Source: Candidatus Zixiibacteriota bacterium (GTDB taxonomy: Bacteria; Zixibacteria; MSB-5A5; CAIYYT01). Taken from it: a stretch of DNA of 64,000 nucleotides. The position numbers were made by a program, and so were the translations under genes. The stretch spans positions 21,759-85,758 of the forward strand of contig JADYYF010000071.1 in the NCBI GenBank assembly GCA_020853795.1, given 5' to 3'. Of the stretch, positions 1-64,000 are shown piece after piece. Every line of letters starts with the position of its first letter. Position 1 is the first letter of the stretch. Below the pieces are notes generated by a model. It saw only the letters and a program-made list of their open reading frames with translations, had not been told where the DNA came from and did not search any database.

Positions 1-1693
1 CCGAGTCGGTCATGATCGCCGTCACGCGGTCCAAGCCCAGTGCAATGCCCCCGTGCGGCGGAGCGCCGTATTTCAAAGCATTCAGCAAGAAACCGAACAT
101 CCGCTCCGCGCGGGCATCGTCCATTCCGAGAATGTTCAGCACTTTCTTCTGCATATCTGAGCGATAATTACGAATTCCCCCCGAGGCCAACTCGAATCCG
201 TTGCAGACCAGATCGTACTGATTTGCGCGAATCCGCGCCCACGGGTGATTTGGATCGGCTAGCGCCAGCGAACTCGTGAAGCCCTCATCAAGCAGTGGAA
301 TATCCGGCTCCTTCGGCGACGTCACGATGTTGTGCATCGCATCAAACCGGCCGATCTCCTTGTTGTACTCGAACAATGGGAAATCGGTCACCCACAGAAA
401 CACGTACTTCGACTTATCGATCAGCCCGAACCTCTTGCCGCAATAACTGCGCACGCGGCCGAGGATCATTTCGGTCGGCAGCTTGACACCGGCGGCAATC
501 AGAATCAAATCGCCGTCGTGTGCCTGCCCCAATTCTTTCAACTTCGCGACGGTCTGATCCGTGAGGAACTTCTTGATCGGCGATTTCACTTCCTCAGCCA
601 GCGCGATCCACGCCAGCCCCTTCGCTCCGGCAAGTTTGGCCTCAGCCTCGATCTCCTCAAGCTGCTTGCGCGAAAGTCCGGCCTGCCCCTTGACGACCAT
701 GCCTTTGACGACACCGCCCGTAGCGAGGGCATCGGCGAACACTTTGAATTCGGTCCCGCCAAATGCCGGCCCGAAATCCACCAGCTTCATCTCATAGCGA
801 CAGTCCGGCTTGTCGGAGCCGTACTCGCTCATGATCTGGTCATACGGAAATCGCGGAAACGGCGCTGCGATGTCGACATTCATCACTTGCCGGAACGCAT
901 ACTTCATCATTCCCTCGACGACCGTGAAAATGTCGTCCTGCGTGACAAACGACATCTCGATGTCAATCTGCGTATGCTCCGGCTGGCGGTCGGCGCGCAG
1001 GTCTTCGTCGCGCAGACAGCGTGCGAGCTGGAAATAACGGTCGAAGCCGGCAATCATCAGGATTTGCTTGAATAACTGCGGCGATTGCGGCAGCGCGTAG
1101 AACTTGCCCGGATGCACTCGCGACGGCACCACGTAGTCGCGCGCGCCCTCCGGCGTCGAGCGCATCATCAACGGCGTCTCGATCTCAAGGAATCTCTGCT
1201 CGTGCATATACTGCCGCACCGCAAACGCCAGCCGATGGCGCAGCTCGATCTTGTCCGCCAGAAAACGGCGGCGCAGATCGAGATAGCGGTAGGTCAGCCG
1301 CAAGTCTTCATTGGCCGTAGTCTCTTCCTCAATTTCAAACGGCGGCGTCTCCGACTCGGCCAGCACTTCGAAATCGCGCACGTCCACCTCGATTGCGCCG
1401 GTCGCAAGGTTCGGATTGATCATCCCCTCCGGACGCAGCATCACCGTGCCGACGACGGCAATGACGAATTCGCCGCGGAAATGCCCCGCCTCGTTCATCT
1501 GTTCCTCGGTGAAATTCTGCGGATGGAAAACCACCTGCGTGATGCCAAACCGGTCGCGCAGATCGATAAACAGGATTCCGCCGTGATTGCGATATTTCTT
1601 GACCCAGCCGTTGAGCCGGACCGTTTGCCCCGCGTGCGCCTTGGTCAGTTCGCCGCAGGTGTGCGTGCGTTGAAATTGCGAAAAAGGTCTCAT
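1..1693 (-). CDS. aspS: Aspartyl-tRNA synthetase, 3' end cut by window edge
   Basis: Class II aminoacyl-tRNA synthetase charging tRNA-Asp (or Asp/Asn in non-discriminating forms) in the cytoplasm. Read on the minus strand from ATG at 1693 (MRPFSQFQRTHTCGEL), 564 codons are present before the window ends. An N-terminal OB-fold anticodon-binding region (about residues 1-105, with NGWVKKYRNHGG) is followed by class II motif 2, RDEDLRADRQPEHTQID, near 960-1010, and motif 3, GIALGLDRV, at about 28-55. The C-terminal few dozen residues lie outside. Whether it is discriminating cannot be decided from what is visible. Very secure as a family call. Confidence 0.95.
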   Translation of the reverse strand, partial: MRPFSQFQRTHTCGELTKAHAGQTVRLNGWVKKYRNHGGILFIDLRDRFGITQVVFHPQNFTEEQMNEAGHFRGEFVIAVVGTVMLRPEGMINPNLATGAIEVDVRDFEVLAESETPPFEIEEETTANEDLRLTYRYLDLRRRFLADKIELRHRLAFAVRQYMHEQRFLEIETPLMMRSTPEGARDYVVPSRVHPGKFYALPQSPQLFKQILMIAGFDRYFQLARCLRDEDLRADRQPEHTQIDIEMSFVTQDDIFTVVEGMMKYAFRQVMNVDIAAPFPRFPYDQIMSEYGSDKPDCRYEMKLVDFGPAFGGTEFKVFADALATGGVVKGMVVKGQAGLSRKQLEEIEAEAKLAGAKGLAWIALAEEVKSPIKKFLTDQTVAKLKELGQAHDGDLILIAAGVKLPTEMILGRVRSYCGKRFGLIDKSKYVFLWVTDFPLFEYNKEIGRFDAMHNIVTSPKEPDIPLLDEGFTSSLALADPNHPWARIRANQYDLVCNGFELASGGIRNYRSDMQKKVLNILGMDDARAERMFGFLLNALKYGAPPHGGIALGLDRVTAIMTDS

Positions 1694-1716
1694 TCTGCTT
1701 CCGTAATCATAGTTTT

Positions 1717-1743
1717 CCCACCCTTCGCTCCGCTCCGGGTGGG
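1717..1743. repeat. Short hairpin repeat, family A copy 1
   Basis: Inverted repeat CCCACCC (1717-1723) / GGGTGGG (1737-1743) with a loop ending in CGCTCC, in the gap between aspS and mntP. A second intergenic copy with the same arms and the same CGCTCCGGGTGGG right side lies at 60663-60690, so it looks like a dispersed REP-like element, not a gene-specific terminator (no T tract). Confidence 0.5.
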
Positions 1744-1888
1744 CGACAGTTGGCACGAGATTGTGCGATTGGCCGCGAATTTAGCGGCGGATTAGCCGCG
1801 AAGATAATCAAATAGAGAGATTTTCAAAGAGGAATTGTTGGCATCGCCGATCGCTTCCTGACCACGCCCGATGCCTCAACATTTCTCG

Positions 1889-1916
1889 TTGCAATGCTGG
1901 CGATCTCTGCTACTTT
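1889..1916 (+). promoter_or_regulatory. Putative promoter of mntP
   Basis: TTGCAA (1889-1894), 16-bp spacer, TACTTT (1911-1916), about 50 bp upstream of the mntP start. The N16 spacing matches the other promoters seen in this window. The rest of the 276-bp gap holds the family A hairpin. I looked for a yybP-ykoY manganese riboswitch, common upstream of mntP, and did not recognise one. Confidence 0.35.
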
Positions 1917-1969
1917 CCCTGAATGATGAGCGTTCCGACAGCGACAACTAATGCCGAGAACCGATCCCA

Positions 1970-2533
1970 ATGAGTTTGTTGACCGTTCTCGCCATCGCCG
2001 TCGGTCTGGCGATGGACGCCTTCGCCGTCGCGGTCGCGGTCGGGACGCGCCTGCACCCGCTTACCTTTCGCCACTACTTCCGCCTCTCATTTCACTTCGG
2101 ACTCTTCCAGGCACTGATGCCGGTCATCGGCTGGTACCTCGGCACCAAGGTCGAACATCTGATCGGTTCCCTCGACCACTGGCTCGCCTTTGCCTTGTTG
2201 GTCTGGATCGGCGGCAAGATGCTGTTTGATGCTTACCGCCACAAAGAGCACATCAACGTCGCCCTCGCCGATCCGACGCGCAAGTGGTCGCTGGTGCTGT
2301 TGTCGATCGCGACCAGCATCGATGCGCTGGCGGTCGGTCTGTCGGTGGCGCTGCTGCAGGTCAGTATCCTGATGCCGAGCGTCGTGATCGGCATCGTCGC
2401 GCTAGCCTTCACCGCGATCGGCTTGCTCTGCGGCCACTGTCTCGGCGCGCGCATCGGCCGCCGCGCGGAATTTGTCGGCGGCATCATCCTGATCGTGATC
2501 GGGGCGCGCATTCTGATTGCGCATCTGATTTGA
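1970..2533 (+). CDS. mntP: Putative manganese efflux pump MntP
   Basis: Inner-membrane Mn(II) exporter of the MntP (formerly DUF204) family, 187 residues, the usual size. The family's duplicated signature is visible: AMDAFAVAVAVG in the first half (residues about 14-25) and SIDALAVGLSV in the second, each providing a membrane Asp. About six hydrophobic segments fill the protein. ATG at 1970 has no clear Shine-Dalgarno; a possible promoter lies at 1889. The following gene is on the same strand but has its own promoter, so mntP is probably monocistronic. Confidence 0.9.
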   Translation: MSLLTVLAIAVGLAMDAFAVAVAVGTRLHPLTFRHYFRLSFHFGLFQALMPVIGWYLGTKVEHLIGSLDHWLAFALLVWIGGKMLFDAYRHKEHINVALADPTRKWSLVLLSIATSIDALAVGLSVALLQVSILMPSVVIGIVALAFTAIGLLCGHCLGARIGRRAEFVGGIILIVIGARILIAHLI

Positions 2534-2564
2534 TCGCGCCACAGTGCGCCGGTCCATATTTCGA

Positions 2565-2593
2565 TTGCATTCTTTGCGCGGAACTCGTATACA
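2565..2593 (+). promoter_or_regulatory. Putative promoter of S9 peptidase gene
   Basis: TTGCAT (2565-2570), 17-bp spacer, TATACA (2588-2593), about 58 bp upstream of the ATG at 2652, which also has a good ribosome-binding site (AAGGAGAATTC just before it). Confidence 0.5.
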
Positions 2594-2651
2594 AGCTTCT
2601 ACGTAAACTGCAACTATCGAAACGAGTTGCAGCTGCCCTGAAGGAGAATTC

Positions 2652-4646
2652 ATGAAGAAGCGCAAAATCACCAAGGATGACTTGCTGAAAATGAAGTTTG
2701 TCGACGGCGTTGCCTTGTCGCCGGACGAAACCGAAATCGCGGTCAACGTCCGCACCATTGCCGCAGACAAGAAGAAATACCATTCGCATTTGTACATGAT
2801 CAACGTCGACGGCTCCGACCTGCGCCAGTACACGCACGGCGAGGTCTCCGATTCGGTGCCGGTGTTTTCACGCGACGGCAAGTGGCTGGCGTTTGTATCG
2901 AAGCGCAATGACAAGAAGGGCATCTACGTCATGCCGCGCCACGGCGGCGAACCGCGGCTGCTCAACGATATGGAAGGCGATTTCGGCGACCTGCAGTTCA
3001 CGCCTGACTCCAAGAAGATTCTGTGCACGTTTCGCAAGTACGACGACGTGCCCAAGACCAAGGACGGTAAGCGCGAAACTCCGGTCTATCGCCATATCAC
3101 CCGGTTGTTCCACAAGCTCGACAACTACGGCTTTATGCCGAAAGAGGAAGCGCAGATCTGGACGATCGACCTGACGACGGGCAAAGGCACCCAGCTCACC
3201 AAGGGCGGCGTCGAGAAGTCCTCGGTGACCTGCTCGCCGGACGGCCGCTGGATTGCCTATGTCACCAACATCCAGCGCAACTTCGATCTCTATCCCGATC
3301 TGCAGGATATCTTCATCATGCCTGCCCATGGCGGCAAGGCGCGATTGATTGCGACACCCAAAGGTCCGCTCGGCTTCGTCAAGTTCTCGCCCGACGGCAA
3401 ATTCCTCGCCTATCTCGGCCACGACAACCCCGATGACTCCTGGGGCGTGACCAACTGGAACGCCTGGAAAGTCCCGGTGCGCGGCGGCAAAGCGGTCAAT
3501 CTTACCAAACGACTTGACCGCTACTGCATGGACGAGACGATCTCCGATACCGTCGAAGCCCACTCCGGCGGTCTGGTGCATTGGTCACCCGACGGCCGCT
3601 GGATTTACTTTGTGCTCAGCGACTCCGGCAGCACCAATCTCTACCGCGTCTCTGCCAGCGGCCGCGTCATCGAGCCGGTCGTGCGCGGCAAACAGCATGT
3701 CATGGGCGCCTCCCTCAACGGCAAAACGACCAAAGTCGCCCTCGTGATCTCGAATCACACTTTGCCGGCGGAAGTCCATGCGTTCGACCTCGTCAAGCGC
3801 AATGCCCGGGTCGAGAAATTGACCGCCTTCAACAAAGCGCTCATGGACGAAATCATGCTGGCCAAGCCGGAGGAAATCATTTTCCGCGGCAAGGGTAACT
3901 ATCCGGTCCACGGCTGGATCATGAAACCGCCCGATTTCTCGCCGCGCCGCAAGTATCCGTCGGTGCTGGAGATTCACGGCGGTCCGCGCGTGCAGTACGG
4001 CAACAGCTTCTTCCACGAATTCCAGGTGCTCGCCGCTGCCGGCTATGTCGTGTATTTCAGCAACATCCGCGGCGGTCAGGGTTATGGCGAGAAGCACGCT
4101 GACACCATTACCAACGCCTGGGGCACGGTCGATTTCGATGACTGTATGGCATTCGCCGACTACATGGAAGCCAAGCCCTACATTAACAAGAAGCGCATGG
4201 GCGTGACCGGCGGCAGCTACGGTGGTTACATGACCAATTGGATCGTCGGGCACACCAACCGCTTTGCCGCGGCGATCACCCAGCGCTCGGTCGTCAATCT
4301 CGAGTCGATGTTTGGCTCCTCCGATATCGGCTACCTGATGACGAAGGAAATCTTCGGCACGCCTTACAACAATCTCGATAATTGGCGCAAGATGTCGCCG
4401 CTGACCTATGTCAAGAAGATCCGCACGCCGCTGCTGATCTCGCACTCGGAGCAGGACTTGCGCTGCCCGATCGAGCAGGGTGAGCAGCTATTCATTTCAC
4501 TCAAGATGCTCGGCCGGACGGTCGAGATGATCCGCTTCCCGGATGAACCGCACGGCTTGTCGCGTTGCGGCCGGCCCGACCGGCGGCTGGTGCGGCTCGA
4601 GTGGTTCGTCAAGTGGTTTGACCGCTACCTGAAAGGCAAGAAGTAG
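2652..4646 (+). CDS. S9 family prolyl oligopeptidase/acylaminoacyl-peptidase
   Basis: Serine peptidase of 664 residues with an N-terminal seven-bladed beta-propeller (repeated SPDG/SRDG/TPDS blade motifs such as FSRDGKWLAFVS and CSPDGRWIAYV, residues about 1-390) and a C-terminal alpha/beta hydrolase domain. Catalytic triad visible as Ser522 in GGSYGG, Asp602 in SEQDLRCP and His634 in EPHGL. No signal peptide, so it is expected in the cytoplasm, cleaving peptides or removing N-terminal blocked residues. Strong RBS before ATG 2652. The stop codon overlaps the GTG start of the next gene (TAGTG), suggesting translational coupling. DPP IV-like or acylaminoacyl activity cannot be told apart from sequence. 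Confidence 0.92.
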   Translation: MKKRKITKDDLLKMKFVDGVALSPDETEIAVNVRTIAADKKKYHSHLYMINVDGSDLRQYTHGEVSDSVPVFSRDGKWLAFVSKRNDKKGIYVMPRHGGEPRLLNDMEGDFGDLQFTPDSKKILCTFRKYDDVPKTKDGKRETPVYRHITRLFHKLDNYGFMPKEEAQIWTIDLTTGKGTQLTKGGVEKSSVTCSPDGRWIAYVTNIQRNFDLYPDLQDIFIMPAHGGKARLIATPKGPLGFVKFSPDGKFLAYLGHDNPDDSWGVTNWNAWKVPVRGGKAVNLTKRLDRYCMDETISDTVEAHSGGLVHWSPDGRWIYFVLSDSGSTNLYRVSASGRVIEPVVRGKQHVMGASLNGKTTKVALVISNHTLPAEVHAFDLVKRNARVEKLTAFNKALMDEIMLAKPEEIIFRGKGNYPVHGWIMKPPDFSPRRKYPSVLEIHGGPRVQYGNSFFHEFQVLAAAGYVVYFSNIRGGQGYGEKHADTITNAWGTVDFDDCMAFADYMEAKPYINKKRMGVTGGSYGGYMTNWIVGHTNRFAAAITQRSVVNLESMFGSSDIGYLMTKEIFGTPYNNLDNWRKMSPLTYVKKIRTPLLISHSEQDLRCPIEQGEQLFISLKMLGRTVEMIRFPDEPHGLSRCGRPDRRLVRLEWFVKWFDRYLKGKK

Positions 4647-4948
4647 TGGCCGCTGGAGCTGCTGCCGGAAGCGGCGCGGCTGCGGCCGCCGCCAAAGCCG
4701 CGCGCGAACAAATTGAACTCAAGCTCAAATGGGAGATTGTGACGATGTTCGAACCGATTGCCTGCCCCTCATGCGGTCGCGGCAAACTTCTGCCGCTGCT
4801 CATGACTAACGCCACCAACTGGGTGTGCAGCGAGCCGACCTGCACCTACATCATCCATCAGCATGGCTCGGACAACACCAAGGTTTGGAAAGGGCTGGCG
4901 CACAAACCGAACCAGCAGCCCTCTGACGGCTGGCTAGAAACGCCCTAG
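4646..4948 (+). CDS. Small zinc-ribbon protein, function unknown
   Basis: 100-residue frame starting at GTG 4646, overlapping the stop of the peptidase gene by one base. The first 20 residues are Ala/Gly-rich, followed by a charged helix, then a compact zinc ribbon: CPSCGRGKLLP then CSEPTC, i.e. CxxC...CxxxxC, followed by a C-terminal tail. An internal ATG at 4745 with GGGAG 8 bp upstream would give a 67-residue protein made only of the ribbon; either start is possible. I do not recognise a named family. Coupling to the peptidase may be mere packing. Confidence 0.55.
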   Translation: MAAGAAAGSGAAAAAAKAAREQIELKLKWEIVTMFEPIACPSCGRGKLLPLLMTNATNWVCSEPTCTYIIHQHGSDNTKVWKGLAHKPNQQPSDGWLETP

Positions 4949-5007
4949 CTTCAACGAGCAGAGAGGTTCGCCGGCGGCGCGCCTCTCTGCCCGCCCGCAC
5001 ATTCAAT

Positions 5008-6258
5008 TCACCAGCGGAACTCAATTTCGACGCGCCGATTCTGTTCGCGGCCGGCGCGCGTGCGATTGGAGGCAATCGGATTGACCGCCCCGCGCCCGAT
5101 CGCCTCCAGGCGCTCGCGGGCGACTCCGCGTGTCACAAGGTAATCGCGCACCGAGCGCGCCCGCGCCTGGGACAGCTTCAGATTCGCGTCTTCGCCGCCC
5201 AGATTATCTGTATGGCAAACGATCGCTGCTCGCACTTCCGGAAACATCTGCAGCAATGCCGCCACCGAGTCCACGGCAATTCCGCGCTCCGCTCGCAGCA
5301 GCGTGTCGCCGGGCGCGAACAGCGCGTGCAGTACCTGCCGGCGCAAGTAAACCTCGTAATCCGGACATCCGTGCGCGTCGACAACGATCCCTCCCGCTGT
5401 GCCAGGGCATGTATCGAGCGAATCGACGACGCCGTCATCGTCAGAGTCGATCTTCGCGCTGGCGGAGTCGACCCGCGCCGGTAGCGGCACCATCAGAGTC
5501 GAATCGGTCGGCGATCGCTGCGGCTGCACTTCGTAGACGCGGCGTTCGGATTCTCTCTCGCGTCGTGGGCGCAACTTCGCGGCACCGCCACGACTGGACG
5601 ATCGCCCGCCAAAGCTGATCGAGATTCCGGCAACTGCGCTGACAATTCCCCGCGATCGGGAGTCATTGACCCAATCGGCGAAGTCGGTTCCCAAGCCGGT
5701 GAGATACATCAGGGTCGTCGTCAGATCGATCGCAATCCGGCTTGAAATCTGATACTCCAGTCCCAGCGCGGCGCTGGCGGCGATTTCCGTGGCCGCCAAA
5801 TCAGTCTTGCCGCCGTCGCTGGACCGCACCACGAGTCTTGCGCCATCCGCGCGCAAATGTACGCTCCAGAGCACCGCTGCCGCCTGCGCCTGCAAGAACG
5901 GCGCCAGTCCACCCCGTTCCTTTAGATAAAGCCGTGGTCCGAAGCTAAGAGTCGTCAGCTTCCAGCGGCGATTGGATCGGTCATTGTCAATATCGAGGAA
6001 AGATGCTACGCACGTATCGTTGTCGATCTGGGCGTGTTGTAGCGACGCCGTCAGTGCCAGCCGTTTTGTTAACTGGATTTGCGCATCGAAGCCGAAGGCG
6101 GGCGCCAGAAGCCAGATCTGCGCCGAGTCATTGAGTACCGGCTGTAGGACACCGCCGTGAAGCTGAATCGTGTAGACGCGACCGCTGCCGCCGACCGCCG
6201 TGGAAGCAACACAAACCGCAGCAAGCAACAGGAGGACAATCCACGCGCGCAGACCCAT
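5008..6258 (-). CDS. OmpA-family outer-membrane protein with thrombospondin type 3 repeat
   Basis: 417-residue protein linking outer membrane and peptidoglycan. Start chosen at ATG 6258 because it opens a clean signal peptide (MGLRAWIVLLLLAAVCVAS); the frame extends to a GTG at 6315 inside spoIID. Residues about 25-240 have alternating patterns typical of a beta barrel or secreted beta domain; a calcium-binding type 3 repeat (DSDDDGVVDSLDTCPG) leads into an OmpA C-terminal domain with the peptidoglycan-contacting Asp (CHTDN) and Arg (QNRRVEIEF). Last gene of the diguanylate cyclase-nagZ-anmK-spoIID run, 31 bp after spoIID, so wall anchoring fits the operon theme. Confidence 0.85.
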   Translation of the reverse strand: MGLRAWIVLLLLAAVCVASTAVGGSGRVYTIQLHGGVLQPVLNDSAQIWLLAPAFGFDAQIQLTKRLALTASLQHAQIDNDTCVASFLDIDNDRSNRRWKLTTLSFGPRLYLKERGGLAPFLQAQAAAVLWSVHLRADGARLVVRSSDGGKTDLAATEIAASAALGLEYQISSRIAIDLTTTLMYLTGLGTDFADWVNDSRSRGIVSAVAGISISFGGRSSSRGGAAKLRPRRERESERRVYEVQPQRSPTDSTLMVPLPARVDSASAKIDSDDDGVVDSLDTCPGTAGGIVVDAHGCPDYEVYLRRQVLHALFAPGDTLLRAERGIAVDSVAALLQMFPEVRAAIVCHTDNLGGEDANLKLSQARARSVRDYLVTRGVARERLEAIGRGAVNPIASNRTRAGREQNRRVEIEFRW

Positions 6259-6289
6259 GATCCGAAGATCGATCAGTTCAACTCGGCGC

Positions 6290-7537
6290 TCAATACATTT
6301 TTTGGATCTGCGCACCGGTGTAATAGTGAGTCAAAATCTCCCGGTAGGTCTGCCCCGCGCGAGCGCGGCCGATGGCGCCGCACTGGCACATGCCGATCCC
6401 GTGCCCGTAGCCGCGGCCGCTGACCTGCACCGCCGTCACCAGGCCGGCGGAATCGCGCACCAACTGAAAATCCACATCCGACGAACGCAGGATCCCGCCG
6501 CCATTCGGCCGCGTAATCGCCCAGCGAATCTGGTCCTTAGTCAGGTACACGTCGCCGCGCTCAGTGGTGACGCGCAGCGTAATGGCACGACCGCCGGTCG
6601 CGCGCGACTGCACCGTCATGGCGAGCAACTGCGTGCCCAGGGTACTCGCATCCTTGCGTCCCGCTTCCAGATACTTGCGAATCGACGCCAGCACCGAATC
6701 CGCCGCCAAGGTTTCGTCCCAGGTGTAGTACTTCGACCAATTGCAGAAGGTGTCATCCGGTACGCTCTGCAGGTATGAACGCGGCTCCTTGTCCCAGACG
6801 TCGGCTACCGCATCGGTGTGACCGCCGCAGGTCGAGTGGTAGTAGGTCTCGATCAGTTCACCGTCCGCCATCAGGACTTCGCCGCGCGTTTCGCGCAGGG
6901 CCTGATCGGTCAGGCGCTGCTCACCGTCGACGCCGATATACACCTGGTCGAGAATCTCGTTAACCATGTCGTATTGTTTGTTGGGATATTTCCCGCGCGT
7001 CACCAGCGCATAGGTGCGCGCCGCCACCGCCTGCGCTTTGACTGCTTCATATTCATCCTGATTGCGCCGGCCAATTTCCGGCGCCAGTACGCCGCGCAGA
7101 TAGTCCTCGAGGTTCAGGACGTTGACGATGTACAAGGTATCGTGGCCGTCGGGATAGAATTCGAAGACACCGCGGAATTTGCGCTTGTCCAGCCACAGCC
7201 ACGACTTCTTGTCCGCCGACACCGTTACTTTTCTGAGTTTCGTTTCCAGCCGGTTGCCGTCGAGATCGGTCAGGGTCAGATATGAGCCTTCCGCTTCGAT
7301 CTTCAAATGCGCTGAGGAGTAATAGGCGGACTTCTCATTGTTGACATCCCAGGTGCGCACCACGCAGTCCCCTTTGGCGCCGAATTTGACCTTGTCCGCT
7401 GTATGCAGGATGCGCACGCGAATCAGCGGCTTCTTGAGCGCATCGTAACCATCTTGCTTGACCGCGTAGTTCATCCGCGCGCAGGCCAGCATCGACACGA
7501 CAAACGTGATGATCGCAACGACGAAGGTTCGCATCAT
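6290..7537 (-). CDS. SpoIID/LytB domain lipoprotein (peptidoglycan glycan-strand hydrolase family)
   Basis: 415-residue protein of the SpoIID/LytB family, whose characterised members (SpoIID) are lytic transglycosylases acting on denuded glycan strands. Lipobox SMLAC places acylated Cys at residue 19. Family signatures: AVKAQAVAARTYAL near residue 167, YYHSTCGGHT near 240 and GRGYGHGIGMCQCGA near 385. Start ATG 7537 overlaps the anmK stop by 4 bp (ATGA), so the two are translationally coupled. Probably faces the periplasm from the outer membrane. The organism need not sporulate: the family is common in non-sporulating FCB bacteria. Confidence 0.88.
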   Translation of the reverse strand: MMRTFVVAIITFVVSMLACARMNYAVKQDGYDALKKPLIRVRILHTADKVKFGAKGDCVVRTWDVNNEKSAYYSSAHLKIEAEGSYLTLTDLDGNRLETKLRKVTVSADKKSWLWLDKRKFRGVFEFYPDGHDTLYIVNVLNLEDYLRGVLAPEIGRRNQDEYEAVKAQAVAARTYALVTRGKYPNKQYDMVNEILDQVYIGVDGEQRLTDQALRETRGEVLMADGELIETYYHSTCGGHTDAVADVWDKEPRSYLQSVPDDTFCNWSKYYTWDETLAADSVLASIRKYLEAGRKDASTLGTQLLAMTVQSRATGGRAITLRVTTERGDVYLTKDQIRWAITRPNGGGILRSSDVDFQLVRDSAGLVTAVQVSGRGYGHGIGMCQCGAIGRARAGQTYREILTHYYTGAQIQKMY

Positions 7538-8706
7538 GGCAATGATATTTTACCCAGCACCGCTCGACGCGCCGCGCCGGTGACCTGGGGCAAATTCCCT
7601 TCCTCACCTTCGATCGCCAGGTTGGCCAGATACGCAAATGTCTCCGCCTCGACGAAATCAACGTTTGACCCGAATTCCGTGGTCAAACCCACGCGTGCCG
7701 GCGCAAAATGCTCCTGCAGTCTCTTCCGTAACGTCACGTTATGCGCGCCGCCGCCGCAGACCAGCACCAACGACGGCGACTCATCGCGGCACAGACGTTG
7801 CGTCTGGCGCCGGATCGTCACTGCCGTGAACTCCGTCAGCGTCGCTGCCGAATCCTCAGGCTTCAACTCTTTGATCAGTGCCTTGACCGGTTCAGCTTCA
7901 AGCAACTTCGCCATTTCCCGGCGATCAAGACTCATCGGCAATGAGCGGGTCACGAACTCACTTCTCAACAATTCTGCCAGCAGTGCGTCATGAACCGCAC
8001 CGGTGGCTGCCACCGCGCCGCCGGCATCATAATTGCGCCCGCAGGCGCTGCGCATCAAGGTGTCGATCAGGCAATTGCCGGGGCCGGTGTCGGTGGCCAG
8101 TACTTCACCGTCGCGTTTGAGTATCGTCACATTGGCGATCCCACCGATATTGACTACCGCCTTCGTTAGCCGCCGCTCGGAAAATCGCAGCGCATGGTAG
8201 ATCGGCGCCAGCGGCGCCCCGCTGCCCCCGACCGCCAGGTCCGCGCTGCGAAAGTCGCTGACTGTGACCACACGCGTTGCTTTTGCCAGGTACTCCGCCT
8301 CACCGATCTGCAATGTGGCGCGCGTCTCGAAACCCGCAACGGTGCGCGGCTGCGACAGGTGGCGCACCGTCTGCCCGTGCGATCCGATCAAATCGATCTG
8401 CTCCCGTGCGAGCTGGTGTGTCCGGCAAAACTCGACGACCGCGCCGGCATAGAAGCGACCCAGCGCGTGACTCGTAGCGCTCAACTCCTCCAGTGACACG
8501 GCCGCGCTATTCGCCAGTTCAAGCACTTTCTCGCGCAGTTCACCAGGATAGGGCGCTGTCGCTGCCGCCAGGTTCCGCAGTGAGCGATCGAGCAAGTTGA
8601 CTTCGCAATAGGCTATATCCAATCCGTCCGCCGACGTCCCCGACATCAATCCGAGGGTGCGCCGCGGCATCTTGTTGGTAATCACTTTGATCAAGGGGTG
8701 AATCAT
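7534..8706 (-). CDS. anmK: Anhydro-N-acetylmuramic acid kinase
   Basis: Cytoplasmic sugar kinase converting 1,6-anhydro-MurNAc to MurNAc-6-phosphate, a step of peptidoglycan recycling. 390 residues, normal size; N-terminal signature LGLMSGTSADGLD (residues about 18-30), IGSHGQTVRH, and DTGPGNCLID are all typical. Overlaps the nagZ stop by 4 bp (ATGA at 8703-8706), so it sits exactly where the substrate-producing enzyme is made. Very secure. Confidence 0.95.
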   Translation of the reverse strand: MIHPLIKVITNKMPRRTLGLMSGTSADGLDIAYCEVNLLDRSLRNLAAATAPYPGELREKVLELANSAAVSLEELSATSHALGRFYAGAVVEFCRTHQLAREQIDLIGSHGQTVRHLSQPRTVAGFETRATLQIGEAEYLAKATRVVTVSDFRSADLAVGGSGAPLAPIYHALRFSERRLTKAVVNIGGIANVTILKRDGEVLATDTGPGNCLIDTLMRSACGRNYDAGGAVAATGAVHDALLAELLRSEFVTRSLPMSLDRREMAKLLEAEPVKALIKELKPEDSAATLTEFTAVTIRRQTQRLCRDESPSLVLVCGGGAHNVTLRKRLQEHFAPARVGLTTEFGSNVDFVEAETFAYLANLAIEGEEGNLPQVTGAARRAVLGKISLP

Positions 8707-9701
8707 GCACTCAGGAACTGCGCGTTTTCTTTCTTGAACCGGCTCACTCGATGGTAGCTCGCTGCGATTCGCAGCGCAAGTCTTTCATCGTGCTGTGCGT
8801 ACGCCGCCATTCCACCGATCACCTCGTCCAATTGATCGTGCAAGTTGGCATAGATTAGCAAGTCGTTACCCGCCAACAAAGCGCGCACGCCCGCTTCGAC
8901 CTGGTTGATTTGCTCCAGGGCCCCCAACATCTGCAAATCATCAGAAATGACAAGCCCGGAGAATCCGATTTCGCCGCGTAATTCTTCCTCAATAATGTGC
9001 TCCGAAAAGGTCGCGATTTGACCCGGATCGAGCGAATCGGCTCGCACGTGGGTGGTCATCACGAAATCGACATCCGCCTGCGCTGCCGCGCGAAACGGCG
9101 CGTAATCCTTGTGCCGAAATTCTTCGCGGCTTTGCTGCGAGCGCGCAACCACTTGATGCGGATCGCCGATGGCACTGGCCAGGCCGGGGAAATGCTTGGC
9201 GCACGCCAGCACGCGCTCGCGATGGAATTGCTGGACCTGCGCCGTTGTCACCGCCGCCACCGTGCCCGGATCCGAGGAGTACGCCCGTCCATACAAGACG
9301 TGGTCACTTGTTGCGGGCGCCAAATCGCAGACCGGCGCCAGATTCAGATTGATCCCGTCTTTGCGCAGTTCGCGCGCCGTTGTCGCGGCGGCAGCCAGCA
9401 ACCCTTCCGGATCGCCGGCTTCGGCATAGTGCCACGGTGAAGGAAACGTGGGAAAATCTCCGTCGAAACGCACGACGCGTCCACCCTCCTGATCCACGGC
9501 AATCAGCGCTTGCGCTCCCCCGGCTACCGTCGTCATCGCGGTCAGCCGTCGCAGTTGGTCGCGGTCGCGATAGTTGCGGGCAAACAGGATTATACCGCCA
9601 AGCGCGCCATCCTTCAATGCAGCTTCAAAGTTGTGGGGGAGCAAATGCCCGTCGAATCCCGCCACGAGCAGTGACCCGACCATGCGCCGCAGCTCAAGCA
9701 T
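8703..9701 (-). CDS. nagZ: Beta-N-acetylhexosaminidase, glycoside hydrolase family 3
   Basis: 332-residue NagZ-type enzyme releasing GlcNAc from muropeptides (GlcNAc-anhydroMurNAc). Signatures: IAVDQEGGRVVR (near residue 80), KHFPG and SDDLQM, whose first Asp region carries the nucleophile. The usual KHFPGHG-loop is altered to KHFPGLASAIGDPH, but the Asp-x-His acid/base dyad of the flexible loop appears to be kept (DPH). No signal peptide; cytoplasmic or membrane-adjacent as in other NagZ. ATG 9701 overlaps the diguanylate cyclase stop by one base (TGATG). Together with anmK it forms a recycling pair. Confidence 0.9.
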   Translation of the reverse strand: MLELRRMVGSLLVAGFDGHLLPHNFEAALKDGALGGIILFARNYRDRDQLRRLTAMTTVAGGAQALIAVDQEGGRVVRFDGDFPTFPSPWHYAEAGDPEGLLAAAATTARELRKDGINLNLAPVCDLAPATSDHVLYGRAYSSDPGTVAAVTTAQVQQFHRERVLACAKHFPGLASAIGDPHQVVARSQQSREEFRHKDYAPFRAAAQADVDFVMTTHVRADSLDPGQIATFSEHIIEEELRGEIGFSGLVISDDLQMLGALEQINQVEAGVRALLAGNDLLIYANLHDQLDEVIGGMAAYAQHDERLALRIAASYHRVSRFKKENAQFLSA

Positions 9702-11386
9702 CAGATCATCACGACCGCGTTCTTGCCGCTGCCCTTGGCGAGGTACATCGCCTGATCGACCAGCTGCACCAGCTCGTCCTCGCTGCGACCATTGTCAGGA
9801 TAGGTGGTAATTCCGACCGAAACGGTGACTCTCAGGCGCGGGAACTTGGCGCCGTCGCCGAAAGTCGAGGACTCGATCTCGGCGCGAATTCGCTCGGCGA
9901 TAATTCGGGCGTCGTCGTTATCGGTTTGCGGGAGGATGATGATAAACTCCTCGCCACCATAGCGGGCGAGGACGTCGGTGTCACGGATATTGGCCGCCAG
10001 CACCCGCACCACGCCGCGCAACAGCATATTTCCCGCCTCATGCCCGTAATTGTCATTAATCCGCTTAAACCAATCGAGGTCAACCATGATCAGCGATAGT
10101 GGCTGGTGGTAGCGGGTGGCGCGCTTGATTTCATCGTTGAGGCGCTCGGAGAAGAAGCGGTAGTTGTAGACTCCGGTCAGCTCGTCGATAATCACCATCT
10201 TCTCCAGTTCGGCGTGCAGGCGCGAGTTTTCGTAGGCCATCGCCGCCGACCCGGCCAGAATCGCCGCGACCTTCTGGTCGGTCTCGGAGAAGCGATTGAG
10301 CCGGCTGGCCTCCGCCTGCAAGACGCCGATGACGCGTCCATGCGATATCATCGGTACAATCAGCGCGCTCTGCGCGTCGCTGATGGTCGGAATATACTCG
10401 GGAAACTGCTGCAGATCAACGATTCTTCGCGCCCGGCCGCTGCGCACTACTTCGCCGACCAGTCCCTCCGCCGCGATAATCTCCCGCAGACCGGAGGTCA
10501 GCCGCCGGCCCTCCTGCAGCCGTCCGCGCTCGTACAGGTAGGTCAAGTCGGGAGCGCAGAGCTGAATCGAACACATCTCGAATCCCAGAATTGATTCGAC
10601 GATATTTAACACGTCGCGGGTGATGCCCTGGTCGTCATGCAGTTCGCCCAACAACCGCGAGGTTTCATAGATGTTTTCGATCCGCGCCTGTGAACGTTCC
10701 AGTTCGGTCGTGCTCTCGTTAAGTGAATCGAGCAGTTTCAGCAGCTTGCCCTCCGACTGCTTCATATGCCGCGCGACAAATCCCACCGCATAAGCAAAAA
10801 ACCAGGCAAACCCGACCCGCAACCCCAGTTCAATCGGCGAGGTTCTGGTGAGCAGTTCCGGGTTGGAGACGATGTAAAGAATCGTTACGGCGAACGAAAC
10901 GCCCACGCAGAAGTTCAGGCTGAAGTAGTACGCTGAGAACATGATGTTCAGGTAGTACAGCAGGTAAAAACCGGAATCCGCGCCGCCGGTGAACTTGATC
11001 AGGTAGGTCACGAAAATCACGTCGAAGATCAAGGAATAGGTGAAGACCTCCGAGATCAGCTTCGGCTTGAATTTCCAAATGGAATAGAAAATCGCCAGGT
11101 GCAGCGCGAAGATCACCATGCCAAAGCTGATCTCGCGCTGGACGTTCTCGGCCCCGGTCGTGGAAAACATCCAACTCAGCACAGCTACGGCCGTGATGGC
11201 GCGCGAAGCCATGTAGATGCTCTCTAACCGGGGGAAGAGTGATCGAATCGTGCTATTCAAAGTGCGCTCACCCGGGTAAGATTCCCATTGTCGTATTATC
11301 GACACGCCGGGCGAAAGCCTTAATCCATTATCGATCAGAAGGTTAGTTGTGTAGACGGTGTTGCGATGCGGTACTCGGGATTGCAC
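9701..11386 (-). CDS. Membrane-bound GAF-GGDEF diguanylate cyclase
   Basis: 561-residue signalling protein making cyclic di-GMP. Residues about 60-205 hold several transmembrane helices, about 255-395 a GAF sensor domain (LVGEVVRSGRARRI), and about 405-560 a GGDEF domain with the active-site loop YGGEEF, the catalytically competent form. No clear RxxD inhibitory site five residues upstream of GGEEF was noticed (preceding sequence is DTDVLAR). The frame opens with GTG at 11386; a TTG at 11260 with GGGTGAG six bases upstream is an alternative start and would lose 42 unstructured residues. First gene of the cell-wall recycling operon. Confidence 0.88.
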   Translation of the reverse strand: MQSRVPHRNTVYTTNLLIDNGLRLSPGVSIIRQWESYPGERTLNSTIRSLFPRLESIYMASRAITAVAVLSWMFSTTGAENVQREISFGMVIFALHLAIFYSIWKFKPKLISEVFTYSLIFDVIFVTYLIKFTGGADSGFYLLYYLNIMFSAYYFSLNFCVGVSFAVTILYIVSNPELLTRTSPIELGLRVGFAWFFAYAVGFVARHMKQSEGKLLKLLDSLNESTTELERSQARIENIYETSRLLGELHDDQGITRDVLNIVESILGFEMCSIQLCAPDLTYLYERGRLQEGRRLTSGLREIIAAEGLVGEVVRSGRARRIVDLQQFPEYIPTISDAQSALIVPMISHGRVIGVLQAEASRLNRFSETDQKVAAILAGSAAMAYENSRLHAELEKMVIIDELTGVYNYRFFSERLNDEIKRATRYHQPLSLIMVDLDWFKRINDNYGHEAGNMLLRGVVRVLAANIRDTDVLARYGGEEFIIILPQTDNDDARIIAERIRAEIESSTFGDGAKFPRLRVTVSVGITTYPDNGRSEDELVQLVDQAMYLAKGSGKNAVVMI

Positions 11387-11462
11387 TCGAACCTCGGTTG
11401 CCGTCCCACTCCATCAATGACTCAATCACTGTCGCGAGAAGCGCTTACTGCTGTGAGACGAG

Positions 11463-11498
11463 ACAAAACGAAAGCGAGAGTGAACTGCACTCTCGCTT
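11463..11498 (-). terminator. Rho-independent terminator of oligopeptidase gene
   Basis: Perfect 11-bp stem AAGCGAGAGTG / CACTCTCGCTT (11472-11482 and 11488-11498), followed on the minus strand by TCGTTTTGTC, 30 bp after the stop at 11529. Confidence 0.75.
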
Positions 11499-11528
11499 CA
11501 TCTCGAAACACTTGATCAAGCGTCGGTG

Positions 11529-13667
11529 TCAGGGCTGGAGCTTCAGCACCTTCAGCAGGAACGCGTATTCAAACGCGATCTCCTTGTAAGCCTCATAACG
11601 CCCCGACGCCCCGCCGTGACCAGCATCCATATTGGTTTTCAACAGCAGTAAATTGCCGTCGGTCTTCATGGCGCGCAACTTGGCGCAGAATTTCGCCGGC
11701 TCCCAGTACGCCACGCGCGGATCGTTCAACCCGGCGGTAATCAAGATCGGCGGATAGTTGGTGGCACGGATATTGTCATACGGCGAGTACGAGCGCATGT
11801 AACTATAGTATTCCGGTTCCAGCGGATTTCCCCATTCCTCCCATTCGGTAACCGTCAACGGAATCGTCGAGTCCGACATGGTGTTGATCAAGTCAACAAA
11901 CGGCACATCGGCAACGACCGCACCCCACAAATCGGGACGCATTGTCAACACCGACCCGACCAGCAGACCGCCGGCGCTCCCGCCATAAGCGATGACCTTG
12001 TCCGTGGCTGCGTACTTCTCCTTGATCAGGTGCTCAGCACAGGCGATGAAGTCGGTGAAGGTGTTCTTCTTGTTCAGCAGCCGGCCGGCGTAATACCACG
12101 GTCGCCCCATCTCGCCGCCGCCGCGCACCTGCGCGATCGCAAACACAAAACCGCGGTCGAGCAGGCTGATCCGGGCCACCGAAAACCACGGGTCCTCCGG
12201 AATTCCGTAAGCGCCGTAGCCGTCAAGATACACCGGGTTCGTCCCGTCCTTGCGAAACTTGTCCTTGCGGTAAACCAGCGCGATCGGCACTTGCACCCCG
12301 TCCGGCGCCGTCGCAAAAATGCGCTCGGCCTGATATTGCGTGGCATCATAGCCGCTGGGGATTTCATCCTGCTTTAGAAGCTTGCGCTCGCGCGATTCCA
12401 TGTCGTATTCAAACACCGATTTCTGTGTCGTCAGCGAGAAATAGGTAAACCGCAGTGCACGGCTGTTGAAGTCCGGATTGTTGTTGAACATTGCAGAAAA
12501 CGTCGCTTCCGGAAACTCGATATTGTGCTCCGCCTTGTCGCTCAAGCGCACGATCTTGAGCTGGATCAATCCGTTCTGGCGCTCGCTGATGGCGACGTAA
12601 TCCTTGAAAGTCTTCATCGACTCGACCCGGATCTCCTCGCGGTATGGCAGGAACTCTTTCCAGTTCGCCTTGCCCGGGTTGCTCGCCGGCGCCGTCATCA
12701 CCTTGAAGTTGAGCGCGTTGTCATTGGTGATAATAAAAAACTGGTCGTCGTGCGGGAACACGTAGTACTCAACACCCGCCTGGCGCGGCTGCACCACCTT
12801 GAATTCGCCGAGCGGATTGTTGGCGTCAAGGTACAGTGCCTCCGAGGTCGTCTCGCTGCCCAGATCAATCATGATCCAACGTTTGTTGCGCGACAGTGCG
12901 ACATCAACAAAGTAGTGATCGTCCGGCTCCTCAAAAATCAGTTTGTCCGCGCTCGCCGCGCTGCCGAGCACGTGGCGATAGATGCGATACGGCCGGTAGG
13001 TTTCGTCGAGCACGTCGTAGAAAAGCGTGTGGTTGTCCGCCGCCCAGGCGATGCTGTTGCCGACGTTGGGCACGCGGTCGCTCAGCAGCTTGCCGGTCTG
13101 CAGATTCTTGACATACAGCGTGTAGACCTCGCCGCCCGTCGTATCGACCGAGTACGCCAGCAACTGGTGATTCGGGCTGAGGCCGTACGCGCCGATGTGC
13201 AGATATTCCTTCCCGACCGCCAGCTCGTTTTCGTCGAGCAGAATTTCTTCCGGCGCCTCCAGACTCCCCAACTTGCGGCAGTGGATCGCATATTCCTTAC
13301 CTTGCTCGGTGCGCGAGTAGTAATAGTAGTTGTCAACCTTTTCCGGCACGCTCAGGTCGGTCTCTTTGATGCGGCCGATGATTTCCTTGAAGATCTGCTC
13401 CTGCAGCGCCTCCGTGTCCGTCATCATCATCTTGGTGTACTCGTTCTCGGCTTCGAGATAGTCGAAAACATCCGGATCGGTGCGGTCGCGCAGCCAGAAG
13501 TAGTTGTCGATGCGCACCTCGCCGAACAGCGTGTCCGCCTTGGGAATCACCGTCGCCACCGGCGGCGTCGGCGCCTGCGCCAGCGCGGCTGCGCTCAAGC
13601 CAAGGACAATCAAAACCCAGATCGCTGTGAGCTTACTGAGTCCAGAACTGTTGAACCGAAGAGTCAT
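11529..13667 (-). CDS. Oligopeptidase B-like S9A peptidase, exported
   Basis: Prolyl-oligopeptidase family protease of 712 residues, closest in motifs to oligopeptidase B (PtrB), which cleaves after basic residues in short peptides. Start set at ATG 13667 because GGAGG stands six bases upstream and a signal peptide follows (LIVLGLSAAALAQ). N-terminal seven-bladed propeller gate, C-terminal hydrolase with Ser564 in GGSAGG, the PtrB-type TEWEEWGNP stretch after it, and DAGHGG carrying the His. A signal peptide is unusual compared with cytoplasmic E. coli PtrB but common in environmental homologues; expected in the periplasm. Confidence 0.9.
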   Translation of the reverse strand: MTLRFNSSGLSKLTAIWVLIVLGLSAAALAQAPTPPVATVIPKADTLFGEVRIDNYFWLRDRTDPDVFDYLEAENEYTKMMMTDTEALQEQIFKEIIGRIKETDLSVPEKVDNYYYYSRTEQGKEYAIHCRKLGSLEAPEEILLDENELAVGKEYLHIGAYGLSPNHQLLAYSVDTTGGEVYTLYVKNLQTGKLLSDRVPNVGNSIAWAADNHTLFYDVLDETYRPYRIYRHVLGSAASADKLIFEEPDDHYFVDVALSRNKRWIMIDLGSETTSEALYLDANNPLGEFKVVQPRQAGVEYYVFPHDDQFFIITNDNALNFKVMTAPASNPGKANWKEFLPYREEIRVESMKTFKDYVAISERQNGLIQLKIVRLSDKAEHNIEFPEATFSAMFNNNPDFNSRALRFTYFSLTTQKSVFEYDMESRERKLLKQDEIPSGYDATQYQAERIFATAPDGVQVPIALVYRKDKFRKDGTNPVYLDGYGAYGIPEDPWFSVARISLLDRGFVFAIAQVRGGGEMGRPWYYAGRLLNKKNTFTDFIACAEHLIKEKYAATDKVIAYGGSAGGLLVGSVLTMRPDLWGAVVADVPFVDLINTMSDSTIPLTVTEWEEWGNPLEPEYYSYMRSYSPYDNIRATNYPPILITAGLNDPRVAYWEPAKFCAKLRAMKTDGNLLLLKTNMDAGHGGASGRYEAYKEIAFEYAFLLKVLKLQP

Positions 13668-13786
13668 TCTTATCCTCCGCATATATAGCGGTTATACGAT
13701 TATTGGGAGAAGAAGGTATGAAATTCCAGGGTGCTTTGGAAGCGCGAACCTTGCCGAAAAGTCGATCCGGAGCTCAACAAATCACC

Positions 13787-13816
13787 TTGACGCCCGTGAA
13801 ATTGGAAATGTATACT
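13787..13816 (+). promoter_or_regulatory. Putative promoter
   Basis: TTGACG (13787-13792), 18-bp spacer, TATACT (13811-13816), about 80 bp upstream of the ATG at 13897 and divergent from the oligopeptidase gene. Confidence 0.55.
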
Positions 13817-13896
13817 GGAGTGCATTGGCTTTGCGCATGCGAGATTCCCCTGGTCGGATCCTGCATCGGGTCGATGATTTTGAAGGGAGTGCCTAC

Positions 13897-14868
13897 ATGA
13901 CTACAAATTCAGCGGCGGTTGCCCGATTTGTCTTTGCCGCATCCTGCCTGATCATCCTCTCGGTACACCAACTCACCGCGAACGAGCCAGTGAGCCGTCC
14001 CTACAACCTGGATGCCGATCTCGAATTGCTCTTGCCCGATACGATCGTCGTCGGTGACACGTTTCGAGTGACCTTCAATGTCAAGATCAAGCAGCCGATC
14101 ACGCATTACAACGATGTGCCAGACAAGGTCGTTATTCTCCTTCCCCCTTGCTGTGTTCTGGATTCAGGACAAACGGAGTGGCACGGACGCCTTGAAGAGG
14201 GCTCTGTTGTATCGCTGGTCTTAAGAGCCCGTGCTGTGCATGGCTGTTACGAGTTCTTCCAAGGGTTCGTCAGCGCCTCGTGCAGTGTCAGTCATTCAAA
14301 TCTCTTCAAGACGCGAGGCAGGATAACTTCTCGCTACTATCGGATCTTGGGGCCGCCCGAACCAGTTTCCGGTCAACCGGACAGTTTAAGCATAAGAGTA
14401 ATTGACACTTATGATTCCGGCCCTCCGCCAAGCGTCACCGGAGTGCACCCACGGACAACTGCAGTCCCAGACAGCCAGGGCAAACTCTGGGAGACACCGC
14501 CATTAAGCGACTCGCTCAAACGGCCGGTCGACTCGACTATCCATCGGCAACCTCGTCACTACAGGCCAGTGCCTCCACGCAACAACCAAAGACTATCAAT
14601 GGACTCGCTCCGATTGATTGAAGCGGTGATCAACTATGTAGATAGCGTCGAGAATTGGCTCTATGTCGTCCAAGACATGAAGAGCGACGCGAGTCGGCGC
14701 GATTCCCGCCTCCCCTACCTCTGCAAATCCCTCACCCAAGGCTTGGTAGTCGAGCGCGCCCAAGATCGAACCTGCAAGATCACGATGGAGGACGGCCTCT
14801 ACGAGGGGAAGATCGAGATTCGTGTTGGTACAGACACCTTTGTTGTGACCGCAAAACAACGACAGTGA
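13897..14868 (+). CDS. Secreted protein of unknown function
   Basis: 323 residues from ATG 13897 (preceded by AAGGGAGTGCC and a promoter at 13787); the open frame continues upstream but that part overlaps the promoter. A signal peptide is likely (residues about 1-30, FAASCLIILSVHQLTAN). Residues about 40-145 look like a beta-sandwich (VGDTFRVTFNVKIKQPI...), followed by a Pro/Ser-rich linker (about 155-225) and a C-terminal helix-plus-strand region rich in Asp/Arg. Contains five or more Cys. Codon use is less GC-biased than the neighbours. No family recognised. Confidence 0.65.
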   Translation: MTTNSAAVARFVFAASCLIILSVHQLTANEPVSRPYNLDADLELLLPDTIVVGDTFRVTFNVKIKQPITHYNDVPDKVVILLPPCCVLDSGQTEWHGRLEEGSVVSLVLRARAVHGCYEFFQGFVSASCSVSHSNLFKTRGRITSRYYRILGPPEPVSGQPDSLSIRVIDTYDSGPPPSVTGVHPRTTAVPDSQGKLWETPPLSDSLKRPVDSTIHRQPRHYRPVPPRNNQRLSMDSLRLIEAVINYVDSVENWLYVVQDMKSDASRRDSRLPYLCKSLTQGLVVERAQDRTCKITMEDGLYEGKIEIRVGTDTFVVTAKQRQ

Positions 14869-14880
14869 AAGACTGAAGAC

Positions 14881-14909
14881 AAAAAAACGGCTGACCTTTC
14901 GATCAGCCG
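14881..14909 (-). terminator. Rho-independent terminator downstream of htpX
   Basis: Stem CGGCTGA / TCAGCCG (14888-14894 and 14903-14909) followed on the minus strand by a run of seven T (A7 at 14881-14887 on plus). Lies between convergent genes; the T tract favours the minus strand, i.e. htpX. Confidence 0.8.
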
Positions 14910-14942
14910 CTCGATTCTGCATTCTTTGTTCTTGGTTGCGAC

Positions 14943-15800
14943 TTACCCGGTATATCCCAGCCGCATCTCTTCCAGACGCCGCACCCGCTCTTCCATCGGC
15001 GGATGCGTCGAAAACAGGCTGGTGAAACCGCCGCGCCCGAACAGCGGATTGACGATAAACATGTGCGCTGTCGCCGGACTGGCATCCATCGGCACCCGCT
15101 GGGAGGCCGTGTGCAGTTTGCGCAGCGCATTGGCCAGATCGCGCGGATTACCGTGGAACTTCGCGCCGCCCGCATCGGCCAGGTATTCGCGCGAACGCGA
15201 AATCGCCATCTGAATCATCATCGCCGCAATCGGCGCCACAATCGCCATCACCAGCACCCCCAGACCGCCGCCGCCGCGTTCGTCATCCGACCGGCTGCCG
15301 CCGAAAATCGCCGCGAATTGCGCCATGTTCGCGATCATCGAAATCGCGCCGGCAAATACCGCCGCGATCGTCCCGATCAGAATATCGCGATGCTTGACGT
15401 GCGCCAGCTCGTGTCCGATCACCCCGCGCAGCTCGTTTTCGTTGAGGATGCGCATGATGCCGCTGGTCACCGCCACCGCCGCGTGCTGCGGATTGCGCCC
15501 GGTCGCGAACGCGTTCGGCGTGTCGCTCGGAATCACATACACCTTCGGCATCGGCAACTGCGCCCGCTGCGACAGCTCGCGCACCATGTTGTACAGCCGC
15601 GGCTGATCCGTCTCGGTCACCGGCTGCGCTTTGTACATCTTTAAGACCAGCTTATCCGAGAACCAGTAAGAGAAAACGTTCATCAACAGGGCGAACACGA
15701 AGGCGATCATCATGCCGCCCTTGCCGCCAAACATGTATCCCAGTCCGACGGCCAGCACCATCAGCAGTGCCATCAGGAACGTGGTTTTCATGGTGTTCAT
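14943..15800 (-). CDS. htpX: HtpX-family membrane zinc metalloprotease (M48)
   Basis: 285-residue inner-membrane protease degrading misfolded membrane proteins. Two N-terminal transmembrane helices (about 7-45), active-site HELAH at residues 130-134 with zinc-binding His residues, a second hairpin of helices (about 145-195) and the downstream zinc ligand in [10 protein letters not shown]. Length and architecture are typical. ATG 15800 with GGAGG 11 bases upstream; a second ATG three codons later is possible. Monocistronic with its own terminator. Confidence 0.93.
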
Positions 15801-16015
15801 TCTATTCTAAACCTCCACTCTGTCTTGTTCACTTGCAGTCCCGTCAGAACTGCATTCACCGCTTTTAACAGAAGGCAGCGCGATCTTGTTCCACGGACGC
15901 AACTTACCCCGCCCGTTTCACCCTATTATACGGACCGGGAGCCCGGACTCGCCACTCAAATCGGTTAAGTTGTTGTCGGAATTGTTCTTGGGAAGACGGC
16001 TGAAATGCCGGTTAT

Positions 16016-16618
16016 CTAAAACTCCACCCGCCCCTCCAGCGCCTTCGCCAAAGTCTGGCTGTCGGCAAACTGAAGGTCGGTGCCCACTGGAAGACCCCGC
16101 GCGATGCGAGTCACCTTGATCCCCAATGGGTGAATCAGCTTGGCAATATAAATCGCGGTCGCCTCCCCTTCGGTATCGGGCGAAGTCGCCAGGATCACCT
16201 CGCTCACTTCCCCCTTCAGCCGCTCCAGCAGCCGTCGAATCTTCAGGTCGTCCGGCCCGACGCCGTCCAGTGGCGACAAAACTCCGCCCAGCACGTGGTA
16301 TACCCCGCGATAGGCCTCGCCCTTCTCCAGCGCCATTAGATCGTGCGCCTCCTCGACGACACAGATCTTCGTGGCGTCGCGCTGCGTGTCGGCGCAGATG
16401 CGGCAGGGATCGGAGTCGGTAAGGTTGCAGCAGACCGAGCACTCCTTGACCTTGACCTTGACGTCGGTGATCAATTCCGCCAGCTCGTCTGACTGCTCTT
16501 TCGGTAATTTCAGGATATAGAACGCCAGCCGCTGTGCCGACTTGCGCCCCACCCCCGGCATCCGCGACAGCCGGTTGATCAGCTTCTCCAACGTATCCGA
16601 TGTCGGCAATGGTTTCAT
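16016..16618 (-). CDS. recR: Recombination mediator RecR
   Basis: 200-residue DNA repair protein acting with RecF/RecO to load RecA at gaps. N-terminal helix-hairpin-helix (RMPGVGRKSAQRLAF), a Cys4 zinc finger (CSVCCN...CRIC, residues about 57-73) and a Toprim domain (VVEEAHDLMALEK, ATSPDTEGEATA). Third in the conserved dnaX-ebfC-recR order. A repeat element separates it from ebfC by 94 bp. Confidence 0.95.
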   Translation of the reverse strand: MKPLPTSDTLEKLINRLSRMPGVGRKSAQRLAFYILKLPKEQSDELAELITDVKVKVKECSVCCNLTDSDPCRICADTQRDATKICVVEEAHDLMALEKGEAYRGVYHVLGGVLSPLDGVGPDDLKIRRLLERLKGEVSEVILATSPDTEGEATAIYIAKLIHPLGIKVTRIARGLPVGTDLQFADSQTLAKALEGRVEF

Positions 16619-16664
16619 CTTATAACTTGAATTATAATCATTCGGATTCCGGTGGGCATTCTCG

Positions 16665-16697
16665 ATTCCCCCATAACAAAGAGGGTTAGGGGGCTGT
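16665..16697. repeat. Dispersed repeat, family B copy 1
   Basis: A C5...GGGGG element, ATTCCCCCATAACAAAG then AGGGTTAGGGGGCTG, able to fold as a hairpin. The same pattern, with a few changes, is found at 60528-60558. It interrupts the otherwise compact ebfC-recR spacing. Confidence 0.55.
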
Positions 16698-16712
16698 GTT
16701 GGATCGCACCGC

Positions 16713-17039
16713 TTACAATCCCAGATTCCCCAGCCCCGGAATATTCAACCCGCCGGTCAACGAACTCATCGTGTCGGCCTGCATCTGCTGCGCCTGCTCC
16801 TGCGCCTTGGTTACGGCCGAGACAATCATCTCTTCCAGCATCTCGACATCGCTCTCCTTGAGCACTTCCGGGTCGATCCTGACTTCCTTGAGATCGCCCT
16901 TGCCGGTAACCACTGCTTTGACCATACCGCCGCCGGCGGTTGCCTCCACGCGCTTGTTGTTCAGTTCCTCCTGCAGTTCCGCCAGTTTGGCCTGCATCTT
17001 CTGAACCTGCTTCATCATGTCGCCAAAACCTTTGGCCAT
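16713..17039 (-). CDS. ebfC: YbaB/EbfC nucleoid-associated protein
   Basis: 108-residue DNA-binding protein of the YbaB/EbfC family: N-terminal coiled helix (FGDMMKQVQKMQAKLAELQEEL), central beta strands with GGGMVKAVVTGKGDL, and C-terminal helix ending in GGLNIPGLG. Start taken at ATG 17039, five bases after AGGAG; a TTG one codon earlier is possible. Sits between dnaX (24 bp gap) and recR as in many bacteria. Confidence 0.93.
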   Translation of the reverse strand: MAKGFGDMMKQVQKMQAKLAELQEELNNKRVEATAGGGMVKAVVTGKGDLKEVRIDPEVLKESDVEMLEEMIVSAVTKAQEQAQQMQADTMSSLTGGLNIPGLGNLGL

Positions 17040-17063
17040 CAACTCTCCTCGTGTCTGCTGCTA

Positions 17064-18749
17064 CTATTTCTCGTTTAGGTCCCGCCGAGCCGTGACCTCG
17101 GCCTCGAAAATCTCGATCGCCTTTGCCACCAGCGGATGTTCGGCCCTTTCGGCCTCCGCAAACATTACGTTCGCCCCGCGCCCGCCGTTGCCGCCATTTT
17201 CACCCTTGCCGCTCCAGGCGGGATCGACGAAAAAGTGGAAGCGTAAGTCGCGCCCGCTCACTTGCCGGGCCACCTGCTCCAACGTCTGCTGCAGACTGCG
17301 ATCCTGGAAATAGCGGACGTGCACCTCCCCCATGCGGTCAAACGCCACCGTCACCTTGTTCCCCTCGACCGCGCGCGGCTGCGCCAGCGATAGCTTGATC
17401 TGCAGATTGCGATGCACCGGCTTCAGCGCCGCCAGTAAAGCTTGCCACATTGTGTTGAGATCAAACTCCGGCGGCGGCGGGGTCGTCCTCGCGGCGGCAG
17501 GAGCTGCGATCGCCGGGGACTCGGCCGGCTTGGAGATCGTGAGCGTCGAGGCGGGACTTACCGATTTTTTTTTCGCCTCAGCCGTTTCCGCAGCCGCAGG
17601 TTTCGCCGCGCTGATCGTCCCGCCGGACAACTGCCTCAGCACTTCCTCGATGCTGACGCTCTCCTCCATCTGCATCAATTTCAACAGTGTGAGTTCGAGG
17701 TTGATGACGGGATCGAACCCGTCGCGGATTTTCTCCTCCAGCGCCACCAGCAGATTCTGAATCCGCAGCAGATCATTGAGCGAATATTCTGCCGCCTGTG
17801 CGCGATACTCGGCCGCTTCATCCGCGGTCATGCCGTAGTCCGCCCCCAGTTCGGGCGCGGCCTTGAAAACCAGCAGCAAGCGCACTTCCTCCTGAAACCC
17901 GCGCACGAACTCCGCCGCGCCGACACCGGCCTTCAGGACGTCGTCGATCTTGCCGATGATCCCTGCCGCATCTTTCCCGCGAATCAGTCCCAACAGAGCC
18001 CGGAATTCGCTGCGCGGCAGAATTCCCAGCGCTTCGGTCAGCAGTTTCATGTCGATCTGCTCGTGCTGCCACGAAGCCACCTGGTCGAGAATCGACAGTG
18101 CATCCCGCAGCGAACCGTCGCCGCGCCGCGCCAGTTCCGCCAGCGCATCGTCGGCAACCTGGAGCTTTTCCTTTTCGGCGATACCGCGCAGCGCCGCGCG
18201 CAGTTCCGACTCCGGGATCCGCCGGAAATCATAGCGCTGACAGCGCGACAAAATCGTCTGCGGCACCTTGTGCGCCTCGGTCGTCGCAAACACGAACACC
18301 GCATGCGCCGGCGGCTCCTCCAGCGTCTTCAGCAAGGCGTCAAACGCCGAGCCGCTCAAGCGATGGACTTCGTCGATGATGTACACCTTGTGCTTACCGC
18401 TGACCGGCGCGTACTTGATCGACTCGCGCAGCTCGCGTACGTCGTCCACCGAGGTGTGCGAGGCTGCATCGATCTCCAATACGTCCAGCGACCGCCCCTT
18501 GATAATCCCCACGCACGAATCGCACTGGTCGCACGGCTCGCTTCCCTGCGGATTGGCACAATTCAGGCGCTTGGCCAGGATTCGCGCCACCGTTGTCTTG
18601 CCCGTCCCCCGGACACCGCAAAACAAGTAGGCCTGCGCGATCCGACCATGCTCAATCGCGCGCGTCAGCGTCTCCGAGACGTGATCCTGCGCGAGCACTT
18701 CGGCGAATTTCTGCGGACGATACTTGCGCGAGAATACGTAATAGCTCAT
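17064..18749 (-). CDS. dnaX: DNA polymerase III subunit gamma/tau
   Basis: Clamp-loader ATPase of 561 residues. Start set at ATG 18749 (MSYYVFSRKYRPQKF), the family's conserved beginning; the upstream extension of the frame overlaps the SRP RNA. AAA+ domain with Walker A GVRGTGKTT (about 45-53), four zinc-binding Cys (about 64-79), Walker B IIDEVH (about 124), and sensor FATTE. Domain III ends near residue 365; an Ala/Pro-rich linker carries AAAAAAAAA coding for Lys393-395, then the tau-specific C-terminal part (about 440-561). See the separate entry for the A9 run, which may yield a shorter gamma product. Confidence 0.95.
   Translation of the reverse strand: MSYYVFSRKYRPQKFAEVLAQDHVSETLTRAIEHGRIAQAYLFCGVRGTGKTTVARILAKRLNCANPQGSEPCDQCDSCVGIIKGRSLDVLEIDAASHTSVDDVRELRESIKYAPVSGKHKVYIIDEVHRLSGSAFDALLKTLEEPPAHAVFVFATTEAHKVPQTILSRCQRYDFRRIPESELRAALRGIAEKEKLQVADDALAELARRGDGSLRDALSILDQVASWQHEQIDMKLLTEALGILPRSEFRALLGLIRGKDAAGIIGKIDDVLKAGVGAAEFVRGFQEEVRLLLVFKAAPELGADYGMTADEAAEYRAQAAEYSLNDLLRIQNLLVALEEKIRDGFDPVINLELTLLKLMQMEESVSIEEVLRQLSGGTISAAKPAAAETAEAKKKSVSPASTLTISKPAESPAIAAPAAARTTPPPPEFDLNTMWQALLAALKPVHRNLQIKLSLAQPRAVEGNKVTVAFDRMGEVHVRYFQDRSLQQTLEQVARQVSGRDLRFHFFVDPAWSGKGENGGNGGRGANVMFAEAERAEHPLVAKAIEIFEAEVTARRDLNEK
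17565..17573 (-). promoter_or_regulatory. A9 slippery run in dnaX, candidate gamma/tau switch
   Basis: Nine consecutive A on the coding strand (in-frame AAA AAA AAA, Lys393-395). Losing one A gives AAA AAA AAT CGG TAA, an immediate stop; adding one A opens about 29 codons ending in TGA near 17473. Either event yields a roughly 395-425-residue product containing domains I-III, the size range of known gamma subunits. In Thermus thermophilus an A9 run in dnaX is known to cause transcriptional slippage producing gamma. Function here is inference. Confidence 0.55.
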
Positions 18750-18792
18750 CTGCGTGTCGTTGAGTTCTTCGGCCGTCCCGCTTGGCGGGAAG

Positions 18793-18901
<109 letters not shown>

Positions 18902-19091
18902 GCTCCCCGTGACCAGTAACAAATCACGCCGGCAATCCAGCCGCCGCGATCCGCCGATCGATAATACGCCCATTCCGGCAGGCCGTCAATCGCTATTTTC
19001 GCCCCGCGCTTTCCCCTTGCTCTCTGTCCTCATGCGCGTTATTGTCTGACCGTACAACGCAGTTCGCGTTGTTCGATGTGAGGAGACAAAG

Positions 19092-20609
19092 ATGACCGTT
19101 CCCAGACCGCGCTTGCCGCGCTTAGCTTACAACTGGATCAGTTCGTTCGGTGCTTTTATCGCGCTCGCCACGGCCCTGGTGATCATTGTGATGCTGTTGA
19201 TCAGTTTCACCATGGAGCAGACCAGTGCCTACTTCGGCATTTTCCTGTACATGGTACTGCCGGCGATCCTGATCTGCGGTCTGATCCTGATTCCAATCGG
19301 TATGTTCCGCGAATGGCGCCGCTGGAAACGCGGCGAATCCTCTGAGTTGCCCAGGTGGCCGCTCGTCGATCTCAATAATCCCCGTCACCGCAACGCTACC
19401 GCGATCTTCGTCGTCGGCACCGTTCTCTTCTTCGCCATTTCTGCGGTCGGCAGCTACCAGGCTTACCACTATTCCGAGTCGGTCAAGTTCTGCGGCACCA
19501 CCTGCCATACGGTGATGGAACCGCAATACACGGCTTACCAGGCCTCGCCCCACGCCCGCGTCGCCTGCGTTGAATGCCACGTCGGTACCGGCGCCTCCTG
19601 GTACGCCAAGTCCAAGCTCTCCGGCGCCTACCAGGTCTACGCCGTTATGGCAAACGTCTATCCGCGCCCGATCGCCACCCCGATCCGCAACCTGCGCCCG
19701 GCACGGGAAACCTGCGAGGAGTGCCATTGGCCGGAAAAGACCTACGGGCAGGAACTGCGCACCTTTACGCACTACATGTACGACGAGGACAACCCCAAAT
19801 GGTCGATCGATATGCGCATCATCACCGATACCGGTGAACCGCACGCGGGGCAGAAAGCCGGTATCCACTGGCATATCAACCCCGACATCAAGATCGAATA
19901 CATCGCCCGCGACTACGGCCGCCAGGACATTCCCTGGGTGCGCGTCACCGAAAAATCAACCGGCGCCGTCACCCTGTACGAGGACGAAGCGAATCCGCTC
20001 GATCCGGCCGCCCGCGATACCCTGGCGGTGCGCGTGATGGACTGCATCGACTGCCACAACCGCCCCAGCCATATCTATCGCTCGCCCGACTACGCCGTTG
20101 ACCGCTCACTCCAGGCCGGTTTTATCGATCCAACGCTGCCCGGTATCAAGGCACTTGCGGTCGAAGCCATGGCGGCCGAATACGACACCAAAGACGCCGC
20201 GCTGTCCGCCATTTCGACGCGAATCAATGACCACTATAAGGAAGCCGGACTGCTGGACGATCCGGCTCGTCACAGCGCCGTGGACTCGGCGATCGTCGCA
20301 GTCCAGCACGCCTTCACCCAGAATATCTTCCCCTATATGAAGGCCCGCTGGGACGTTTACCCGAACAACATCGGCCACTTCAACGACATCGGCTGCATGC
20401 GTTGCCACGCCGGCAACCACAAGAGCTCCGCTGGCGCTGCAATCACGCACGACTGCTCCGCCTGCCATACAATTGTGACCCAAGGTCCGGCCGGTGCCAT
20501 GGAACGCGATTCCACCGGACTCGGCCTGGAATTCAAACATCCCGTCGATATCGACGACGCCTGGAAGGAAACCGGCTGCTACGAATGTCATGCCGGCGTC
20601 CAGCCTTAG
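19092..20609 (+). CDS. NapC/NirT-like membrane multihaem cytochrome c
   Basis: 505-residue inner-membrane cytochrome with three predicted N-terminal transmembrane helices (about 20-41, 47-71, 101-121) and a large periplasmic haem domain. Haem motifs: CGTTCH at 134-139 (a CX3CH variant followed by a Met, as in NapC-like first haems), then CVECH, CEECH, CIDCH, CMRCH, CSACH and CYECH, seven in all. The region SPHARV...CHVGTGASWY...SKLSG is typical of NapC/NirT quinol dehydrogenases. Likely passes electrons from the quinone pool to periplasmic partners; the porin-cytochrome operon at 45.6-49.2 kb is a possible recipient (inference). GAGGAGACAAAG precedes ATG 19092. The first half of the upstream gap encodes SRP RNA sequences. 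Confidence 0.85.
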   Translation: MTVPRPRLPRLAYNWISSFGAFIALATALVIIVMLLISFTMEQTSAYFGIFLYMVLPAILICGLILIPIGMFREWRRWKRGESSELPRWPLVDLNNPRHRNATAIFVVGTVLFFAISAVGSYQAYHYSESVKFCGTTCHTVMEPQYTAYQASPHARVACVECHVGTGASWYAKSKLSGAYQVYAVMANVYPRPIATPIRNLRPARETCEECHWPEKTYGQELRTFTHYMYDEDNPKWSIDMRIITDTGEPHAGQKAGIHWHINPDIKIEYIARDYGRQDIPWVRVTEKSTGAVTLYEDEANPLDPAARDTLAVRVMDCIDCHNRPSHIYRSPDYAVDRSLQAGFIDPTLPGIKALAVEAMAAEYDTKDAALSAISTRINDHYKEAGLLDDPARHSAVDSAIVAVQHAFTQNIFPYMKARWDVYPNNIGHFNDIGCMRCHAGNHKSSAGAAITHDCSACHTIVTQGPAGAMERDSTGLGLEFKHPVDIDDAWKETGCYECHAGVQP

Positions 20610-20671
20610 CACGACCGCCGCGATTCCCGGCCGGGCTCTGAGCGCTACTCCAACGAATCAGTCATCTACCA

Positions 20672-20708
20672 TTGACATAATCGTCTAAATCGATATATTT
20701 AGGCGATT
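20672..20708 (+). promoter_or_regulatory. Promoter overlapped by a 30-bp palindrome (putative operator)
   Basis: TTGACA (20672-20677), 16-bp spacer, TATATT (20694-20699). An inverted repeat AATCGTCTAAAT (20679-20690) / ATTTAGGCGATT (20697-20708), 12-bp arms with one mismatch and a 6-bp centre, covers the spacer and the -10 box. The geometry fits a repressor or a spacer-twisting regulator controlling the secreted dockerin protein gene. The regulator is not known. Confidence 0.6.
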
Positions 20709-20760
20709 ATTGGACACCCCTGCTCAGCGCTGCCGAGCTTTTCTGACAAATGGAGGAGAC

Positions 20761-22233
20761 GTGAATCGCACCGTCATCGGGATACTCACCATCGCGTTGT
20801 CTTGCTGCCTGCCACTTCGGGCCCAAGCCAGTGACTTTGTCTTAGACAGCATCGCCACCTTTACCTATCCGAGTGCCGGCAACCTCGGCGGCTCTGATTG
20901 CTGGGGCTGGAAAGCCCCGGACGGCACGCTCTACGGCCTGATGGGCGTGCGCAACGGGATCGCCGTCGTCAACGTCTCGGCGCGGCTGCCCGTTCAGGTC
21001 GTGCCCGGTCCCCAGAACAGTTGTTCCGCTTACTGGCGCGACATCAAGACGTACCAGCACTACGCGTACTGCACCTCCGAGTGCCTAGGCACCAATCAAG
21101 GCCTGATGATTATCGACTTGCAGTACTTACCCGATAGCGTCCACTTCGTGAAATCGATCCCGGTGCACCCTTCCGGTGATGTGACCTCGCACAATCTCTC
21201 CATCGATACCCTCAATGGCTTCGCCTATCTCGAGGGCCGCAATCAGGCTGCCATGTCAATTCACGTCTTCAGCCTGGCTGATCCGGAGAATCCCGTCCAC
21301 TTGCACAGCTTTGGCGATGCCATCGGTATCCACGACGTCCTTGCGACCGACGACACGATCTACGTCGCTGACGGCAACGCGCCCACCATTTCGATCTACA
21401 ACATGGCCGTCAAGACCGCCCCGGTGCTGATCTCGCGCGTCACGATTCCCAGTGCCGGCTACGTGCACAATGTTTGGCCGACCGATGATCGCCAGCATAT
21501 GGTCACCACCGAAGAGACTACCGGCAAGACGATCAAGGTCTGGGACATTTCCAACCTCAGTAACGTGCAGCTTGCAGGCAGCTTCCTCGGCAATTCCAAC
21601 GTTGCCCACAACGTGCACTGCTGGGGAGATTTCGTCTACATCTCGCACTACGCCGCCGGTGTCGAGGTCTGGAATATTGCCAATCCGTCAGCGCCGACCG
21701 TCGTCGCTCGCTTCGACACCTGGCCAACCGCTTCCGGATTTGACGGCTGCTGGGGTGCGTTTCCCTTTGCCGATTCCGGGTACGTCTACGGCTCAAACAT
21801 GAACGGCAAGTTCTTCATCCTGCAGTTACGTGACACGACCGTGGTGGCGGATGCAGATTCCGACGGCGTCGGCAACTTGACTGATAATTGCCCGCTCCTG
21901 GCCAATCCCCTTCAGGAGGACGCCGATCACGACAGTATCGGTGATCTCTGTGACAACTGCCCTGACAATGCTAACCCGGCTCAGCAGGATTCCGATAATG
22001 ACGGGATCGGCGATGCCTGCGACGCGCTCTGCGGCGACTCCGACGGTTCTGCCAGCCTCTCGATTTCTGACGCTGTTTTCGTGATCAATTACATCTTTGC
22101 CGGCGGTCCAGCGCCAAATCCGATGGATGCCGGCGACGTCAATTGCGACGGCAATGTCAACATCTCCGATGCCGTCTACTTGATCAGTTTCATCTTCGTC
22201 GGTGGAACGAATCCCTGCGCCAACTGCCTGTAG
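20761..22233 (+). CDS. Secreted LVIVD/choice-of-anchor B protein with type 3 repeats and dockerin
   Basis: 490 residues from GTG 20761 (GGAGGAGAC directly upstream). Signal peptide about 1-27 (ending RAQAS). Residues about 30-370 form a propeller-like region of LVIVD repeats (GIAVVNVS, GLMIIDLQ, TIKVWDIS, GVEVWNIA), the choice-of-anchor B family. Then thrombospondin type 3 calcium repeats (DADSDGVGNLTDNCP, DSDNDGIGDACD), then two dockerin type I halves (GDSDGS...ISDAVFVINYIF and GDVNCDG...ISDAVYLISFIF). Exported, probably surface or extracellular. Dockerins of this kind without a cellulosome are widespread in Zixibacteria-like genomes. Role unknown. Confidence 0.82.
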   Translation: MNRTVIGILTIALSCCLPLRAQASDFVLDSIATFTYPSAGNLGGSDCWGWKAPDGTLYGLMGVRNGIAVVNVSARLPVQVVPGPQNSCSAYWRDIKTYQHYAYCTSECLGTNQGLMIIDLQYLPDSVHFVKSIPVHPSGDVTSHNLSIDTLNGFAYLEGRNQAAMSIHVFSLADPENPVHLHSFGDAIGIHDVLATDDTIYVADGNAPTISIYNMAVKTAPVLISRVTIPSAGYVHNVWPTDDRQHMVTTEETTGKTIKVWDISNLSNVQLAGSFLGNSNVAHNVHCWGDFVYISHYAAGVEVWNIANPSAPTVVARFDTWPTASGFDGCWGAFPFADSGYVYGSNMNGKFFILQLRDTTVVADADSDGVGNLTDNCPLLANPLQEDADHDSIGDLCDNCPDNANPAQQDSDNDGIGDACDALCGDSDGSASLSISDAVFVINYIFAGGPAPNPMDAGDVNCDGNVNISDAVYLISFIFVGGTNPCANCL

Positions 22234-22446
22234 ATCGCGCCGGACTCATCTGAATTGGGCCCTGCTATCGGATCCGCGTTGAGCGGATAGCATGGCTCGT
22301 CCGTGACGTGACGATCACACTTGCCGAGTGGTCTTCCGATCCGCCTTGCGCTGGGCGTGATTGCGTGCAACCTTTGAGTCAGAATCCGGCCCCGTAGACG
22401 ACTCTTGCTTTCACAAGTTCAACCGCCTATTCTACGCTGCAAACGC

Positions 22447-23715
22447 ATGCGAGTCGTCTCTGGCGGGAGAAGATACAATCCGGTGGACAAGAACCGATCG
22501 GTGGGCTCTGACAATGCTCGAACGGGACTTCCCTTAAGGCACTTCTTCAGGTTAATCTGGCCCGGTTTGGCGATCGTCTTCATGATCGAGCTGGCGGCGA
22601 TCTGGTTTATCGACGTGACCATCGAAGCCGATGCCGGCGAATATGTACAGATCAGTGGTAATCTCGCCGCCAAGGGGATCTATAGCTTCGACGGCGAGAC
22701 TCCAACGCGTCTGCGTCAGCCGGTCTACCCGCTGTTTCTCTATCTGGTCTACTGGCAACTGGGCCAAAGCTACGCTGTCGTCAGGCTCTTGCAGGCACTC
22801 GTTGGGATCGTGGCATTTGTCCTGATCTTGAGAAGCTACGACTACCTGCTTCCGCGATCCGGTCTTCGCTGGGCATCAATCATCGTCGGCAGCTATTTCC
22901 CCCTCTGGATCAACTGCGTCTTTATCCTCACCGAAATGCTGACCATCTGCGGCGTCGCCCTCTTTGTCTATTGGCTGGTTCGCTCCGTATGTGAGGTCCG
23001 CCTGCGGCCGGCGGTTTGGTGCGGTCTTGCGCTTGGCCTCTGCATTTTGACCAGACCGATTGCCCTTTCACTACTCCTGCTCGTGTGGCTTCCCTTTCTC
23101 CTGCCCGCACGGCGTCGACTCCTGCGGTTGGCAGTGCTGATCGGAACCACGGTGGTCGTCGTTATGCCCTGGGCAGTTCGCAACGGCGCCGCGACTGGCG
23201 TTTTCACCCCGATTTCCGCTGAGCTGACCTACCATTCTCTCTACACGCGCGTACACAACGCCGAAGTCCCGGGTGATTCTCTCAAGTCATACCCCGAGCT
23301 GGCGCAGCGCGGCGGTAGTGACACCCAGGCCGTCGGCGCCCTCTGGCGTTCTTTCGCGTCCGATCCCTTACGCTTCACCATTAACGGCGTCGGCCGGATG
23401 CTTTACGCCTGGAGCTATTTCCCCGGCTCACGAAATTACTTTGATCGCCCGGCACTGCGTGTCCTTTCTCACTCGATCCAGGGTCTGATGCTCCTGGGCA
23501 TTGTTGTCGGTCTGCTGTTGGTGGATCGCCGCGCCCGGGTCCTCCTGCTCTATCCGGCGCTCTGCTTTTCTTCGGTACTGATTCTCACCGAGGCCATCTC
23601 GCGTTCGCTGCTGCCGATTATGCCGCCTCTCCTGCTGGCACTTGCATTTGCGTTGCGCTCTTGTTGGAGACGCCTGACCGATCATCCCGTCCAACCCGAC
23701 GGCCAATTTACTTGA
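22447..23715 (+). CDS. GT-C family glycosyltransferase, ArnT/PMT-like
   Basis: About 422-residue polytopic membrane protein with around nine or ten hydrophobic segments. The first periplasmic loop carries the acidic DAGEYVQISGNLAAKG motif (residues about 45-65), typical of polyprenyl-phosphate-sugar-dependent glycosyltransferases of the dolichyl-phosphate-mannose mannosyltransferase/ArnT group. Acceptor unknown. Start is uncertain: ATG 22447 has no clear RBS, GTG 22483 has GGGAGA at a long distance, and the frame opens with TTG at 22405. The 210 bp before it show nothing clear. Confidence 0.7.
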   Translation: MRVVSGGRRYNPVDKNRSVGSDNARTGLPLRHFFRLIWPGLAIVFMIELAAIWFIDVTIEADAGEYVQISGNLAAKGIYSFDGETPTRLRQPVYPLFLYLVYWQLGQSYAVVRLLQALVGIVAFVLILRSYDYLLPRSGLRWASIIVGSYFPLWINCVFILTEMLTICGVALFVYWLVRSVCEVRLRPAVWCGLALGLCILTRPIALSLLLLVWLPFLLPARRRLLRLAVLIGTTVVVVMPWAVRNGAATGVFTPISAELTYHSLYTRVHNAEVPGDSLKSYPELAQRGGSDTQAVGALWRSFASDPLRFTINGVGRMLYAWSYFPGSRNYFDRPALRVLSHSIQGLMLLGIVVGLLLVDRRARVLLLYPALCFSSVLILTEAISRSLLPIMPPLLLALAFALRSCWRRLTDHPVQPDGQFT

Positions 23716-23740
23716 CAATATCGACTCCTGCCCCTACCAT
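23712..23740 (+). promoter_or_regulatory. Putative promoter with very short leader
   Basis: TTGACA (23712-23717), 17-bp spacer, TACCAT (23735-23740). It begins at the stop of the glycosyltransferase gene. Start ATG at 23755 lies only 14 bp after the -10 box, leaving a leader of roughly 8 nt without room for a Shine-Dalgarno. Confidence 0.5.
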
Positions 23741-23754
23741 GCTTGCCAATCACT

Positions 23755-24909
23755 ATGGCGCTGACTTCTGACCTGCGTTACGATTTCTGGGATATCCTCA
23801 AAGCGCCGCGGCTGGCGATCTCGGGCAAAAACCTTATCGCTCAGGCGCGGCCGCTCTGGTATGGCTATTTGGCCTACCTCGTCCTGACCTACCTGGCGCT
23901 GATGTTCCAAGGTCAGTCCTTTGCGGAAATCTGGTCGCGCTTAACTCTTTTCCCCATTCTCGGCTGCGAATATTCACACTGGTACAGCTTTGCCCTCTGG
24001 ATTGCCGGCATTCTCATTGTGATCGGCTTCTATGATTACGGTAACCTGAAGGTGGCCAAACTTGCCTTTGAGGAGGTCCGCGGCAACTACTTCTATCCTC
24101 ATGCCGCCGCCGCGACCGATGCCCGCGCAAATCTGTTGCCGCTGTGGGTTGCCGGCGGACTGGTGCTGTTACTCATCGCGGTTCTGGCCGCGATTCAGAG
24201 TGTGCTCAGTCTGATCGCGCTGATTCCCGGCGTCGGTGAAGTTCTGTACGCGCTGCTCTACGCGGTGCCGTTTTTTCTCTGGTCGCTTTTTCTCGTCTTC
24301 CTCGCCTTCGGCCTGACCACCGGCATTCTCACCCTGCCGGCAATCATTGTTGCCCGCGAGAAAGAGACCTTCGGCGCCACCTTCTACATCTATAACATCA
24401 TCTGGTCCCAGCCGCTGCGCTGGCTCGGCACAACCGTCGTCGGCATCGCCCTGGCTAAAATTGGAATCTGGGTGCTCGGCTATTTCTTCATGCGCGCCCT
24501 CCAGCTCACCAATTTCCTTTCGACCCTCTTCGCCGGCGAGAAGGCCGGCAACATCCTGATGTCCGCCTACAACCTGCTTGAACCGGCGCGGCCGTTGCTG
24601 AACTTCTTCACGACCCTTTATCCCGGCTCGTCGATCGGTTACGACTGGATCAGTTTCGGCGGGCAATATCAACCGGTCGGTGCCGAGTACATCGCGGCCA
24701 TCATCATCGCGCTGGCACTGCTCGCGCTCTGGATTGTGATCATTTCTTACGGAATCAACATTATTACCTGTTCGCAACTGCTCGGCTTCCTGCTCGTGCA
24801 CTACAAGGAGGACAAGGTCAAGCTGACCGAGGACATCGCCAATCGCACGCCGGAACCGAATGAGATCATCCCGGACAAGCCGCTAACGGACGACCGGCTA
24901 CCCTCATAA
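23755..24909 (+). CDS. Polytopic membrane protein of unknown function
   Basis: 384 residues from ATG 23755 ([21 protein letters not shown]). An N-terminal amphipathic part is followed by about seven hydrophobic segments (residues about 35-58, 78-97, 130-150, 155-200, 225-250, 320-350), and a charged C-terminal tail ends in [20 protein letters not shown]. The hydrophobic pattern and [19 protein letters not shown] stretches suggest a multi-pass integral protein resembling membrane-remodelling or transporter-like DUF families, but I cannot name one. Precedes lepA by 31 bp, so may be co-transcribed with it. Confidence 0.7.
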
Positions 24910-24940
24910 CCGCCGCCGACGCCGCGTACTCACTACGACT

Positions 24941-26746
24941 ATGGAACACGTTAAGTACATCCGCAACTTCTCGATTATCGCGCATATCGACCACGGCAAG
25001 TCGACCCTCGCCGATCGCCTTCTCGAAATGACGCGTACCATCAACATCACGCATAAGCAGATGCTCGACAGCATGGATCTCGAGCAGGAACGCGGCATCA
25101 CCATCAAGGCGCATGCCATCCGCATGCAATACAAGGCCAACAACGGCCATACCTATATTCTCAACCTGATCGACACCCCCGGCCACGTCGACTTCTCCTA
25201 CGAGGTCTCCCGCTCGATCGCAGCCTGTGAAGGCGCCCTGCTCGTCGTCGACGCGTCGCAAGGGATCGAAGCCCAGACTCTGTCCAATCTCTACAAGGCG
25301 CTCGACCAGAACCTCGAGATCATTCCGGTCATCAACAAGATCGACTTGCCGCATGCCGAACCGGAACGCGTCGCCGACTCGATCGAAAACCTGATCGGCT
25401 GCCTGCGCGCGGAAATCCTGATGGCCTCCGCCAAGCAGGGCATCGGCATTCACGAAATTCTCGAGGCCATCGTCAATCGCATTCCACCGCCGACCACACA
25501 TGTCAAAGCTCCCCTGCGCGCAATGATCTTCGACTCCAAGTTCGACAGCTATCGCGGCGCCGTGCCGTATATCCGCGTCGTCGACGGCTCCGTCAAGAAG
25601 GGCGATCACGTACGCTTCTTCTCGACCGGTATCGAATACGAAGTCGACGAAGTCGGTCACCTGATTATCGATCGGGTGCCGGCGAAAAAGCTCGCCGCCG
25701 GCGAAGTCGGCTACCTGGTCTGCAACATCCGCAACGTCTCCGATGCCAAGGTCGGCGACACGATTACGCACGCCGAACACGGCGCCGATACGCCGCTGCC
25801 CGGTTTCAAAGAAATCAAGTCGATGGTCTATTCCGGCATCTATCCGGCGACCACCGAACGCTACGACCAGTTGCGCGAAGCCCTCGAGAAGCTCAAGCTC
25901 AACGACGCCTCCCTGACCTACGAGCCGGAATCGTCGCTCGCCCTCGGCTTCGGTTTCCGCTGCGGCTTCCTCGGGCTGCTCCATCTGGAAATCGTCCACG
26001 AGCGCCTCGAGCGCGAATTCGGCGTCACAATCGTCAATACCGTCCCCAACGTCGAATATCACGTGCACACGATCAAGGGCGATGTCGTCAAGGTGGACAA
26101 TCCCTCCAAAATGCCGCCGCCGCTGACCGTCGATCATATCGAAGAACCATTCGTCACCGCGCAGATCATTACTCCGACCGAGTACATTGGCCCGATCATG
26201 AAGATGATCGCCGAGCGCCGCGGCGAATTCAAGGCAACCCACTATCCTGATCCCAGCCGCGCCACGCTCGAGTTCAACCTGCCTCTGTCAGAGATCATTT
26301 TCGATTTCCACGACAAGTTGAAATCGATTTCGCGCGGCTACGCCTCGCTCGACTACGACTTCCTCGAGATGCGCGCAAGCAAGCTGGTCAAGCTCGATAT
26401 CCTGCTCAACTCAGAGCCGGTCGACGCCCTCTCCTGCCTGATCCACCACGACCGCGCCCAAGTGTGGGGCCGCAAACTCTGCAAGAAACTGCAGGAACTG
26501 ATTCCGCGGCAAATGTTCGAGGTTGTCATCCAGGCGGCCATCGGCTCGCGCATCATCGCCCGCGAATCGGTGCGGCCGATGCGCAAAAACGTCACCGCCA
26601 AGTGCTATGGCGGCGATATCTCGCGCAAACGCAAACTGCTGGAAAAACAGAAAGAGGGGAAGAAGAAGATGAAGCAGATCGGCTCTGTCGAACTCCCGCA
26701 GGAAGCCTTCCTCGCCGTCCTCCAAATCGACCGCGACGGGGAATGA
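24941..26746 (+). CDS. lepA: Elongation factor 4 (LepA), back-translocating GTPase
   Basis: 601-residue ribosome-associated GTPase, normal length. G domain with [15 protein letters not shown] (G1), RGITIKA (G2), DTPGHVDF (G3) and NKIDLP (G4); domain II, EF-G-like domains III and V ([14 protein letters not shown]), and the LepA-specific C-terminal domain with [19 protein letters not shown]. Ends in [14 protein letters not shown]. Highly conserved; no oddities. Confidence 0.97.
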
Positions 26747-26770
26747 CTCCCGGTTGAGTGGAAATGCAGC

Positions 26771-27427
26771 TCAATCGATACTTGCGATCCCGATGATATT
26801 TGGCTCGGCGTAAAGACAGACTCCAGTCTCGAACAATCGATTGGACACGTCAAAAATGTCCTCCACCCCTTTCTCCTCCTGTACAAGTAGATAGGAATCA
26901 TTGAGCCAATCCGGCGTCAGGAGAATGCGCAGGCCACACGCGGCAAACAACGAATCTCGCTCGCGCAGGCTGAGTTCCTGTTTGAAATTGACCAATGTCT
27001 GGTTGACGACGGTCGACGGGAAACAGTCAAACATGACGCACTCGCCGTCCCTGAAGACCGGATATGCAAACCGCACTCGCTCGTCGGCACGCAAAGCCGC
27101 CAGCAACCATCCAATGTCTGTCCCCGGTACCGTTCGGAAGAAGTTAAACCCCCAACCAAGTTCCTTGTGTCGGACATTATCCTGCAACATCTCGTTCTCG
27201 GCGGCGTATTGCTCCATTTCCACCGAATCAAGTTCGGCCTCAAAGCGGATCAACACTACCGAGTCAACCGGAGTCAAGAAGATCGAGTCAACCCCGTTCA
27301 AGTCGTAGATGAACCACTTTTTGGTGATCGGGACGATTTCTTTCTTGGGCTCGGTGACCTTTTCTGTACATCCGCTGCCCGCAAACACCAATCCGCCCAG
27401 AACCACCGCCAATACTACCTTTTTCAC
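26771..27427 (-). CDS. Lipoprotein resembling a free-standing subtilase prodomain
   Basis: 218 residues from GTG 27427 (AAGGAG six bases upstream). Signal peptide with lipobox AGSGC, acylated Cys about residue 19. No protease catalytic motifs. The C-terminal half (DSLFAACGLRILL...DIFDVSNRLFETGVCLYAEPN) follows the pattern of N-terminal propeptides of FCB-type subtilases (xVANxLxExGxVxYAEPNF), where the propeptide folds on and inhibits the protease. The first half may be a second, degenerate copy (RVRFAYPVFRDGECV). It could act as a periplasmic or surface protease inhibitor or chaperone; inference only. Convergent with lepA. Confidence 0.6.
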   Translation of the reverse strand: MKKVVLAVVLGGLVFAGSGCTEKVTEPKKEIVPITKKWFIYDLNGVDSIFLTPVDSVVLIRFEAELDSVEMEQYAAENEMLQDNVRHKELGWGFNFFRTVPGTDIGWLLAALRADERVRFAYPVFRDGECVMFDCFPSTVVNQTLVNFKQELSLRERDSLFAACGLRILLTPDWLNDSYLLVQEEKGVEDIFDVSNRLFETGVCLYAEPNIIGIASID

Positions 27428-27651
27428 TGCCAACTCCTTTCCCCAAAATGCACCACCCCATATTATACGTGGACAGTCCACTCTCGTTTAGTGCCAAATC
27501 CCGCAGATCAAACTCTTGATGTTGCTGTGCTTCGCACTTCGCCGCTCCCGCTGCAGCGCGAAATCCGTCTTTCTCCGTGCAACTCACGACTCTTCCTCAC
27601 CCAGTGCCCATTGCGATCAATAGATATGGTTAACATCGATCCACATTTTAC

Positions 27652-27679
27652 TTGACAATTAAGTTAGTGATCCTAAACT
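27652..27679 (+). promoter_or_regulatory. Promoter of first cytochrome c lipoprotein
   Basis: TTGACA (27652-27657), 16-bp spacer, TAAACT (27674-27679). Same boxes and spacing as the promoter of the paralogue at 28411. The upstream gap (27428-27651) shows no gene. Confidence 0.7.
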
Positions 27680-27709
27680 TACAGCCTCAACCCACGCAAG
27701 GAGTGAATC

Positions 27710-28300
27710 ATGAAACCCTCAACCGCCAAATTCCTGATCCTGTTTTCGCTTTCCGGCGCGACCCTCTTGCTGATCACTTGCGCCCAAAGCGGGAGCAAAC
27801 CGCTAACCGAGGCTGAACTCGTCCAACGCGGCGCCTATCTCGTCTCGTCCGGCCTCTGCAATGATTGCCACTCGCCCAAGAAATTCACCGCCGCCGGGCC
27901 GGTCCCGGACGAGTCGATTCTCCTCTCCGGCCACCCGGCCTCGCTGCCGGCGCTGGAGTTCCCCGCCGACAAACTCGATCCCAACGGCTGGGCGGTCACG
28001 GCCAATGCCCACTTTACCGCCTGGGCCGGCCCCTGGGGCGTCTCCTTCACGGCCAATCTGACGCCGGATGAAAAAACCGGTCTCGGTTCCTGGAAGGTCG
28101 AGGACTTCATCAAGGCGATGCGCAGCGGCAAACATATGGGCACCGGCCGCGACATCCTGCCGCCGATGCCGTGGCCGCTGATCGGCAAGATGTCCGATGA
28201 CGATCTCAAGGCGATCTTCGCCTATCTTCAGTCATTGCCGGCCGTGCCGAATCTCGTTCCCGGCCCGATTCCGCCGCCGGCACCGCCCGCACAGAATTAG
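27710..28300 (+). CDS. Monohaem cytochrome c lipoprotein, copy 1
   Basis: 196 residues; lipobox LLITC gives acylated Cys about residue 24. One haem motif CNDCH (about residue 52) near the N-terminus and a distal Met candidate in ILPPMPW (about residue 149). The body (SFTANLTPDEKTGLGSWKVEDFIKAM, AIFAYLQSLPAVPN) matches cytochrome c family proteins common as soluble or membrane-anchored electron carriers. A full-length paralogue follows at 28469. RBS AAGGAG upstream of ATG 27710; terminator at 28335. Confidence 0.85.
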   Translation: MKPSTAKFLILFSLSGATLLLITCAQSGSKPLTEAELVQRGAYLVSSGLCNDCHSPKKFTAAGPVPDESILLSGHPASLPALEFPADKLDPNGWAVTANAHFTAWAGPWGVSFTANLTPDEKTGLGSWKVEDFIKAMRSGKHMGTGRDILPPMPWPLIGKMSDDDLKAIFAYLQSLPAVPNLVPGPIPPPAPPAQN

Positions 28301-28334
28301 TGTGCCGTCGCCGCTCACTTGCCCTTTCCTGAGT

Positions 28335-28366
28335 CCCCGCTCCCCGGCCCGAGCGGGGATTTCTTT
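28335..28366 (+). terminator. Rho-independent terminator
   Basis: Stem CCCCGCTC / GAGCGGGG (28335-28342 and 28351-28358) followed by ATTTCTTT, 34 bp after the first cytochrome stop. Confidence 0.8.
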
Positions 28367-28410
28367 GGTCCGGACGTGTTGATTCTGGTCTTTGTAGCTC
28401 TATATTTTTC

Positions 28411-28438
28411 TTGACACCTCCGGCACACGCACTAAACT
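28411..28438 (+). promoter_or_regulatory. Promoter of second cytochrome c lipoprotein
   Basis: TTGACA (28411-28416), 16-bp spacer, TAAACT (28433-28438). Boxes identical to those at 27652-27679 while the spacers differ; the ribosome-binding site context (ACGCAAGGAGTG) is also shared. Confidence 0.7.
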
Positions 28439-28468
28439 ACCGGCGGAAACTAACGCAAGGAGTGTCTC

Positions 28469-29071
28469 ATGCAGCCAACCACTGCCAAGATCGTACTTTT
28501 CCTGTCGCTGATCGGTGCTGCGTTGCTCTTGATTACCTGTGCCCAAAGCGGCAGTGGCGACCAACCCTTGACCCAGGAACAACTCGTCAAACGCGGCGAG
28601 TACCTCGTCACAATTGGCGGATGCAACGATTGCCATTCGCCGAAGAAGTTCGGACCGAAGGGCCCCGAGCCTGATCCGTCGATCCTGCTCTCGGGTCATC
28701 CCGCTAACGCCGGTGTGCCGGAGCTGGTCCCCGGCATTCCCAATCCTGCCGGCTGGATGGCGGCGTGCAATGCGCACATGACCGCCTGGGTCGGCCCCTG
28801 GGGGATTTCCTTTGCTGCCAATCTCACGCCCGATTCCCAGACTGGGATCGGCGACTGGGAAGAGGCCGATTTCATCAAGGCGATGCGCACCGGCCAGCAT
28901 CTCGGCATGGGTCGCGACATCCTGCCGCCGATGCCGTGGCAATCCATCGGCAAGTCCACCGACGCGGACCTCAAGGCGATCTTTGCCTACCTGAAGTCGC
29001 TCCCCGCAATCCCGAATCTGGTGCCGGGTCCGATTCCGCCGCCGCAGTCGGAAGCGCCCGCACACAACTAA
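28469..29071 (+). CDS. Monohaem cytochrome c lipoprotein, copy 2
   Basis: 200-residue paralogue of the preceding gene, similar over the whole length: lipobox LLITC, haem motif CNDCHSPKKFG, ILPPMPW with the likely axial Met, and C-terminal AIFAYLKSLPAIPNLVPGP. Differences cluster in the middle segment (GVPELVPGIPNPAGW instead of ALEFPADKLDPNGW). Own promoter and downstream hairpin, so the duplication included the promoter and leader, and the two can be regulated separately. Confidence 0.85.
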   Translation: MQPTTAKIVLFLSLIGAALLLITCAQSGSGDQPLTQEQLVKRGEYLVTIGGCNDCHSPKKFGPKGPEPDPSILLSGHPANAGVPELVPGIPNPAGWMAACNAHMTAWVGPWGISFAANLTPDSQTGIGDWEEADFIKAMRTGQHLGMGRDILPPMPWQSIGKSTDADLKAIFAYLKSLPAIPNLVPGPIPPPQSEAPAHN

Positions 29072-29102
29072 TCATCAGCTGCCGAAATGTGTCACAACCC
29101 GA

Positions 29103-29128
29103 ACGGCAGGAGCCAACGCTCCTGCCGT
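29103..29128. terminator. Hairpin between convergent genes
   Basis: Perfect 11-bp stem ACGGCAGGAGC / GCTCCTGCCGT with a 4-nt loop between the second cytochrome gene (+) and the DUF486 gene (-). No T tract on either side, so termination efficiency is uncertain. Confidence 0.55.
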
Positions 29129-29152
29129 CGTTGTTGAGTTACAGCTATTCCG

Positions 29153-29506
29153 TCACTGCGGCACAATCATTCCCCGGAACATGAAATACGCCGCTCCGAT
29201 CAGACACAGCCCCGCCCACAGGAAGTCCAGCTTCAGGTCTTCCTTCATATAGACGACGCTGAAGAGCGCAAACACGCACATCGTGATAATCTCCTGCATC
29301 ACCTTCAGTTGACTGAGATTGAAATGCTGATAGCCGATGCGGTTGGCCGGCACCTGCAGGCAATATTCAAAGAAGGCCACACCCCAGCTGATCAAAATCA
29401 CAATGACCAGCGGCTTCGCCTTGAAATCGCGCAAATGCCCGTACCACGCATAGGTCATAAAGAAGTTTGATGCAATCAGCAGCAGCACCGTCGACAAACG
29501 TCCCAT
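29153..29506 (-). CDS. DMT-superfamily DUF486 membrane protein
   Basis: 117-residue protein with four predicted transmembrane helices, matching the small DUF486 family of the drug/metabolite transporter superfamily (ASNFFMTYAWYGHL near the N-terminus, FEYCLQVPANRIGY, SQLKVMQEIIT, GAAYFMF). Substrate unknown; works presumably as a dimer like other four-helix DMT proteins. ATG 29506; the 219 bp up to lepB contain no gene that I can see. Confidence 0.85.
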   Translation of the reverse strand: MGRLSTVLLLIASNFFMTYAWYGHLRDFKAKPLVIVILISWGVAFFEYCLQVPANRIGYQHFNLSQLKVMQEIITMCVFALFSVVYMKEDLKLDFLWAGLCLIGAAYFMFRGMIVPQ

Positions 29507-29725
29507 AAATGTCCTCTATCCCCAGGCTAAGATTTCTCGCTCCTGCCGGCCTGGTCGCGCCGCCGGCTTGGCTGCTAATCAGCGCGTTCGCCCCGGTCAA
29601 AACAATCCCAAAATTATGCCCCGGAGCAAGGGGCACGACTGTCAGTCGTTCCACTCCGAAACGCCGCTGAAACTGCATTTGGCTGCTCAAAAAACCGGGA
29701 CGAAAAGCCGATATACTTGGTGTAC

Positions 29726-30418
29726 ATGGCAACAGAGATTACCACCATCGGCGCCGCGCGCGCTTTGCGTCGCAAGCGGCAGTCTCACATCAAAGAATAT
29801 GTCGAAGCGATCCTGATCGCGGTGGTGATTGCCGTCATCCTGCGCATGTTCGTGGTGCAGGCCTACCGCGTCTCCTCCGGATCGATGGAATACACCTTGC
29901 TCGAAGGCGATTTCCTCTTCGTCAACAAGTTCGCCTACCGCTTCGCCGAACCACAGCTTAACGACATCATTATCTTCGAATTCCCGATGAATCCCACCAA
30001 GGATTACATCAAGCGTATCGTCGCCGGGCCGGGACAAGTGGTTGAAATCAAGGACAAGCAGCTTCTGGTCGACGGCCAGCCGGTGCCGCTCCTGGCCGGC
30101 ATGCACCATAGCGATCCCGATACCCTGCCCGACCTCTATTCCTCGCGCGATCAATTCGGTCCGATGCAGGTACCGGCCGATCACTATTTCGTTCTCGGCG
30201 ACAACCGTGACGACAGCCAGGACTCGCGCTTCTGGGGCTTCCTCGACAAGAGCCACATTAAGGGCAAAGCACTCTTCATCTATTTCAGTTGGGCGCCCGA
30301 TCCCAACGCCCCCAATGTCGAACCGCCCTACATTTTTGATTTCTTCTCGGCGTTCTTCTACAACCTGGGGCATTTCTTCGAACGCGCCCGTTTCGATCGC
30401 ATGTTCAGCATGCTCTAA
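29726..30418 (+). CDS. lepB: Signal peptidase I
   Basis: 230-residue inner-membrane serine protease removing Sec signal peptides. One N-terminal transmembrane helix (about 26-43), catalytic Ser53 in SSGSME (box B) and Lys96 in DYIKRIVAGPG (box D), and box E LGDNRDDSQDSRFWG. ATG 29726 was chosen; in-frame TTG 29717 and GTG 29720 lie just before, and no Shine-Dalgarno is visible for any of them. Confidence 0.93.
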   Translation: MATEITTIGAARALRRKRQSHIKEYVEAILIAVVIAVILRMFVVQAYRVSSGSMEYTLLEGDFLFVNKFAYRFAEPQLNDIIIFEFPMNPTKDYIKRIVAGPGQVVEIKDKQLLVDGQPVPLLAGMHHSDPDTLPDLYSSRDQFGPMQVPADHYFVLGDNRDDSQDSRFWGFLDKSHIKGKALFIYFSWAPDPNAPNVEPPYIFDFFSAFFYNLGHFFERARFDRMFSML

Positions 30419-30541
30419 ACTCGCCGCCAGTCTTTTTCGCTCCCGCTCTTGCGCTTCCTGTCCGGAGTCCTTATAATCTTTAAAGCATGAGCGATCTTCC
30501 GCTATCACGCTTGATCACTTTGGGCCGGCAGGAACTCCGCC

Positions 30542-31831
30542 GTGGATAACGCCGGCTTCGAAATCCTCGCCATCGCCATCCTGATCCTGCTGAACGGCTT
30601 CTTCGCCGGCTCCGAAATCTCGATTCTTGCCGTCCGCAAGAGCCAGATTCGCAACCTGATTGCGCAAGGCGACAAGTCCGCCAAGAAGATTTCCGAACTG
30701 CTGGCCCAACCTGAGGATTTCATCGCCACCATTCAGGTCGGCGTCACCGTCGCCGGCACCCTCGGTTCCGTGCTCGGCGGCCGCTCGCTTGTACCGATTC
30801 TCCAGCCCTATTTTGAGTCCTTTAAGGTATCGCCCGAAGCCGCCGAAAATCTGGCGATCACCGCCGTCGTGATTATTCTCTCCGCCCTGTTCTTGATTCT
30901 GGGCGAACTTGTCCCCAAGTACCTCGCCGTCAGTTTCCCGGAGAAGCTCGCCCTCGGCGTCGCTCCGTCCGTCTCCGTCTTCTCGAAAATCGCCTATTTG
31001 CCCTCCAAGCTCCTTAGCTCGATCGCGCGCCTGATCCTCCGGCCGTTCGGGTTGGTCGATCGCAAAGTCGAATCGGCACATACCGATGAGGAGATCAACC
31101 TTATTCTGAGTGAAGGTCACGACCGCGGCGATTTCGATCAGGCCGAGCGCGATCTGATTCGCGGCGTCTTCGAGTTCGCCGATACCACCGTTCGCCAGGC
31201 CATGACGCCGCGCACCCGCATCGTCGGCCTCGACCTCACCAGCCGCCACGATGATATTCTGCGCAAAATCTCCGAGGAGGGCTATTCGCGTTATCCGGTC
31301 TACGAGGAGTCGCTCGATAACATCAAGGGCGTCGTCCACACCAAGGACGTCATCAATGTCCTCGTCCACGCCCAATTGGTGATCCTGCAGGATCTGATCC
31401 GCCCGGTCGCTTTCGTCCCCGATTCCAAGCTCATTTCCACTCAGCTGCACGAATTCCAGCGCACCCAGCAACACATGGCGATCGTCCTCGACGAATTTGG
31501 CGGTACTGCCGGCCTGATTACGCTGGAGGACATCGTCGAAGAAATCGTCGGCGAAATCCGTGACGAGCACGACACCGAACTGGAACCCTTTATCCTGATC
31601 AACGACCGCCTGTGCCAGGTGCAGGCGTCATATCCCCTGGAGGATTTCAACCGGATGTTCGAGGTCGAACTCGATGAAGAAGCAGCCAACACTGTCGGCG
31701 GCTTCGTCTTCGATCACCTCGGCAAGATCCCCCGCCAGGGCGAGCGCGTCGTGATCGATAACCTGCAGTTCGAAATCCTGCTGGTCAAAGGTCCGCGCAT
31801 CGAACGCGTGCGCGTCAAGAAGCTCGAATAG
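30542..31831 (+). CDS. CNNM/CorC-type transporter with CBS pair
   Basis: 429-residue hemolysin-family (CorC/CNNM, UPF0053) membrane protein. CNNM transmembrane domain in residues about 1-190 (NGFFAGSEISILAVRKS, GELVPKYLAV), a tandem CBS pair about 205-330 (MTPRTRIVGLD, YSRYPVYEESLDNIKGVV, DEFGGTAGLITLEDIVEEIVG) and a C-terminal CorC_HlyC domain about 345-425. Homologues take part in Mg2+ or Co2+ homeostasis. GTG start at 30542 with AGGAA upstream. Confidence 0.92.
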   Translation: MDNAGFEILAIAILILLNGFFAGSEISILAVRKSQIRNLIAQGDKSAKKISELLAQPEDFIATIQVGVTVAGTLGSVLGGRSLVPILQPYFESFKVSPEAAENLAITAVVIILSALFLILGELVPKYLAVSFPEKLALGVAPSVSVFSKIAYLPSKLLSSIARLILRPFGLVDRKVESAHTDEEINLILSEGHDRGDFDQAERDLIRGVFEFADTTVRQAMTPRTRIVGLDLTSRHDDILRKISEEGYSRYPVYEESLDNIKGVVHTKDVINVLVHAQLVILQDLIRPVAFVPDSKLISTQLHEFQRTQQHMAIVLDEFGGTAGLITLEDIVEEIVGEIRDEHDTELEPFILINDRLCQVQASYPLEDFNRMFEVELDEEAANTVGGFVFDHLGKIPRQGERVVIDNLQFEILLVKGPRIERVRVKKLE

Positions 31832-31856
31832 CTCAACCGGAAACCCGCAAAATGCA

Positions 31857-31884
31857 ACGCGGCGCGTAAATTCACCCGCCGCGT
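31857..31884. terminator. Bidirectional hairpin between convergent genes
   Basis: Stem ACGCGGCG / CGCCGCGT (31857-31864 and 31877-31884) between the CNNM gene and the M16 operon end; followed by CTATTCT on plus. Confidence 0.55.
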
Positions 31885-31915
31885 CTATTCTCCAACTTGA
31901 GCGTCGCTCGCCGCG

Positions 31916-33298
31916 CTACAGCTCCGATAGATCCAGCTCGGTGACCTGACCGAATTGTTTCAACTTGTCGCGCAACACATCCGCCTTGCCGACCACGACG
32001 ATCAGCAGGTTGTTCGGATCGAGATATTTCTGCGCCGCCACACGAACCTGCTGCGGCGTGACGGCATTGAGATAGTCGATATACTTCGCCAGATAATCCT
32101 TCTCCAGTCCGTACAATTCGACAATCGACAATTGGTCGGCGACTTGTTCCGGCGTCTCGAACTGCCGCGGGAAGAACCCGGCGTAGAACGATTTCGCCTC
32201 GCTCAGCTCTTGCGCCGTGACGTCGGTGTCGCGCATGCGGTTCAAGTGGTCGATCGTCGCCGCGATCGCCGGCGCGCACGAATCAGTGCGCGTCGCCACG
32301 GTCACCGCAAATTCTCCCGGATACCGATTGAACGAGTACATCGACGAGATCCCGTACGTCAATCCGCGCTTATCGCGCACGTCAATCAGCAGCCGCGAGC
32401 GGAAGCCGCCGCCGCCGAGGATGTAGTTCATCAGCCGCACGGCATAAATGTCCGGATTCAACCGGTCGATGCCCAGGTGCCCCATCTTCACGTTGGCATT
32501 GGTCGCATCCGGCTTGTTGACGAGGATCACCTTGGTCCCGCGCACGGGATTGGCCGGCGAAAAGTTCGCCTTGGGCAACTCGCCCTTCGCCCAGCCCGCA
32601 AACTTGGCCTCGATCTTCGGCAAGACATCCGCCGCTGTCACGGCGCCGGCAATGTAGAGCACGGAGTTATTCGGCAGGAAGTAGGTCTTCCAGAAATTCA
32701 CAATGTCGTCGCGCGTGATCTCCCCAACGGACTCGATCGTTCCCGATCCTGGCTGTCCGTACGGATGCTCACCGAACAGGTACTGACCGAACTGTACCTC
32801 CGCGACGGTCCCCGGATCGTCCTTCTGCGACATGAGCCCGGCGATCGTCTGCTTGCGCAGGCGCTCGACCTCGTCGGCCGGAAAGGTGGGATTCAGTACC
32901 ACGTCCGCCAGCAAGTCCATTCCCACCTCGAGGTGCTTGGTCAGCACCTCGCAGGTGACGTTCATCGCGTCCTCGCGCGCATTGGCGCCCAGACTGCCGC
33001 CGACAAAGTCGATTTCCTGCGACACCTTCGTGGCGTCGCGCGTCATCGTGCCCTTACGTAATAGATCGGCGGTCAAGTTGGCCAGTCCGGCCTTGCCGCG
33101 CGGATCCATCGCGGTCCCGGACTTGATCAACAACCGCATCGACACCACCGGCTGTTCGTCATTCTGCACCACTACGACTTTCAAGCCGTTGTCGAGCACC
33201 TTCTCCGCCATCGGCGGCATCGCAATCGCGCCCATGACCTGCGTCGCCGCCAGCGCGAATACCATCAGACTCGTCACTATCATCAATCGTTTTCGCAT
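31916..33298 (-). CDS. M16-family protein, catalytically inactive subunit
   Basis: 460-residue exported insulinase-family protein (signal peptide about 1-23). The place of the zinc motif HxxEH reads LANLTADLL (in GKAGLANLTADLLRKGT), so zinc ligands are absent. The substrate-binding C-terminal half is kept, including GGGGFRSRLLIDVRDKRGLTYG with the Arg/Tyr pair. Such non-catalytic partners pair with an active subunit, as alpha/beta in mitochondrial processing peptidase or two-subunit bacterial M16B enzymes. The active partner is the next gene upstream, 15 bp away. Confidence 0.9.
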   Translation of the reverse strand: MRKRLMIVTSLMVFALAATQVMGAIAMPPMAEKVLDNGLKVVVVQNDEQPVVSMRLLIKSGTAMDPRGKAGLANLTADLLRKGTMTRDATKVSQEIDFVGGSLGANAREDAMNVTCEVLTKHLEVGMDLLADVVLNPTFPADEVERLRKQTIAGLMSQKDDPGTVAEVQFGQYLFGEHPYGQPGSGTIESVGEITRDDIVNFWKTYFLPNNSVLYIAGAVTAADVLPKIEAKFAGWAKGELPKANFSPANPVRGTKVILVNKPDATNANVKMGHLGIDRLNPDIYAVRLMNYILGGGGFRSRLLIDVRDKRGLTYGISSMYSFNRYPGEFAVTVATRTDSCAPAIAATIDHLNRMRDTDVTAQELSEAKSFYAGFFPRQFETPEQVADQLSIVELYGLEKDYLAKYIDYLNAVTPQQVRVAAQKYLDPNNLLIVVVGKADVLRDKLKQFGQVTELDLSEL

Positions 33299-33313
33299 GA
33301 TTCTGCTTCCTCC

Positions 33314-34654
33314 CTAAAATCCCATCATTCCGCCGCCGCCCTGTTGTTCCTGAATCACGGTCACCACCGTGCGCTTGCGGTCGGTCAGATACTCCTTGGC
33401 GACGCGCATGATGTCCTCGGCCGTGACCGCATTGTATTTGTCCGCCTCGGTAAACATCTGCTTGTAGTCGCCCAACACCGTTTGATAGTAGCCGAGCTGG
33501 TTGGCCTTGGCATCGTTTGACTGGTTGCCCATGTAGAACTGCGCTTCGATCTGGTTCTTCGCTTTCTGCAGCTCCTCTGCGCTCACCGGCTCGGTCTTCA
33601 ACTTCTCGATCTCCTCATACAGGGCTTTCTCACCGTCGGCCGTGGTCTTGCCCGGCTGCATGAAACCGTAGGCGAAGAACACGCCCGCCTGCTCCATCGA
33701 CTGATACTGGCCGCCCGCCGCCAGTGCCATCTGCTCCTTGTAGACCAGCCGCTGATAGGCGCGTGAGGACTCTCCACCCGACAAGATCGCCGACAACACG
33801 TCAAGCGGATAACTGTCGGGATGGCCCGCCGCCGGCGCGTGGTAACCGGCAATGAAGATCGGCAGTTGCGAGATCTTATGATAATCTACCCGCCGCTCGC
33901 CGCGCTGCTCCGGTTCGTTATACACCGGCCGCGGAATCTTCGGATTTCCCGGTATCTTGCCGAAATGCTTCTCGATGATCTTGATCGCCTCCGGCGTGTT
34001 GATGTCACCCACGATCACCACCGTGGCGTTGGCGGGGTTGTAATAGGTATGATAGTAGTTCAAGCAATCTTCCAGAGTGATGCTCTCCACATCCTTGCGC
34101 CAGCCGATCGTCAGCCAGCCGTAGGAATGCGCCAGGAACACGTTCGCCGTCAATTGCTCCAGCACGTCGCCGAACGGCGAATTGTCGATCCGCTCGTTGC
34201 GCTCCTCCAGCACCACCTGCCGTTCCGAGGCCAACTGCGCCTCGGTCAGCGTCAGGTACTGCATCCGGTCAGCCTCCAGCCGCGCCACCAGATCCAGTTG
34301 GTCCTTGCCGACCTGCTGGTGGAAGGCAGTCATGTCGTTCGCGGTGAAGGCGTTGATCAGCCCGCCGTTCATCTGCATCAGCCGGTCGTGCTCGCCGTCC
34401 GCGAAGTTCTTGCTGCCTTTGAACATCAAATGCTCGAACAGGTGCGAAATGCCGGTGATCCCCGGCCGCTCATTTTTCGAGCCGACGTGATACCAGACGT
34501 GGAAGCTGAAAGCCGGCGTCGAGTGATCCTCCAACGTCAGCACCGTCAGCCCGTTCTTCAGCACGTGTTTCTGCACCGGCCACTCCGACACTGTCGCCGC
34601 GGCTAACGCCGGCAGTAGCGCCAGGATCATGGCCGCCATCACGAATCTCTTCAT
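33314..34654 (-). CDS. M16-family zinc peptidase, active subunit
   Basis: 446-residue periplasmic metallopeptidase. Start ATG 34654 (GGAGG four bases upstream, then a signal peptide MKRFVMAAMILALLPALAAA); the frame extends 16 codons further. Zinc motif HLFEH at residues 71-75 with the downstream Glu region (LASERQVVLEERNER). Likely forms a heterodimer with the inactive subunit encoded immediately downstream, degrading peptides in a closed chamber. Last C-terminal residues are Gly/Met-rich (GGGGMMGF). Confidence 0.92.
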   Translation of the reverse strand: MKRFVMAAMILALLPALAAATVSEWPVQKHVLKNGLTVLTLEDHSTPAFSFHVWYHVGSKNERPGITGISHLFEHLMFKGSKNFADGEHDRLMQMNGGLINAFTANDMTAFHQQVGKDQLDLVARLEADRMQYLTLTEAQLASERQVVLEERNERIDNSPFGDVLEQLTANVFLAHSYGWLTIGWRKDVESITLEDCLNYYHTYYNPANATVVIVGDINTPEAIKIIEKHFGKIPGNPKIPRPVYNEPEQRGERRVDYHKISQLPIFIAGYHAPAAGHPDSYPLDVLSAILSGGESSRAYQRLVYKEQMALAAGGQYQSMEQAGVFFAYGFMQPGKTTADGEKALYEEIEKLKTEPVSAEELQKAKNQIEAQFYMGNQSNDAKANQLGYYQTVLGDYKQMFTEADKYNAVTAEDIMRVAKEYLTDRKRTVVTVIQEQQGGGGMMGF

Positions 34655-34714
34655 TGGTCCTCCACTGGGATATGGACTTCTCAGCAAATATTTCCTGTTC
34701 ATTATCAGTCGCAG

Positions 34715-37138
34715 CTATTGAATCGTGAGGTCATACGGCAGCCGCATTTGCAGTCTGGCATCGGTGACTGTCAACGGGCGCAGCAACGCCGACAGCGTTT
34801 CCTGATGGCTTCCAGTCAACGCATTCATCACTCCATATGCCAGCCTCGACAACCGCATCGCTAAGCGGCGCTGCGGCCACTCGACCACCTCGTAATAATC
34901 GTCCCGAATCCCCGCGCGCTCGCGGGCCAGGTTGATCGCATCAGTCAGGCTCCCGACCGTGTCCGCCAGCCCCAACTCGACTGCGCGACGACCACTCCAG
35001 GCACGCCCCTGCGCAACCGCATGCACAGAGTCCGCCGGCAGACCGCGTCCGTCGGCCACCACATCAAGGAAGCGGACATACATATCGTTCACCTGCCTCC
35101 GCAGAATCGAACGCTCTTCGAGCGAATATGGTTCCGTCATCGAATAGAAGTTTGCATGCTCGCCCCGCTTGATCGTCTCGGTACGCAAACCCAGCTTGCC
35201 GTACAACCCGCTCAAAGTCGGCTTCCCGGCAAATACCCCGATCGAACCCGTAACCGTCTGCGGCTCCGTGATGATCTGATCGGAGGCCGAGGCGATGTAG
35301 TATCCCCCCGAGGCGCACACATCCGACATCGAGATGATCACCGGCTTGGCCTGGCGCGCTTCCGCCAACTCGCCCCAAATCAGATCCGAGGCAATCGCGT
35401 CTCCGCCCGGCGTGTTCATCCGCATCACGATCGCTTCGATCGCCGGATTTGTCCGCGCCGCCCGAATCGCGCCGCCGACCGTCGCCGCGCCCACGGTGTT
35501 GCCCTCAACGTAATCATACCCGGAACTGCCCTTGACGATTCCCCCCTCCACTGCGATCAGCGCAATCTGCGGCGGCTCGCCGAACCGTTCCCGAAACTGC
35601 GGCCGGTTGCGATATCTCCCTGCCGGCGTCACGCCGTAGTGATCGCCGTAGAGTTCGGCAATCTTGTTTTCGAGTTCGTGCGGATAGAAGCGTCCGTCCA
35701 CCAGGCGCAGCGACTCCGCTTGCGTCGACGTGAACGGTCCCTGATCGATGATCGCACGCAGGTGCTCGGTGGTGATCCCCCGCTCCTGCGCGATGTCCGC
35801 CAACATCTGCTCGTATAGATCATCGAGCAGCGTTTGCAGTGTCTCGCGGTAGTACGGACTCAGCGTCGTGTCAGTAAACACGTCGGGGGCGTTCTTGTAC
35901 TTCCCCGACTTCTCGACCTCGGCGCCGACGCCCAATTTCTCCATCAATCCGGTGTAGAATGTCACCTCAGCGCGCAAGCCGGTCAGATTCAGCGCATCGA
36001 CCGGCAGCATGTAGACTCTGTCCGCCGCCGAAGCCAAATAGTAACCGCCGTTGCCGACGCCCGCCCCGAGATAGGCGATTACCGGCTTGCCGGTCTTGCG
36101 AAAATCATGCAGCGCGGCGCGCAAGTCGGCGATTCGTCCCCAGCCGATCCGCGGACTGCGAATCGTCACCAGCAAGCCCCGTACCTGCGGATCCGCCGCC
36201 GCCTGCCGAATCTTCTCCAGCCGCTGGTACATCGTCGCCGGCCCGCGACCGAACAAGAAGGGCTTGACCACTTCTTCCGGCATCTCACCGCTGACGTCGA
36301 TTTGCAGCACCGAATGTGTATGCTTGATCACCTGCTCGCGCCGCGCGCCCGAAATTCCGGCGTAAACCGTCGAACGCCTGTAGTCGGCTTCATCATCAAA
36401 GAAGCTCTCGCCTCCGACCAGCACGCTGCCGAACGTGAATTCGAGTCCCGCGCCGAAGAATCCTTCGTCATCGATGCCGCCATAGAGCGACAACCCCGGC
36501 CGCCACTTGAAGCGCGTACTCAAGCGCCAGGTCGCTTCATCGAGACGCTGACTGCCGTGCAGCGTCATGTCCGCCCCCAGGGTCAGCGTCTCGCCGAACG
36601 GTCGCAACGCCACTCCAAACAGATATGCGATCGAACTCTCCCGGCCGTCGAATTTCTGCTTGTTGAAATTGCGCGCCTGCAGCGCCAGCGCGACCTGCCG
36701 GTTGGCGTGATAAAGCAGCGAGGCGTTCCAAGCGTGCGCTTTGTTGATCGGCGCCCAATCGCTCCTGTAGTAGGTGTAACTCAATCCGCTGTAGAGATTC
36801 TCTACGACGCGGCTCGATACGGCGAAATCGTAACGTGATACCTCGTCCGGCAAATCGAGTTTCAGCCTCTGATAGCCGAAGCCGAACCCGTAACCGGAAA
36901 CCAGTATCGCATCGTCTCCATCAAAATCATCTTCCCCAAAACTACGATAGTAGTTCAGCGCCAGCGCCCGATTAATGTACAGCGCCGCCGGATTGAGAAG
37001 CAGTGATTCCACCCCCAGCGTCGCCGCCTGCGGCACATCGGGAAGCGGTAGGCTCAGGGTCAGAGGCAGATTGGCAGCCTCGGCGCCGACAGTAAGACTG
37101 AGCGCGAGGAGTACACAGAAAATTACGCGGATAAACAA
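34715..37138 (-). CDS. SppA signal peptide peptidase fused to N-terminal outer-membrane-like domain
   Basis: 807 residues: signal peptide (1-21), a region about 25-275 that looks like a beta barrel of the PorV/FadL-like kind (LGVESLLLNPAALYINRAL, alternating aromatic strands, EFTFGSVLVGGESFF), then a full-length two-lobed S49 SppA protease. Catalytic Lys415 in GKYKNAP and Ser610 in CASGGYY, 195 residues apart, as in E. coli SppA (Lys209/Ser409). Classical SppA is an inner-membrane tetramer with one N-terminal helix; here the N-terminus is predicted to lie in the outer membrane or periplasm. 33 bp downstream of the DUF4097 gene, 60 bp before the M16 pair. Confidence 0.85.
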   Translation of the reverse strand: MFIRVIFCVLLALSLTVGAEAANLPLTLSLPLPDVPQAATLGVESLLLNPAALYINRALALNYYRSFGEDDFDGDDAILVSGYGFGFGYQRLKLDLPDEVSRYDFAVSSRVVENLYSGLSYTYYRSDWAPINKAHAWNASLLYHANRQVALALQARNFNKQKFDGRESSIAYLFGVALRPFGETLTLGADMTLHGSQRLDEATWRLSTRFKWRPGLSLYGGIDDEGFFGAGLEFTFGSVLVGGESFFDDEADYRRSTVYAGISGARREQVIKHTHSVLQIDVSGEMPEEVVKPFLFGRGPATMYQRLEKIRQAAADPQVRGLLVTIRSPRIGWGRIADLRAALHDFRKTGKPVIAYLGAGVGNGGYYLASAADRVYMLPVDALNLTGLRAEVTFYTGLMEKLGVGAEVEKSGKYKNAPDVFTDTTLSPYYRETLQTLLDDLYEQMLADIAQERGITTEHLRAIIDQGPFTSTQAESLRLVDGRFYPHELENKIAELYGDHYGVTPAGRYRNRPQFRERFGEPPQIALIAVEGGIVKGSSGYDYVEGNTVGAATVGGAIRAARTNPAIEAIVMRMNTPGGDAIASDLIWGELAEARQAKPVIISMSDVCASGGYYIASASDQIITEPQTVTGSIGVFAGKPTLSGLYGKLGLRTETIKRGEHANFYSMTEPYSLEERSILRRQVNDMYVRFLDVVADGRGLPADSVHAVAQGRAWSGRRAVELGLADTVGSLTDAINLARERAGIRDDYYEVVEWPQRRLAMRLSRLAYGVMNALTGSHQETLSALLRPLTVTDARLQMRLPYDLTIQ

Positions 37139-37171
37139 GGTGGGCCTTTCCCGGTTGCGATAGCGGCAGGC

Positions 37172-38248
37172 TTACCGGTTGGAGAGTCGGTTTGAGTCCA
37201 TTCCTTCCAAAGTTATCGTGCCAACTCCCGCCATGTCAATCTCGATTTTGTTCTGCCCCGATCCGACCTCGCCCTCGAGCACCGTCCGATTCACACGATT
37301 GACCCGGACCGGCAGGTCGCGCGTGTAGATTCGCCCGCCCTCTTCGGCGTGCAGGAACAGCCCCGCTGAGACCGTCGTCGGCAGCGTCATGTCGATCTTG
37401 CCGTTCTCGTTGCGCACGATCAGGTCGCCGCTCAGCGACGCCAGCTCAAGCCGGATATTCGAATTGTCGGTAGACAGCGTTGAACGTCCCGACGCCAGCG
37501 CGATGTTGGCCGCCTGGATTTGCGCGAATTCGGTGCGCGCATCAACCTCGCCCCGGATCGAATCCATCTCGATCCGGCCGTTCTCGTTGCGCAACCGAAT
37601 CGTCCCTAACTGCGCGTCGATGTTGCGCAGGACGATCGGCCGGTTGGTTGTCGTCACCTTCGTCGGCCCGGTGCAATCAACCACGGTCACGGCGCCGTTG
37701 TCGCAGGTCACGTTGACCTTGTTGGAGATCTCCCGCAGGCGAACATCGCCGAAATTGTTGCTGATATCCACGGCCGCAAACGGCCCGTCAATGTCGACGC
37801 CGAAATTTGACGTCCGCGCGAAGATCTTTAAATTCGCCGTGGCCGGTGCTTCAATCTCGACCGTTACCCCCGCCGAAGAGTTCGAGCCGCGCCACGGCGG
37901 CGACGAACGCGTCTCGGCCGAAATCGCAAACTCATTCTCCAGATCCTCGAACGCGATGTTCAGGTAGTCGGCAAACTGCTCCGCTTCATCGCGCGAAGTT
38001 GCCTTGAATTGCTGCCGGATCACCACGCGCACATCACTGCGATTCGTCGCCTCCACTTTCAAGGAGCCGATCAAGTACGACGAGGCCGTGAACGACAGAT
38101 TCTCCGTTCCGGCGACTCCGAAGGTCTTGACAATCGGGGCACTTTCGAACTTCTCGTTGCTGACTTGTGTCAGGCGTTGCGCTGCCAGCGGAATCGCAAG
38201 TCCGACCACCAGCACCGCCATGACCGATCCGATCACCGATTTTGCCAT
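37172..38248 (-). CDS. DUF4097-like exported beta-helix protein
   Basis: 358 residues with a signal peptide (MAKSVIGSVMAVLVVGLAIPLAAQ) and a long right-handed repetitive strand region: SNFGVDIDGPFAAVDISNN, NKVNVTCDNGAVTVVD, GTIRLRNENGRIEMDS, LSGDLIVRNENGKIDM. This matches DUF4097/DUF2807-type proteins seen across FCB bacteria, usually next to envelope stress or sigma factor genes. Function unknown. Part of the minus-strand operon of envelope peptidases. Confidence 0.75.
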   Translation of the reverse strand: MAKSVIGSVMAVLVVGLAIPLAAQRLTQVSNEKFESAPIVKTFGVAGTENLSFTASSYLIGSLKVEATNRSDVRVVIRQQFKATSRDEAEQFADYLNIAFEDLENEFAISAETRSSPPWRGSNSSAGVTVEIEAPATANLKIFARTSNFGVDIDGPFAAVDISNNFGDVRLREISNKVNVTCDNGAVTVVDCTGPTKVTTTNRPIVLRNIDAQLGTIRLRNENGRIEMDSIRGEVDARTEFAQIQAANIALASGRSTLSTDNSNIRLELASLSGDLIVRNENGKIDMTLPTTVSAGLFLHAEEGGRIYTRDLPVRVNRVNRTVLEGEVGSGQNKIEIDMAGVGTITLEGMDSNRLSNR

Positions 38249-38282
38249 CGCTATTCGATACGAGTTCCTAACTGGTTCCGTT

Positions 38283-39137
38283 TCAAACAGTTTTGAGCGC
38301 GGAGGCGAATTGGCTCATGGCGATCGCCGCCGCTACCGCCGCATTCAGCGACTCGATCCGACTCGAAGTCCGAATCGCAAAAACTTTGTCACAAGCCTTT
38401 CGCAGTGAATCGCTTAGCCCGGTCGCCTCGGAACCGATCGCCAAGCAAACCTTTCCAGATGGGACCAGTTCGTCCAGACGTACCCGTGCATCGGCGTCCG
38501 CGCCGTACAATGCTATACTATTGGACTTCAATTTGCCAAGCAAAGTTTCCGGCGATATCCGGCGAATCGTCGGCTGCAAAAACACCTCCCCGGCTGAGGC
38601 CCGCAGCACTTTTGGGCTGTAGAGATCGGCCGACCCGGGCGACAAAGCCACCAGATCGACATTGAACGCCGCCGCCGTTCGCAAGATCGTCCCTAAATTC
38701 CCCGGATCGGCGAGTCCGTCCAGATAGAGCACGAACTTCGCCCGGGGCCAGAACGGCTCGCCCGCAGGCAACGCCTCCCGATCCGCCACCGCCAGAATCC
38801 CCTGAGAATGTTCCGTCTCGCTGAAGGATGAGAAGCGCTTGGCCCCGCATTCGTAAACAATCGCACCTTGATGATCTGCCAGAAACTTCTTTCCTGCTGC
38901 CGTCAGAAGAGTCGGACAACAGATCACATAATCGGGCGTGACCCCCGTTGCCAGCATCGTCGCCACTGCCCGGGTTCCCTCAACCAGAAGCTTTGAGCTC
39001 TTCTTGCGGGAATGCGGCGATAACAATGCCCGCACCTCCTTCTCACGCGCTGCGGTAAGCTCCAACACAACGGCATGATAGAACTCCGTCGCCGACAGGT
39101 CAAACGAAATGCGCTTGCCCTGACGATTCCGGTTCAA
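38283..39137 (-). CDS. SpoU/TrmH-family RNA 2'-O-methyltransferase
   Basis: 284 residues with an N-terminal substrate-binding domain (KKSSKLLVEGTRAV) and a SPOUT methyltransferase domain. Motif 1 DPGNLGTILRTAAAF, motif 2 AIGSEATGLSD and motif 3 SRIESLNAAVAAAIAM are all present, forming the SAM-binding trefoil knot. Closest in layout to RlmB/TsnR-type 23S rRNA methyltransferases. Start ATG 39137 leaves only 12 bp to the divergent patatin gene; a GTG near 39068 (VLELTAAREKEVRAL) may be the true start. Confidence 0.88.
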   Translation of the reverse strand: MNRNRQGKRISFDLSATEFYHAVVLELTAAREKEVRALLSPHSRKKSSKLLVEGTRAVATMLATGVTPDYVICCPTLLTAAGKKFLADHQGAIVYECGAKRFSSFSETEHSQGILAVADREALPAGEPFWPRAKFVLYLDGLADPGNLGTILRTAAAFNVDLVALSPGSADLYSPKVLRASAGEVFLQPTIRRISPETLLGKLKSNSIALYGADADARVRLDELVPSGKVCLAIGSEATGLSDSLRKACDKVFAIRTSSRIESLNAAVAAAIAMSQFASALKTV

Positions 39138-39149
39138 TTACTTCCGTTG

Positions 39150-41762
39150 ATGCGTCGTCTCGGGCTCTTCTTGTCAATCGTTTGCTTGTTGCTGGCGACT
39201 ACCGCTCTCCAGGCTGGCAGTCTTCGCCTCCACCTTGATGATCTGACTCCCAAAACGATCCGCCAGTCACTCAACCAAAATGTTCGCGGATTCCGCATCG
39301 GCGTTGCTCTCTCCGGCGGCGGCGCGCGCGGCTTTGCCCATATCGGCGTACTCGAGGCCCTCGAAGAAATGGGCATCGACATCGATATCGTCGCCGGTAC
39401 TTCCATGGGCGGCATCATCGGCGGTCTCTATGCCGCCGGCATGTCGCCGCAGGAAATCGAGCAGGAGGCGCTTCAAATCGACTGGAGCAGCTTCTTCTCC
39501 GATCGACCGCGCCGCACTTCGCTGCTCTTCACTCGCCGCGCCGAGACCGAGGGTGCCCTGCTTTCGATTCGCTTTGACCGCTGGAATCCACAGATCCCGA
39601 CCGCGCTCAGTACCGGTCAGAAACTTGTCAACGTCTTGAGTGACCTGACTCAAACCTCCGGCTATTTCTCCGGCGGCAATTTCGCCAACCTCGAACGCCG
39701 CCTCGCCATTGTCGCCGTCGACCTCGTCGCCGGCGAACGGATCGTCTTCACTGATGGCTCGCTCGTCGAGGCTCTCCGCGCCACCATGGGCGTCCCGCTC
39801 GCCTTCACTCCCCTCGAACGCGGCAACCAACTGCTGATGGACGGCGGTCTTCTCGAGCCCATCCCAACCGCGGCTGCCCGTCAAATCGGCGCCGATTTCG
39901 TCATCGCGGTCAACACGACCTCCGACTTGCTCCCCAAGGAGAAAATCCTTGATCCGGTCGACATCGCCAATCAAACCACGACCATCCTTTCGGCCGCCAC
40001 GCGTGAACAGCTGTTGGCTCAGGCGGACTTTGTCGTCGCGCCCGATCTGCATGACATCAGCGCTACCGACTTTCGCCACAGTTCCGAAGCGATCGCCCAG
40101 GGCTACGACGCTGCGCTGGCGGCCTGCGATTCGCTCACGCACAAACTCGCGCAACACGACAAGGGTTCGATCCCCGTTCGCATCGCGCGCGTGGAGGCGG
40201 TTGACCGCGCGACCGGTGCACTCAACCCGGATATCTCCGGTCTCCTGGCGCGGCTCACTGCCGCTCCTGTGACTGACGGCGATATCGCCGAGGCATTACA
40301 CCAGTTGTTCCGGACCGGGGCTTTCGCTTCGCTCGACTGGCAGGTCATGGCCGTCTCCGACACCGTCTTGCGTGTCGAGTTCACTCGCTTTCCCATTATC
40401 ACGCACGTCAATTTTGAGGGCAATCGCGTCTTTCCCGACTCGACTCTGCGGCGCATCGGCAAACTGGACGATCGCAAGATCGAAACCTTGGCGCAGGTTA
40501 CCGAACTCTACAGCCTCCTGTTCTCCCGCTACCGCGCCGGCGGCTACGACCTGGCCCAGGTCAAGGGTGCCTGGCTCGATACCACCCGGGCCGAACTGAC
40601 CATTGTCCTTGATGAAGGCCAGATCGTTGCACTGGCCGTCGAAGGCAACTCCGCCACGCGCTCCTGGGTCGCCGCCAGCTACTTCCCGCTCCAGATCGGC
40701 GACTTCTACAGCAAACCCAGGGCCCTCCGCGGCGTGCAGGAGATCTACAACTCCGGCCTCTACGACAATGTCAATCTCCGCTTGGAAGATCAATCCGGCG
40801 GCGTCAAAGTCACCATCATCGTCAAGGAAAACAAATTCACCTTCGCCCGCCTCGGCGCCCGCTACCACGAGGACTTCCACCCCGAGGCCTTTGTCAAGTT
40901 GGGTTATGCCAACCTTTTCGGCACCGGCCAGGAAATCACCGCTTACGCCCGTTTCTCGGAACGCCGCAAGTTGTATCAGCTGCAATTGCGCGCCGACCGA
41001 ATTTTTCGCACCTTCCTCACTTATCGCATTCAAGGCTTCTATGCGAACAACAAAATCGGGCAGTTTATCGGCGATGATCGCATCTCCCACCGGACCGACA
41101 AACGCTGGGGAACACAGGTCGGCGTCGGCCAGCAGCTTCTGAAACTCGGATTAGTGGAGGCGATCGCCCGGTACGAGCAGATTCGCTTCACCAATCCACC
41201 CGCCGGACCGGTCTCGGAACGCCGCGTCGCTTCGCTGATTGCCAGCCTCCATTACGACACGAAAGACCGCTTCACCTTCCCGACGCGCGGCCAAGCCGTC
41301 GAGGCCACCGCCGAAATTGCCAGCAACGTCCTGGGGGCGGACGAGGTCTTCACCCGGCTCGAAGCATCCGCAGAGACGTTCCAGCGCTTCGGCCGCAAAC
41401 TCGTACTCCATCCGCGCGTCGCCATCGGTCTCTCGCAAGATATCCTCCCGGTCTACGATCGCTTCTACCTCGGCGGCACGCGCAGCTTCTATGGTTATGA
41501 AACCGATCAACTCGCCGGCGACAAGTACCTCCTCCACAACCTCGAACTGCGCCTCGGGCCGATTTACAGCTTCTATCTTTCCGGCCGCTATGATGTCGGG
41601 GATGTCTTCTCCAGCCTTGAGAATGTGCGCTTCAGCCAGCTCCGCCACGGCTTTGGCGCCACACTTTCCCTTGACACCCCGGTCGGCCCGCTTTCCGTAT
41701 CCTATGGCGGCGCCGACGGCACCGACCCGAATCTCTATCTCAATCTCGGATTTGACTTTTAG
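39150..41762 (+). CDS. Patatin-like phospholipase with POTRA and outer-membrane barrel (type Vd)
   Basis: 870-residue protein with the PlpD architecture. Signal peptide about 1-23 (ATG 39150). Patatin domain about 45-300: oxyanion SGGGARG, nucleophile GTSMGG, catalytic Asp in MDGGLLEP. A POTRA-like domain (about 385-560, ITHVNFEGNRVFPDS, IVALAVEGNSATR) leads into a C-terminal Omp85-type barrel ending in LYLNLGFDF, with a terminal aromatic residue as a BAM signal. Probably a self-secreting surface lipase. The open frame begins upstream at 39075, inside the methyltransferase gene. Confidence 0.92.
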   Translation: MRRLGLFLSIVCLLLATTALQAGSLRLHLDDLTPKTIRQSLNQNVRGFRIGVALSGGGARGFAHIGVLEALEEMGIDIDIVAGTSMGGIIGGLYAAGMSPQEIEQEALQIDWSSFFSDRPRRTSLLFTRRAETEGALLSIRFDRWNPQIPTALSTGQKLVNVLSDLTQTSGYFSGGNFANLERRLAIVAVDLVAGERIVFTDGSLVEALRATMGVPLAFTPLERGNQLLMDGGLLEPIPTAAARQIGADFVIAVNTTSDLLPKEKILDPVDIANQTTTILSAATREQLLAQADFVVAPDLHDISATDFRHSSEAIAQGYDAALAACDSLTHKLAQHDKGSIPVRIARVEAVDRATGALNPDISGLLARLTAAPVTDGDIAEALHQLFRTGAFASLDWQVMAVSDTVLRVEFTRFPIITHVNFEGNRVFPDSTLRRIGKLDDRKIETLAQVTELYSLLFSRYRAGGYDLAQVKGAWLDTTRAELTIVLDEGQIVALAVEGNSATRSWVAASYFPLQIGDFYSKPRALRGVQEIYNSGLYDNVNLRLEDQSGGVKVTIIVKENKFTFARLGARYHEDFHPEAFVKLGYANLFGTGQEITAYARFSERRKLYQLQLRADRIFRTFLTYRIQGFYANNKIGQFIGDDRISHRTDKRWGTQVGVGQQLLKLGLVEAIARYEQIRFTNPPAGPVSERRVASLIASLHYDTKDRFTFPTRGQAVEATAEIASNVLGADEVFTRLEASAETFQRFGRKLVLHPRVAIGLSQDILPVYDRFYLGGTRSFYGYETDQLAGDKYLLHNLELRLGPIYSFYLSGRYDVGDVFSSLENVRFSQLRHGFGATLSLDTPVGPLSVSYGGADGTDPNLYLNLGFDF

Positions 41763-41952
41763 GCAATCGCCGCTCGCCGAAAGCTCTTCGCGCTGTATCG
41801 ATCGTGGCGCCCTGCCGGCGAAGAAACTTCGTCGGCCAAGCTGTACCACGGCGATCGACCGAAAACTCGTCAACACGGAGTTATTTTTGTGATTTTATGA
41901 ATCCCCTTTTCGCCCGTCAATTACGTATACAACACTCTCTGGGCAGGCACAA

Positions 41953-42294
41953 ATGGCGGTTAGTAACAGTTATTTGGAGTATATCCTCGAACGGCTGGCA
42001 ACCGTCGGCTCGGTGACGGCGCGCCGCCTGTTCGGGGGCGTCGGGATCTATTCGGGCGCCACCTTTTTCGCGTTGATTGATGATGACACGCTTTATTTCA
42101 AAGTCGACAATCGTAATCGGCCGGAGTTCGAGGCCGAGGGCATGACGCCCTTTCGTCCCTTCGGCGAAGACTCGTATGCCATGAAGTACTATTCGGTACC
42201 CGAGCATGTGATCGAAGATGACCAACTGCTGCGCGACTGGACGGCCCGCGCCCTCGCGGCCGCGACCAAACGCAAAGCCGGAAAGAAAAAATAA
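41953..42294 (+). CDS. TfoX N-terminal domain protein
   Basis: 113 residues: single TfoX_N domain (LERLATVGSVTARRLFGGVGIYS, LYFKVDNRNRPEFEAEGM, MKYYSVPEHV), ending in a Lys-rich tail. TfoX/Sxy proteins regulate competence in gamma-proteobacteria, but lone TfoX_N proteins elsewhere have no established role. ATG 41953; a TATACA box sits at about 41926. Followed 21 bp later by the DinB-like gene, so co-transcribed. Confidence 0.88.
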   Translation: MAVSNSYLEYILERLATVGSVTARRLFGGVGIYSGATFFALIDDDTLYFKVDNRNRPEFEAEGMTPFRPFGEDSYAMKYYSVPEHVIEDDQLLRDWTARALAAATKRKAGKKK

Positions 42295-42315
42295 CCCGAT
42301 CAGGAGAACGATCCG

Positions 42316-42795
42316 ATGGTAACCCTCACCGATCGCCGCCAGATGATTGACCAGATCCGCCATTTGCCGGCGCAGGCCCGTGCCGCCGTCAAAGGCCTCA
42401 ATGACGACCAGCTCAACACCGCCTATGGTGAAGGCAAGTGGACCGTCCGCCAGGTGATTCACCATCTCGCCGATTCCCACATGAACGCTTTCGTCCGCAT
42501 GAAACTCATTATGACCGAAAATCACCCCACTTTAAAACCCTACAATCAGGACGACTGGGCGCGCACCCGCGAGGCCAACGCTTACCCGGTCGAGTCCTCG
42601 CTCAATATCCTCTCCGGCCTGCACGAGCGCTGGGCCAATCTGCTCGAAACCGTGCCCGAATCCGGCTGGAACCGGACCGCCTATCATCCCGAAAGCGGCG
42701 AAGTCTCGCTGCAGCGCATCCTGGAAATCTACGCCGCGCACGGCGAAAAGCACGTCAAGTCGATCACCGATCTGCGGGCAAGGATGGGTTGGTAA
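42316..42795 (+). CDS. DinB/YfiT-like metal-dependent transferase
   Basis: 159-residue four-helix DinB-superfamily protein. The three metal-binding His are visible: one in VIHHLADSH (about residue 50) and two in AAHGEKHV near 142-146. YfiT relatives are bacillithiol or other thiol transferases, or putative metal-dependent hydrolases. Good RBS (CAGGAGAACG) before ATG 42316. Substrate cannot be told. Confidence 0.85.
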   Translation: MVTLTDRRQMIDQIRHLPAQARAAVKGLNDDQLNTAYGEGKWTVRQVIHHLADSHMNAFVRMKLIMTENHPTLKPYNQDDWARTREANAYPVESSLNILSGLHERWANLLETVPESGWNRTAYHPESGEVSLQRILEIYAAHGEKHVKSITDLRARMGW

Positions 42796-42806
42796 CGAAC
42801 CGTCAT

Positions 42807-42831
42807 GGGCGGCGGAGCAAATCCACCGCCC
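42807..42831. terminator. GC-rich hairpin between convergent genes
   Basis: GGGCGGCGG / CCACCGCCC with one mismatch (42807-42815 and 42823-42831), between the DinB-like gene and thiN. No T tract. Confidence 0.4.
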
Positions 42832-42858
42832 GCTCCCGTCCGCCGGAACGGAAGCGCG

Positions 42859-43554
42859 TTAACTCTTGCGGTGGATCACAATCGCCGTTCCGCGCAGGAG
42901 AATGCTCACTTCGTCGCCGACCATCTCATTGCGCAGCGTCCAGCTTTCGCCGCGATAGACAGTTTTGTCTTTGAGGTTCCACTTCGCCCCCTCAATCGAC
43001 AGCCGCACCCTGGTACTCAACGGAATCACCGAAAACTGCTCGCCCGCCTTGCCCGCGAACTGAATCGTCCCCTCCGACCAGAGCCAGATTCGCTGCCGAT
43101 GGTCGAGTAATTCGCCGAATGGCGGCGGCTTCAGATCAGAGCCTTCGCGTTGGATGAAGTCGAGCAGGAAGATATTCGCCAGCATCTGATCAGTCTCAAA
43201 GCTTGTGTCAATCGCGCCGTAGATTTCAATCTGACGACACTCATGTTCCAGCGCATAGCGCACCGCCAGCTCGCCGTCGGTCGCGTCCTTGTCGCGCGGA
43301 TACTCCACCCGCTCACAGTCTTCGAATTGCGCCAGCACCGCCGGATCCACCGAGTCGAAGTCCCCAAGAACCACCTGCGGCCGCAAATCAAGCTTGGCAA
43401 ACAACGTCAGCGCGCCGTCCACCGCAATGATGATCCGCTCCCCTGCCGCCTGGCTGATCGCTTGGCGGTAGAAATCTAAATGCTCGGTCGGGTACGCGCC
43501 GTTCAGGAAGATCGCCGCCGTCCTGTGCCCGCGTCGTTTCTTTCGTTTCTCCAT
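42859..43554 (-). CDS. thiN: Thiamine pyrophosphokinase
   Basis: 231-residue enzyme making thiamine diphosphate from thiamine and ATP. N-terminal catalytic domain with LNGAYPTE, AVDGAL, LGDFDSVDP and DKDATDGELA, and a C-terminal thiamine-binding beta domain (VIPLSTRV, NEMVGDEVSILLRGTAIVI). ATG 43554 (MEKRKKRRGHR) is preferred to the GTG at 43566. Divergent from the M14 peptidase. Confidence 0.93.
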   Translation of the reverse strand: MEKRKKRRGHRTAAIFLNGAYPTEHLDFYRQAISQAAGERIIIAVDGALTLFAKLDLRPQVVLGDFDSVDPAVLAQFEDCERVEYPRDKDATDGELAVRYALEHECRQIEIYGAIDTSFETDQMLANIFLLDFIQREGSDLKPPPFGELLDHRQRIWLWSEGTIQFAGKAGEQFSVIPLSTRVRLSIEGAKWNLKDKTVYRGESWTLRNEMVGDEVSILLRGTAIVIHRKS

Positions 43555-43614
43555 TGCTGCTGTCACTTCATCCGATTATTTTTCGAGCACACAATCTATC
43601 GCGGAGACGTCCTC

Positions 43615-45381
43615 ATGTACAGGAGTTTGATTCTTTCCCTTTTTTGGATTACCGCCATCGCCGGCACCGCCGGCGCGCAGGAATGGCTTACCGACTATGA
43701 AAAATCCGGCTACGTTGAAACCCCTCGCTATCAGCAAACCGTCGACTTCTGCCGGAAGCTGGATGACTACTCCCCGTATGCGCTCTTCACCGACTTCGGC
43801 ACTTCGCCGCAAGGCCGCAAACTCCCGCTCCTGATCATCGACAAGGACCGCGAATTCGATCCTACCGGCCCGCGGACTCAGGCTAAAGCAATCATCCTCA
43901 TCCAGGGCGGTATCCACTCCGGTGAAATCGAGGGCAAAGATGCCGGACTCACGTTGCTCCGCGATTTTCTGATCTATAACAAATTCTCCGATGCCTACGA
44001 CAGCGTGGTGATCCTCTTCATCCCGATCTTCTCCGTCGATGCCCACGAGCGCTTCGGTCCCTACAACCGCATCAACCAAAACGGCCCGCGCGAAATGGGT
44101 TGGCGCACCACCGCCACCAATCTCAACCTCAACCGCGACTTCATGAAAGCCGATGCCCCGGAGATGCAGGCCTGGCTCGCCCTCTTCAACAAATGGCGCC
44201 CCGATTTCCTCACCGACATTCACACGACCGACGGCGCCGATTACCAGTACGTTATCAGCTATGCGATCGAAACTCATCCCGGCGTTGCTCCGCCGCTTTC
44301 GCGCTGGATCGACGGGCAATTCCTCCCGTTTATCAAGCAGAAGATGACCGAATCGCAATTCCCGCTGATCCCCTATGTCCAGCCGCTTCATGGTCACGAC
44401 TATGCGCGCGGAATCGGCACCTACGCCTTCCCGCCGCGCTTCTCCAACGGCTACGGCGCCATCCAGAACCGCCCCTTCATGCTCATCGAAACCCACATGC
44501 TCAAACCGTATCGCGACCGCGTCCGCTCAACCTACGAATTTCTGCGCCATTTAATTCGCTTCTGCAACGACGACGCCACCGCCCTCAAGCGCGCTGTTAC
44601 TGAAAGCGATCGTCTCTCCGCTGAAACGCTTGTCGGCCGCTATCTCCCGATCGACTTCAGGCGCACCAAGGACAGCACGATGATCGATTTCTTCGGCGTT
44701 GAATATCGCTACGAGGATTCCCCCATCTCGGGCGGCAAGAAGGTCGTCTGGGGACAGCAGCGCCAGACCTACAAGCTGCCCTTGTTCGATCAACAGACCA
44801 GCCGAGACTCGGTTCTTATTCCGTATGCCTACTTGATTCCACAAGAGTGGTCGGATATTATCGCCCGCCTGCAGTGGCACGGCATCACAGTCAATCGCCT
44901 CCGCGAGGCAATCGAATTGCCGGTCGAGCTCTACCGCCTGACCGATCGCAATTATGATTCTGTGTCCTTCGAAGGCCGTCTACGCGTCGACTGTAACACT
45001 CAGTCCTTCCGGCAAACTCAGAGCTTCCCCGCCGGCACGGGCGTCGTAGTGATGAATCAGCGCACCAGTCGCGTCGCCACCCACCTATTGGAACCGAAAG
45101 CCCCCGATTCTTTTCTGCGCTGGGGATTCTTCAATGCAATCTTCGAGCAGAAGGAATACGCCGAGGACTACATTATGGAGTTGATCGCCCCGCAGATGTT
45201 GGATGCCGATTCGTTGCTTCGCCGTGAGTTTGAGACGAGGCTGGCCAGCGATTCCGCCTTTGCCGCCAGTCCTGACCAACGTCTGAATTTCTTCTACGAA
45301 CGCTCACCGTATTGGGATCAACAGCTCAACCTCTACCCCGTCGCGCGCCTGATCGAGAAGCGTGATCTGCCGCTGGAATGA
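43615..45381 (+). CDS. M14-family zinc carboxypeptidase, exported
   Basis: 588 residues from ATG 43615 (GGAG eight bases upstream), opening with a signal peptide (LFWITAIAGTAGA). Zinc ligands His101 and Glu104 in HSGEIEGKDA and His203 in DIHTTDG; catalytic Glu292 in LIETHML; NLNRDF in between is typical of M14. The frame upstream of 43615 overlaps thiN and is not coding. The C-terminal 250 residues form an additional domain without a recognisable name. Removes C-terminal amino acids from peptides, probably in the periplasm. Confidence 0.88.
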   Translation: MYRSLILSLFWITAIAGTAGAQEWLTDYEKSGYVETPRYQQTVDFCRKLDDYSPYALFTDFGTSPQGRKLPLLIIDKDREFDPTGPRTQAKAIILIQGGIHSGEIEGKDAGLTLLRDFLIYNKFSDAYDSVVILFIPIFSVDAHERFGPYNRINQNGPREMGWRTTATNLNLNRDFMKADAPEMQAWLALFNKWRPDFLTDIHTTDGADYQYVISYAIETHPGVAPPLSRWIDGQFLPFIKQKMTESQFPLIPYVQPLHGHDYARGIGTYAFPPRFSNGYGAIQNRPFMLIETHMLKPYRDRVRSTYEFLRHLIRFCNDDATALKRAVTESDRLSAETLVGRYLPIDFRRTKDSTMIDFFGVEYRYEDSPISGGKKVVWGQQRQTYKLPLFDQQTSRDSVLIPYAYLIPQEWSDIIARLQWHGITVNRLREAIELPVELYRLTDRNYDSVSFEGRLRVDCNTQSFRQTQSFPAGTGVVVMNQRTSRVATHLLEPKAPDSFLRWGFFNAIFEQKEYAEDYIMELIAPQMLDADSLLRREFETRLASDSAFAASPDQRLNFFYERSPYWDQQLNLYPVARLIEKRDLPLE

Positions 45382-45395
45382 CGCCGACACCATCG

Positions 45396-45440
45396 CCCCT
45401 CTCCCGGCATGGGAGAAGGGTCGGGGAAGAGGGTGCATCT
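45396..45440. repeat. Short C/G-rich dispersed-type repeat
   Basis: Sequence of the form GCCCCTCTCCC...GGGAGAAGGGTCGGGGAAGAGGG directly after the carboxypeptidase gene. It can fold back on itself (CCTCTCCC with GGGAGAAGG) and resembles intergenic repeats common in environmental bacteria. No second copy was found in this window. Confidence 0.3.
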
Positions 45441-45549
45441 TCGTTCCGTCGGGTCTGGCACCGCACGACGCCCATCCTGGAAGAAGTACTCACTTCTTTG
45501 CGCGGGGTGTGACCCGACGGCTGAGTCCGGCGCTGGCCGAACCACAGAA

Positions 45550-45577
45550 ACGCCGCCCCGGAACTCCGGAACGGCGT
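45550..45577. terminator. Hairpin terminator of the porin-cytochrome operon
   Basis: Stem ACGCCG / CGGCGT (45550-45555 and 45572-45577) with an inner CCGG pair; on the minus strand it is followed by TTTCTG, 45 bp after the stop of the hexahaem gene. Confidence 0.5.
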
Positions 45578-45622
45578 CTCTAATTGGCTTCGACAGCAAT
45601 CAGCAGTAGATCTCTGAAAATG

Positions 45623-46705
45623 CTACGGCAGAGTTATCGGATTCGCGTTCAGATACTGAATCGAAGACTTCAATAACCCTTCAAAGTACTTCGGATTATG
45701 AGCACCATGAGAACGATCTTCTTTGTAAATCGCCCAGTTGTAGGCGGCCGCCGCTTGCAGTCTGGCGATTTTCTTGGTTCTGAACAAGTTTGTCGCCGGA
45801 TCAACGACCTTAGTCAGGAGAACCTTCAGTGAGTCGGCTAAATTGTCGAATTCAGTCTGGAATCCTTCGATGACACCATCGCCGTCAATATCGCGTGGTT
45901 TGAAGTCGTCAAACTTGGTCACCCCGGACTCACTGTAGCGCGAATGGCAGGGAGCACATACACCGATAAGCGTATACGTCGTCCCATCGTGCGATTCGTA
46001 TTCCATGTTAAAGCTGTGCCCGCCGATATTGTAGCCGTCGTGCTGGGTCGGATTCCCCATGTGACAGCCGATACAACCGTCTTCCACCACAGTCGCATGG
46101 GTCGTACTGGTATAGGTATAACCGGCAAATTGATAGCCGTGAGTACCTTGCAGCATGTCGCCTTGCGGTCCGTGGTGCGGGCCTGTCCGCGAATTGAGAG
46201 TCACGCTGTCAGCGGTACCGAGATCGGTCGCCAGGCTTGTGCGCGAATGATGGCAGTTTACGCACAGATTTGCAGCGCCGTGATCGAAGACCACACCGTT
46301 TTTCAAGGTGTACGGCGCCTCGGTGCGCAAGGTCAGGTCGCCGCGCTCATGCGGCGCATGGCAGGTGAAGCAATGAATGGCGCTGACCGTGGCCAGGGCG
46401 AGCGTGTCCTCGTCGCCGGTATTGATCCAGTCCAGGAATCCCTGGTGATCGTGGCACTGCTGGCAATCGGACTTGGCACGATTGGTGTAGTCGATGCTCG
46501 TGCCGGACGCATGCAGCGAGTTCTCCCACTCGCCGCGCGCTTGCTGCAACGCGCCGTCAAAGCTGGTTTCGCCGTGGCAGGCAAAACAGCCATTTAGACT
46601 CTGGTCGTTGCTGGCGACCTCGTTAACGATCTTGCGCTCGCATCCTGCGATCAACGCCACCGCCAGAATGAGGGCGACAATGAGTAGTGCTTTCAGGATC
46701 CTCAT
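45623..46705 (-). CDS. Hexahaem cytochrome c lipoprotein (outer component of porin-cytochrome complex)
   Basis: 360 residues. Lipobox LIAGC, acylated Cys at residue 22, so anchored in the outer membrane. Six CxxCH haem motifs: CFACH, CQQCH, CFTCH, CVNCH, CIGCH, CAPCH, spread over the first 260 residues; the C-terminal 100 residues are helical and haem-free. Third gene of a minus-strand operon after a periplasmic multihaem cytochrome and a barrel, the layout of porin-cytochrome conduits, suggesting a cell-surface terminal reductase or electron outlet. RBS AGGAGG precedes ATG 46705. Distinct from the 10-haem MtrC/OmcA family. Confidence 0.88.
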   Translation of the reverse strand: MRILKALLIVALILAVALIAGCERKIVNEVASNDQSLNGCFACHGETSFDGALQQARGEWENSLHASGTSIDYTNRAKSDCQQCHDHQGFLDWINTGDEDTLALATVSAIHCFTCHAPHERGDLTLRTEAPYTLKNGVVFDHGAANLCVNCHHSRTSLATDLGTADSVTLNSRTGPHHGPQGDMLQGTHGYQFAGYTYTSTTHATVVEDGCIGCHMGNPTQHDGYNIGGHSFNMEYESHDGTTYTLIGVCAPCHSRYSESGVTKFDDFKPRDIDGDGVIEGFQTEFDNLADSLKVLLTKVVDPATNLFRTKKIARLQAAAAYNWAIYKEDRSHGAHNPKYFEGLLKSSIQYLNANPITLP

Positions 46706-46714
46706 ACGAACCTC

Positions 46715-48265
46715 CTAGAACGATATTCCTCTAATTAGACTGAATTCTACCACATTACCGGTGTAATAGTCCTCGTACACCGACAAATCATCAAAATTGT
46801 AAGCGTTGTATTCGATCTCGCAGCGATAGTCCTGATAGAACCGCAGTGCCGCCGCAATTCGAATATTAAAATGCTCGACGTTGAGGTCGCGCTTACTCTT
46901 GTAATAAAGTGCGCCGAAGCTCACCGTCCCGCCCTTGTACTCCATGCTGGTGATGTCGCCGGAGACCAGATGATCCTGGAACTCGAAGTTCCGGGTCGGG
47001 TTCTCGTAAGTCCCCGCCGAGTGCACGTACGCCGCATTGAGCGTGGCGTACTCCGTCGCCGTGATCACCGCATCGACGGCATAGCGGTACATGTCGGCCT
47101 TGGTACCGAGCTGGTCGTTCTTGCGAATCACGCTCGTCATCTTGTAGCCGAACGCGCCGATCTTCGCCGGGCGGTACTTCACCGAAAACGCGTGCCGGTT
47201 GCGCTCCTCATCCCCCAGCAACCGCACGCCGTCTTCCACTTCTTCCTTGCGATTACCGAACTGATAGTGCACTTCCACCTCCGGCACCGGCTTGCCCCAG
47301 CCGCTGAAGAACAGCGAATTGCCGCGTACTTCGTCCTCGAAATCGTCGTTGACGTCGTACTGGTATCCCACCGTCAGGCCGAAGCGACGCAGATAGTCAT
47401 AGGAGGCATACCCCGCGTGCGTCATGTTGTCGGTCGCGACGAAATCGGAATCCGATGACGTGCGGTCGAGAATACCGACGTACTTCAGGCTGATGTTCTG
47501 CGGCAGATTCAGCACGCCGCCGCCGTAGCCGCGGTTGTTGCTGATCGTGAAATCACTCTGGTCAAACTTCGTCTCGAAGTGCCGGAAGCCGCCGATCAGC
47601 TTGAAGAAATCATACTTCGGGCAGGCAAGAATGCCGCTGAACCGGTACTCCGCCCGCTTCTGATCGCGCGCTTCATTGTTGTTGTCGGTGAATTGATCGC
47701 CGCGGTACTCGCCCAACACCATCGAACCCTTATAATTGAACTGCGCGCCGAAGTTGTAGTAGGTGCGCTTGTAGTCGACATTGACCTCGGTCGGATCCGG
47801 CTTGGGATTGAACAGGTCGGTCGTCGTGCCGGTTCGTTCCATCATCAACAGTCCGCCGAACAGCGTCACATATTCCACCGGTGTCACGCGCAAGTTGGCG
47901 TGCTCTTGGTGCCGCCGTGTGAAGCTGGTACCGTTGAAATTGTAGATGCGCCGGAACTGGTCATGACCTACCCGCAAATCGAACTGCCCCGGCTTGGCCA
48001 GCGACGCGCTTAAGTTGCGATTGTTCATAATGATGTTCTTCAGATCCGCCCGCACCTGCATGCCGTTGTCGAAGCGATAACGGAAGCCGTCGAGCGAAAT
48101 CGTCGGCCCTTCGTACAAGTTGAAAGTCGGATGGTAAACCGACTGGTTGCCCTCTTCATCCAGGTAGATGTAGCCGACGCGCACCTCGCCGGTACCGGTC
48201 GCCGCGACGGCCGCTGCCGCCAGCATCAGGAGGGCGCCCAACAGAAACGATAACTTCAGTTTCAT
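46715..48265 (-). CDS. Outer-membrane beta-barrel porin, MtrB/PioB-like
   Basis: 516 residues from ATG 48265 (GGAGG six bases upstream), signal peptide ending in AAAVAATG. The whole mature chain is alternating amphipathic strands with aromatic girdles (YRFDNGMQVRADL, YKRTYYNFGAQFNYKG, YDYLRRFGLTVGYQYDV) ending in VVEFSLIRGISF, with the terminal Phe expected of a barrel. No Cys haem motifs. Situated between two multihaem cytochrome genes with gaps of 9 and 11 bp. By analogy to MtrAB/PioAB it forms the sheath through which a periplasmic cytochrome passes electrons outward. Confidence 0.82.
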   Translation of the reverse strand: MKLKLSFLLGALLMLAAAAVAATGTGEVRVGYIYLDEEGNQSVYHPTFNLYEGPTISLDGFRYRFDNGMQVRADLKNIIMNNRNLSASLAKPGQFDLRVGHDQFRRIYNFNGTSFTRRHQEHANLRVTPVEYVTLFGGLLMMERTGTTTDLFNPKPDPTEVNVDYKRTYYNFGAQFNYKGSMVLGEYRGDQFTDNNNEARDQKRAEYRFSGILACPKYDFFKLIGGFRHFETKFDQSDFTISNNRGYGGGVLNLPQNISLKYVGILDRTSSDSDFVATDNMTHAGYASYDYLRRFGLTVGYQYDVNDDFEDEVRGNSLFFSGWGKPVPEVEVHYQFGNRKEEVEDGVRLLGDEERNRHAFSVKYRPAKIGAFGYKMTSVIRKNDQLGTKADMYRYAVDAVITATEYATLNAAYVHSAGTYENPTRNFEFQDHLVSGDITSMEYKGGTVSFGALYYKSKRDLNVEHFNIRIAAALRFYQDYRCEIEYNAYNFDDLSVYEDYYTGNVVEFSLIRGISF

Positions 48266-48276
48266 CCACTCCCTCC

Positions 48277-49230
48277 TTAATGCTTCAGGTTGTCGTGACA
48301 ACCGGAGGCGTAGCAGTTGGCGTAAAAGGTGGTCGTCAGCATCGGGTCAAGGAACAGCTTGTTGTCGTTCGAACCGTGGAATTGCGTGTGGCAATTCACG
48401 CAGTCGATCTTGACCGCCATGCCGGAATGGGCAACGCGATGGCCGGGCGGTACGCCGTGGCACTGAATACAGACACCGTTGCCGGGCTGCAACAGCAGGC
48501 GTTCGTTCGGCGAACCGTGCGGGCTGTGGCACTCCACGCACCCGCCGCCGTCCACCAGGTGGTTGTAGTTGACCGGATGCTCGTAGACGTACGGCCCCGC
48601 CACATCCGCGTGACAGTTCTGGCACGACCAGTCGAATCCCTTGGCCAATTGCATGTCCTGGCGATTGTTCATCGGGTGGCAGTCGGCACACGCTACGCTG
48701 CCTTCGTGCAGCGGATGCGCCGAGCGCGCGCTGAACTGGGCGCCGACCGTCTGATGACAACCGAGACAGTAGTTCTCGCTGTCATCCTTCACCAGCGCCG
48801 CATTCTCATTCCCGTGAATCGAATGGCAACTCGCGCAATCCAGCCCGGCGCGGCCGTGCGGATCGGTCGTCACCATCAGCGCCTGATGCTCGTTCTGGTG
48901 GCACGAGGCGCACGCGTTCGCCTGTTCGGCAAATGGCAGCTTGCTCGGTACCACCGGCTTGTTGGCTTCCGGATCATCCAAGTGCGTCTCCCAACCGCTG
49001 TGACACTCGACACAGGAAACCGTGATGCCACGCGCGCCGGCTGCGGAAAGTGCATGCTTCGATCCGAGAAGATTGTCCGCCATATCCTGATGACACTCAA
49101 GGCAAGCTTCATTCGACGCACTCGTGGTTCCCTCCGCCGTCAGCGGCACGGTTGCCAGCAGCGCACCGAATAAACCCAGCAGCGAGATGACGATCAGGAT
49201 CGGGGCGGGTTTCTTCAGTCTTCTATTCAT
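48277..49230 (-). CDS. Periplasmic multihaem cytochrome c, MtrA/DmsE-like
   Basis: 317 residues from ATG 49230 (MNRRLKKPAPILIV, CGGGGAA upstream); signal peptide or anchor about 5-34. Ten CxxCH motifs (CLECH, CVECH, CASCH twice, CLGCH, CADCH, CQNCH, CVECH, CIQCH, CVNCH) plus a C-terminal CYASGCH (CX4CH), giving 10 or 11 haems, packed at about 25-residue spacing like the wire-type MtrA/DmsE cytochromes. First gene of the porin-cytochrome operon, downstream of two CRP/FNR-type palindromes. Expected to insert into the MtrB-like barrel. Confidence 0.9.
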   Translation of the reverse strand: MNRRLKKPAPILIVISLLGLFGALLATVPLTAEGTTSASNEACLECHQDMADNLLGSKHALSAAGARGITVSCVECHSGWETHLDDPEANKPVVPSKLPFAEQANACASCHQNEHQALMVTTDPHGRAGLDCASCHSIHGNENAALVKDDSENYCLGCHQTVGAQFSARSAHPLHEGSVACADCHPMNNRQDMQLAKGFDWSCQNCHADVAGPYVYEHPVNYNHLVDGGGCVECHSPHGSPNERLLLQPGNGVCIQCHGVPPGHRVAHSGMAVKIDCVNCHTQFHGSNDNKLFLDPMLTTTFYANCYASGCHDNLKH

Positions 49231-49291
49231 ATATTCCCCGTTGGTGAGTAAAAAGTCCATTTTCATAAAACAGATTCGGCAACGTCCTGTA

Positions 49292-49307
49292 TGTGAAATC
49301 TGTCACA
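49292..49307. promoter_or_regulatory. CRP/FNR-type palindrome, proximal
   Basis: TGTGA-AATCTG-TCACA, a perfect TGTGA-N6-TCACA dyad (CRP consensus form). Its centre is about 41-45 bp before the transcription start implied by the -10 candidates, the class II activator position, and about 70 bp before the start codon of the multihaem cytochrome. Confidence 0.65.
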
Positions 49308-49410
49308 AAGTTCTCTTGTTTCCGGCCTGCAATTATGATGCTGTGTCACGACCAAGTCAATAAAAAAGTATTATGAAATTGTCGGATTTATCCATCTTGT
49401 TGTCTTTTAT

Positions 49411-49426
49411 CGTGAAATCAATCACA
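49411..49426. promoter_or_regulatory. CRP/FNR-type palindrome, distal
   Basis: CGTGA-AATCAA-TCACA, same dyad with one change in the outer base, 119 bp centre-to-centre from the proximal site. Flanks (GTGAAATC...TCACAAA) match those of the proximal copy. Confidence 0.55.
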
Positions 49427-49601
49427 AACTTTAGAAATAAGACCGCAATAATTCGACATCTTCATCGAGATTTCTGCTAATTCCGCTCGGAATTTACGAT
49501 CGAATTAGTTGGAGTAAGTAGCTAATCCGCAAATGCCCCGCGCAATTGCCCCGATTCGGAGTAAGTTCATCTCGTCACAAACTACCTATCGGAAGACTGA
49601 C

Positions 49602-50369
49602 CTAGATCGTGGTAATCTCGCCGACGTTGGCGTAAGTATAGTTCGGTCGATAAGGATAACCGTCTATGTCGTCAGCAGTTGTAACACCCGATAATACCAG
49701 AATCGTGTCAAGCCCCGACTGGATGCCGGCGATGATGTCGGTCTCCATATTGTCGCCGATCATGATCGTCGTCTCAGAGTGCGCCCCCAACTGTCGCAAC
49801 GCCGCACGCATCATGTATGGATTTGGCTTGCCGATGTAGAACGGCTTGCGATGAGTGACCCTCTCAATTGGGGCGGCCAGAGCACCACAACTGGGGAAGC
49901 CGGAGGGTCCGGAAACGTCCGGATTGGTCGCAATAAATCGGGCACCATGACGTATCAGCCTGATGGCCTTTTCAATCATCTCGAAATTGTATGACCGGGT
50001 CTCTCCGAGCACGACAAAATCTGGATCCTGTTCCGTCATCTTGAACCCGTGTTCGTATAGCGCGTGCGTCAGTGCTCCTTCGCCGATCACGAAGACTTTA
50101 TCGCCCGCGCCCTGACTCTCGAGGAACGCCGCCGTCGCCATTGCGGAGGTATAGAAATGTTCCGGCGGCACATCCAAACCCGCCTTGCGCACACGATGGC
50201 TCAGGTCTGACGGCGTTAATGACGGATAGTTGGTAATGAACAAGAACGGAATGTCCTGCTCAATCAGCGATTCGACGAATCCCTTGGCCCCTTCGATCAG
50301 GTTGTTGTCCCAGATGATCACACCGTCCATATCGCACAGGACGGCTCGATTCTTTTCGCATTTGATCAT
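49602..50369 (-). CDS. HAD-superfamily IIA phosphatase (NagD-like)
   Basis: 255 residues. HAD motif I CDMDGVI with nucleophile Asp at about residue 13, motif II TNYPS, a C2-type cap, motif III Lys (YIGKPNPYM) and motif IV IGDNMETDI. Family members dephosphorylate nucleotides, pyridoxal phosphate, 4-nitrophenyl or glycolytic damage products; substrate unknown here. ATG 50369 with GGGAG upstream. Confidence 0.9.
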   Translation of the reverse strand: MIKCEKNRAVLCDMDGVIIWDNNLIEGAKGFVESLIEQDIPFLFITNYPSLTPSDLSHRVRKAGLDVPPEHFYTSAMATAAFLESQGAGDKVFVIGEGALTHALYEHGFKMTEQDPDFVVLGETRSYNFEMIEKAIRLIRHGARFIATNPDVSGPSGFPSCGALAAPIERVTHRKPFYIGKPNPYMMRAALRQLGAHSETTIMIGDNMETDIIAGIQSGLDTILVLSGVTTADDIDGYPYRPNYTYANVGEITTI

Positions 50370-50408
50370 GACTCTCCCGTTTCCCTGCCCTGCGTCAAAT
50401 CACCCGGT

Positions 50409-50436
50409 ATAATAGGGCCTGCGCCGTGACAGTCAA
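50409..50436 (-). promoter_or_regulatory. Putative promoter of HAD phosphatase gene
   Basis: Minus strand: TTGACT (50436-50431), 16-bp spacer, TATTAT (50414-50409), about 40 bp before the ATG at 50369. The rest of the gap to 50612 shows nothing further. Confidence 0.6.
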
Positions 50437-50612
50437 CTATTAGATCGGCACGGTTTGCGCCAGTCTAAGTTGCAGCGCGCGAAGTTCTTGGGTTAAGCTC
50501 GCTTACCATAACGCCGAAGCAACAAAAAGACGCCAAAAAGATTTTGCATTTGGCCAACTGCCGCGTCAAATTGGTGCGGTCACGACGGACCGTACCGGTG
50601 TGGAGTTAACTC

Positions 50613-53600
50613 TTGGTCGTAAAGTCACTTAGAAACGTCCTCTTCCTCCTGATGCTGTCCGGGATCGTGCCGGCCGTCTTCGGGCAAGCACTCTATTTGC
50701 GCCAGCCCGCGCCGTCACCCGACGGCCGCTTCATCTGTTTCGGGTTTCAAGGTGACCTGTGGATCGTCAGTTCGCAAGGCGGCCGCGCCGAACGCCTCAC
50801 CGTTCATGTCGGCTATGACGGCCATCCGTCGTGGTCACCTGATGGCCGCTTCATCGCTTTTTCATCCGATCGCAACGGCAATTTCGACGTCTTCGTCATT
50901 CCCGCTGCCGGCGGCTCCGAACTGCAATTGACCTCGCACACTGCCGATGACATCGTCACCGGCTGGAGCAGCGATTCGCGGCGAGTGCTCTTTCACGGCA
51001 GCCGCGATTATGATTTCGACCAGGTCTGGGAGGTTCCTGCCGCCGGCGGCCGCGAGAAGCCGCTCACTTCAATCGAAGCGAATTACGGCCGCCGCAGCGA
51101 CCACGATGCCAAACTCCTCTTCACACGCGGATGGACACCGTGGTGGCAGAAGGGCTACCGCGGCAGTGCCGGTTGCGATCTCTACCTCAAGGACATGCAG
51201 TCGGGATCCATCGAGCGACTCACCAGTTTCAGCGGCAATGACCTCAACGGTTTTCTCGTTCCCTCCGGCGCCGAGTTGATTTATCTGTCCGATTCGACCG
51301 GCAACTATAATCTCTTTCGCAAGAATCTGGTCGGCGGCACGGTGGTGCAATTGACTAACCATCGGCTCGACGTTTTTCAACCGAGCCTGTCAGCCGACGG
51401 CACGCTGATCGCTTATGAAATGGGCGGCGAGATCTACCTTTATGATCTGCGCACGAATCAAGGTCGCAAATTGCAGGTCGACGTGCCCAGCATCGCCAAG
51501 ATTAACGACGGGATTCGCGCCGAGTTGGATTCCGGCATCACCGATCTGGCTGTTGCCCCCGACGGCCGGCAGCTGGCCGCGGCGGTTGCCGGCGAGGTCT
51601 ACTGCCTCGATCTCAGCTCCGGCCAACAGCGACGCCTGACCATTTCCGCCGTCGCCGAGCACGGCCTCGGCTGGAGTGCAGATGCAGCGCAATTGGCCTT
51701 CATCACGCGGGAGCAGGATGCGAGCGTACTGACGCTGATCAGCTCCAACGAGACCACCGAGCCGCTCTTGGCGCTGGCTCACGATTTCCATGTCAAACAA
51801 CTGCTCAAGTCGGAGCGCCTGCTCTCGCAGCCGACGTTTTCTCCCGATCAAACTCGCGTCGCCTTTGTGCGCGGCGGCACGCAGCTGGTCGTTGCCGACA
51901 TCAAGAAGTTGACCGAGCGCCTTCTTGCCGACAAAGCGCCGATCGGCGAATATGCCTGGTCGCCCGACGGCCGCTATCTCATTTTCACGCAGCTTAACGG
52001 CGACTGGCTCAACGAACTGTTTATCGGCGACAGCGAGAGCGGCTCGGTCGAGCGCGTCAGCCCGATGCCGGGTCATTACTTCGCACCGCGCTTCTCTGCC
52101 GACGGCCGCCTGATCTATTTCATCGCCGACGGCGATCTGCACTATGCCTATCTCGACCGCGCGCTGGCTGAACAGCCGTCGTATCGACGCCGCGAACTCG
52201 TTCTGAACCAGACCAGCCAAAACGCCGGTGCGGCGCCGCTCAAAATCGATTTTGAGGGCATCAATCACCGCGTCATTCGCGCGACGGCTGCCGCCAATAT
52301 TCACGAAGTCTGGCTGGCGCCGGCTTCCGACGACTTCGTAATCCTCACCCAGGATGGCGAGATTGATCTGCTCGGCATCGAAACGACGGCACCCCGCCAT
52401 CTGGCCACCCTGCCGCAGCGCGCCGAAATGCTGCGACTCGCTCCCAACGATCACCTTGCTTATGCCATCGATCCAGCGGGTCGATTATTCTCCATCGATT
52501 TGGTCACCGGCGACCTCGAGTCGATCCCCTTCTCCGTCGAGCTGACGGCGCGCCGCTCCGAACTGCTGCGGCAAATGTTCGATGATTGCTGGTTGGCGGT
52601 AAGGGAGCGGTTCTATGATGCCGGCCTGCATGACGTAAACTGGAGCACGGTACGCGAGAGCTTTGCACCGCGCCTGCAGCATCTCACCGAAATCCGCGAT
52701 CTTCACGACCTGATCCACGAGATGTTTGGTCAATTGAAGTCCTCGCACCTCGACCTCTGGCTGCCGGAAACTGATCACGCCGAGACTGGCATGCTTGGCT
52801 TGCTTCCCGACTATCAGGACAATTCCGCCGGACTGATCGCACTCGAAATCCCCGATGACTCGCCGGCTGCAACCGCCCGTTCGCAAATTCGTCAGTACGA
52901 TAAAATCACCGCCGTTGAGAACCTGAAACTCGCCGGTGAATTTGATCCGTTCCGGCCCTTCCTGGGGACGGTGGGCCGCGAAGTACGCATCGATCTGATC
53001 AATCGCACCGGCATCACCCGTAGCGTCAACTTGGTGCCGTTGTCGGTGCCAGCGCACCGGCATGTCATCGCTGGTTATCAGACGGCCCTGGCGCGGGCCC
53101 GGGTCGAGGATGCCTCCAAGGGCAATATCGGCTACGTCCGCGTCGTGCAGATGACCGCGGCCGCCCTCGAGCTGTTCCAGGAGGACCTACGTCGTTACGC
53201 CGTCGGCAAGGAAGCCTTGATTGTCGATCTGCGCGGCAACAGCGGCGGCTCTGAGCACGATCGTTTCCTGCAGTTGCTCGCGCGCAAGAAGTATATCACC
53301 CACAAACCGCGTGTCGGCATGGCCGGTGCGGATGCTCCTCTGGCCATCGCCGGACCGGTGGTTCTGCTCGTCGATGAGCGCACCAGTTCCGACGCGGAGA
53401 TTCTCGCCCAGGGATTTCGCGAACTCGGAGCCGGCGAAATCATCGGAGTTACGACCCACGGTGCCGTCATCGGCACGGAGAAGCAGCGCTTGCTCGACGG
53501 TTCCACCCTCAGTATCCCAACCGTCGGCTGGTTCACCTTGGCCGGACAGAATCTGGAAAATCACGGCGTCTCGCCCGATGTCGCCGTACCGCTCGATCTC

Positions 53601-53672
53601 ACCCGCGCTGACAAGGGTGAAGACAACCAGCTCCAGCAAGCCATCGAACGCCTCTTGCAGAAATTGCAGTAG
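50613..53672 (+). CDS. Tricorn protease homologue (S41B), exported
   Basis: 1019 residues: signal peptide (about 1-25), six- and seven-bladed propeller regions with repeated SPDGR blades (about 27-640), a helical C1 segment, a PDZ-like domain (about 725-810, GLLPDYQDNSAGLIAL) and a C2 catalytic domain. Active-site residues by analogy to Thermoplasma tricorn: His712 in SSHLDLW, Ser925/926 in ERTSSDAE, Glu982 in ENHGVSPDV. The TTG start at 50613 has GGAG seven bases upstream; the first ATG is 13 codons in. Degrades oligopeptides; in diderms probably in the periplasm. Confidence 0.9.
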   Translation: MVVKSLRNVLFLLMLSGIVPAVFGQALYLRQPAPSPDGRFICFGFQGDLWIVSSQGGRAERLTVHVGYDGHPSWSPDGRFIAFSSDRNGNFDVFVIPAAGGSELQLTSHTADDIVTGWSSDSRRVLFHGSRDYDFDQVWEVPAAGGREKPLTSIEANYGRRSDHDAKLLFTRGWTPWWQKGYRGSAGCDLYLKDMQSGSIERLTSFSGNDLNGFLVPSGAELIYLSDSTGNYNLFRKNLVGGTVVQLTNHRLDVFQPSLSADGTLIAYEMGGEIYLYDLRTNQGRKLQVDVPSIAKINDGIRAELDSGITDLAVAPDGRQLAAAVAGEVYCLDLSSGQQRRLTISAVAEHGLGWSADAAQLAFITREQDASVLTLISSNETTEPLLALAHDFHVKQLLKSERLLSQPTFSPDQTRVAFVRGGTQLVVADIKKLTERLLADKAPIGEYAWSPDGRYLIFTQLNGDWLNELFIGDSESGSVERVSPMPGHYFAPRFSADGRLIYFIADGDLHYAYLDRALAEQPSYRRRELVLNQTSQNAGAAPLKIDFEGINHRVIRATAAANIHEVWLAPASDDFVILTQDGEIDLLGIETTAPRHLATLPQRAEMLRLAPNDHLAYAIDPAGRLFSIDLVTGDLESIPFSVELTARRSELLRQMFDDCWLAVRERFYDAGLHDVNWSTVRESFAPRLQHLTEIRDLHDLIHEMFGQLKSSHLDLWLPETDHAETGMLGLLPDYQDNSAGLIALEIPDDSPAATARSQIRQYDKITAVENLKLAGEFDPFRPFLGTVGREVRIDLINRTGITRSVNLVPLSVPAHRHVIAGYQTALARARVEDASKGNIGYVRVVQMTAAALELFQEDLRRYAVGKEALIVDLRGNSGGSEHDRFLQLLARKKYITHKPRVGMAGADAPLAIAGPVVLLVDERTSSDAEILAQGFRELGAGEIIGVTTHGAVIGTEKQRLLDGSTLSIPTVGWFTLAGQNLENHGVSPDVAVPLDLTRADKGEDNQLQQAIERLLQKLQ

Positions 53673-53743
53673 GGCGCTTCTCCCTTTGCGCACCCCCAAT
53701 CCCCGCAGCATTGTTGGTGATTTGACCCCCTTGCCTCTCCCCG

Positions 53744-54886
53744 CTACGGCTGGTGGGTAATCCGGTAAATCTTCCCCCCGTAATCGTCCGACAGCAGCAG
53801 TGAACCGTCCGGCATTTGTTCGAGGTCAACCGGCCGCCCCGTCGGTCCATCCGCCTGCAGCCAGCCTTCGGCAAAGACTTCGTAACTCACCGCTTTGTCT
53901 CCCTGCAGTCGCACCAGAGTCACCCGGTAGCCGATCGGCTTGCTGCGATTCCACGAGCCGTGTTCAGCGATAAAGATCTGATTGCGATATGCGGCGGGAA
54001 ACATCGCGCCGGTATAGAAGCGCATCCCCAGCGATGCAACATGCGGCCCCAATTGCTGCGCCGGCGGCGTATACATCAGGCAGTTTTTCCCCGCGCCCAA
54101 ATCGGGATCGATGATCGTACCACCATGACAGTATGGAAAGCCAAAATGTAATCCCGCCTGAGGCGCATGGTTCAGTTCATCGGGTGGAATGTCGTCACCC
54201 AGCATATCACGGCCGTTGTCGGTAAACCACAGCTCCCTGGTCATTGGGTGCCAGTCGAATCCGACGCTGTTGCGCACACCGCGGGCAAACACCTCCAGAC
54301 CGGTACCATCGGGATTCATCCGCATAATCGTCGCGTAGCGCTGATCCTCCCGCGCGCAAACATTGCACGGTGCGCCCACCGGCACATACAGCTTTCCGTC
54401 CGGGCCAAAACGAATGAACTTCCAGCCATGCGCAGCGTCCGATGGAAAGGTTCCGTTGACAACCACCGGTTCCGGCGGGTCGGCCAAGTGCGCCTCGATA
54501 TCATCGAACCGGATCACCCGGTTTACTTCCGCGACATACAAATTGCCGTCGCGCCAGGCGATCCCGTTCGGCATAAACAGGTCCTCGGCCAGCGTGTACA
54601 CCTTGTCGGCTTTGAAATCGCGATTGGTATCGACCACCGCATAGACCGCGCCGCGATCGCGGGTTGAAACAAACAGCGTCCCGGACGGCGACAGCGCCAG
54701 TGAGCGTGCGCCGGGCACGTTGTCGGCGAAAACGCTGATCCGGAATCCGGGCGGCAGCTTGATCGCCGCCACCGTGCTGGGAGTTGACTTGGAAGATTGC
54801 GAGCACGCGAGAGCGGCCCAGGCCAGATTCGCGATCAGGACCAGCCCGACCGCACGAAAGCGTAACCAGCGAAAACTAATCATCAT
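53744..54886 (-). CDS. Lipoprotein, PQQ-type sugar dehydrogenase/sorbosone dehydrogenase family
   Basis: 380 residues from ATG 54886. Signal peptide with lipobox AALAC. Six-bladed propeller of the glucose/sorbosone dehydrogenase family: LPPGFRISVFADNVPGARSLALSP, GNLYVAEVNRVIRF, IRFGPDGKLYVPVGAPCNVC, RGVRNSVGFDWHP, WFTDNGRD, ELNHAPQAGLHFGFPYCHGG, IAEHGSWNRS, LLLSDDYGGKIYR. The C-terminal ligands for quinone are not certain, so it may be a carbohydrate-binding or membrane-bound dehydrogenase. 26 bp downstream of the HisN-like gene, likely same transcript. Confidence 0.85.
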   Translation of the reverse strand: MMISFRWLRFRAVGLVLIANLAWAALACSQSSKSTPSTVAAIKLPPGFRISVFADNVPGARSLALSPSGTLFVSTRDRGAVYAVVDTNRDFKADKVYTLAEDLFMPNGIAWRDGNLYVAEVNRVIRFDDIEAHLADPPEPVVVNGTFPSDAAHGWKFIRFGPDGKLYVPVGAPCNVCAREDQRYATIMRMNPDGTGLEVFARGVRNSVGFDWHPMTRELWFTDNGRDMLGDDIPPDELNHAPQAGLHFGFPYCHGGTIIDPDLGAGKNCLMYTPPAQQLGPHVASLGMRFYTGAMFPAAYRNQIFIAEHGSWNRSKPIGYRVTLVRLQGDKAVSYEVFAEGWLQADGPTGRPVDLEQMPDGSLLLSDDYGGKIYRITHQP

Positions 54887-54912
54887 GAAAATGATACGCG
54901 TGGCGCGCCGAC

Positions 54913-55698
54913 TCAGCGATGAATCAGCGCGAGAATTTCGTCGTGGATCAAGCCGTTGCTCGCAAGAATACCGTCCGTCGCAATCGTAATCGGCTTGCCG
55001 TCCAAGTCGGTGCACCGGCCACCGGCGGCTTCGATGATTGCCGCCAGCGCGCCAATGTCCCAGATCTTGATCTGCGGCTGAATCACCGCCTCCAGCCGTC
55101 CGCTGGCGACAAGGTGAAACGGATAACAGTCACCAAAACCGCGTACTCGCTCGATCGCGTCAAACAGCGCGATCAGATTCTCGGGACGAATCGGCCCGCG
55201 CCGTCGGTTCAGTCCGGCAAATGAAACCGCCGATTCCGCCAGCCGATCGATCGTGCTCACCCGTACCGGCGCGCCGTTGAGGTACGCCGTCCCGCCACCA
55301 CCGTACAACAGCTCGTCCATCGCCGGCATGTTTGAGACGCCAAGTACCAGACGCAACTCCTGCATCAACGCAATCTGGGTGCCGAACAGCGGTATGCCCC
55401 GGACGAAATTGCGGGTACCGTCGATCGGGTCGATGATCCACACGAATCCGCCGTCGCCCCCGCCGGCGCCGAACTCCTCGCCGAGAAAACCGTGATCGGG
55501 AAACCGGCCGGCAATTGCGGCTTTGATGATTAGTTCCGCTTCGCGGTCGGCGATCGTCACCGGGCTGTCGTCCGCCTTGCGCTCGACGGTTGTGCCGCTG
55601 CGGTAGTGTTGCATGATTACCGGTGCCGCGGCGCCGGCTGCGGCCAGCGCGGCGTCCAGTAATCCGGCCAGGCGGGGTGCAGATGTCATCGACAGCAT
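54913..55698 (-). CDS. Inositol-monophosphatase family, histidinol-phosphatase-like
   Basis: 261 residues from ATG 55698 (GGAGGG about 11 bases upstream). Mg-dependent phosphatase signatures: GEEFG (about residue 70), DPIDGTRNFVRGIP and IWDIGALAAIIEAAGG. The stretch NFVRGIPLFGTQIAL is closer to HisN-type histidinol-phosphate phosphatases than to SuhB/IMPase, so a role in histidine synthesis is possible, but substrate is not fixed. The frame continues 13 codons upstream. Confidence 0.87.
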   Translation of the reverse strand: MLSMTSAPRLAGLLDAALAAAGAAAPVIMQHYRSGTTVERKADDSPVTIADREAELIIKAAIAGRFPDHGFLGEEFGAGGGDGGFVWIIDPIDGTRNFVRGIPLFGTQIALMQELRLVLGVSNMPAMDELLYGGGGTAYLNGAPVRVSTIDRLAESAVSFAGLNRRRGPIRPENLIALFDAIERVRGFGDCYPFHLVASGRLEAVIQPQIKIWDIGALAAIIEAAGGRCTDLDGKPITIATDGILASNGLIHDEILALIHR

Positions 55699-56094
55699 AA
55701 TAAATGTTCCCTCCGCCGTGCGCATAGTGGTTTTCACCGATTTTAAGATCGACGATCCCTCTTTTTACTTTCTCCTGCCGCGTCCACAAAAACAACTTGA
55801 CAAGGATTATCCATGATGGTTACATCCGCCTACAATCACGCAAAAACTCAACCCGGTCTCGGGTCCATTCGAACACCGAACGTCAAGGCGAGCGCAAGGT
55901 CAATGAACCGATTGTCGTTTAGTCGCGTCTGCGGTCAATTGGATATGGTCGGGACGACGAACGCAGTTCATGACGCAAAAGGAGGTGGTGACGGCACGTA
56001 GGGGCGGCAGGCAGACATCTGGGCAGTCTCGGAACATTGATGACATTGTCTTTAATCGATGACACGATTCTCACAGTGGAGGAGAGGAATCTCA
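55699..56094. other. Intergenic region upstream of the subtilase gene
   Basis: About 400 bp between divergent genes. A TTGACA (55797-55802) with 17-bp spacer and TTACAT (55820-55825) could start a long (about 260-nt) leader for the subtilase. AAAAGGAGGTGG at 55977 is close to a perfect anti-16S sequence but lacks a convincing coding frame behind it. No known riboswitch was recognised. Confidence 0.35.
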
Positions 56095-58749
56095 ATGAGG
56101 AAGTCATTCATTATCGCGCTCGGAATTTTTCTGGCGCTGACGGCCCTGGCGCTGGCAGACGTCAAAGTCGCCAACATTGTGCGGCCGGACGTTCCCGATT
56201 TCGTCGGTTACGTGCCGAACGAATTTGTCGTGCAGTTTAAGGCCGACCTGGGCAAGATCACGCAGGCCCGGACTGCGCTCGGGCTGGTGGCGATCGGTAA
56301 CGCCGCCCTCGACGAGTTGGGCCGCAAATATGAAGTCGCCGAGCTGCGCACGCAGTTCCCCGGCGCGCAACCCACGATGGTCAAAGGCCAGGTCCTCGAC
56401 CTGTCTCGCTACTTCGTCGTGAAATTCGAAAGCGGGCACGACCTGGAACAGGTGATGGCCGAATACCGCGCCAACCCGTATGTCGAATCCGTCGAGCCGA
56501 TCGGCATCCACGCGCTGTACGCCACTCCGAACGACGGTTTCTATGCTTCCGACCAATGGCATCTGAACCAGGCCAGCGACAAGGACGTTGATGCCCCGGA
56601 GGCCTGGGACATCGAGACCGGCGATCCGTCGATTATCGTCGCCGTAATGGACTCCGGCGTGCGCTACTATCACAAGGATCTAGGCGGCTCCAATGCCTCC
56701 TCGACCAACCCGGGCGGCACCGACGGCAACATTTGGATCAATCTGGCCGAAAAGAACGGCACGGCCGGCGTTGACGACGACGGCAACGGCTACGTCGATG
56801 ACTGGGTTGGCTATGACTTTGTCACCGGATTGACCGGCTGCTGGAGCGGGGAAGACTGCTCCACCGCCGACAATGATCCGCGCGACTTCAACGGCCATGG
56901 CACCCACTGCGCGGGCAACGTCGGCGCGATCAACAACAATGGTTACGCCTCCTGCTCAGTCGCCGGCGGCTGGGGCAACGGCGCGCTGCAACCAACCGGC
57001 AACGGCGTCAAAGTCATGCCGCTGCGCATCGGCTGGTCCCAGTCGTATCTGGGACAGGAAGCCGGCTATGTCCGCATGGACTTCGCCGCCTCGGCATTGT
57101 ACTATGCCGCCAACAAAGGCGCGAAGATCGCCTCGTGCTCCTGGGGCGCCTCCAATTCCGGCGGTATTGATGCTGCCATTACGTATTTCCTGAACGCCGG
57201 GGGGATGATTTTCAAGGCCGCGGGCAATGCCAACAATCAGACCTCCGACTACATGACCGCCCGCACCGATATCATCGCAGTGGCGGCCACTGACCAGAAT
57301 GACTGCCGCGCCAGCTTCTCCAGTTATGGCACCTGGGTCGAAATCTCGGCGCCGGGCGTGGCGATCCTCAGTTCGTATCACGACCATACTGATGCGGCGA
57401 ACGACTACGTCGCGACCATGGACGGCACCTCGATGGCCACGCCGATTGCGGCCAGCGTCGCAGCCCTGATCTGGTCGGCCAATCCGACTTGGACGGCGGC
57501 GCAGGTCCGCGACCGGCTCTATGCCACCGCCGACAACATCTACGGTCTCTCCTGCAACAGCGCCTATGCCGGCAAGCTGGGCGCCGGACGCGTCAACGCT
57601 TATAATGCCGTCTTCTCCGGCGGCTGCACGGCCCCGACCGCACAGTTCTCCGGAACGCCGCTCTCCGGTTCCGCGCCGCTGGCCGTGACTTTCACGAATT
57701 CCTCCAGCGGTACCGCGCCGTTGAGCTATTCGTGGGCCTTCGGTGACGGCGGCACCTCGACGGCCACCAGCCCGGTGTACACCTACACCACGCCGGGAAC
57801 CTACACGGTGACCCTGACCGCGACCAACTCTTGCGGCAGCGATCAGGAGGTGAAAACCGGCTACGTTACGGTTACTGCACCACCGGCACAGCAGTGCGAC
57901 GACTTCAACGACAACAATATTTCGAATTGGGTCAACAGCACCGGCACCTGGTCGGTCTCCGGCGGAATCGTCACCGGTAACTCGAATACCCAGAATTCGA
58001 AGCGCACTTCGCCGTTCGGCGCGTGGACCAATCCCACGGTCACCTGCCAGGTACGCATGAATTCGGGTCGCACCCAGCGCAATGCGCGCATCATCTTCAA
58101 TTACGTTGACGCCAACAACTATCGCTTCATCGAGGGTGATGACGTCAACAATTACTGGCGCATTTATTCGCGCGTGAGTGGCACCAACACCGTGCGCGCA
58201 ACTTTCAGCGCCACGATCAGTACCGCCACCTGGTACAATGTCGAAGTCAACGTCACGTCGACCGGCAACACGACGTTGAAGGTCAATGGCGCGACCCTCG
58301 GCTCCTACAACTTCGGATCGGCGCCTTCTGGTTTGGTCGGGATCGGCTATAGCCGCGCCAATTCCAACTTCGACAACTTCTGCGTCGGCGCCAGCTCGTC
58401 GCTGGAAGGTCCGGTCGATCAGTCGGTGGTCGAGATCGGCGAGCCGATCACCAAGACCGACCCGCTTCCGCACAGCTTTGAACTGAGCCAGAACTATCCG
58501 AATCCGTTCAACCCGACCACGACGATCAAGTACTTCCTGCCGGAGGTCGCCAATGTCGAATTGGTGATCGTCAACGTCATGGGCCAGACGGTGCGGACTC
58601 TGGTCAACGCCATGCAGGCGCCCGGCGAACATTCCGTCATGTGGGATGGTCGCGATCAGTCCGGCGTGGCCGTCGCTTCGGGCATCTATCTCTACAAGAT
58701 GAGGGCCGGCGACTTCACCGAGACCCGCAAGATGGTACTGATGAAGTAA
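56095..58749 (+). CDS. S8 subtilase with PKD, jelly-roll and T9SS sorting domains
   Basis: 884 residues from ATG 56095 (GAGAGG upstream). Signal peptide (1-21); propeptide about 35-150 (PNEFVVQFKADL...VESVEPIG); subtilase domain about 150-510 with Asp186 (AVMDSG), His268 (GHGTHCAG) and Ser446 (GTSMATP); PKD domain about 520-605 (SWAFGDGG...YTTPGTYTVTLTA); concanavalin-like domain about 610-775; C-terminal type A sorting domain (QNYPNPFNPTTTIKYFLPE...MWDGRD...GIYLYKMRAG). The latter implies export by a type IX secretion system, not encoded in this window. Terminator at 58775. Confidence 0.93.
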   Translation: MRKSFIIALGIFLALTALALADVKVANIVRPDVPDFVGYVPNEFVVQFKADLGKITQARTALGLVAIGNAALDELGRKYEVAELRTQFPGAQPTMVKGQVLDLSRYFVVKFESGHDLEQVMAEYRANPYVESVEPIGIHALYATPNDGFYASDQWHLNQASDKDVDAPEAWDIETGDPSIIVAVMDSGVRYYHKDLGGSNASSTNPGGTDGNIWINLAEKNGTAGVDDDGNGYVDDWVGYDFVTGLTGCWSGEDCSTADNDPRDFNGHGTHCAGNVGAINNNGYASCSVAGGWGNGALQPTGNGVKVMPLRIGWSQSYLGQEAGYVRMDFAASALYYAANKGAKIASCSWGASNSGGIDAAITYFLNAGGMIFKAAGNANNQTSDYMTARTDIIAVAATDQNDCRASFSSYGTWVEISAPGVAILSSYHDHTDAANDYVATMDGTSMATPIAASVAALIWSANPTWTAAQVRDRLYATADNIYGLSCNSAYAGKLGAGRVNAYNAVFSGGCTAPTAQFSGTPLSGSAPLAVTFTNSSSGTAPLSYSWAFGDGGTSTATSPVYTYTTPGTYTVTLTATNSCGSDQEVKTGYVTVTAPPAQQCDDFNDNNISNWVNSTGTWSVSGGIVTGNSNTQNSKRTSPFGAWTNPTVTCQVRMNSGRTQRNARIIFNYVDANNYRFIEGDDVNNYWRIYSRVSGTNTVRATFSATISTATWYNVEVNVTSTGNTTLKVNGATLGSYNFGSAPSGLVGIGYSRANSNFDNFCVGASSSLEGPVDQSVVEIGEPITKTDPLPHSFELSQNYPNPFNPTTTIKYFLPEVANVELVIVNVMGQTVRTLVNAMQAPGEHSVMWDGRDQSGVAVASGIYLYKMRAGDFTETRKMVLMK

Positions 58750-58774
58750 TTGCCTGTCTCATTGCAGGCTGTCC

Positions 58775-58810
58775 GACGGGGTCGATGCCAATCGACCCCG
58801 TCTTGTTTGT
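58775..58810 (+). terminator. Rho-independent terminator after subtilase
   Basis: Perfect 12-bp stem GACGGGGTCGAT / ATCGACCCCGTC (58775-58786 and 58791-58802) with a 4-nt loop, followed by TTGTTTGT. Confidence 0.88.
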
Positions 58811-58883
58811 GCGCACTAATCACTGCCCGGGGCGTGCTCGTGTATCTCTCAACGTGATCCGATACTAAAATGTCAACATTGGC

Positions 58884-58911
58884 TTGCCAAGTTGCGGCCA
58901 TCCGCTAAATT
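58884..58911 (+). promoter_or_regulatory. Putative promoter
   Basis: TTGCCA (58884-58889), 16-bp spacer, TAAATT (58906-58911), about 48 bp upstream of ATG 58960. Confidence 0.55.
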
Positions 58912-58959
58912 GTAGCAAACGATCGATATTGCGCCCCGTTCAGCGCGCAGGAGTCAGCC

Positions 58960-60420
58960 ATGGCGATCAGAACCTACGATGAATACCTCGCATCGCTCAA
59001 GCGGATGCGACCAAACATCTACAAATTCGATGAGTTGATCGAGGATGTCACCACCCATCCCGCGACCCGCCGCACCGTCGAAGGACACGGACAAATCTAC
59101 AAGCTCTCCGCCGATCCAGCCAATCACGACACCTTTCTCACCGCATCACATCTGACCGGCGAACCGGTCTCGCGCTACCTGTCGTTGATCCAATCCCCGG
59201 AAGACATGTGGGCCAACAGCCGGCTGAAACGGACGATGTTCCAGAAGACCGGCACCTGCACCGGCGGCCGTTGCGTCGGGTGGACGGCGACGAATGCCAT
59301 GTACGCCGTCACCTACGATGTTGATCAGGCGCATGGGACCGACTACCACCGCCGTCTGAAGGAATGGCTCCTGGACGCGCAGAAGCGCGATATCACGATC
59401 TCCGGCGCTCTGACCGATCCCAAGGGCGACCGCGCCAAAGCGCCCTCCGAGCAGGATGACCCCGACATGTTCCTGCGCATCGTCGAGCGCCGTCCTGACG
59501 GCATCGTCGTGCGCGGTGCCAAGGTCATGATTTGCGGCATCGCGGCCGCCAATGAAATCTTCGTGCTGCCCGGTTCCGGTTACAAAGAGGAAGACAAAGA
59601 CTATGCCGTCTCCTTCGTCATCCCGCGCGATATTCCGAATCTCACCATCGTTGAGACGCGCCATCCCAGCGATGACCGCGAATACCAGGAAGGCTTCGAC
59701 GCGCCGGTCGATGAAGGCGGTATCACGCAGGCGTATCTGTTCTTCGAGGACGTCTTCATTCCCAATGAGCGCGTGTTCATGGCGGGCGAGTGCAAGTTCG
59801 CGCAAAACGCGGTGCTCAATTTCATCTGCAATTATCGCGCGGCGATCGGCGGCTGCGTTGCCGGTCAGGGCGATGTCAAGATCGGCGCGGCGCTGCTGAC
59901 TGCGCGCGCCAACGGGCTCAATTCCAAGGTCTTCAAGGACAAAGTGATTCAAATGCAGATCAACAACGAGACCACCTTCGGCATGGGTATTGCCGCCGCA
60001 GCGATGGGTAAGCGCCATCCCTCCGGCGCATGGTTCTCGGACCAACTACTGTCGAACGTCAACAAAGTCCTCGTGGCGACGCTCCCCTACGAGACCTCGC
60101 GCATCGCGCAGGATATCGCCGGCGGTATTGCCGAGACCGGCTGCATTCCATCGTACAAGGACTTCAAATCGACGAAGTACGGTCACCTGATTGCCAAGTA
60201 TATGCGCGCGCGCGCCTCGGCGGAGTCGCGCATGAAAGCCGCCCGTCTGGTCGAGTGGGCCACGATCGGCGCCGGCGTACCGGGCTGCATGCACGGCGGC
60301 GGCTCGCCGGACGGCGCCAAACTAATGATCCGTTCGCTTGGCAAGATTGACGAAAAAGTCGACCTCGCCAAACGTCTGGCGGGCATCACCGAAGACCTGC
60401 CCGAACCCGGCGGGAAATAG
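58960..60420 (+). CDS. 4-hydroxyphenylacetate 3-hydroxylase / 4-hydroxybutyryl-CoA dehydratase family enzyme
   Basis: 486-residue flavoprotein of the HpaB/AbfD superfamily (acyl-CoA-dehydrogenase fold). Two Cys in TGTCTGGRC (residues 100 and 105) and Cys299 in IGGC suggest a [4Fe-4S] cluster as in 4-hydroxybutyryl-CoA dehydratase AbfD (ligands Cys99, Cys103, His292, Cys299). Here the His292 position is Tyr292 (CNYRAAIGGC) and the first Cys pair is spaced by four, not three, residues. Pure HpaB monooxygenases lack these Cys. So it is likely a dehydratase/isomerase-like homologue with altered chemistry. GCAGGAG upstream of ATG 58960; no CoA-pathway partners nearby. Confidence 0.82.
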   Translation: MAIRTYDEYLASLKRMRPNIYKFDELIEDVTTHPATRRTVEGHGQIYKLSADPANHDTFLTASHLTGEPVSRYLSLIQSPEDMWANSRLKRTMFQKTGTCTGGRCVGWTATNAMYAVTYDVDQAHGTDYHRRLKEWLLDAQKRDITISGALTDPKGDRAKAPSEQDDPDMFLRIVERRPDGIVVRGAKVMICGIAAANEIFVLPGSGYKEEDKDYAVSFVIPRDIPNLTIVETRHPSDDREYQEGFDAPVDEGGITQAYLFFEDVFIPNERVFMAGECKFAQNAVLNFICNYRAAIGGCVAGQGDVKIGAALLTARANGLNSKVFKDKVIQMQINNETTFGMGIAAAAMGKRHPSGAWFSDQLLSNVNKVLVATLPYETSRIAQDIAGGIAETGCIPSYKDFKSTKYGHLIAKYMRARASAESRMKAARLVEWATIGAGVPGCMHGGGSPDGAKLMIRSLGKIDEKVDLAKRLAGITEDLPEPGGK

Positions 60421-60527
60421 CGTTCAGCCCATCGGTCGACTTCTCGGCGCTATTGTCCCCTTCTTACGCGGACGCACTCCCAAGCGCGAAACCCGACTGG
60501 TGCGTCGGTCACGGTGTGACGGCGACA

Positions 60528-60558
60528 AATCCCCCTTAGCAAAGGGGGTTAGGGGGTT
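60528..60558. repeat. Dispersed repeat, family B copy 2
   Basis: AATCCCCCTTAGCAAAG then GGGGTTAGGGGGTTG; same pattern as 16665-16697. Lies in the 278-bp gap between the HpaB-family gene and phhB, beside the family A hairpin. Confidence 0.55.
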
Positions 60559-60662
60559 GTCCTCATCGTTGCGGTAGGTCTTGTTCCGCACGACGTAGAA
60601 TGAAGAAATGCGTACAAGATCAACCGTTCGGAATGTGACCTGCCGCTGTTCGTTGCTGTTTC

Positions 60663-60690
60663 CCCACCCACCGATGTCGCTCCGGGTGGG
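60663..60690. repeat. Short hairpin repeat, family A copy 2
   Basis: CCCACCC (60663-60669) / GGGTGGG (60684-60690), with CGCTCC before the right arm, matching the copy at 1717-1743. Confidence 0.5.
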
Positions 60691-60698
60691 CTACCGCT

Positions 60699-60989
60699 TC
60701 ACGCCAACAGCCCCGTAATCCGCCGCGCCAACTCGAAGTCCATCTCGGTCACCCCTTCGATGTCGTGCGTGTAGATATCAATCACAACGCGCGGATAAGT
60801 CAGCAGAATATCGGGGTGATGATTCAACTCGTCGGCGATGCTCGCGACCTGATTTACGAGCGTTACGCCGTTGGCAAAATTGAGCGTCTGAAATTGTGAG
60901 CGCAATCGTCCGTCGATATAACCCCAGCCCGGCGCCGTCGGCAACAGCGCCCGGACTTCCTCAGCGGTCAACTTTTTTCGACCTGGCAT
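60699..60989 (-). CDS. phhB: Pterin-4a-carbinolamine dehydratase
   Basis: 96-residue protein with the family's active-site motif NHHPDI (His pair at about residues 57-58), followed by YTHDIEGVTEMDFELARRI. It dehydrates 4a-hydroxytetrahydropterin, normally in aromatic amino acid hydroxylation or molybdopterin recycling. No hydroxylase is present here. ATG 60989. Divergent from the permease gene. Confidence 0.92.
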   Translation of the reverse strand: MPGRKKLTAEEVRALLPTAPGWGYIDGRLRSQFQTLNFANGVTLVNQVASIADELNHHPDILLTYPRVVIDIYTHDIEGVTEMDFELARRITGLLA

Positions 60990-61079
60990 GAATTTTCCTC
61001 GCTCCGAATCTGTATATTAGGTGCAGGTTTTGCGCGCCGCTTCTTGTCTCAAGAATAAGTGCGCTTTGCAGAAGATACG

Positions 61080-62300
61080 ATGGCTAACGTCAATTTGTCA
61101 GAATCGTTTTCGGTCGCGTTGAGCGCGTTGCTCGCCAACCGCATCCGCCTGGTGCTGACCATGCTCGGTATCATCATCGGCGTCGGTGCGGTCATCACGA
61201 TGATTTCCATCGGCGAGGGCGCCAAGCGGCAGGTTGAGTCGCAAATCCAGTCGCTCGGCACCAACATCCTCACCGTCCGCCCCGGCTCGTTTGGCCCGAT
61301 GCAGAATCGCGCCGCCGGCGCCACCGTCGAACTGAAAGCCGAACACCTCGAGGCCATCCGCAGCGAGGTTGAGGGCGTTGAGGCGGTCGTGCCCGAGTAC
61401 TACTCGAACACGCAGGTTAAGTACGGCAATAACGTCATGTACTCGCAAATCCTCGGCACAGAGCCGGCTTACGAGTGGGTGCGCAATTCGCCGGTCTCAA
61501 GCGGAGCCTATTTCACCAACACCGACAATGCCCGCCGTGCGCGTGTCTGCGTCATCGGCGAGACCGTGCGCTCCACGCTGTTCGGCGAAAACCAGAACGT
61601 GATCGGCGAGCAGATCAAGATCAAAGGCATCAATTTCACGATCGTGGGTCTGCTCAAGGAGAAGGGCGAGGGCTGGGGCGACCCGGACAACACCGTCATC
61701 ATTCCAATTCTGACCGCACAAAAACGGGTCTTCGGCACCGAACGGATCAACCAGATCTCAATCAAGGTCCCGACTGTTGAGCAAATGGACCCGGTCTCGA
61801 TCAAGGTCGAGCAGGTGCTGCGCAAGTACTTGAAACTGCGCCCGGACGAGGAAAACAACTTCTCGATTCGCAGCCAGCTCGATTTCCTCCAGACCATGAA
61901 CCAGGCCTCGGAGACCATGACCATGCTGCTGGCTTCGATCGCCGCCGTCTCGCTGCTGGTGGGTGGTATCGGGATCATGAATATCATGCTCGTCTCCGTC
62001 ACCGAGCGCACGCGCGAAATCGGCATCCGCATCGCCATCGGTGCGCGCAAACGCGACATTCGCTTCCAATTCTTGATCGAGGCGGTGACCATTGCGATCT
62101 TCGGCGGCTTGATCGGCATCGGCGCCGGCGTCGGCGCGTCGTTCCTGCTGTCGAGTTTCACTAAATGGAGCACCAGTATCGCCCCCAATTCGATCATCCT
62201 CTCTTTCCTGTTCGCATCGGTCGTCGGTGTCGCCTTCGGGCTCTTCCCGGCGATCAAAGCCTCCAATCTCAATCCCATCGAATCCTTGCGCTACGAATAG
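61080..62300 (+). CDS. MacB-type ABC transporter permease (FtsX family)
   Basis: 406 residues from ATG 61080. N-terminal transmembrane helix (about 28-48, LTMLGIIIGVGAVITMISIG), a large MacB periplasmic core (about 55-270) and three C-terminal helices (about 285-395, SLLVGGIGIMNIMLVSVTERTREIGIRIAIGARKRD). Such permeases pair with an ABC ATPase and usually a membrane-fusion protein, exporting macrolides, lipids or signal molecules. Neither partner is in this window; they may be elsewhere or upstream of the divergent gene. Confidence 0.9.
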   Translation: MANVNLSESFSVALSALLANRIRLVLTMLGIIIGVGAVITMISIGEGAKRQVESQIQSLGTNILTVRPGSFGPMQNRAAGATVELKAEHLEAIRSEVEGVEAVVPEYYSNTQVKYGNNVMYSQILGTEPAYEWVRNSPVSSGAYFTNTDNARRARVCVIGETVRSTLFGENQNVIGEQIKIKGINFTIVGLLKEKGEGWGDPDNTVIIPILTAQKRVFGTERINQISIKVPTVEQMDPVSIKVEQVLRKYLKLRPDEENNFSIRSQLDFLQTMNQASETMTMLLASIAAVSLLVGGIGIMNIMLVSVTERTREIGIRIAIGARKRDIRFQFLIEAVTIAIFGGLIGIGAGVGASFLLSSFTKWSTSIAPNSIILSFLFASVVGVAFGLFPAIKASNLNPIESLRYE

Positions 62301-62307
62301 CGCCGCC

Positions 62308-62336
62308 TTGACAGCATCGACACCAGCGCCTATCTT
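62308..62336 (+). promoter_or_regulatory. Putative promoter of pyrE
   Basis: TTGACA (62308-62313), 17-bp spacer, TATCTT (62331-62336), about 24 bp before the GTG start at 62361. Confidence 0.6.
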
Positions 62337-62360
62337 CTCCCCACCTACGAAGGAGTCGTT

Positions 62361-62915
62361 GTGTCTGAATATCTGAATTCCCTGAAAGCCAAACTGCTCG
62401 AACTCGTCAACAAGAATGCCGTAGTGCACGGGGACTTTGTCCTTTCCTCCGGCCAGCGCTCGACCTATTACATCGACGGCAAACTGCTGTCGCTGATGCC
62501 GGAAGGACTCAACTACCTGTCGCGCGTGATCCTCGAGATGATCAAGGACGAGGACGTTGACGCCATCGCCGGTCTCACTCTCGGCGCTGATCCGATTATC
62601 GCCGGCGTGACCGCGCTCTCCTACGAGAGCGACGCCCCGGTCGCCGGGCTGATCATCCGCAAGGAGAAATCCTCGCACGGCCGCGAAAAACGAATCGAAG
62701 GTCCGCTCAAACCGGGGATGCGCGTCGTCGTTGTCGAGGATGTCGTCACCACCGGTTCTTCGTCGTTCAAAGCAATTGAAGCGCTGCAAGAAGCTGGCTG
62801 CACCGTCGTCAAGGTGATCGTCATGGTGGACCGGCTGCAGGGCGGCGCGGAAGCGTTCGCCGCGAAGAACGTGCGCTTCGAGCCGATCTTCACGTTGAAA
62901 GACCTGAACCTCTAA
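62361..62915 (+). CDS. pyrE: Orotate phosphoribosyltransferase
   Basis: 184-residue enzyme converting orotate and PRPP to OMP in pyrimidine synthesis. PRPP-binding loop VVVVEDVVTTGSSS (about residues 117-130), FVLSSGQRSTYYIDGK near the N-terminus, and RKEKSSHGREKRIEG, the flexible loop with catalytic Lys. GTG start with AAGGAG five bases upstream. The stop (TAATG) overlaps the start of the IlvC-like gene by one base, so the two are coupled. Confidence 0.95.
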   Translation: MSEYLNSLKAKLLELVNKNAVVHGDFVLSSGQRSTYYIDGKLLSLMPEGLNYLSRVILEMIKDEDVDAIAGLTLGADPIIAGVTALSYESDAPVAGLIIRKEKSSHGREKRIEGPLKPGMRVVVVEDVVTTGSSSFKAIEALQEAGCTVVKVIVMVDRLQGGAEAFAAKNVRFEPIFTLKDLNL

Positions 62916-63904
62916 TGTCGTCGCTGCGCGTCTTCCATTCCGCCGACTGTGACCGCACCGTGCTCAGCGGCAAGCGCATCGGCGTGATCGGTTATGGTTC
63001 GCAAGGGCGGGCGTTTGCGCTCAACCTGAGAGATTCCAAATGCGCGGTAACAGTGCATTTACGTGAAGGGAGCAAGTCGCGCACACTGGCAGCGTCGGAA
63101 GGACTGCAGGTTGCCGATCTCAGCAGCGCCGCCGCTTGCGATATAGTCATCATGGCGATTCCCGATCACGAACAACCGGCCTTTTTTGAGAAGTACCTTC
63201 GATCCGCATCGCGGCCGCAAACGATTGTCCTGCTCCACGGCTCAAACTTTCACTTCAAGAATATTGCCTTCCGCACTTCTGATGATGTCGCTCTCGTTGC
63301 ACCGCACGGCCCCGGTCGCGATCTGCGCGAGAACTACCTCAGTGGTACCGGACTCTCGTGTTTCATTGCCGTCGGGCAGGATGCCTCTGGTCACGCTCAA
63401 ACAACGGCCTTAGCGATCGCCGATGCCATCGGCGCCGGCACGGCCGGCATCTACGAAACGACCTTCGCCGCCGAAACGATTGGCGACCTCTTCGGCGAAC
63501 AGACTCTGCTCGTCGGCGGACTGGCCGGACTGACTGATGCCGTGTTCCGCACCATGGTCGATCGCGGCCTCGCGCCGGAGAACGCGTATCTGGAGACGAT
63601 CAAACAACTGAAGCTCTTGGCTGCAATGATCGAAGCGCATGGCCCGGCCGGCATGATCGCGCGCGTGTCCAAAACCGCCGGCTACGGCTCGCTGTTGGCG
63701 ATGCCGTCGCTGTTTGATGACGTTTTCATGAAGCGGTTGGAAGCGATCTACTACGCGATCGAATCGGGGCAATTCAACCAATTGCTGCGCGACGAGGCCG
63801 CCGCCGGATTCACGACCTATCAGCAGTTGCTCGACATCGTGTCCCATCGTGCCTCGCAGCAGATCGTCGACCAATTCCACCGCAAGGAGGGCGCGGATGA
63901 GTAA
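62915..63904 (+). CDS. Ketol-acid reductoisomerase homologue with altered active site
   Basis: 329 residues, the size of class I IlvC. Rossmann motif GYGSQGRAFALNL (about 26-38) and the KARI fold are clear. Catalytic sites compared with class I enzymes: Asp191 and Glu195 in DLFGEQ and Glu227 in AYLE are kept, but the Lys of the APKGPG motif is His131 (APHGPG) and the second C-terminal Glu is Gln231 (TIKQLK); HGFxxH-type sequence reads HGSNFHF; TAEYG reads TAGYG. Probably a paralogue with another oxo-acid substrate or a pure reductase. Coupled to pyrE by overlap; followed by an overlapping gene. Confidence 0.82.
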   Translation: MSSLRVFHSADCDRTVLSGKRIGVIGYGSQGRAFALNLRDSKCAVTVHLREGSKSRTLAASEGLQVADLSSAAACDIVIMAIPDHEQPAFFEKYLRSASRPQTIVLLHGSNFHFKNIAFRTSDDVALVAPHGPGRDLRENYLSGTGLSCFIAVGQDASGHAQTTALAIADAIGAGTAGIYETTFAAETIGDLFGEQTLLVGGLAGLTDAVFRTMVDRGLAPENAYLETIKQLKLLAAMIEAHGPAGMIARVSKTAGYGSLLAMPSLFDDVFMKRLEAIYYAIESGQFNQLLRDEAAAGFTTYQQLLDIVSHRASQQIVDQFHRKEGADE

Positions 63905-64000
63905 CACCATCGAATATCGGGGGCTTCGCAGCGATGACTGGGAGCGAATGATTCACATTTGGTCGGTCTCCGGCCTGCGCGTCAAACCACAGGGACGCGA
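63897..64000 (+). CDS. Protein start, cut by window end (possibly a GNAT acetyltransferase)
   Basis: ATG 63897 with a strong ribosome-binding site (AAGGAGGGCGCGG), overlapping the end of the IlvC-like gene by eight bases. 34 codons are visible, starting MSNTIEYRGLRSDDW, then ERMIHIWSVSGL. The opening, with a beta strand then RSDDWERM, resembles GNAT N-acetyltransferase N-termini, but this short part does not settle it. Confidence 0.55.
   Translation, partial: MSNTIEYRGLRSDDWERMIHIWSVSGLRVKPQGR

Follow-up and report, generated by a model that had tools for sequence, protein, structure and literature searches.

A conserved three-gene cluster of Zixibacteria combines an MtrAB-like module with a lipoprotein of predicted OcwA/NrfA-type fold

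A three-gene run in a member of the Zixibacteria probably encodes an outward electron conduit in which an MtrAB-type module carries an OcwA/NrfA-type tip, would be fed by an ImcH-type cytochrome and may reach outside acceptors through a putatively open haem 2 of the tip. The Gram-negative conduit studied in most depth has MtrAB capped by an MtrC-type cytochrome. The trio lies on contig C71 of a genome of 3.56 Mb in 215 contigs, within the 64,000-nucleotide stretch that was analysed (the window).

RESULTS

The three genes are on the minus strand. The first (48277..49266; TAA stop at 48277-48279, alternative ATG at 49230) encodes an exported cytochrome of the MtrA/DmsE type with ten CxxCH motifs and one CX4CH. 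The second (46715..48265; ATG at 48265, end of stop at 46715) encodes an MtrB-type outer-membrane beta-barrel, a 516-aa precursor without a haem motif that ends in Phe and is predicted to have 26 strands. The third (45623..46705; ATG at 46705, end of stop at 45623) encodes a predicted lipoprotein of 360 aa with six CxxCH motifs behind the sequence LIAGC; it has a predicted OcwA/NrfA-type fold, and we propose it as the outer terminal. The cytochrome and barrel genes are separated by 11 bp, and the barrel and lipoprotein genes by 9 bp. The preliminary description had the strand, both gaps, all the haem motifs and the terminal Phe right. Barrel and lipoprotein each gave a single match in the whole genome.

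The range examined (45623..49601) includes 335 bp of intergenic DNA upstream of the trio (49267-49601). A sigma-70-like promoter, TTGACT-N17-CATAAT, is found there (49332..49360, minus strand), the sole match in the 64-kb window and absent from 100 shuffles, for a pattern picked after inspection of the sequence. Two CRP/FNR-type palindromes are on the same strand, TGTGA-N6-TCACA (49292..49307) and, 119 bp upstream of it, TGTGA-N6-TCACG (49411..49426); TGTGA-N6-TCACR, likewise picked after inspection, occurs in 64 kb only at these two places, compared to 0.26 expected. Both sites, with identical 119-bp spacing, are present in locus L037 of the same genus. Since exact sites were found in only 3 of 23 other loci (L037, L041 and L054; a near site in L039), the putative CRP/FNR-type regulation is at best a family-level trait.

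The product of the first gene matches the Mtr complex structure 6r2q at chain A, which we take to be MtrA, with an E value of 5e-26 over residues 44-301, spanning ten haems. An MtrA/DmsE profile search had been suggested; the structural entry bears out the assignment, but the TIGR03508 score of 160 bits is under the curated cut-off of 192.2. With its ten CxxCH motifs and the 6r2q_A match, the protein has the features of the periplasmic decahaem cytochrome of an MtrAB module. Past the matching stretch, a 28-residue C-terminal tail carries the CX4CH as an 11th haem motif, CYASGCH (residues 318-324; 48295..48315, minus strand). Among 120 homologues listed of 213 found, the tail motif is present in 81/81 close homologues (CX4CH in 68, CXCH in 11 and CX2CH in 2) and in 1/39 more distant ones. 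In the MtrA-like proteins of L044, L046, L047, L049, L051, L053 and L054, the 11th motif is CXCH (e.g., GCFCHYYR), a spacing that, to our knowledge, is not familiar as a haem site. CX4CH interchanges with canonical CX2CH at one place, and we therefore argue from the alignment that the CX4CH site may bind haem. CX3-4CH motifs have been described as confirmed haem sites (PMC4245776), and the MtrA C terminus is described as pointing outward (PMC7198977); hence, by analogy, this additional haem would be placed where the conduit ends.

A structure prediction of the barrel shows 26 strands, and MtrB matches it far better than any other solved structure; this is the barrel of about 26 strands and MtrB fold that an MtrAB module has. 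A profile match to MtrB/PioB families was not obtained, as the barrel is under the cut-offs of TIGR03509 (22.7 versus 240.05 bits) and PF11854 (22.0 versus 23). Because MtrA homology and a predicted barrel fold are combined with MtrB/PioB scores below cut-off, the trio is filed as MtrAB-like and not as a member of the curated MtrB/PioB sequence families.

The barrel was found in 71 of 146 related genomes (counted by genome; G017 and G065 each have a second piece listed) and the lipoprotein family in 83. In 56 of the 71 barrel genomes the lipoprotein is downstream on the same strand. The match distance is 13-126 bp in 44 of these; in the remaining 12, the lipoprotein match lies within frames of 690-740 aa and begins 1125-1178 bp further on. 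Fifteen barrel genomes are without an adjacent lipoprotein match, and at least one of them, G030 (L018), has another lipobox-like cytochrome, with 8 CxxCH motifs, there instead. The co-occurrence of barrel and lipoprotein (Fisher p 2.6e-11) ignores shared ancestry and is not used as proof. The complete trio was found in 26 of 31 named loci (L044 included); L052 and L060 are cut by contig ends, and L065, L066 and L067 have no barrel in the stretch examined. It is also present in a Krumholzibacteriia bin (L063), and an Eisenbacteria bin (L060) has the lipoprotein and a cut barrel. An Oligoflexia bin has a six-haem relative of the lipoprotein (L067 5923-7323), without a barrel in the stretch examined. 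Since gene order is conserved in relatives, a chance arrangement is very unlikely, and since the genes around the trio differ between most loci, the three genes seem to form a cassette complete in itself. The preliminary description had named two findings that would speak against a conduit: a barrel without a match to a porin of 20 or more strands, and a barrel consistently missing beside the gene pair in relatives. Neither was found, and its proposed check by synteny favoured the trio.

Three long forms of the tip that were read (L045, L061 and L064; ~700 aa, 12-13 CxxCH and 1-2 CX4CH matches) carry a further haem domain in addition to the lipoprotein match, whereas in L065 (2239-4477) a seven-haem lipoprotein is encoded separately, next to the six-haem one. 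Fusion thus seems to be the way in which the tip grows. Frames of 690-740 aa in 12 genomes, with the further domain in the three read, suit an exposed, growing tip, and the relatives OcwA and OmhA have been described as cell-surface terminal proteins. Both points argue against a periplasm-facing lipoprotein that passes electrons to the MtrA relative in a conduit without an outer cytochrome, an arrangement that we consider very unlikely. It would fit with the lack of a surface signal readable from sequence and with a T2SS check in which no GspD was over cut-off (TIGR02517, which we take to be the secretin needed for export of MtrC-type lipoproteins). In addition, mtr clusters without MtrC have been described (PMC4245776).

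In an alignment of 120 of the 580 lipoprotein homologues found, the Cys of LIAGC is kept in 118/118 having that column, and a simple lipobox pattern matches 96/120. By profile, the lipoprotein is related to octahaem nitrite reductase, NrfA and OcwA, and in the alignment its haems 2-6 pair with haems 5-9 of OcwA. In profile-profile comparison, the OcwA piece gave 91-93%, as did both controls, so that the probability is not proof; only the aligned length favours OcwA (137 columns versus 43 and 32). With VIA-align, the best matches of the predicted model are OcwA (6i5b) and OmhA (6qvm); with Foldseek, OmhA is the sole match at E ≤ 0.001, and OcwA is absent among the 23 matches. The chains of MtrC, OmcA and UndA are not among the VIA-align matches listed, which carries no weight as proof.

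By DSSP, the model has helices at residues 282-296, 315-330 and 338-354, and strands that are few and short. These three C-terminal helices (within residues 282-354, with conserved His336; 45644..45862, minus strand) would form the three-helix bundle that marks the NrfA family, and the order of the haems and the distal His pattern are those of the penta-haem core of the superfamily. His203, His230 and His336 align with the NrfA of the same genome, and His230 and His336 also with OcwA; the N-terminal part of the core did not align reliably with NrfA. Because MAFFT placed the second haem of NrfA three residues off, whereas the C-terminal half aligned well, only that half was used. NrfA proper is excluded by a PF02335 score of 20.2 bits, under the cut-off of 24.1. 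OcwA proper has nine haems, including c554-like haems 1-4, whereas the six motifs of the lipoprotein stand for haems 5-9 and a single haem ahead of them. We conclude that the tip is within the NrfA-related superfamily and is neither NrfA nor OcwA proper.

An MtrC-type terminal was considered since the lipoprotein is over the PF22113 cut-off. However, the part of OcwA that contains haems 5-9 scores 28.2 bits, close to the score of the lipoprotein, so PF22113 cannot separate the MtrC and OcwA types. Ten haems in two penta-haem and two split beta-barrel domains, the MtrC/OmcA layout, are seen neither in the sequence nor in the model. With TIGR03507 the lipoprotein scores 11.3 bits, versus a cut-off of 209.3, and MtrC-type genes over cut-off were found in 0/146 genomes, in a search that had no positive control over cut-off. 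The weak TIGR03507 matches in 76/146 genomes at E ≤ 0.001 we take to be generic CxxCH matches. An ordinary MtrCAB with MtrC shrunk to one haem domain is highly improbable given these scores and the three C-terminal helices, with few, short strands, of the model. The evidence supports grouping the outer component with OmhA, OcwA and NrfA rather than reading it as a cut-down MtrC. The early suggestion that the outer terminal could be of a new type stands in refined form.

The pair His177-His178 (46172..46177, minus strand) aligns within one residue with an OcwA His-His pair that we take to be the one above OcwA haem 5. H177 is conserved in 120/120 homologues and H178 in 112/120. The pair would fit an open haem, yet His177 could alternatively ligate haem 2, and six invariant distal-type His are present for the six haems in the alignment of 120 homologues. 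These residues bear on an unlikely reading in which the conduit serves a soluble acceptor, with the lipoprotein as an extracellular enzyme for nitrite, hydroxylamine or a similar oxidant, as in DmsEFAB of Shewanella. The relation to NrfA, octahaem nitrite reductase and OcwA, the closeness of the His-His pair to haem 2 by alignment and the reported reduction of nitrite and hydroxylamine by OcwA itself are all consistent with it. However, six distal His for six haems also permit a pure relay, the nitrite turnover given for OcwA is just 1 per minute, and an NrfA is encoded elsewhere in the genome, on contig C153 (PF02335, 427 bits). In that NrfA (L070 1336-2766) the first haem motif is CxxCH in place of CxxCK. 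An OmcS relative in the same genome also argues against a soluble acceptor, as it suggests solid acceptors.

This OmcS relative (L068, contig C52 of G000, 8675-9760, minus strand) has 6 CxxCH motifs and matches 6ef8_A with an E value of 2.5e-39. It adjoins an NHL-type protein, a PPIase, a barrel-looking protein of 703 aa and a seven-haem cytochrome, and from its sequence the locus is likely a second, nanowire-type system. At the contig end (L068 3-3127, minus strand), two overlapping frames encode cytochromes of paired CxxCH motifs, one having 26 haem motifs and the other at least 14; they may be a split giant cytochrome or two genes.

On the inner-membrane side, the preliminary description had pointed to a NapC-like cytochrome (19092..20609, plus strand). 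The type was right (PF03264, 33.3 bits versus a cut-off of 24.1), but there are seven haem motifs, one CX3CH and six CxxCH, rather than the six obtained without the CX3CH. The 505-aa product has 3 hydrophobic stretches by hydropathy scan. ImcH has been described as having three N-terminal transmembrane helices, an adjoining CX3CH, six CX2CH and 495-519 aa (PMC6295460); the 19092 product has these features, as compared with that description and not with an ImcH sequence. By analogy, it is likely the quinol-side donor. ImcH-type homologues are present in 92/146 genomes, together with the barrel in 63 and within 10 kb of it in 16; in the window the two are 26 kb apart. The test of their co-occurrence (Fisher p 2e-10) takes no account of shared ancestry, and we do not rest the link on it. 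Two similar mono-haem cytochrome c lipoproteins noted earlier are in tandem on the plus strand, at 27710..28300 (PF00034, 22.6 bits) and 28469..29071 (22.1 bits; cut-off for both, 21.3), and the first is a possible periplasmic carrier.

The ImcH-like partner also bears on the direction of flow. MtrAB-type modules are described for either direction (PMC4245776, PMC6295460), and some Zixibacteria are described as having genes for both iron oxidation and iron reduction (PMC8478452, PMC10809760). Inward flow, as in iron oxidation of the PioAB/MtoAB type, is nevertheless decidedly unlikely, since the candidate partner is ImcH-like, ImcH is tied so far, in the available text of PMC6295460, only to quinol oxidation, and such a homologue is near the barrel in 16 genomes.

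DISCUSSION

The MtrB-like 26-strand model and the conserved trio support the reading of the genes as a porin-cytochrome conduit, a function that we infer. In the outward route, quinol would be oxidised by the ImcH-type cytochrome, and a periplasmic carrier would hand electrons to the barrel-enclosed MtrA relative at its N-terminal haems. Electrons would exit on the outer side via its extra C-terminal haem, from which the surface-anchored lipoprotein would take them. The lipoprotein would match OcwA from haem 5 to haem 9, preceded by a single additional haem, and five of its six haems are likely bis-His. Haem 2 (CQQCH) may lie in a pocket beneath the His-His pair, as the open haem 5 does in OcwA, and could pass electrons to minerals, humics, electrodes or partner cells, and perhaps to small N-oxides. 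As a more tentative possibility, Zixibacteria may own a conduit with an eleven-haem MtrA-MtrB wire and an OcwA/OmhA-type cap, a type of terminal reductase known so far from the cell walls of Gram-positives. Its tip would be a swappable member of the nitrite reductase superfamily with an open haem for solids and N-oxides outside the cell, growing from 6 to 13 haems through fusion to an adjacent c554-like lipoprotein.

Homologues of mtrAB or porin-cytochrome genes in Zixibacteria have already been reported (PMC9769843, PMC7005843, PMC10809760), as have iron-cycling genes (PMC8478452), and the group is repeatedly ranked among likely iron reducers of sediments and the subsurface (PMC8478452, PMC7005843, PMC10809760). 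We found no mention of the tip, its pairing with MtrAB or the 11th haem in open-access literature, as far as the available texts go (among them PMC6703420, PMC7829351, PMC7096707 and PMC12016550). The predicted pairing would let Zixibacteria deliver electrons to extracellular materials. Because homologues of the tip, where named in the source, are mostly "hypothetical protein" or "nitrite reductase c552 subunit," this capacity is easily overlooked. OcwA has been described as the unrelated solution of a Gram-positive; one operon joining an MtrAB wire and an OcwA-type tip would show wire and tip evolving as separate modules. It would also show that proteins related to enzymes of soluble nitrogen compounds have been taken into service as outward-facing tips, and the outer terminal of extracellular respiration would be a swappable part.

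Comparison with known systems. The trio resembles MtrAB of Shewanella (6r2q chains A and B) in MtrA homology over ten haems and in its predicted 26-strand barrel. As is described for MtrB (PMC7198977), strands 2-4 of the model are short, and a helical turn separates strand 1 from strand 2. It differs in the eleventh haem motif past the MtrA-matching stretch, in a barrel of 516 aa versus the 649-residue MtrB chain, with a long strand 1, and, from MtrCAB, in the lack of MtrC and the gene order A-B-lipoprotein. With MtrC and OmcA, the lipoprotein shares its position in the operon logic and a PF22113 match but neither the ten-haem, four-domain layout nor, in the model, split-barrel domains. OcwA of Thermincola and OmhA of Carboxydothermus are its best VIA-align matches and share the C-terminal helices, and OcwA haems 5-9 and the His-His pair have counterparts; these proteins, however, have nine or eleven haems rather than six. 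To NrfA and octahaem nitrite reductase it is linked by profile, helices and the distal His pattern of the C-terminal half, whereas an extra N-terminal haem, a lipobox, conduit partner genes and a PF02335 score below cut-off separate it from NrfA. Pcc clusters of Geobacter, Ignavibacterium and others likewise combine a porin with periplasmic and outer cytochromes; for the Pcc porins 18-22 trans-membrane motifs are predicted, and haem numbers vary among the clusters (PMC4245776), whereas the barrel here is of MtrB type, with 26 predicted strands. The 19092 product is like ImcH of Geobacter in length, hydrophobic stretches and haem motifs, by description. In contrast to the 2018 survey, which in its available text has no mtrAB beside imcH (PMC6295460), 16 genomes here have an ImcH-type gene no more than 10 kb away from the barrel. 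By analogy, the best account is that the trio would function like MtrCAB.
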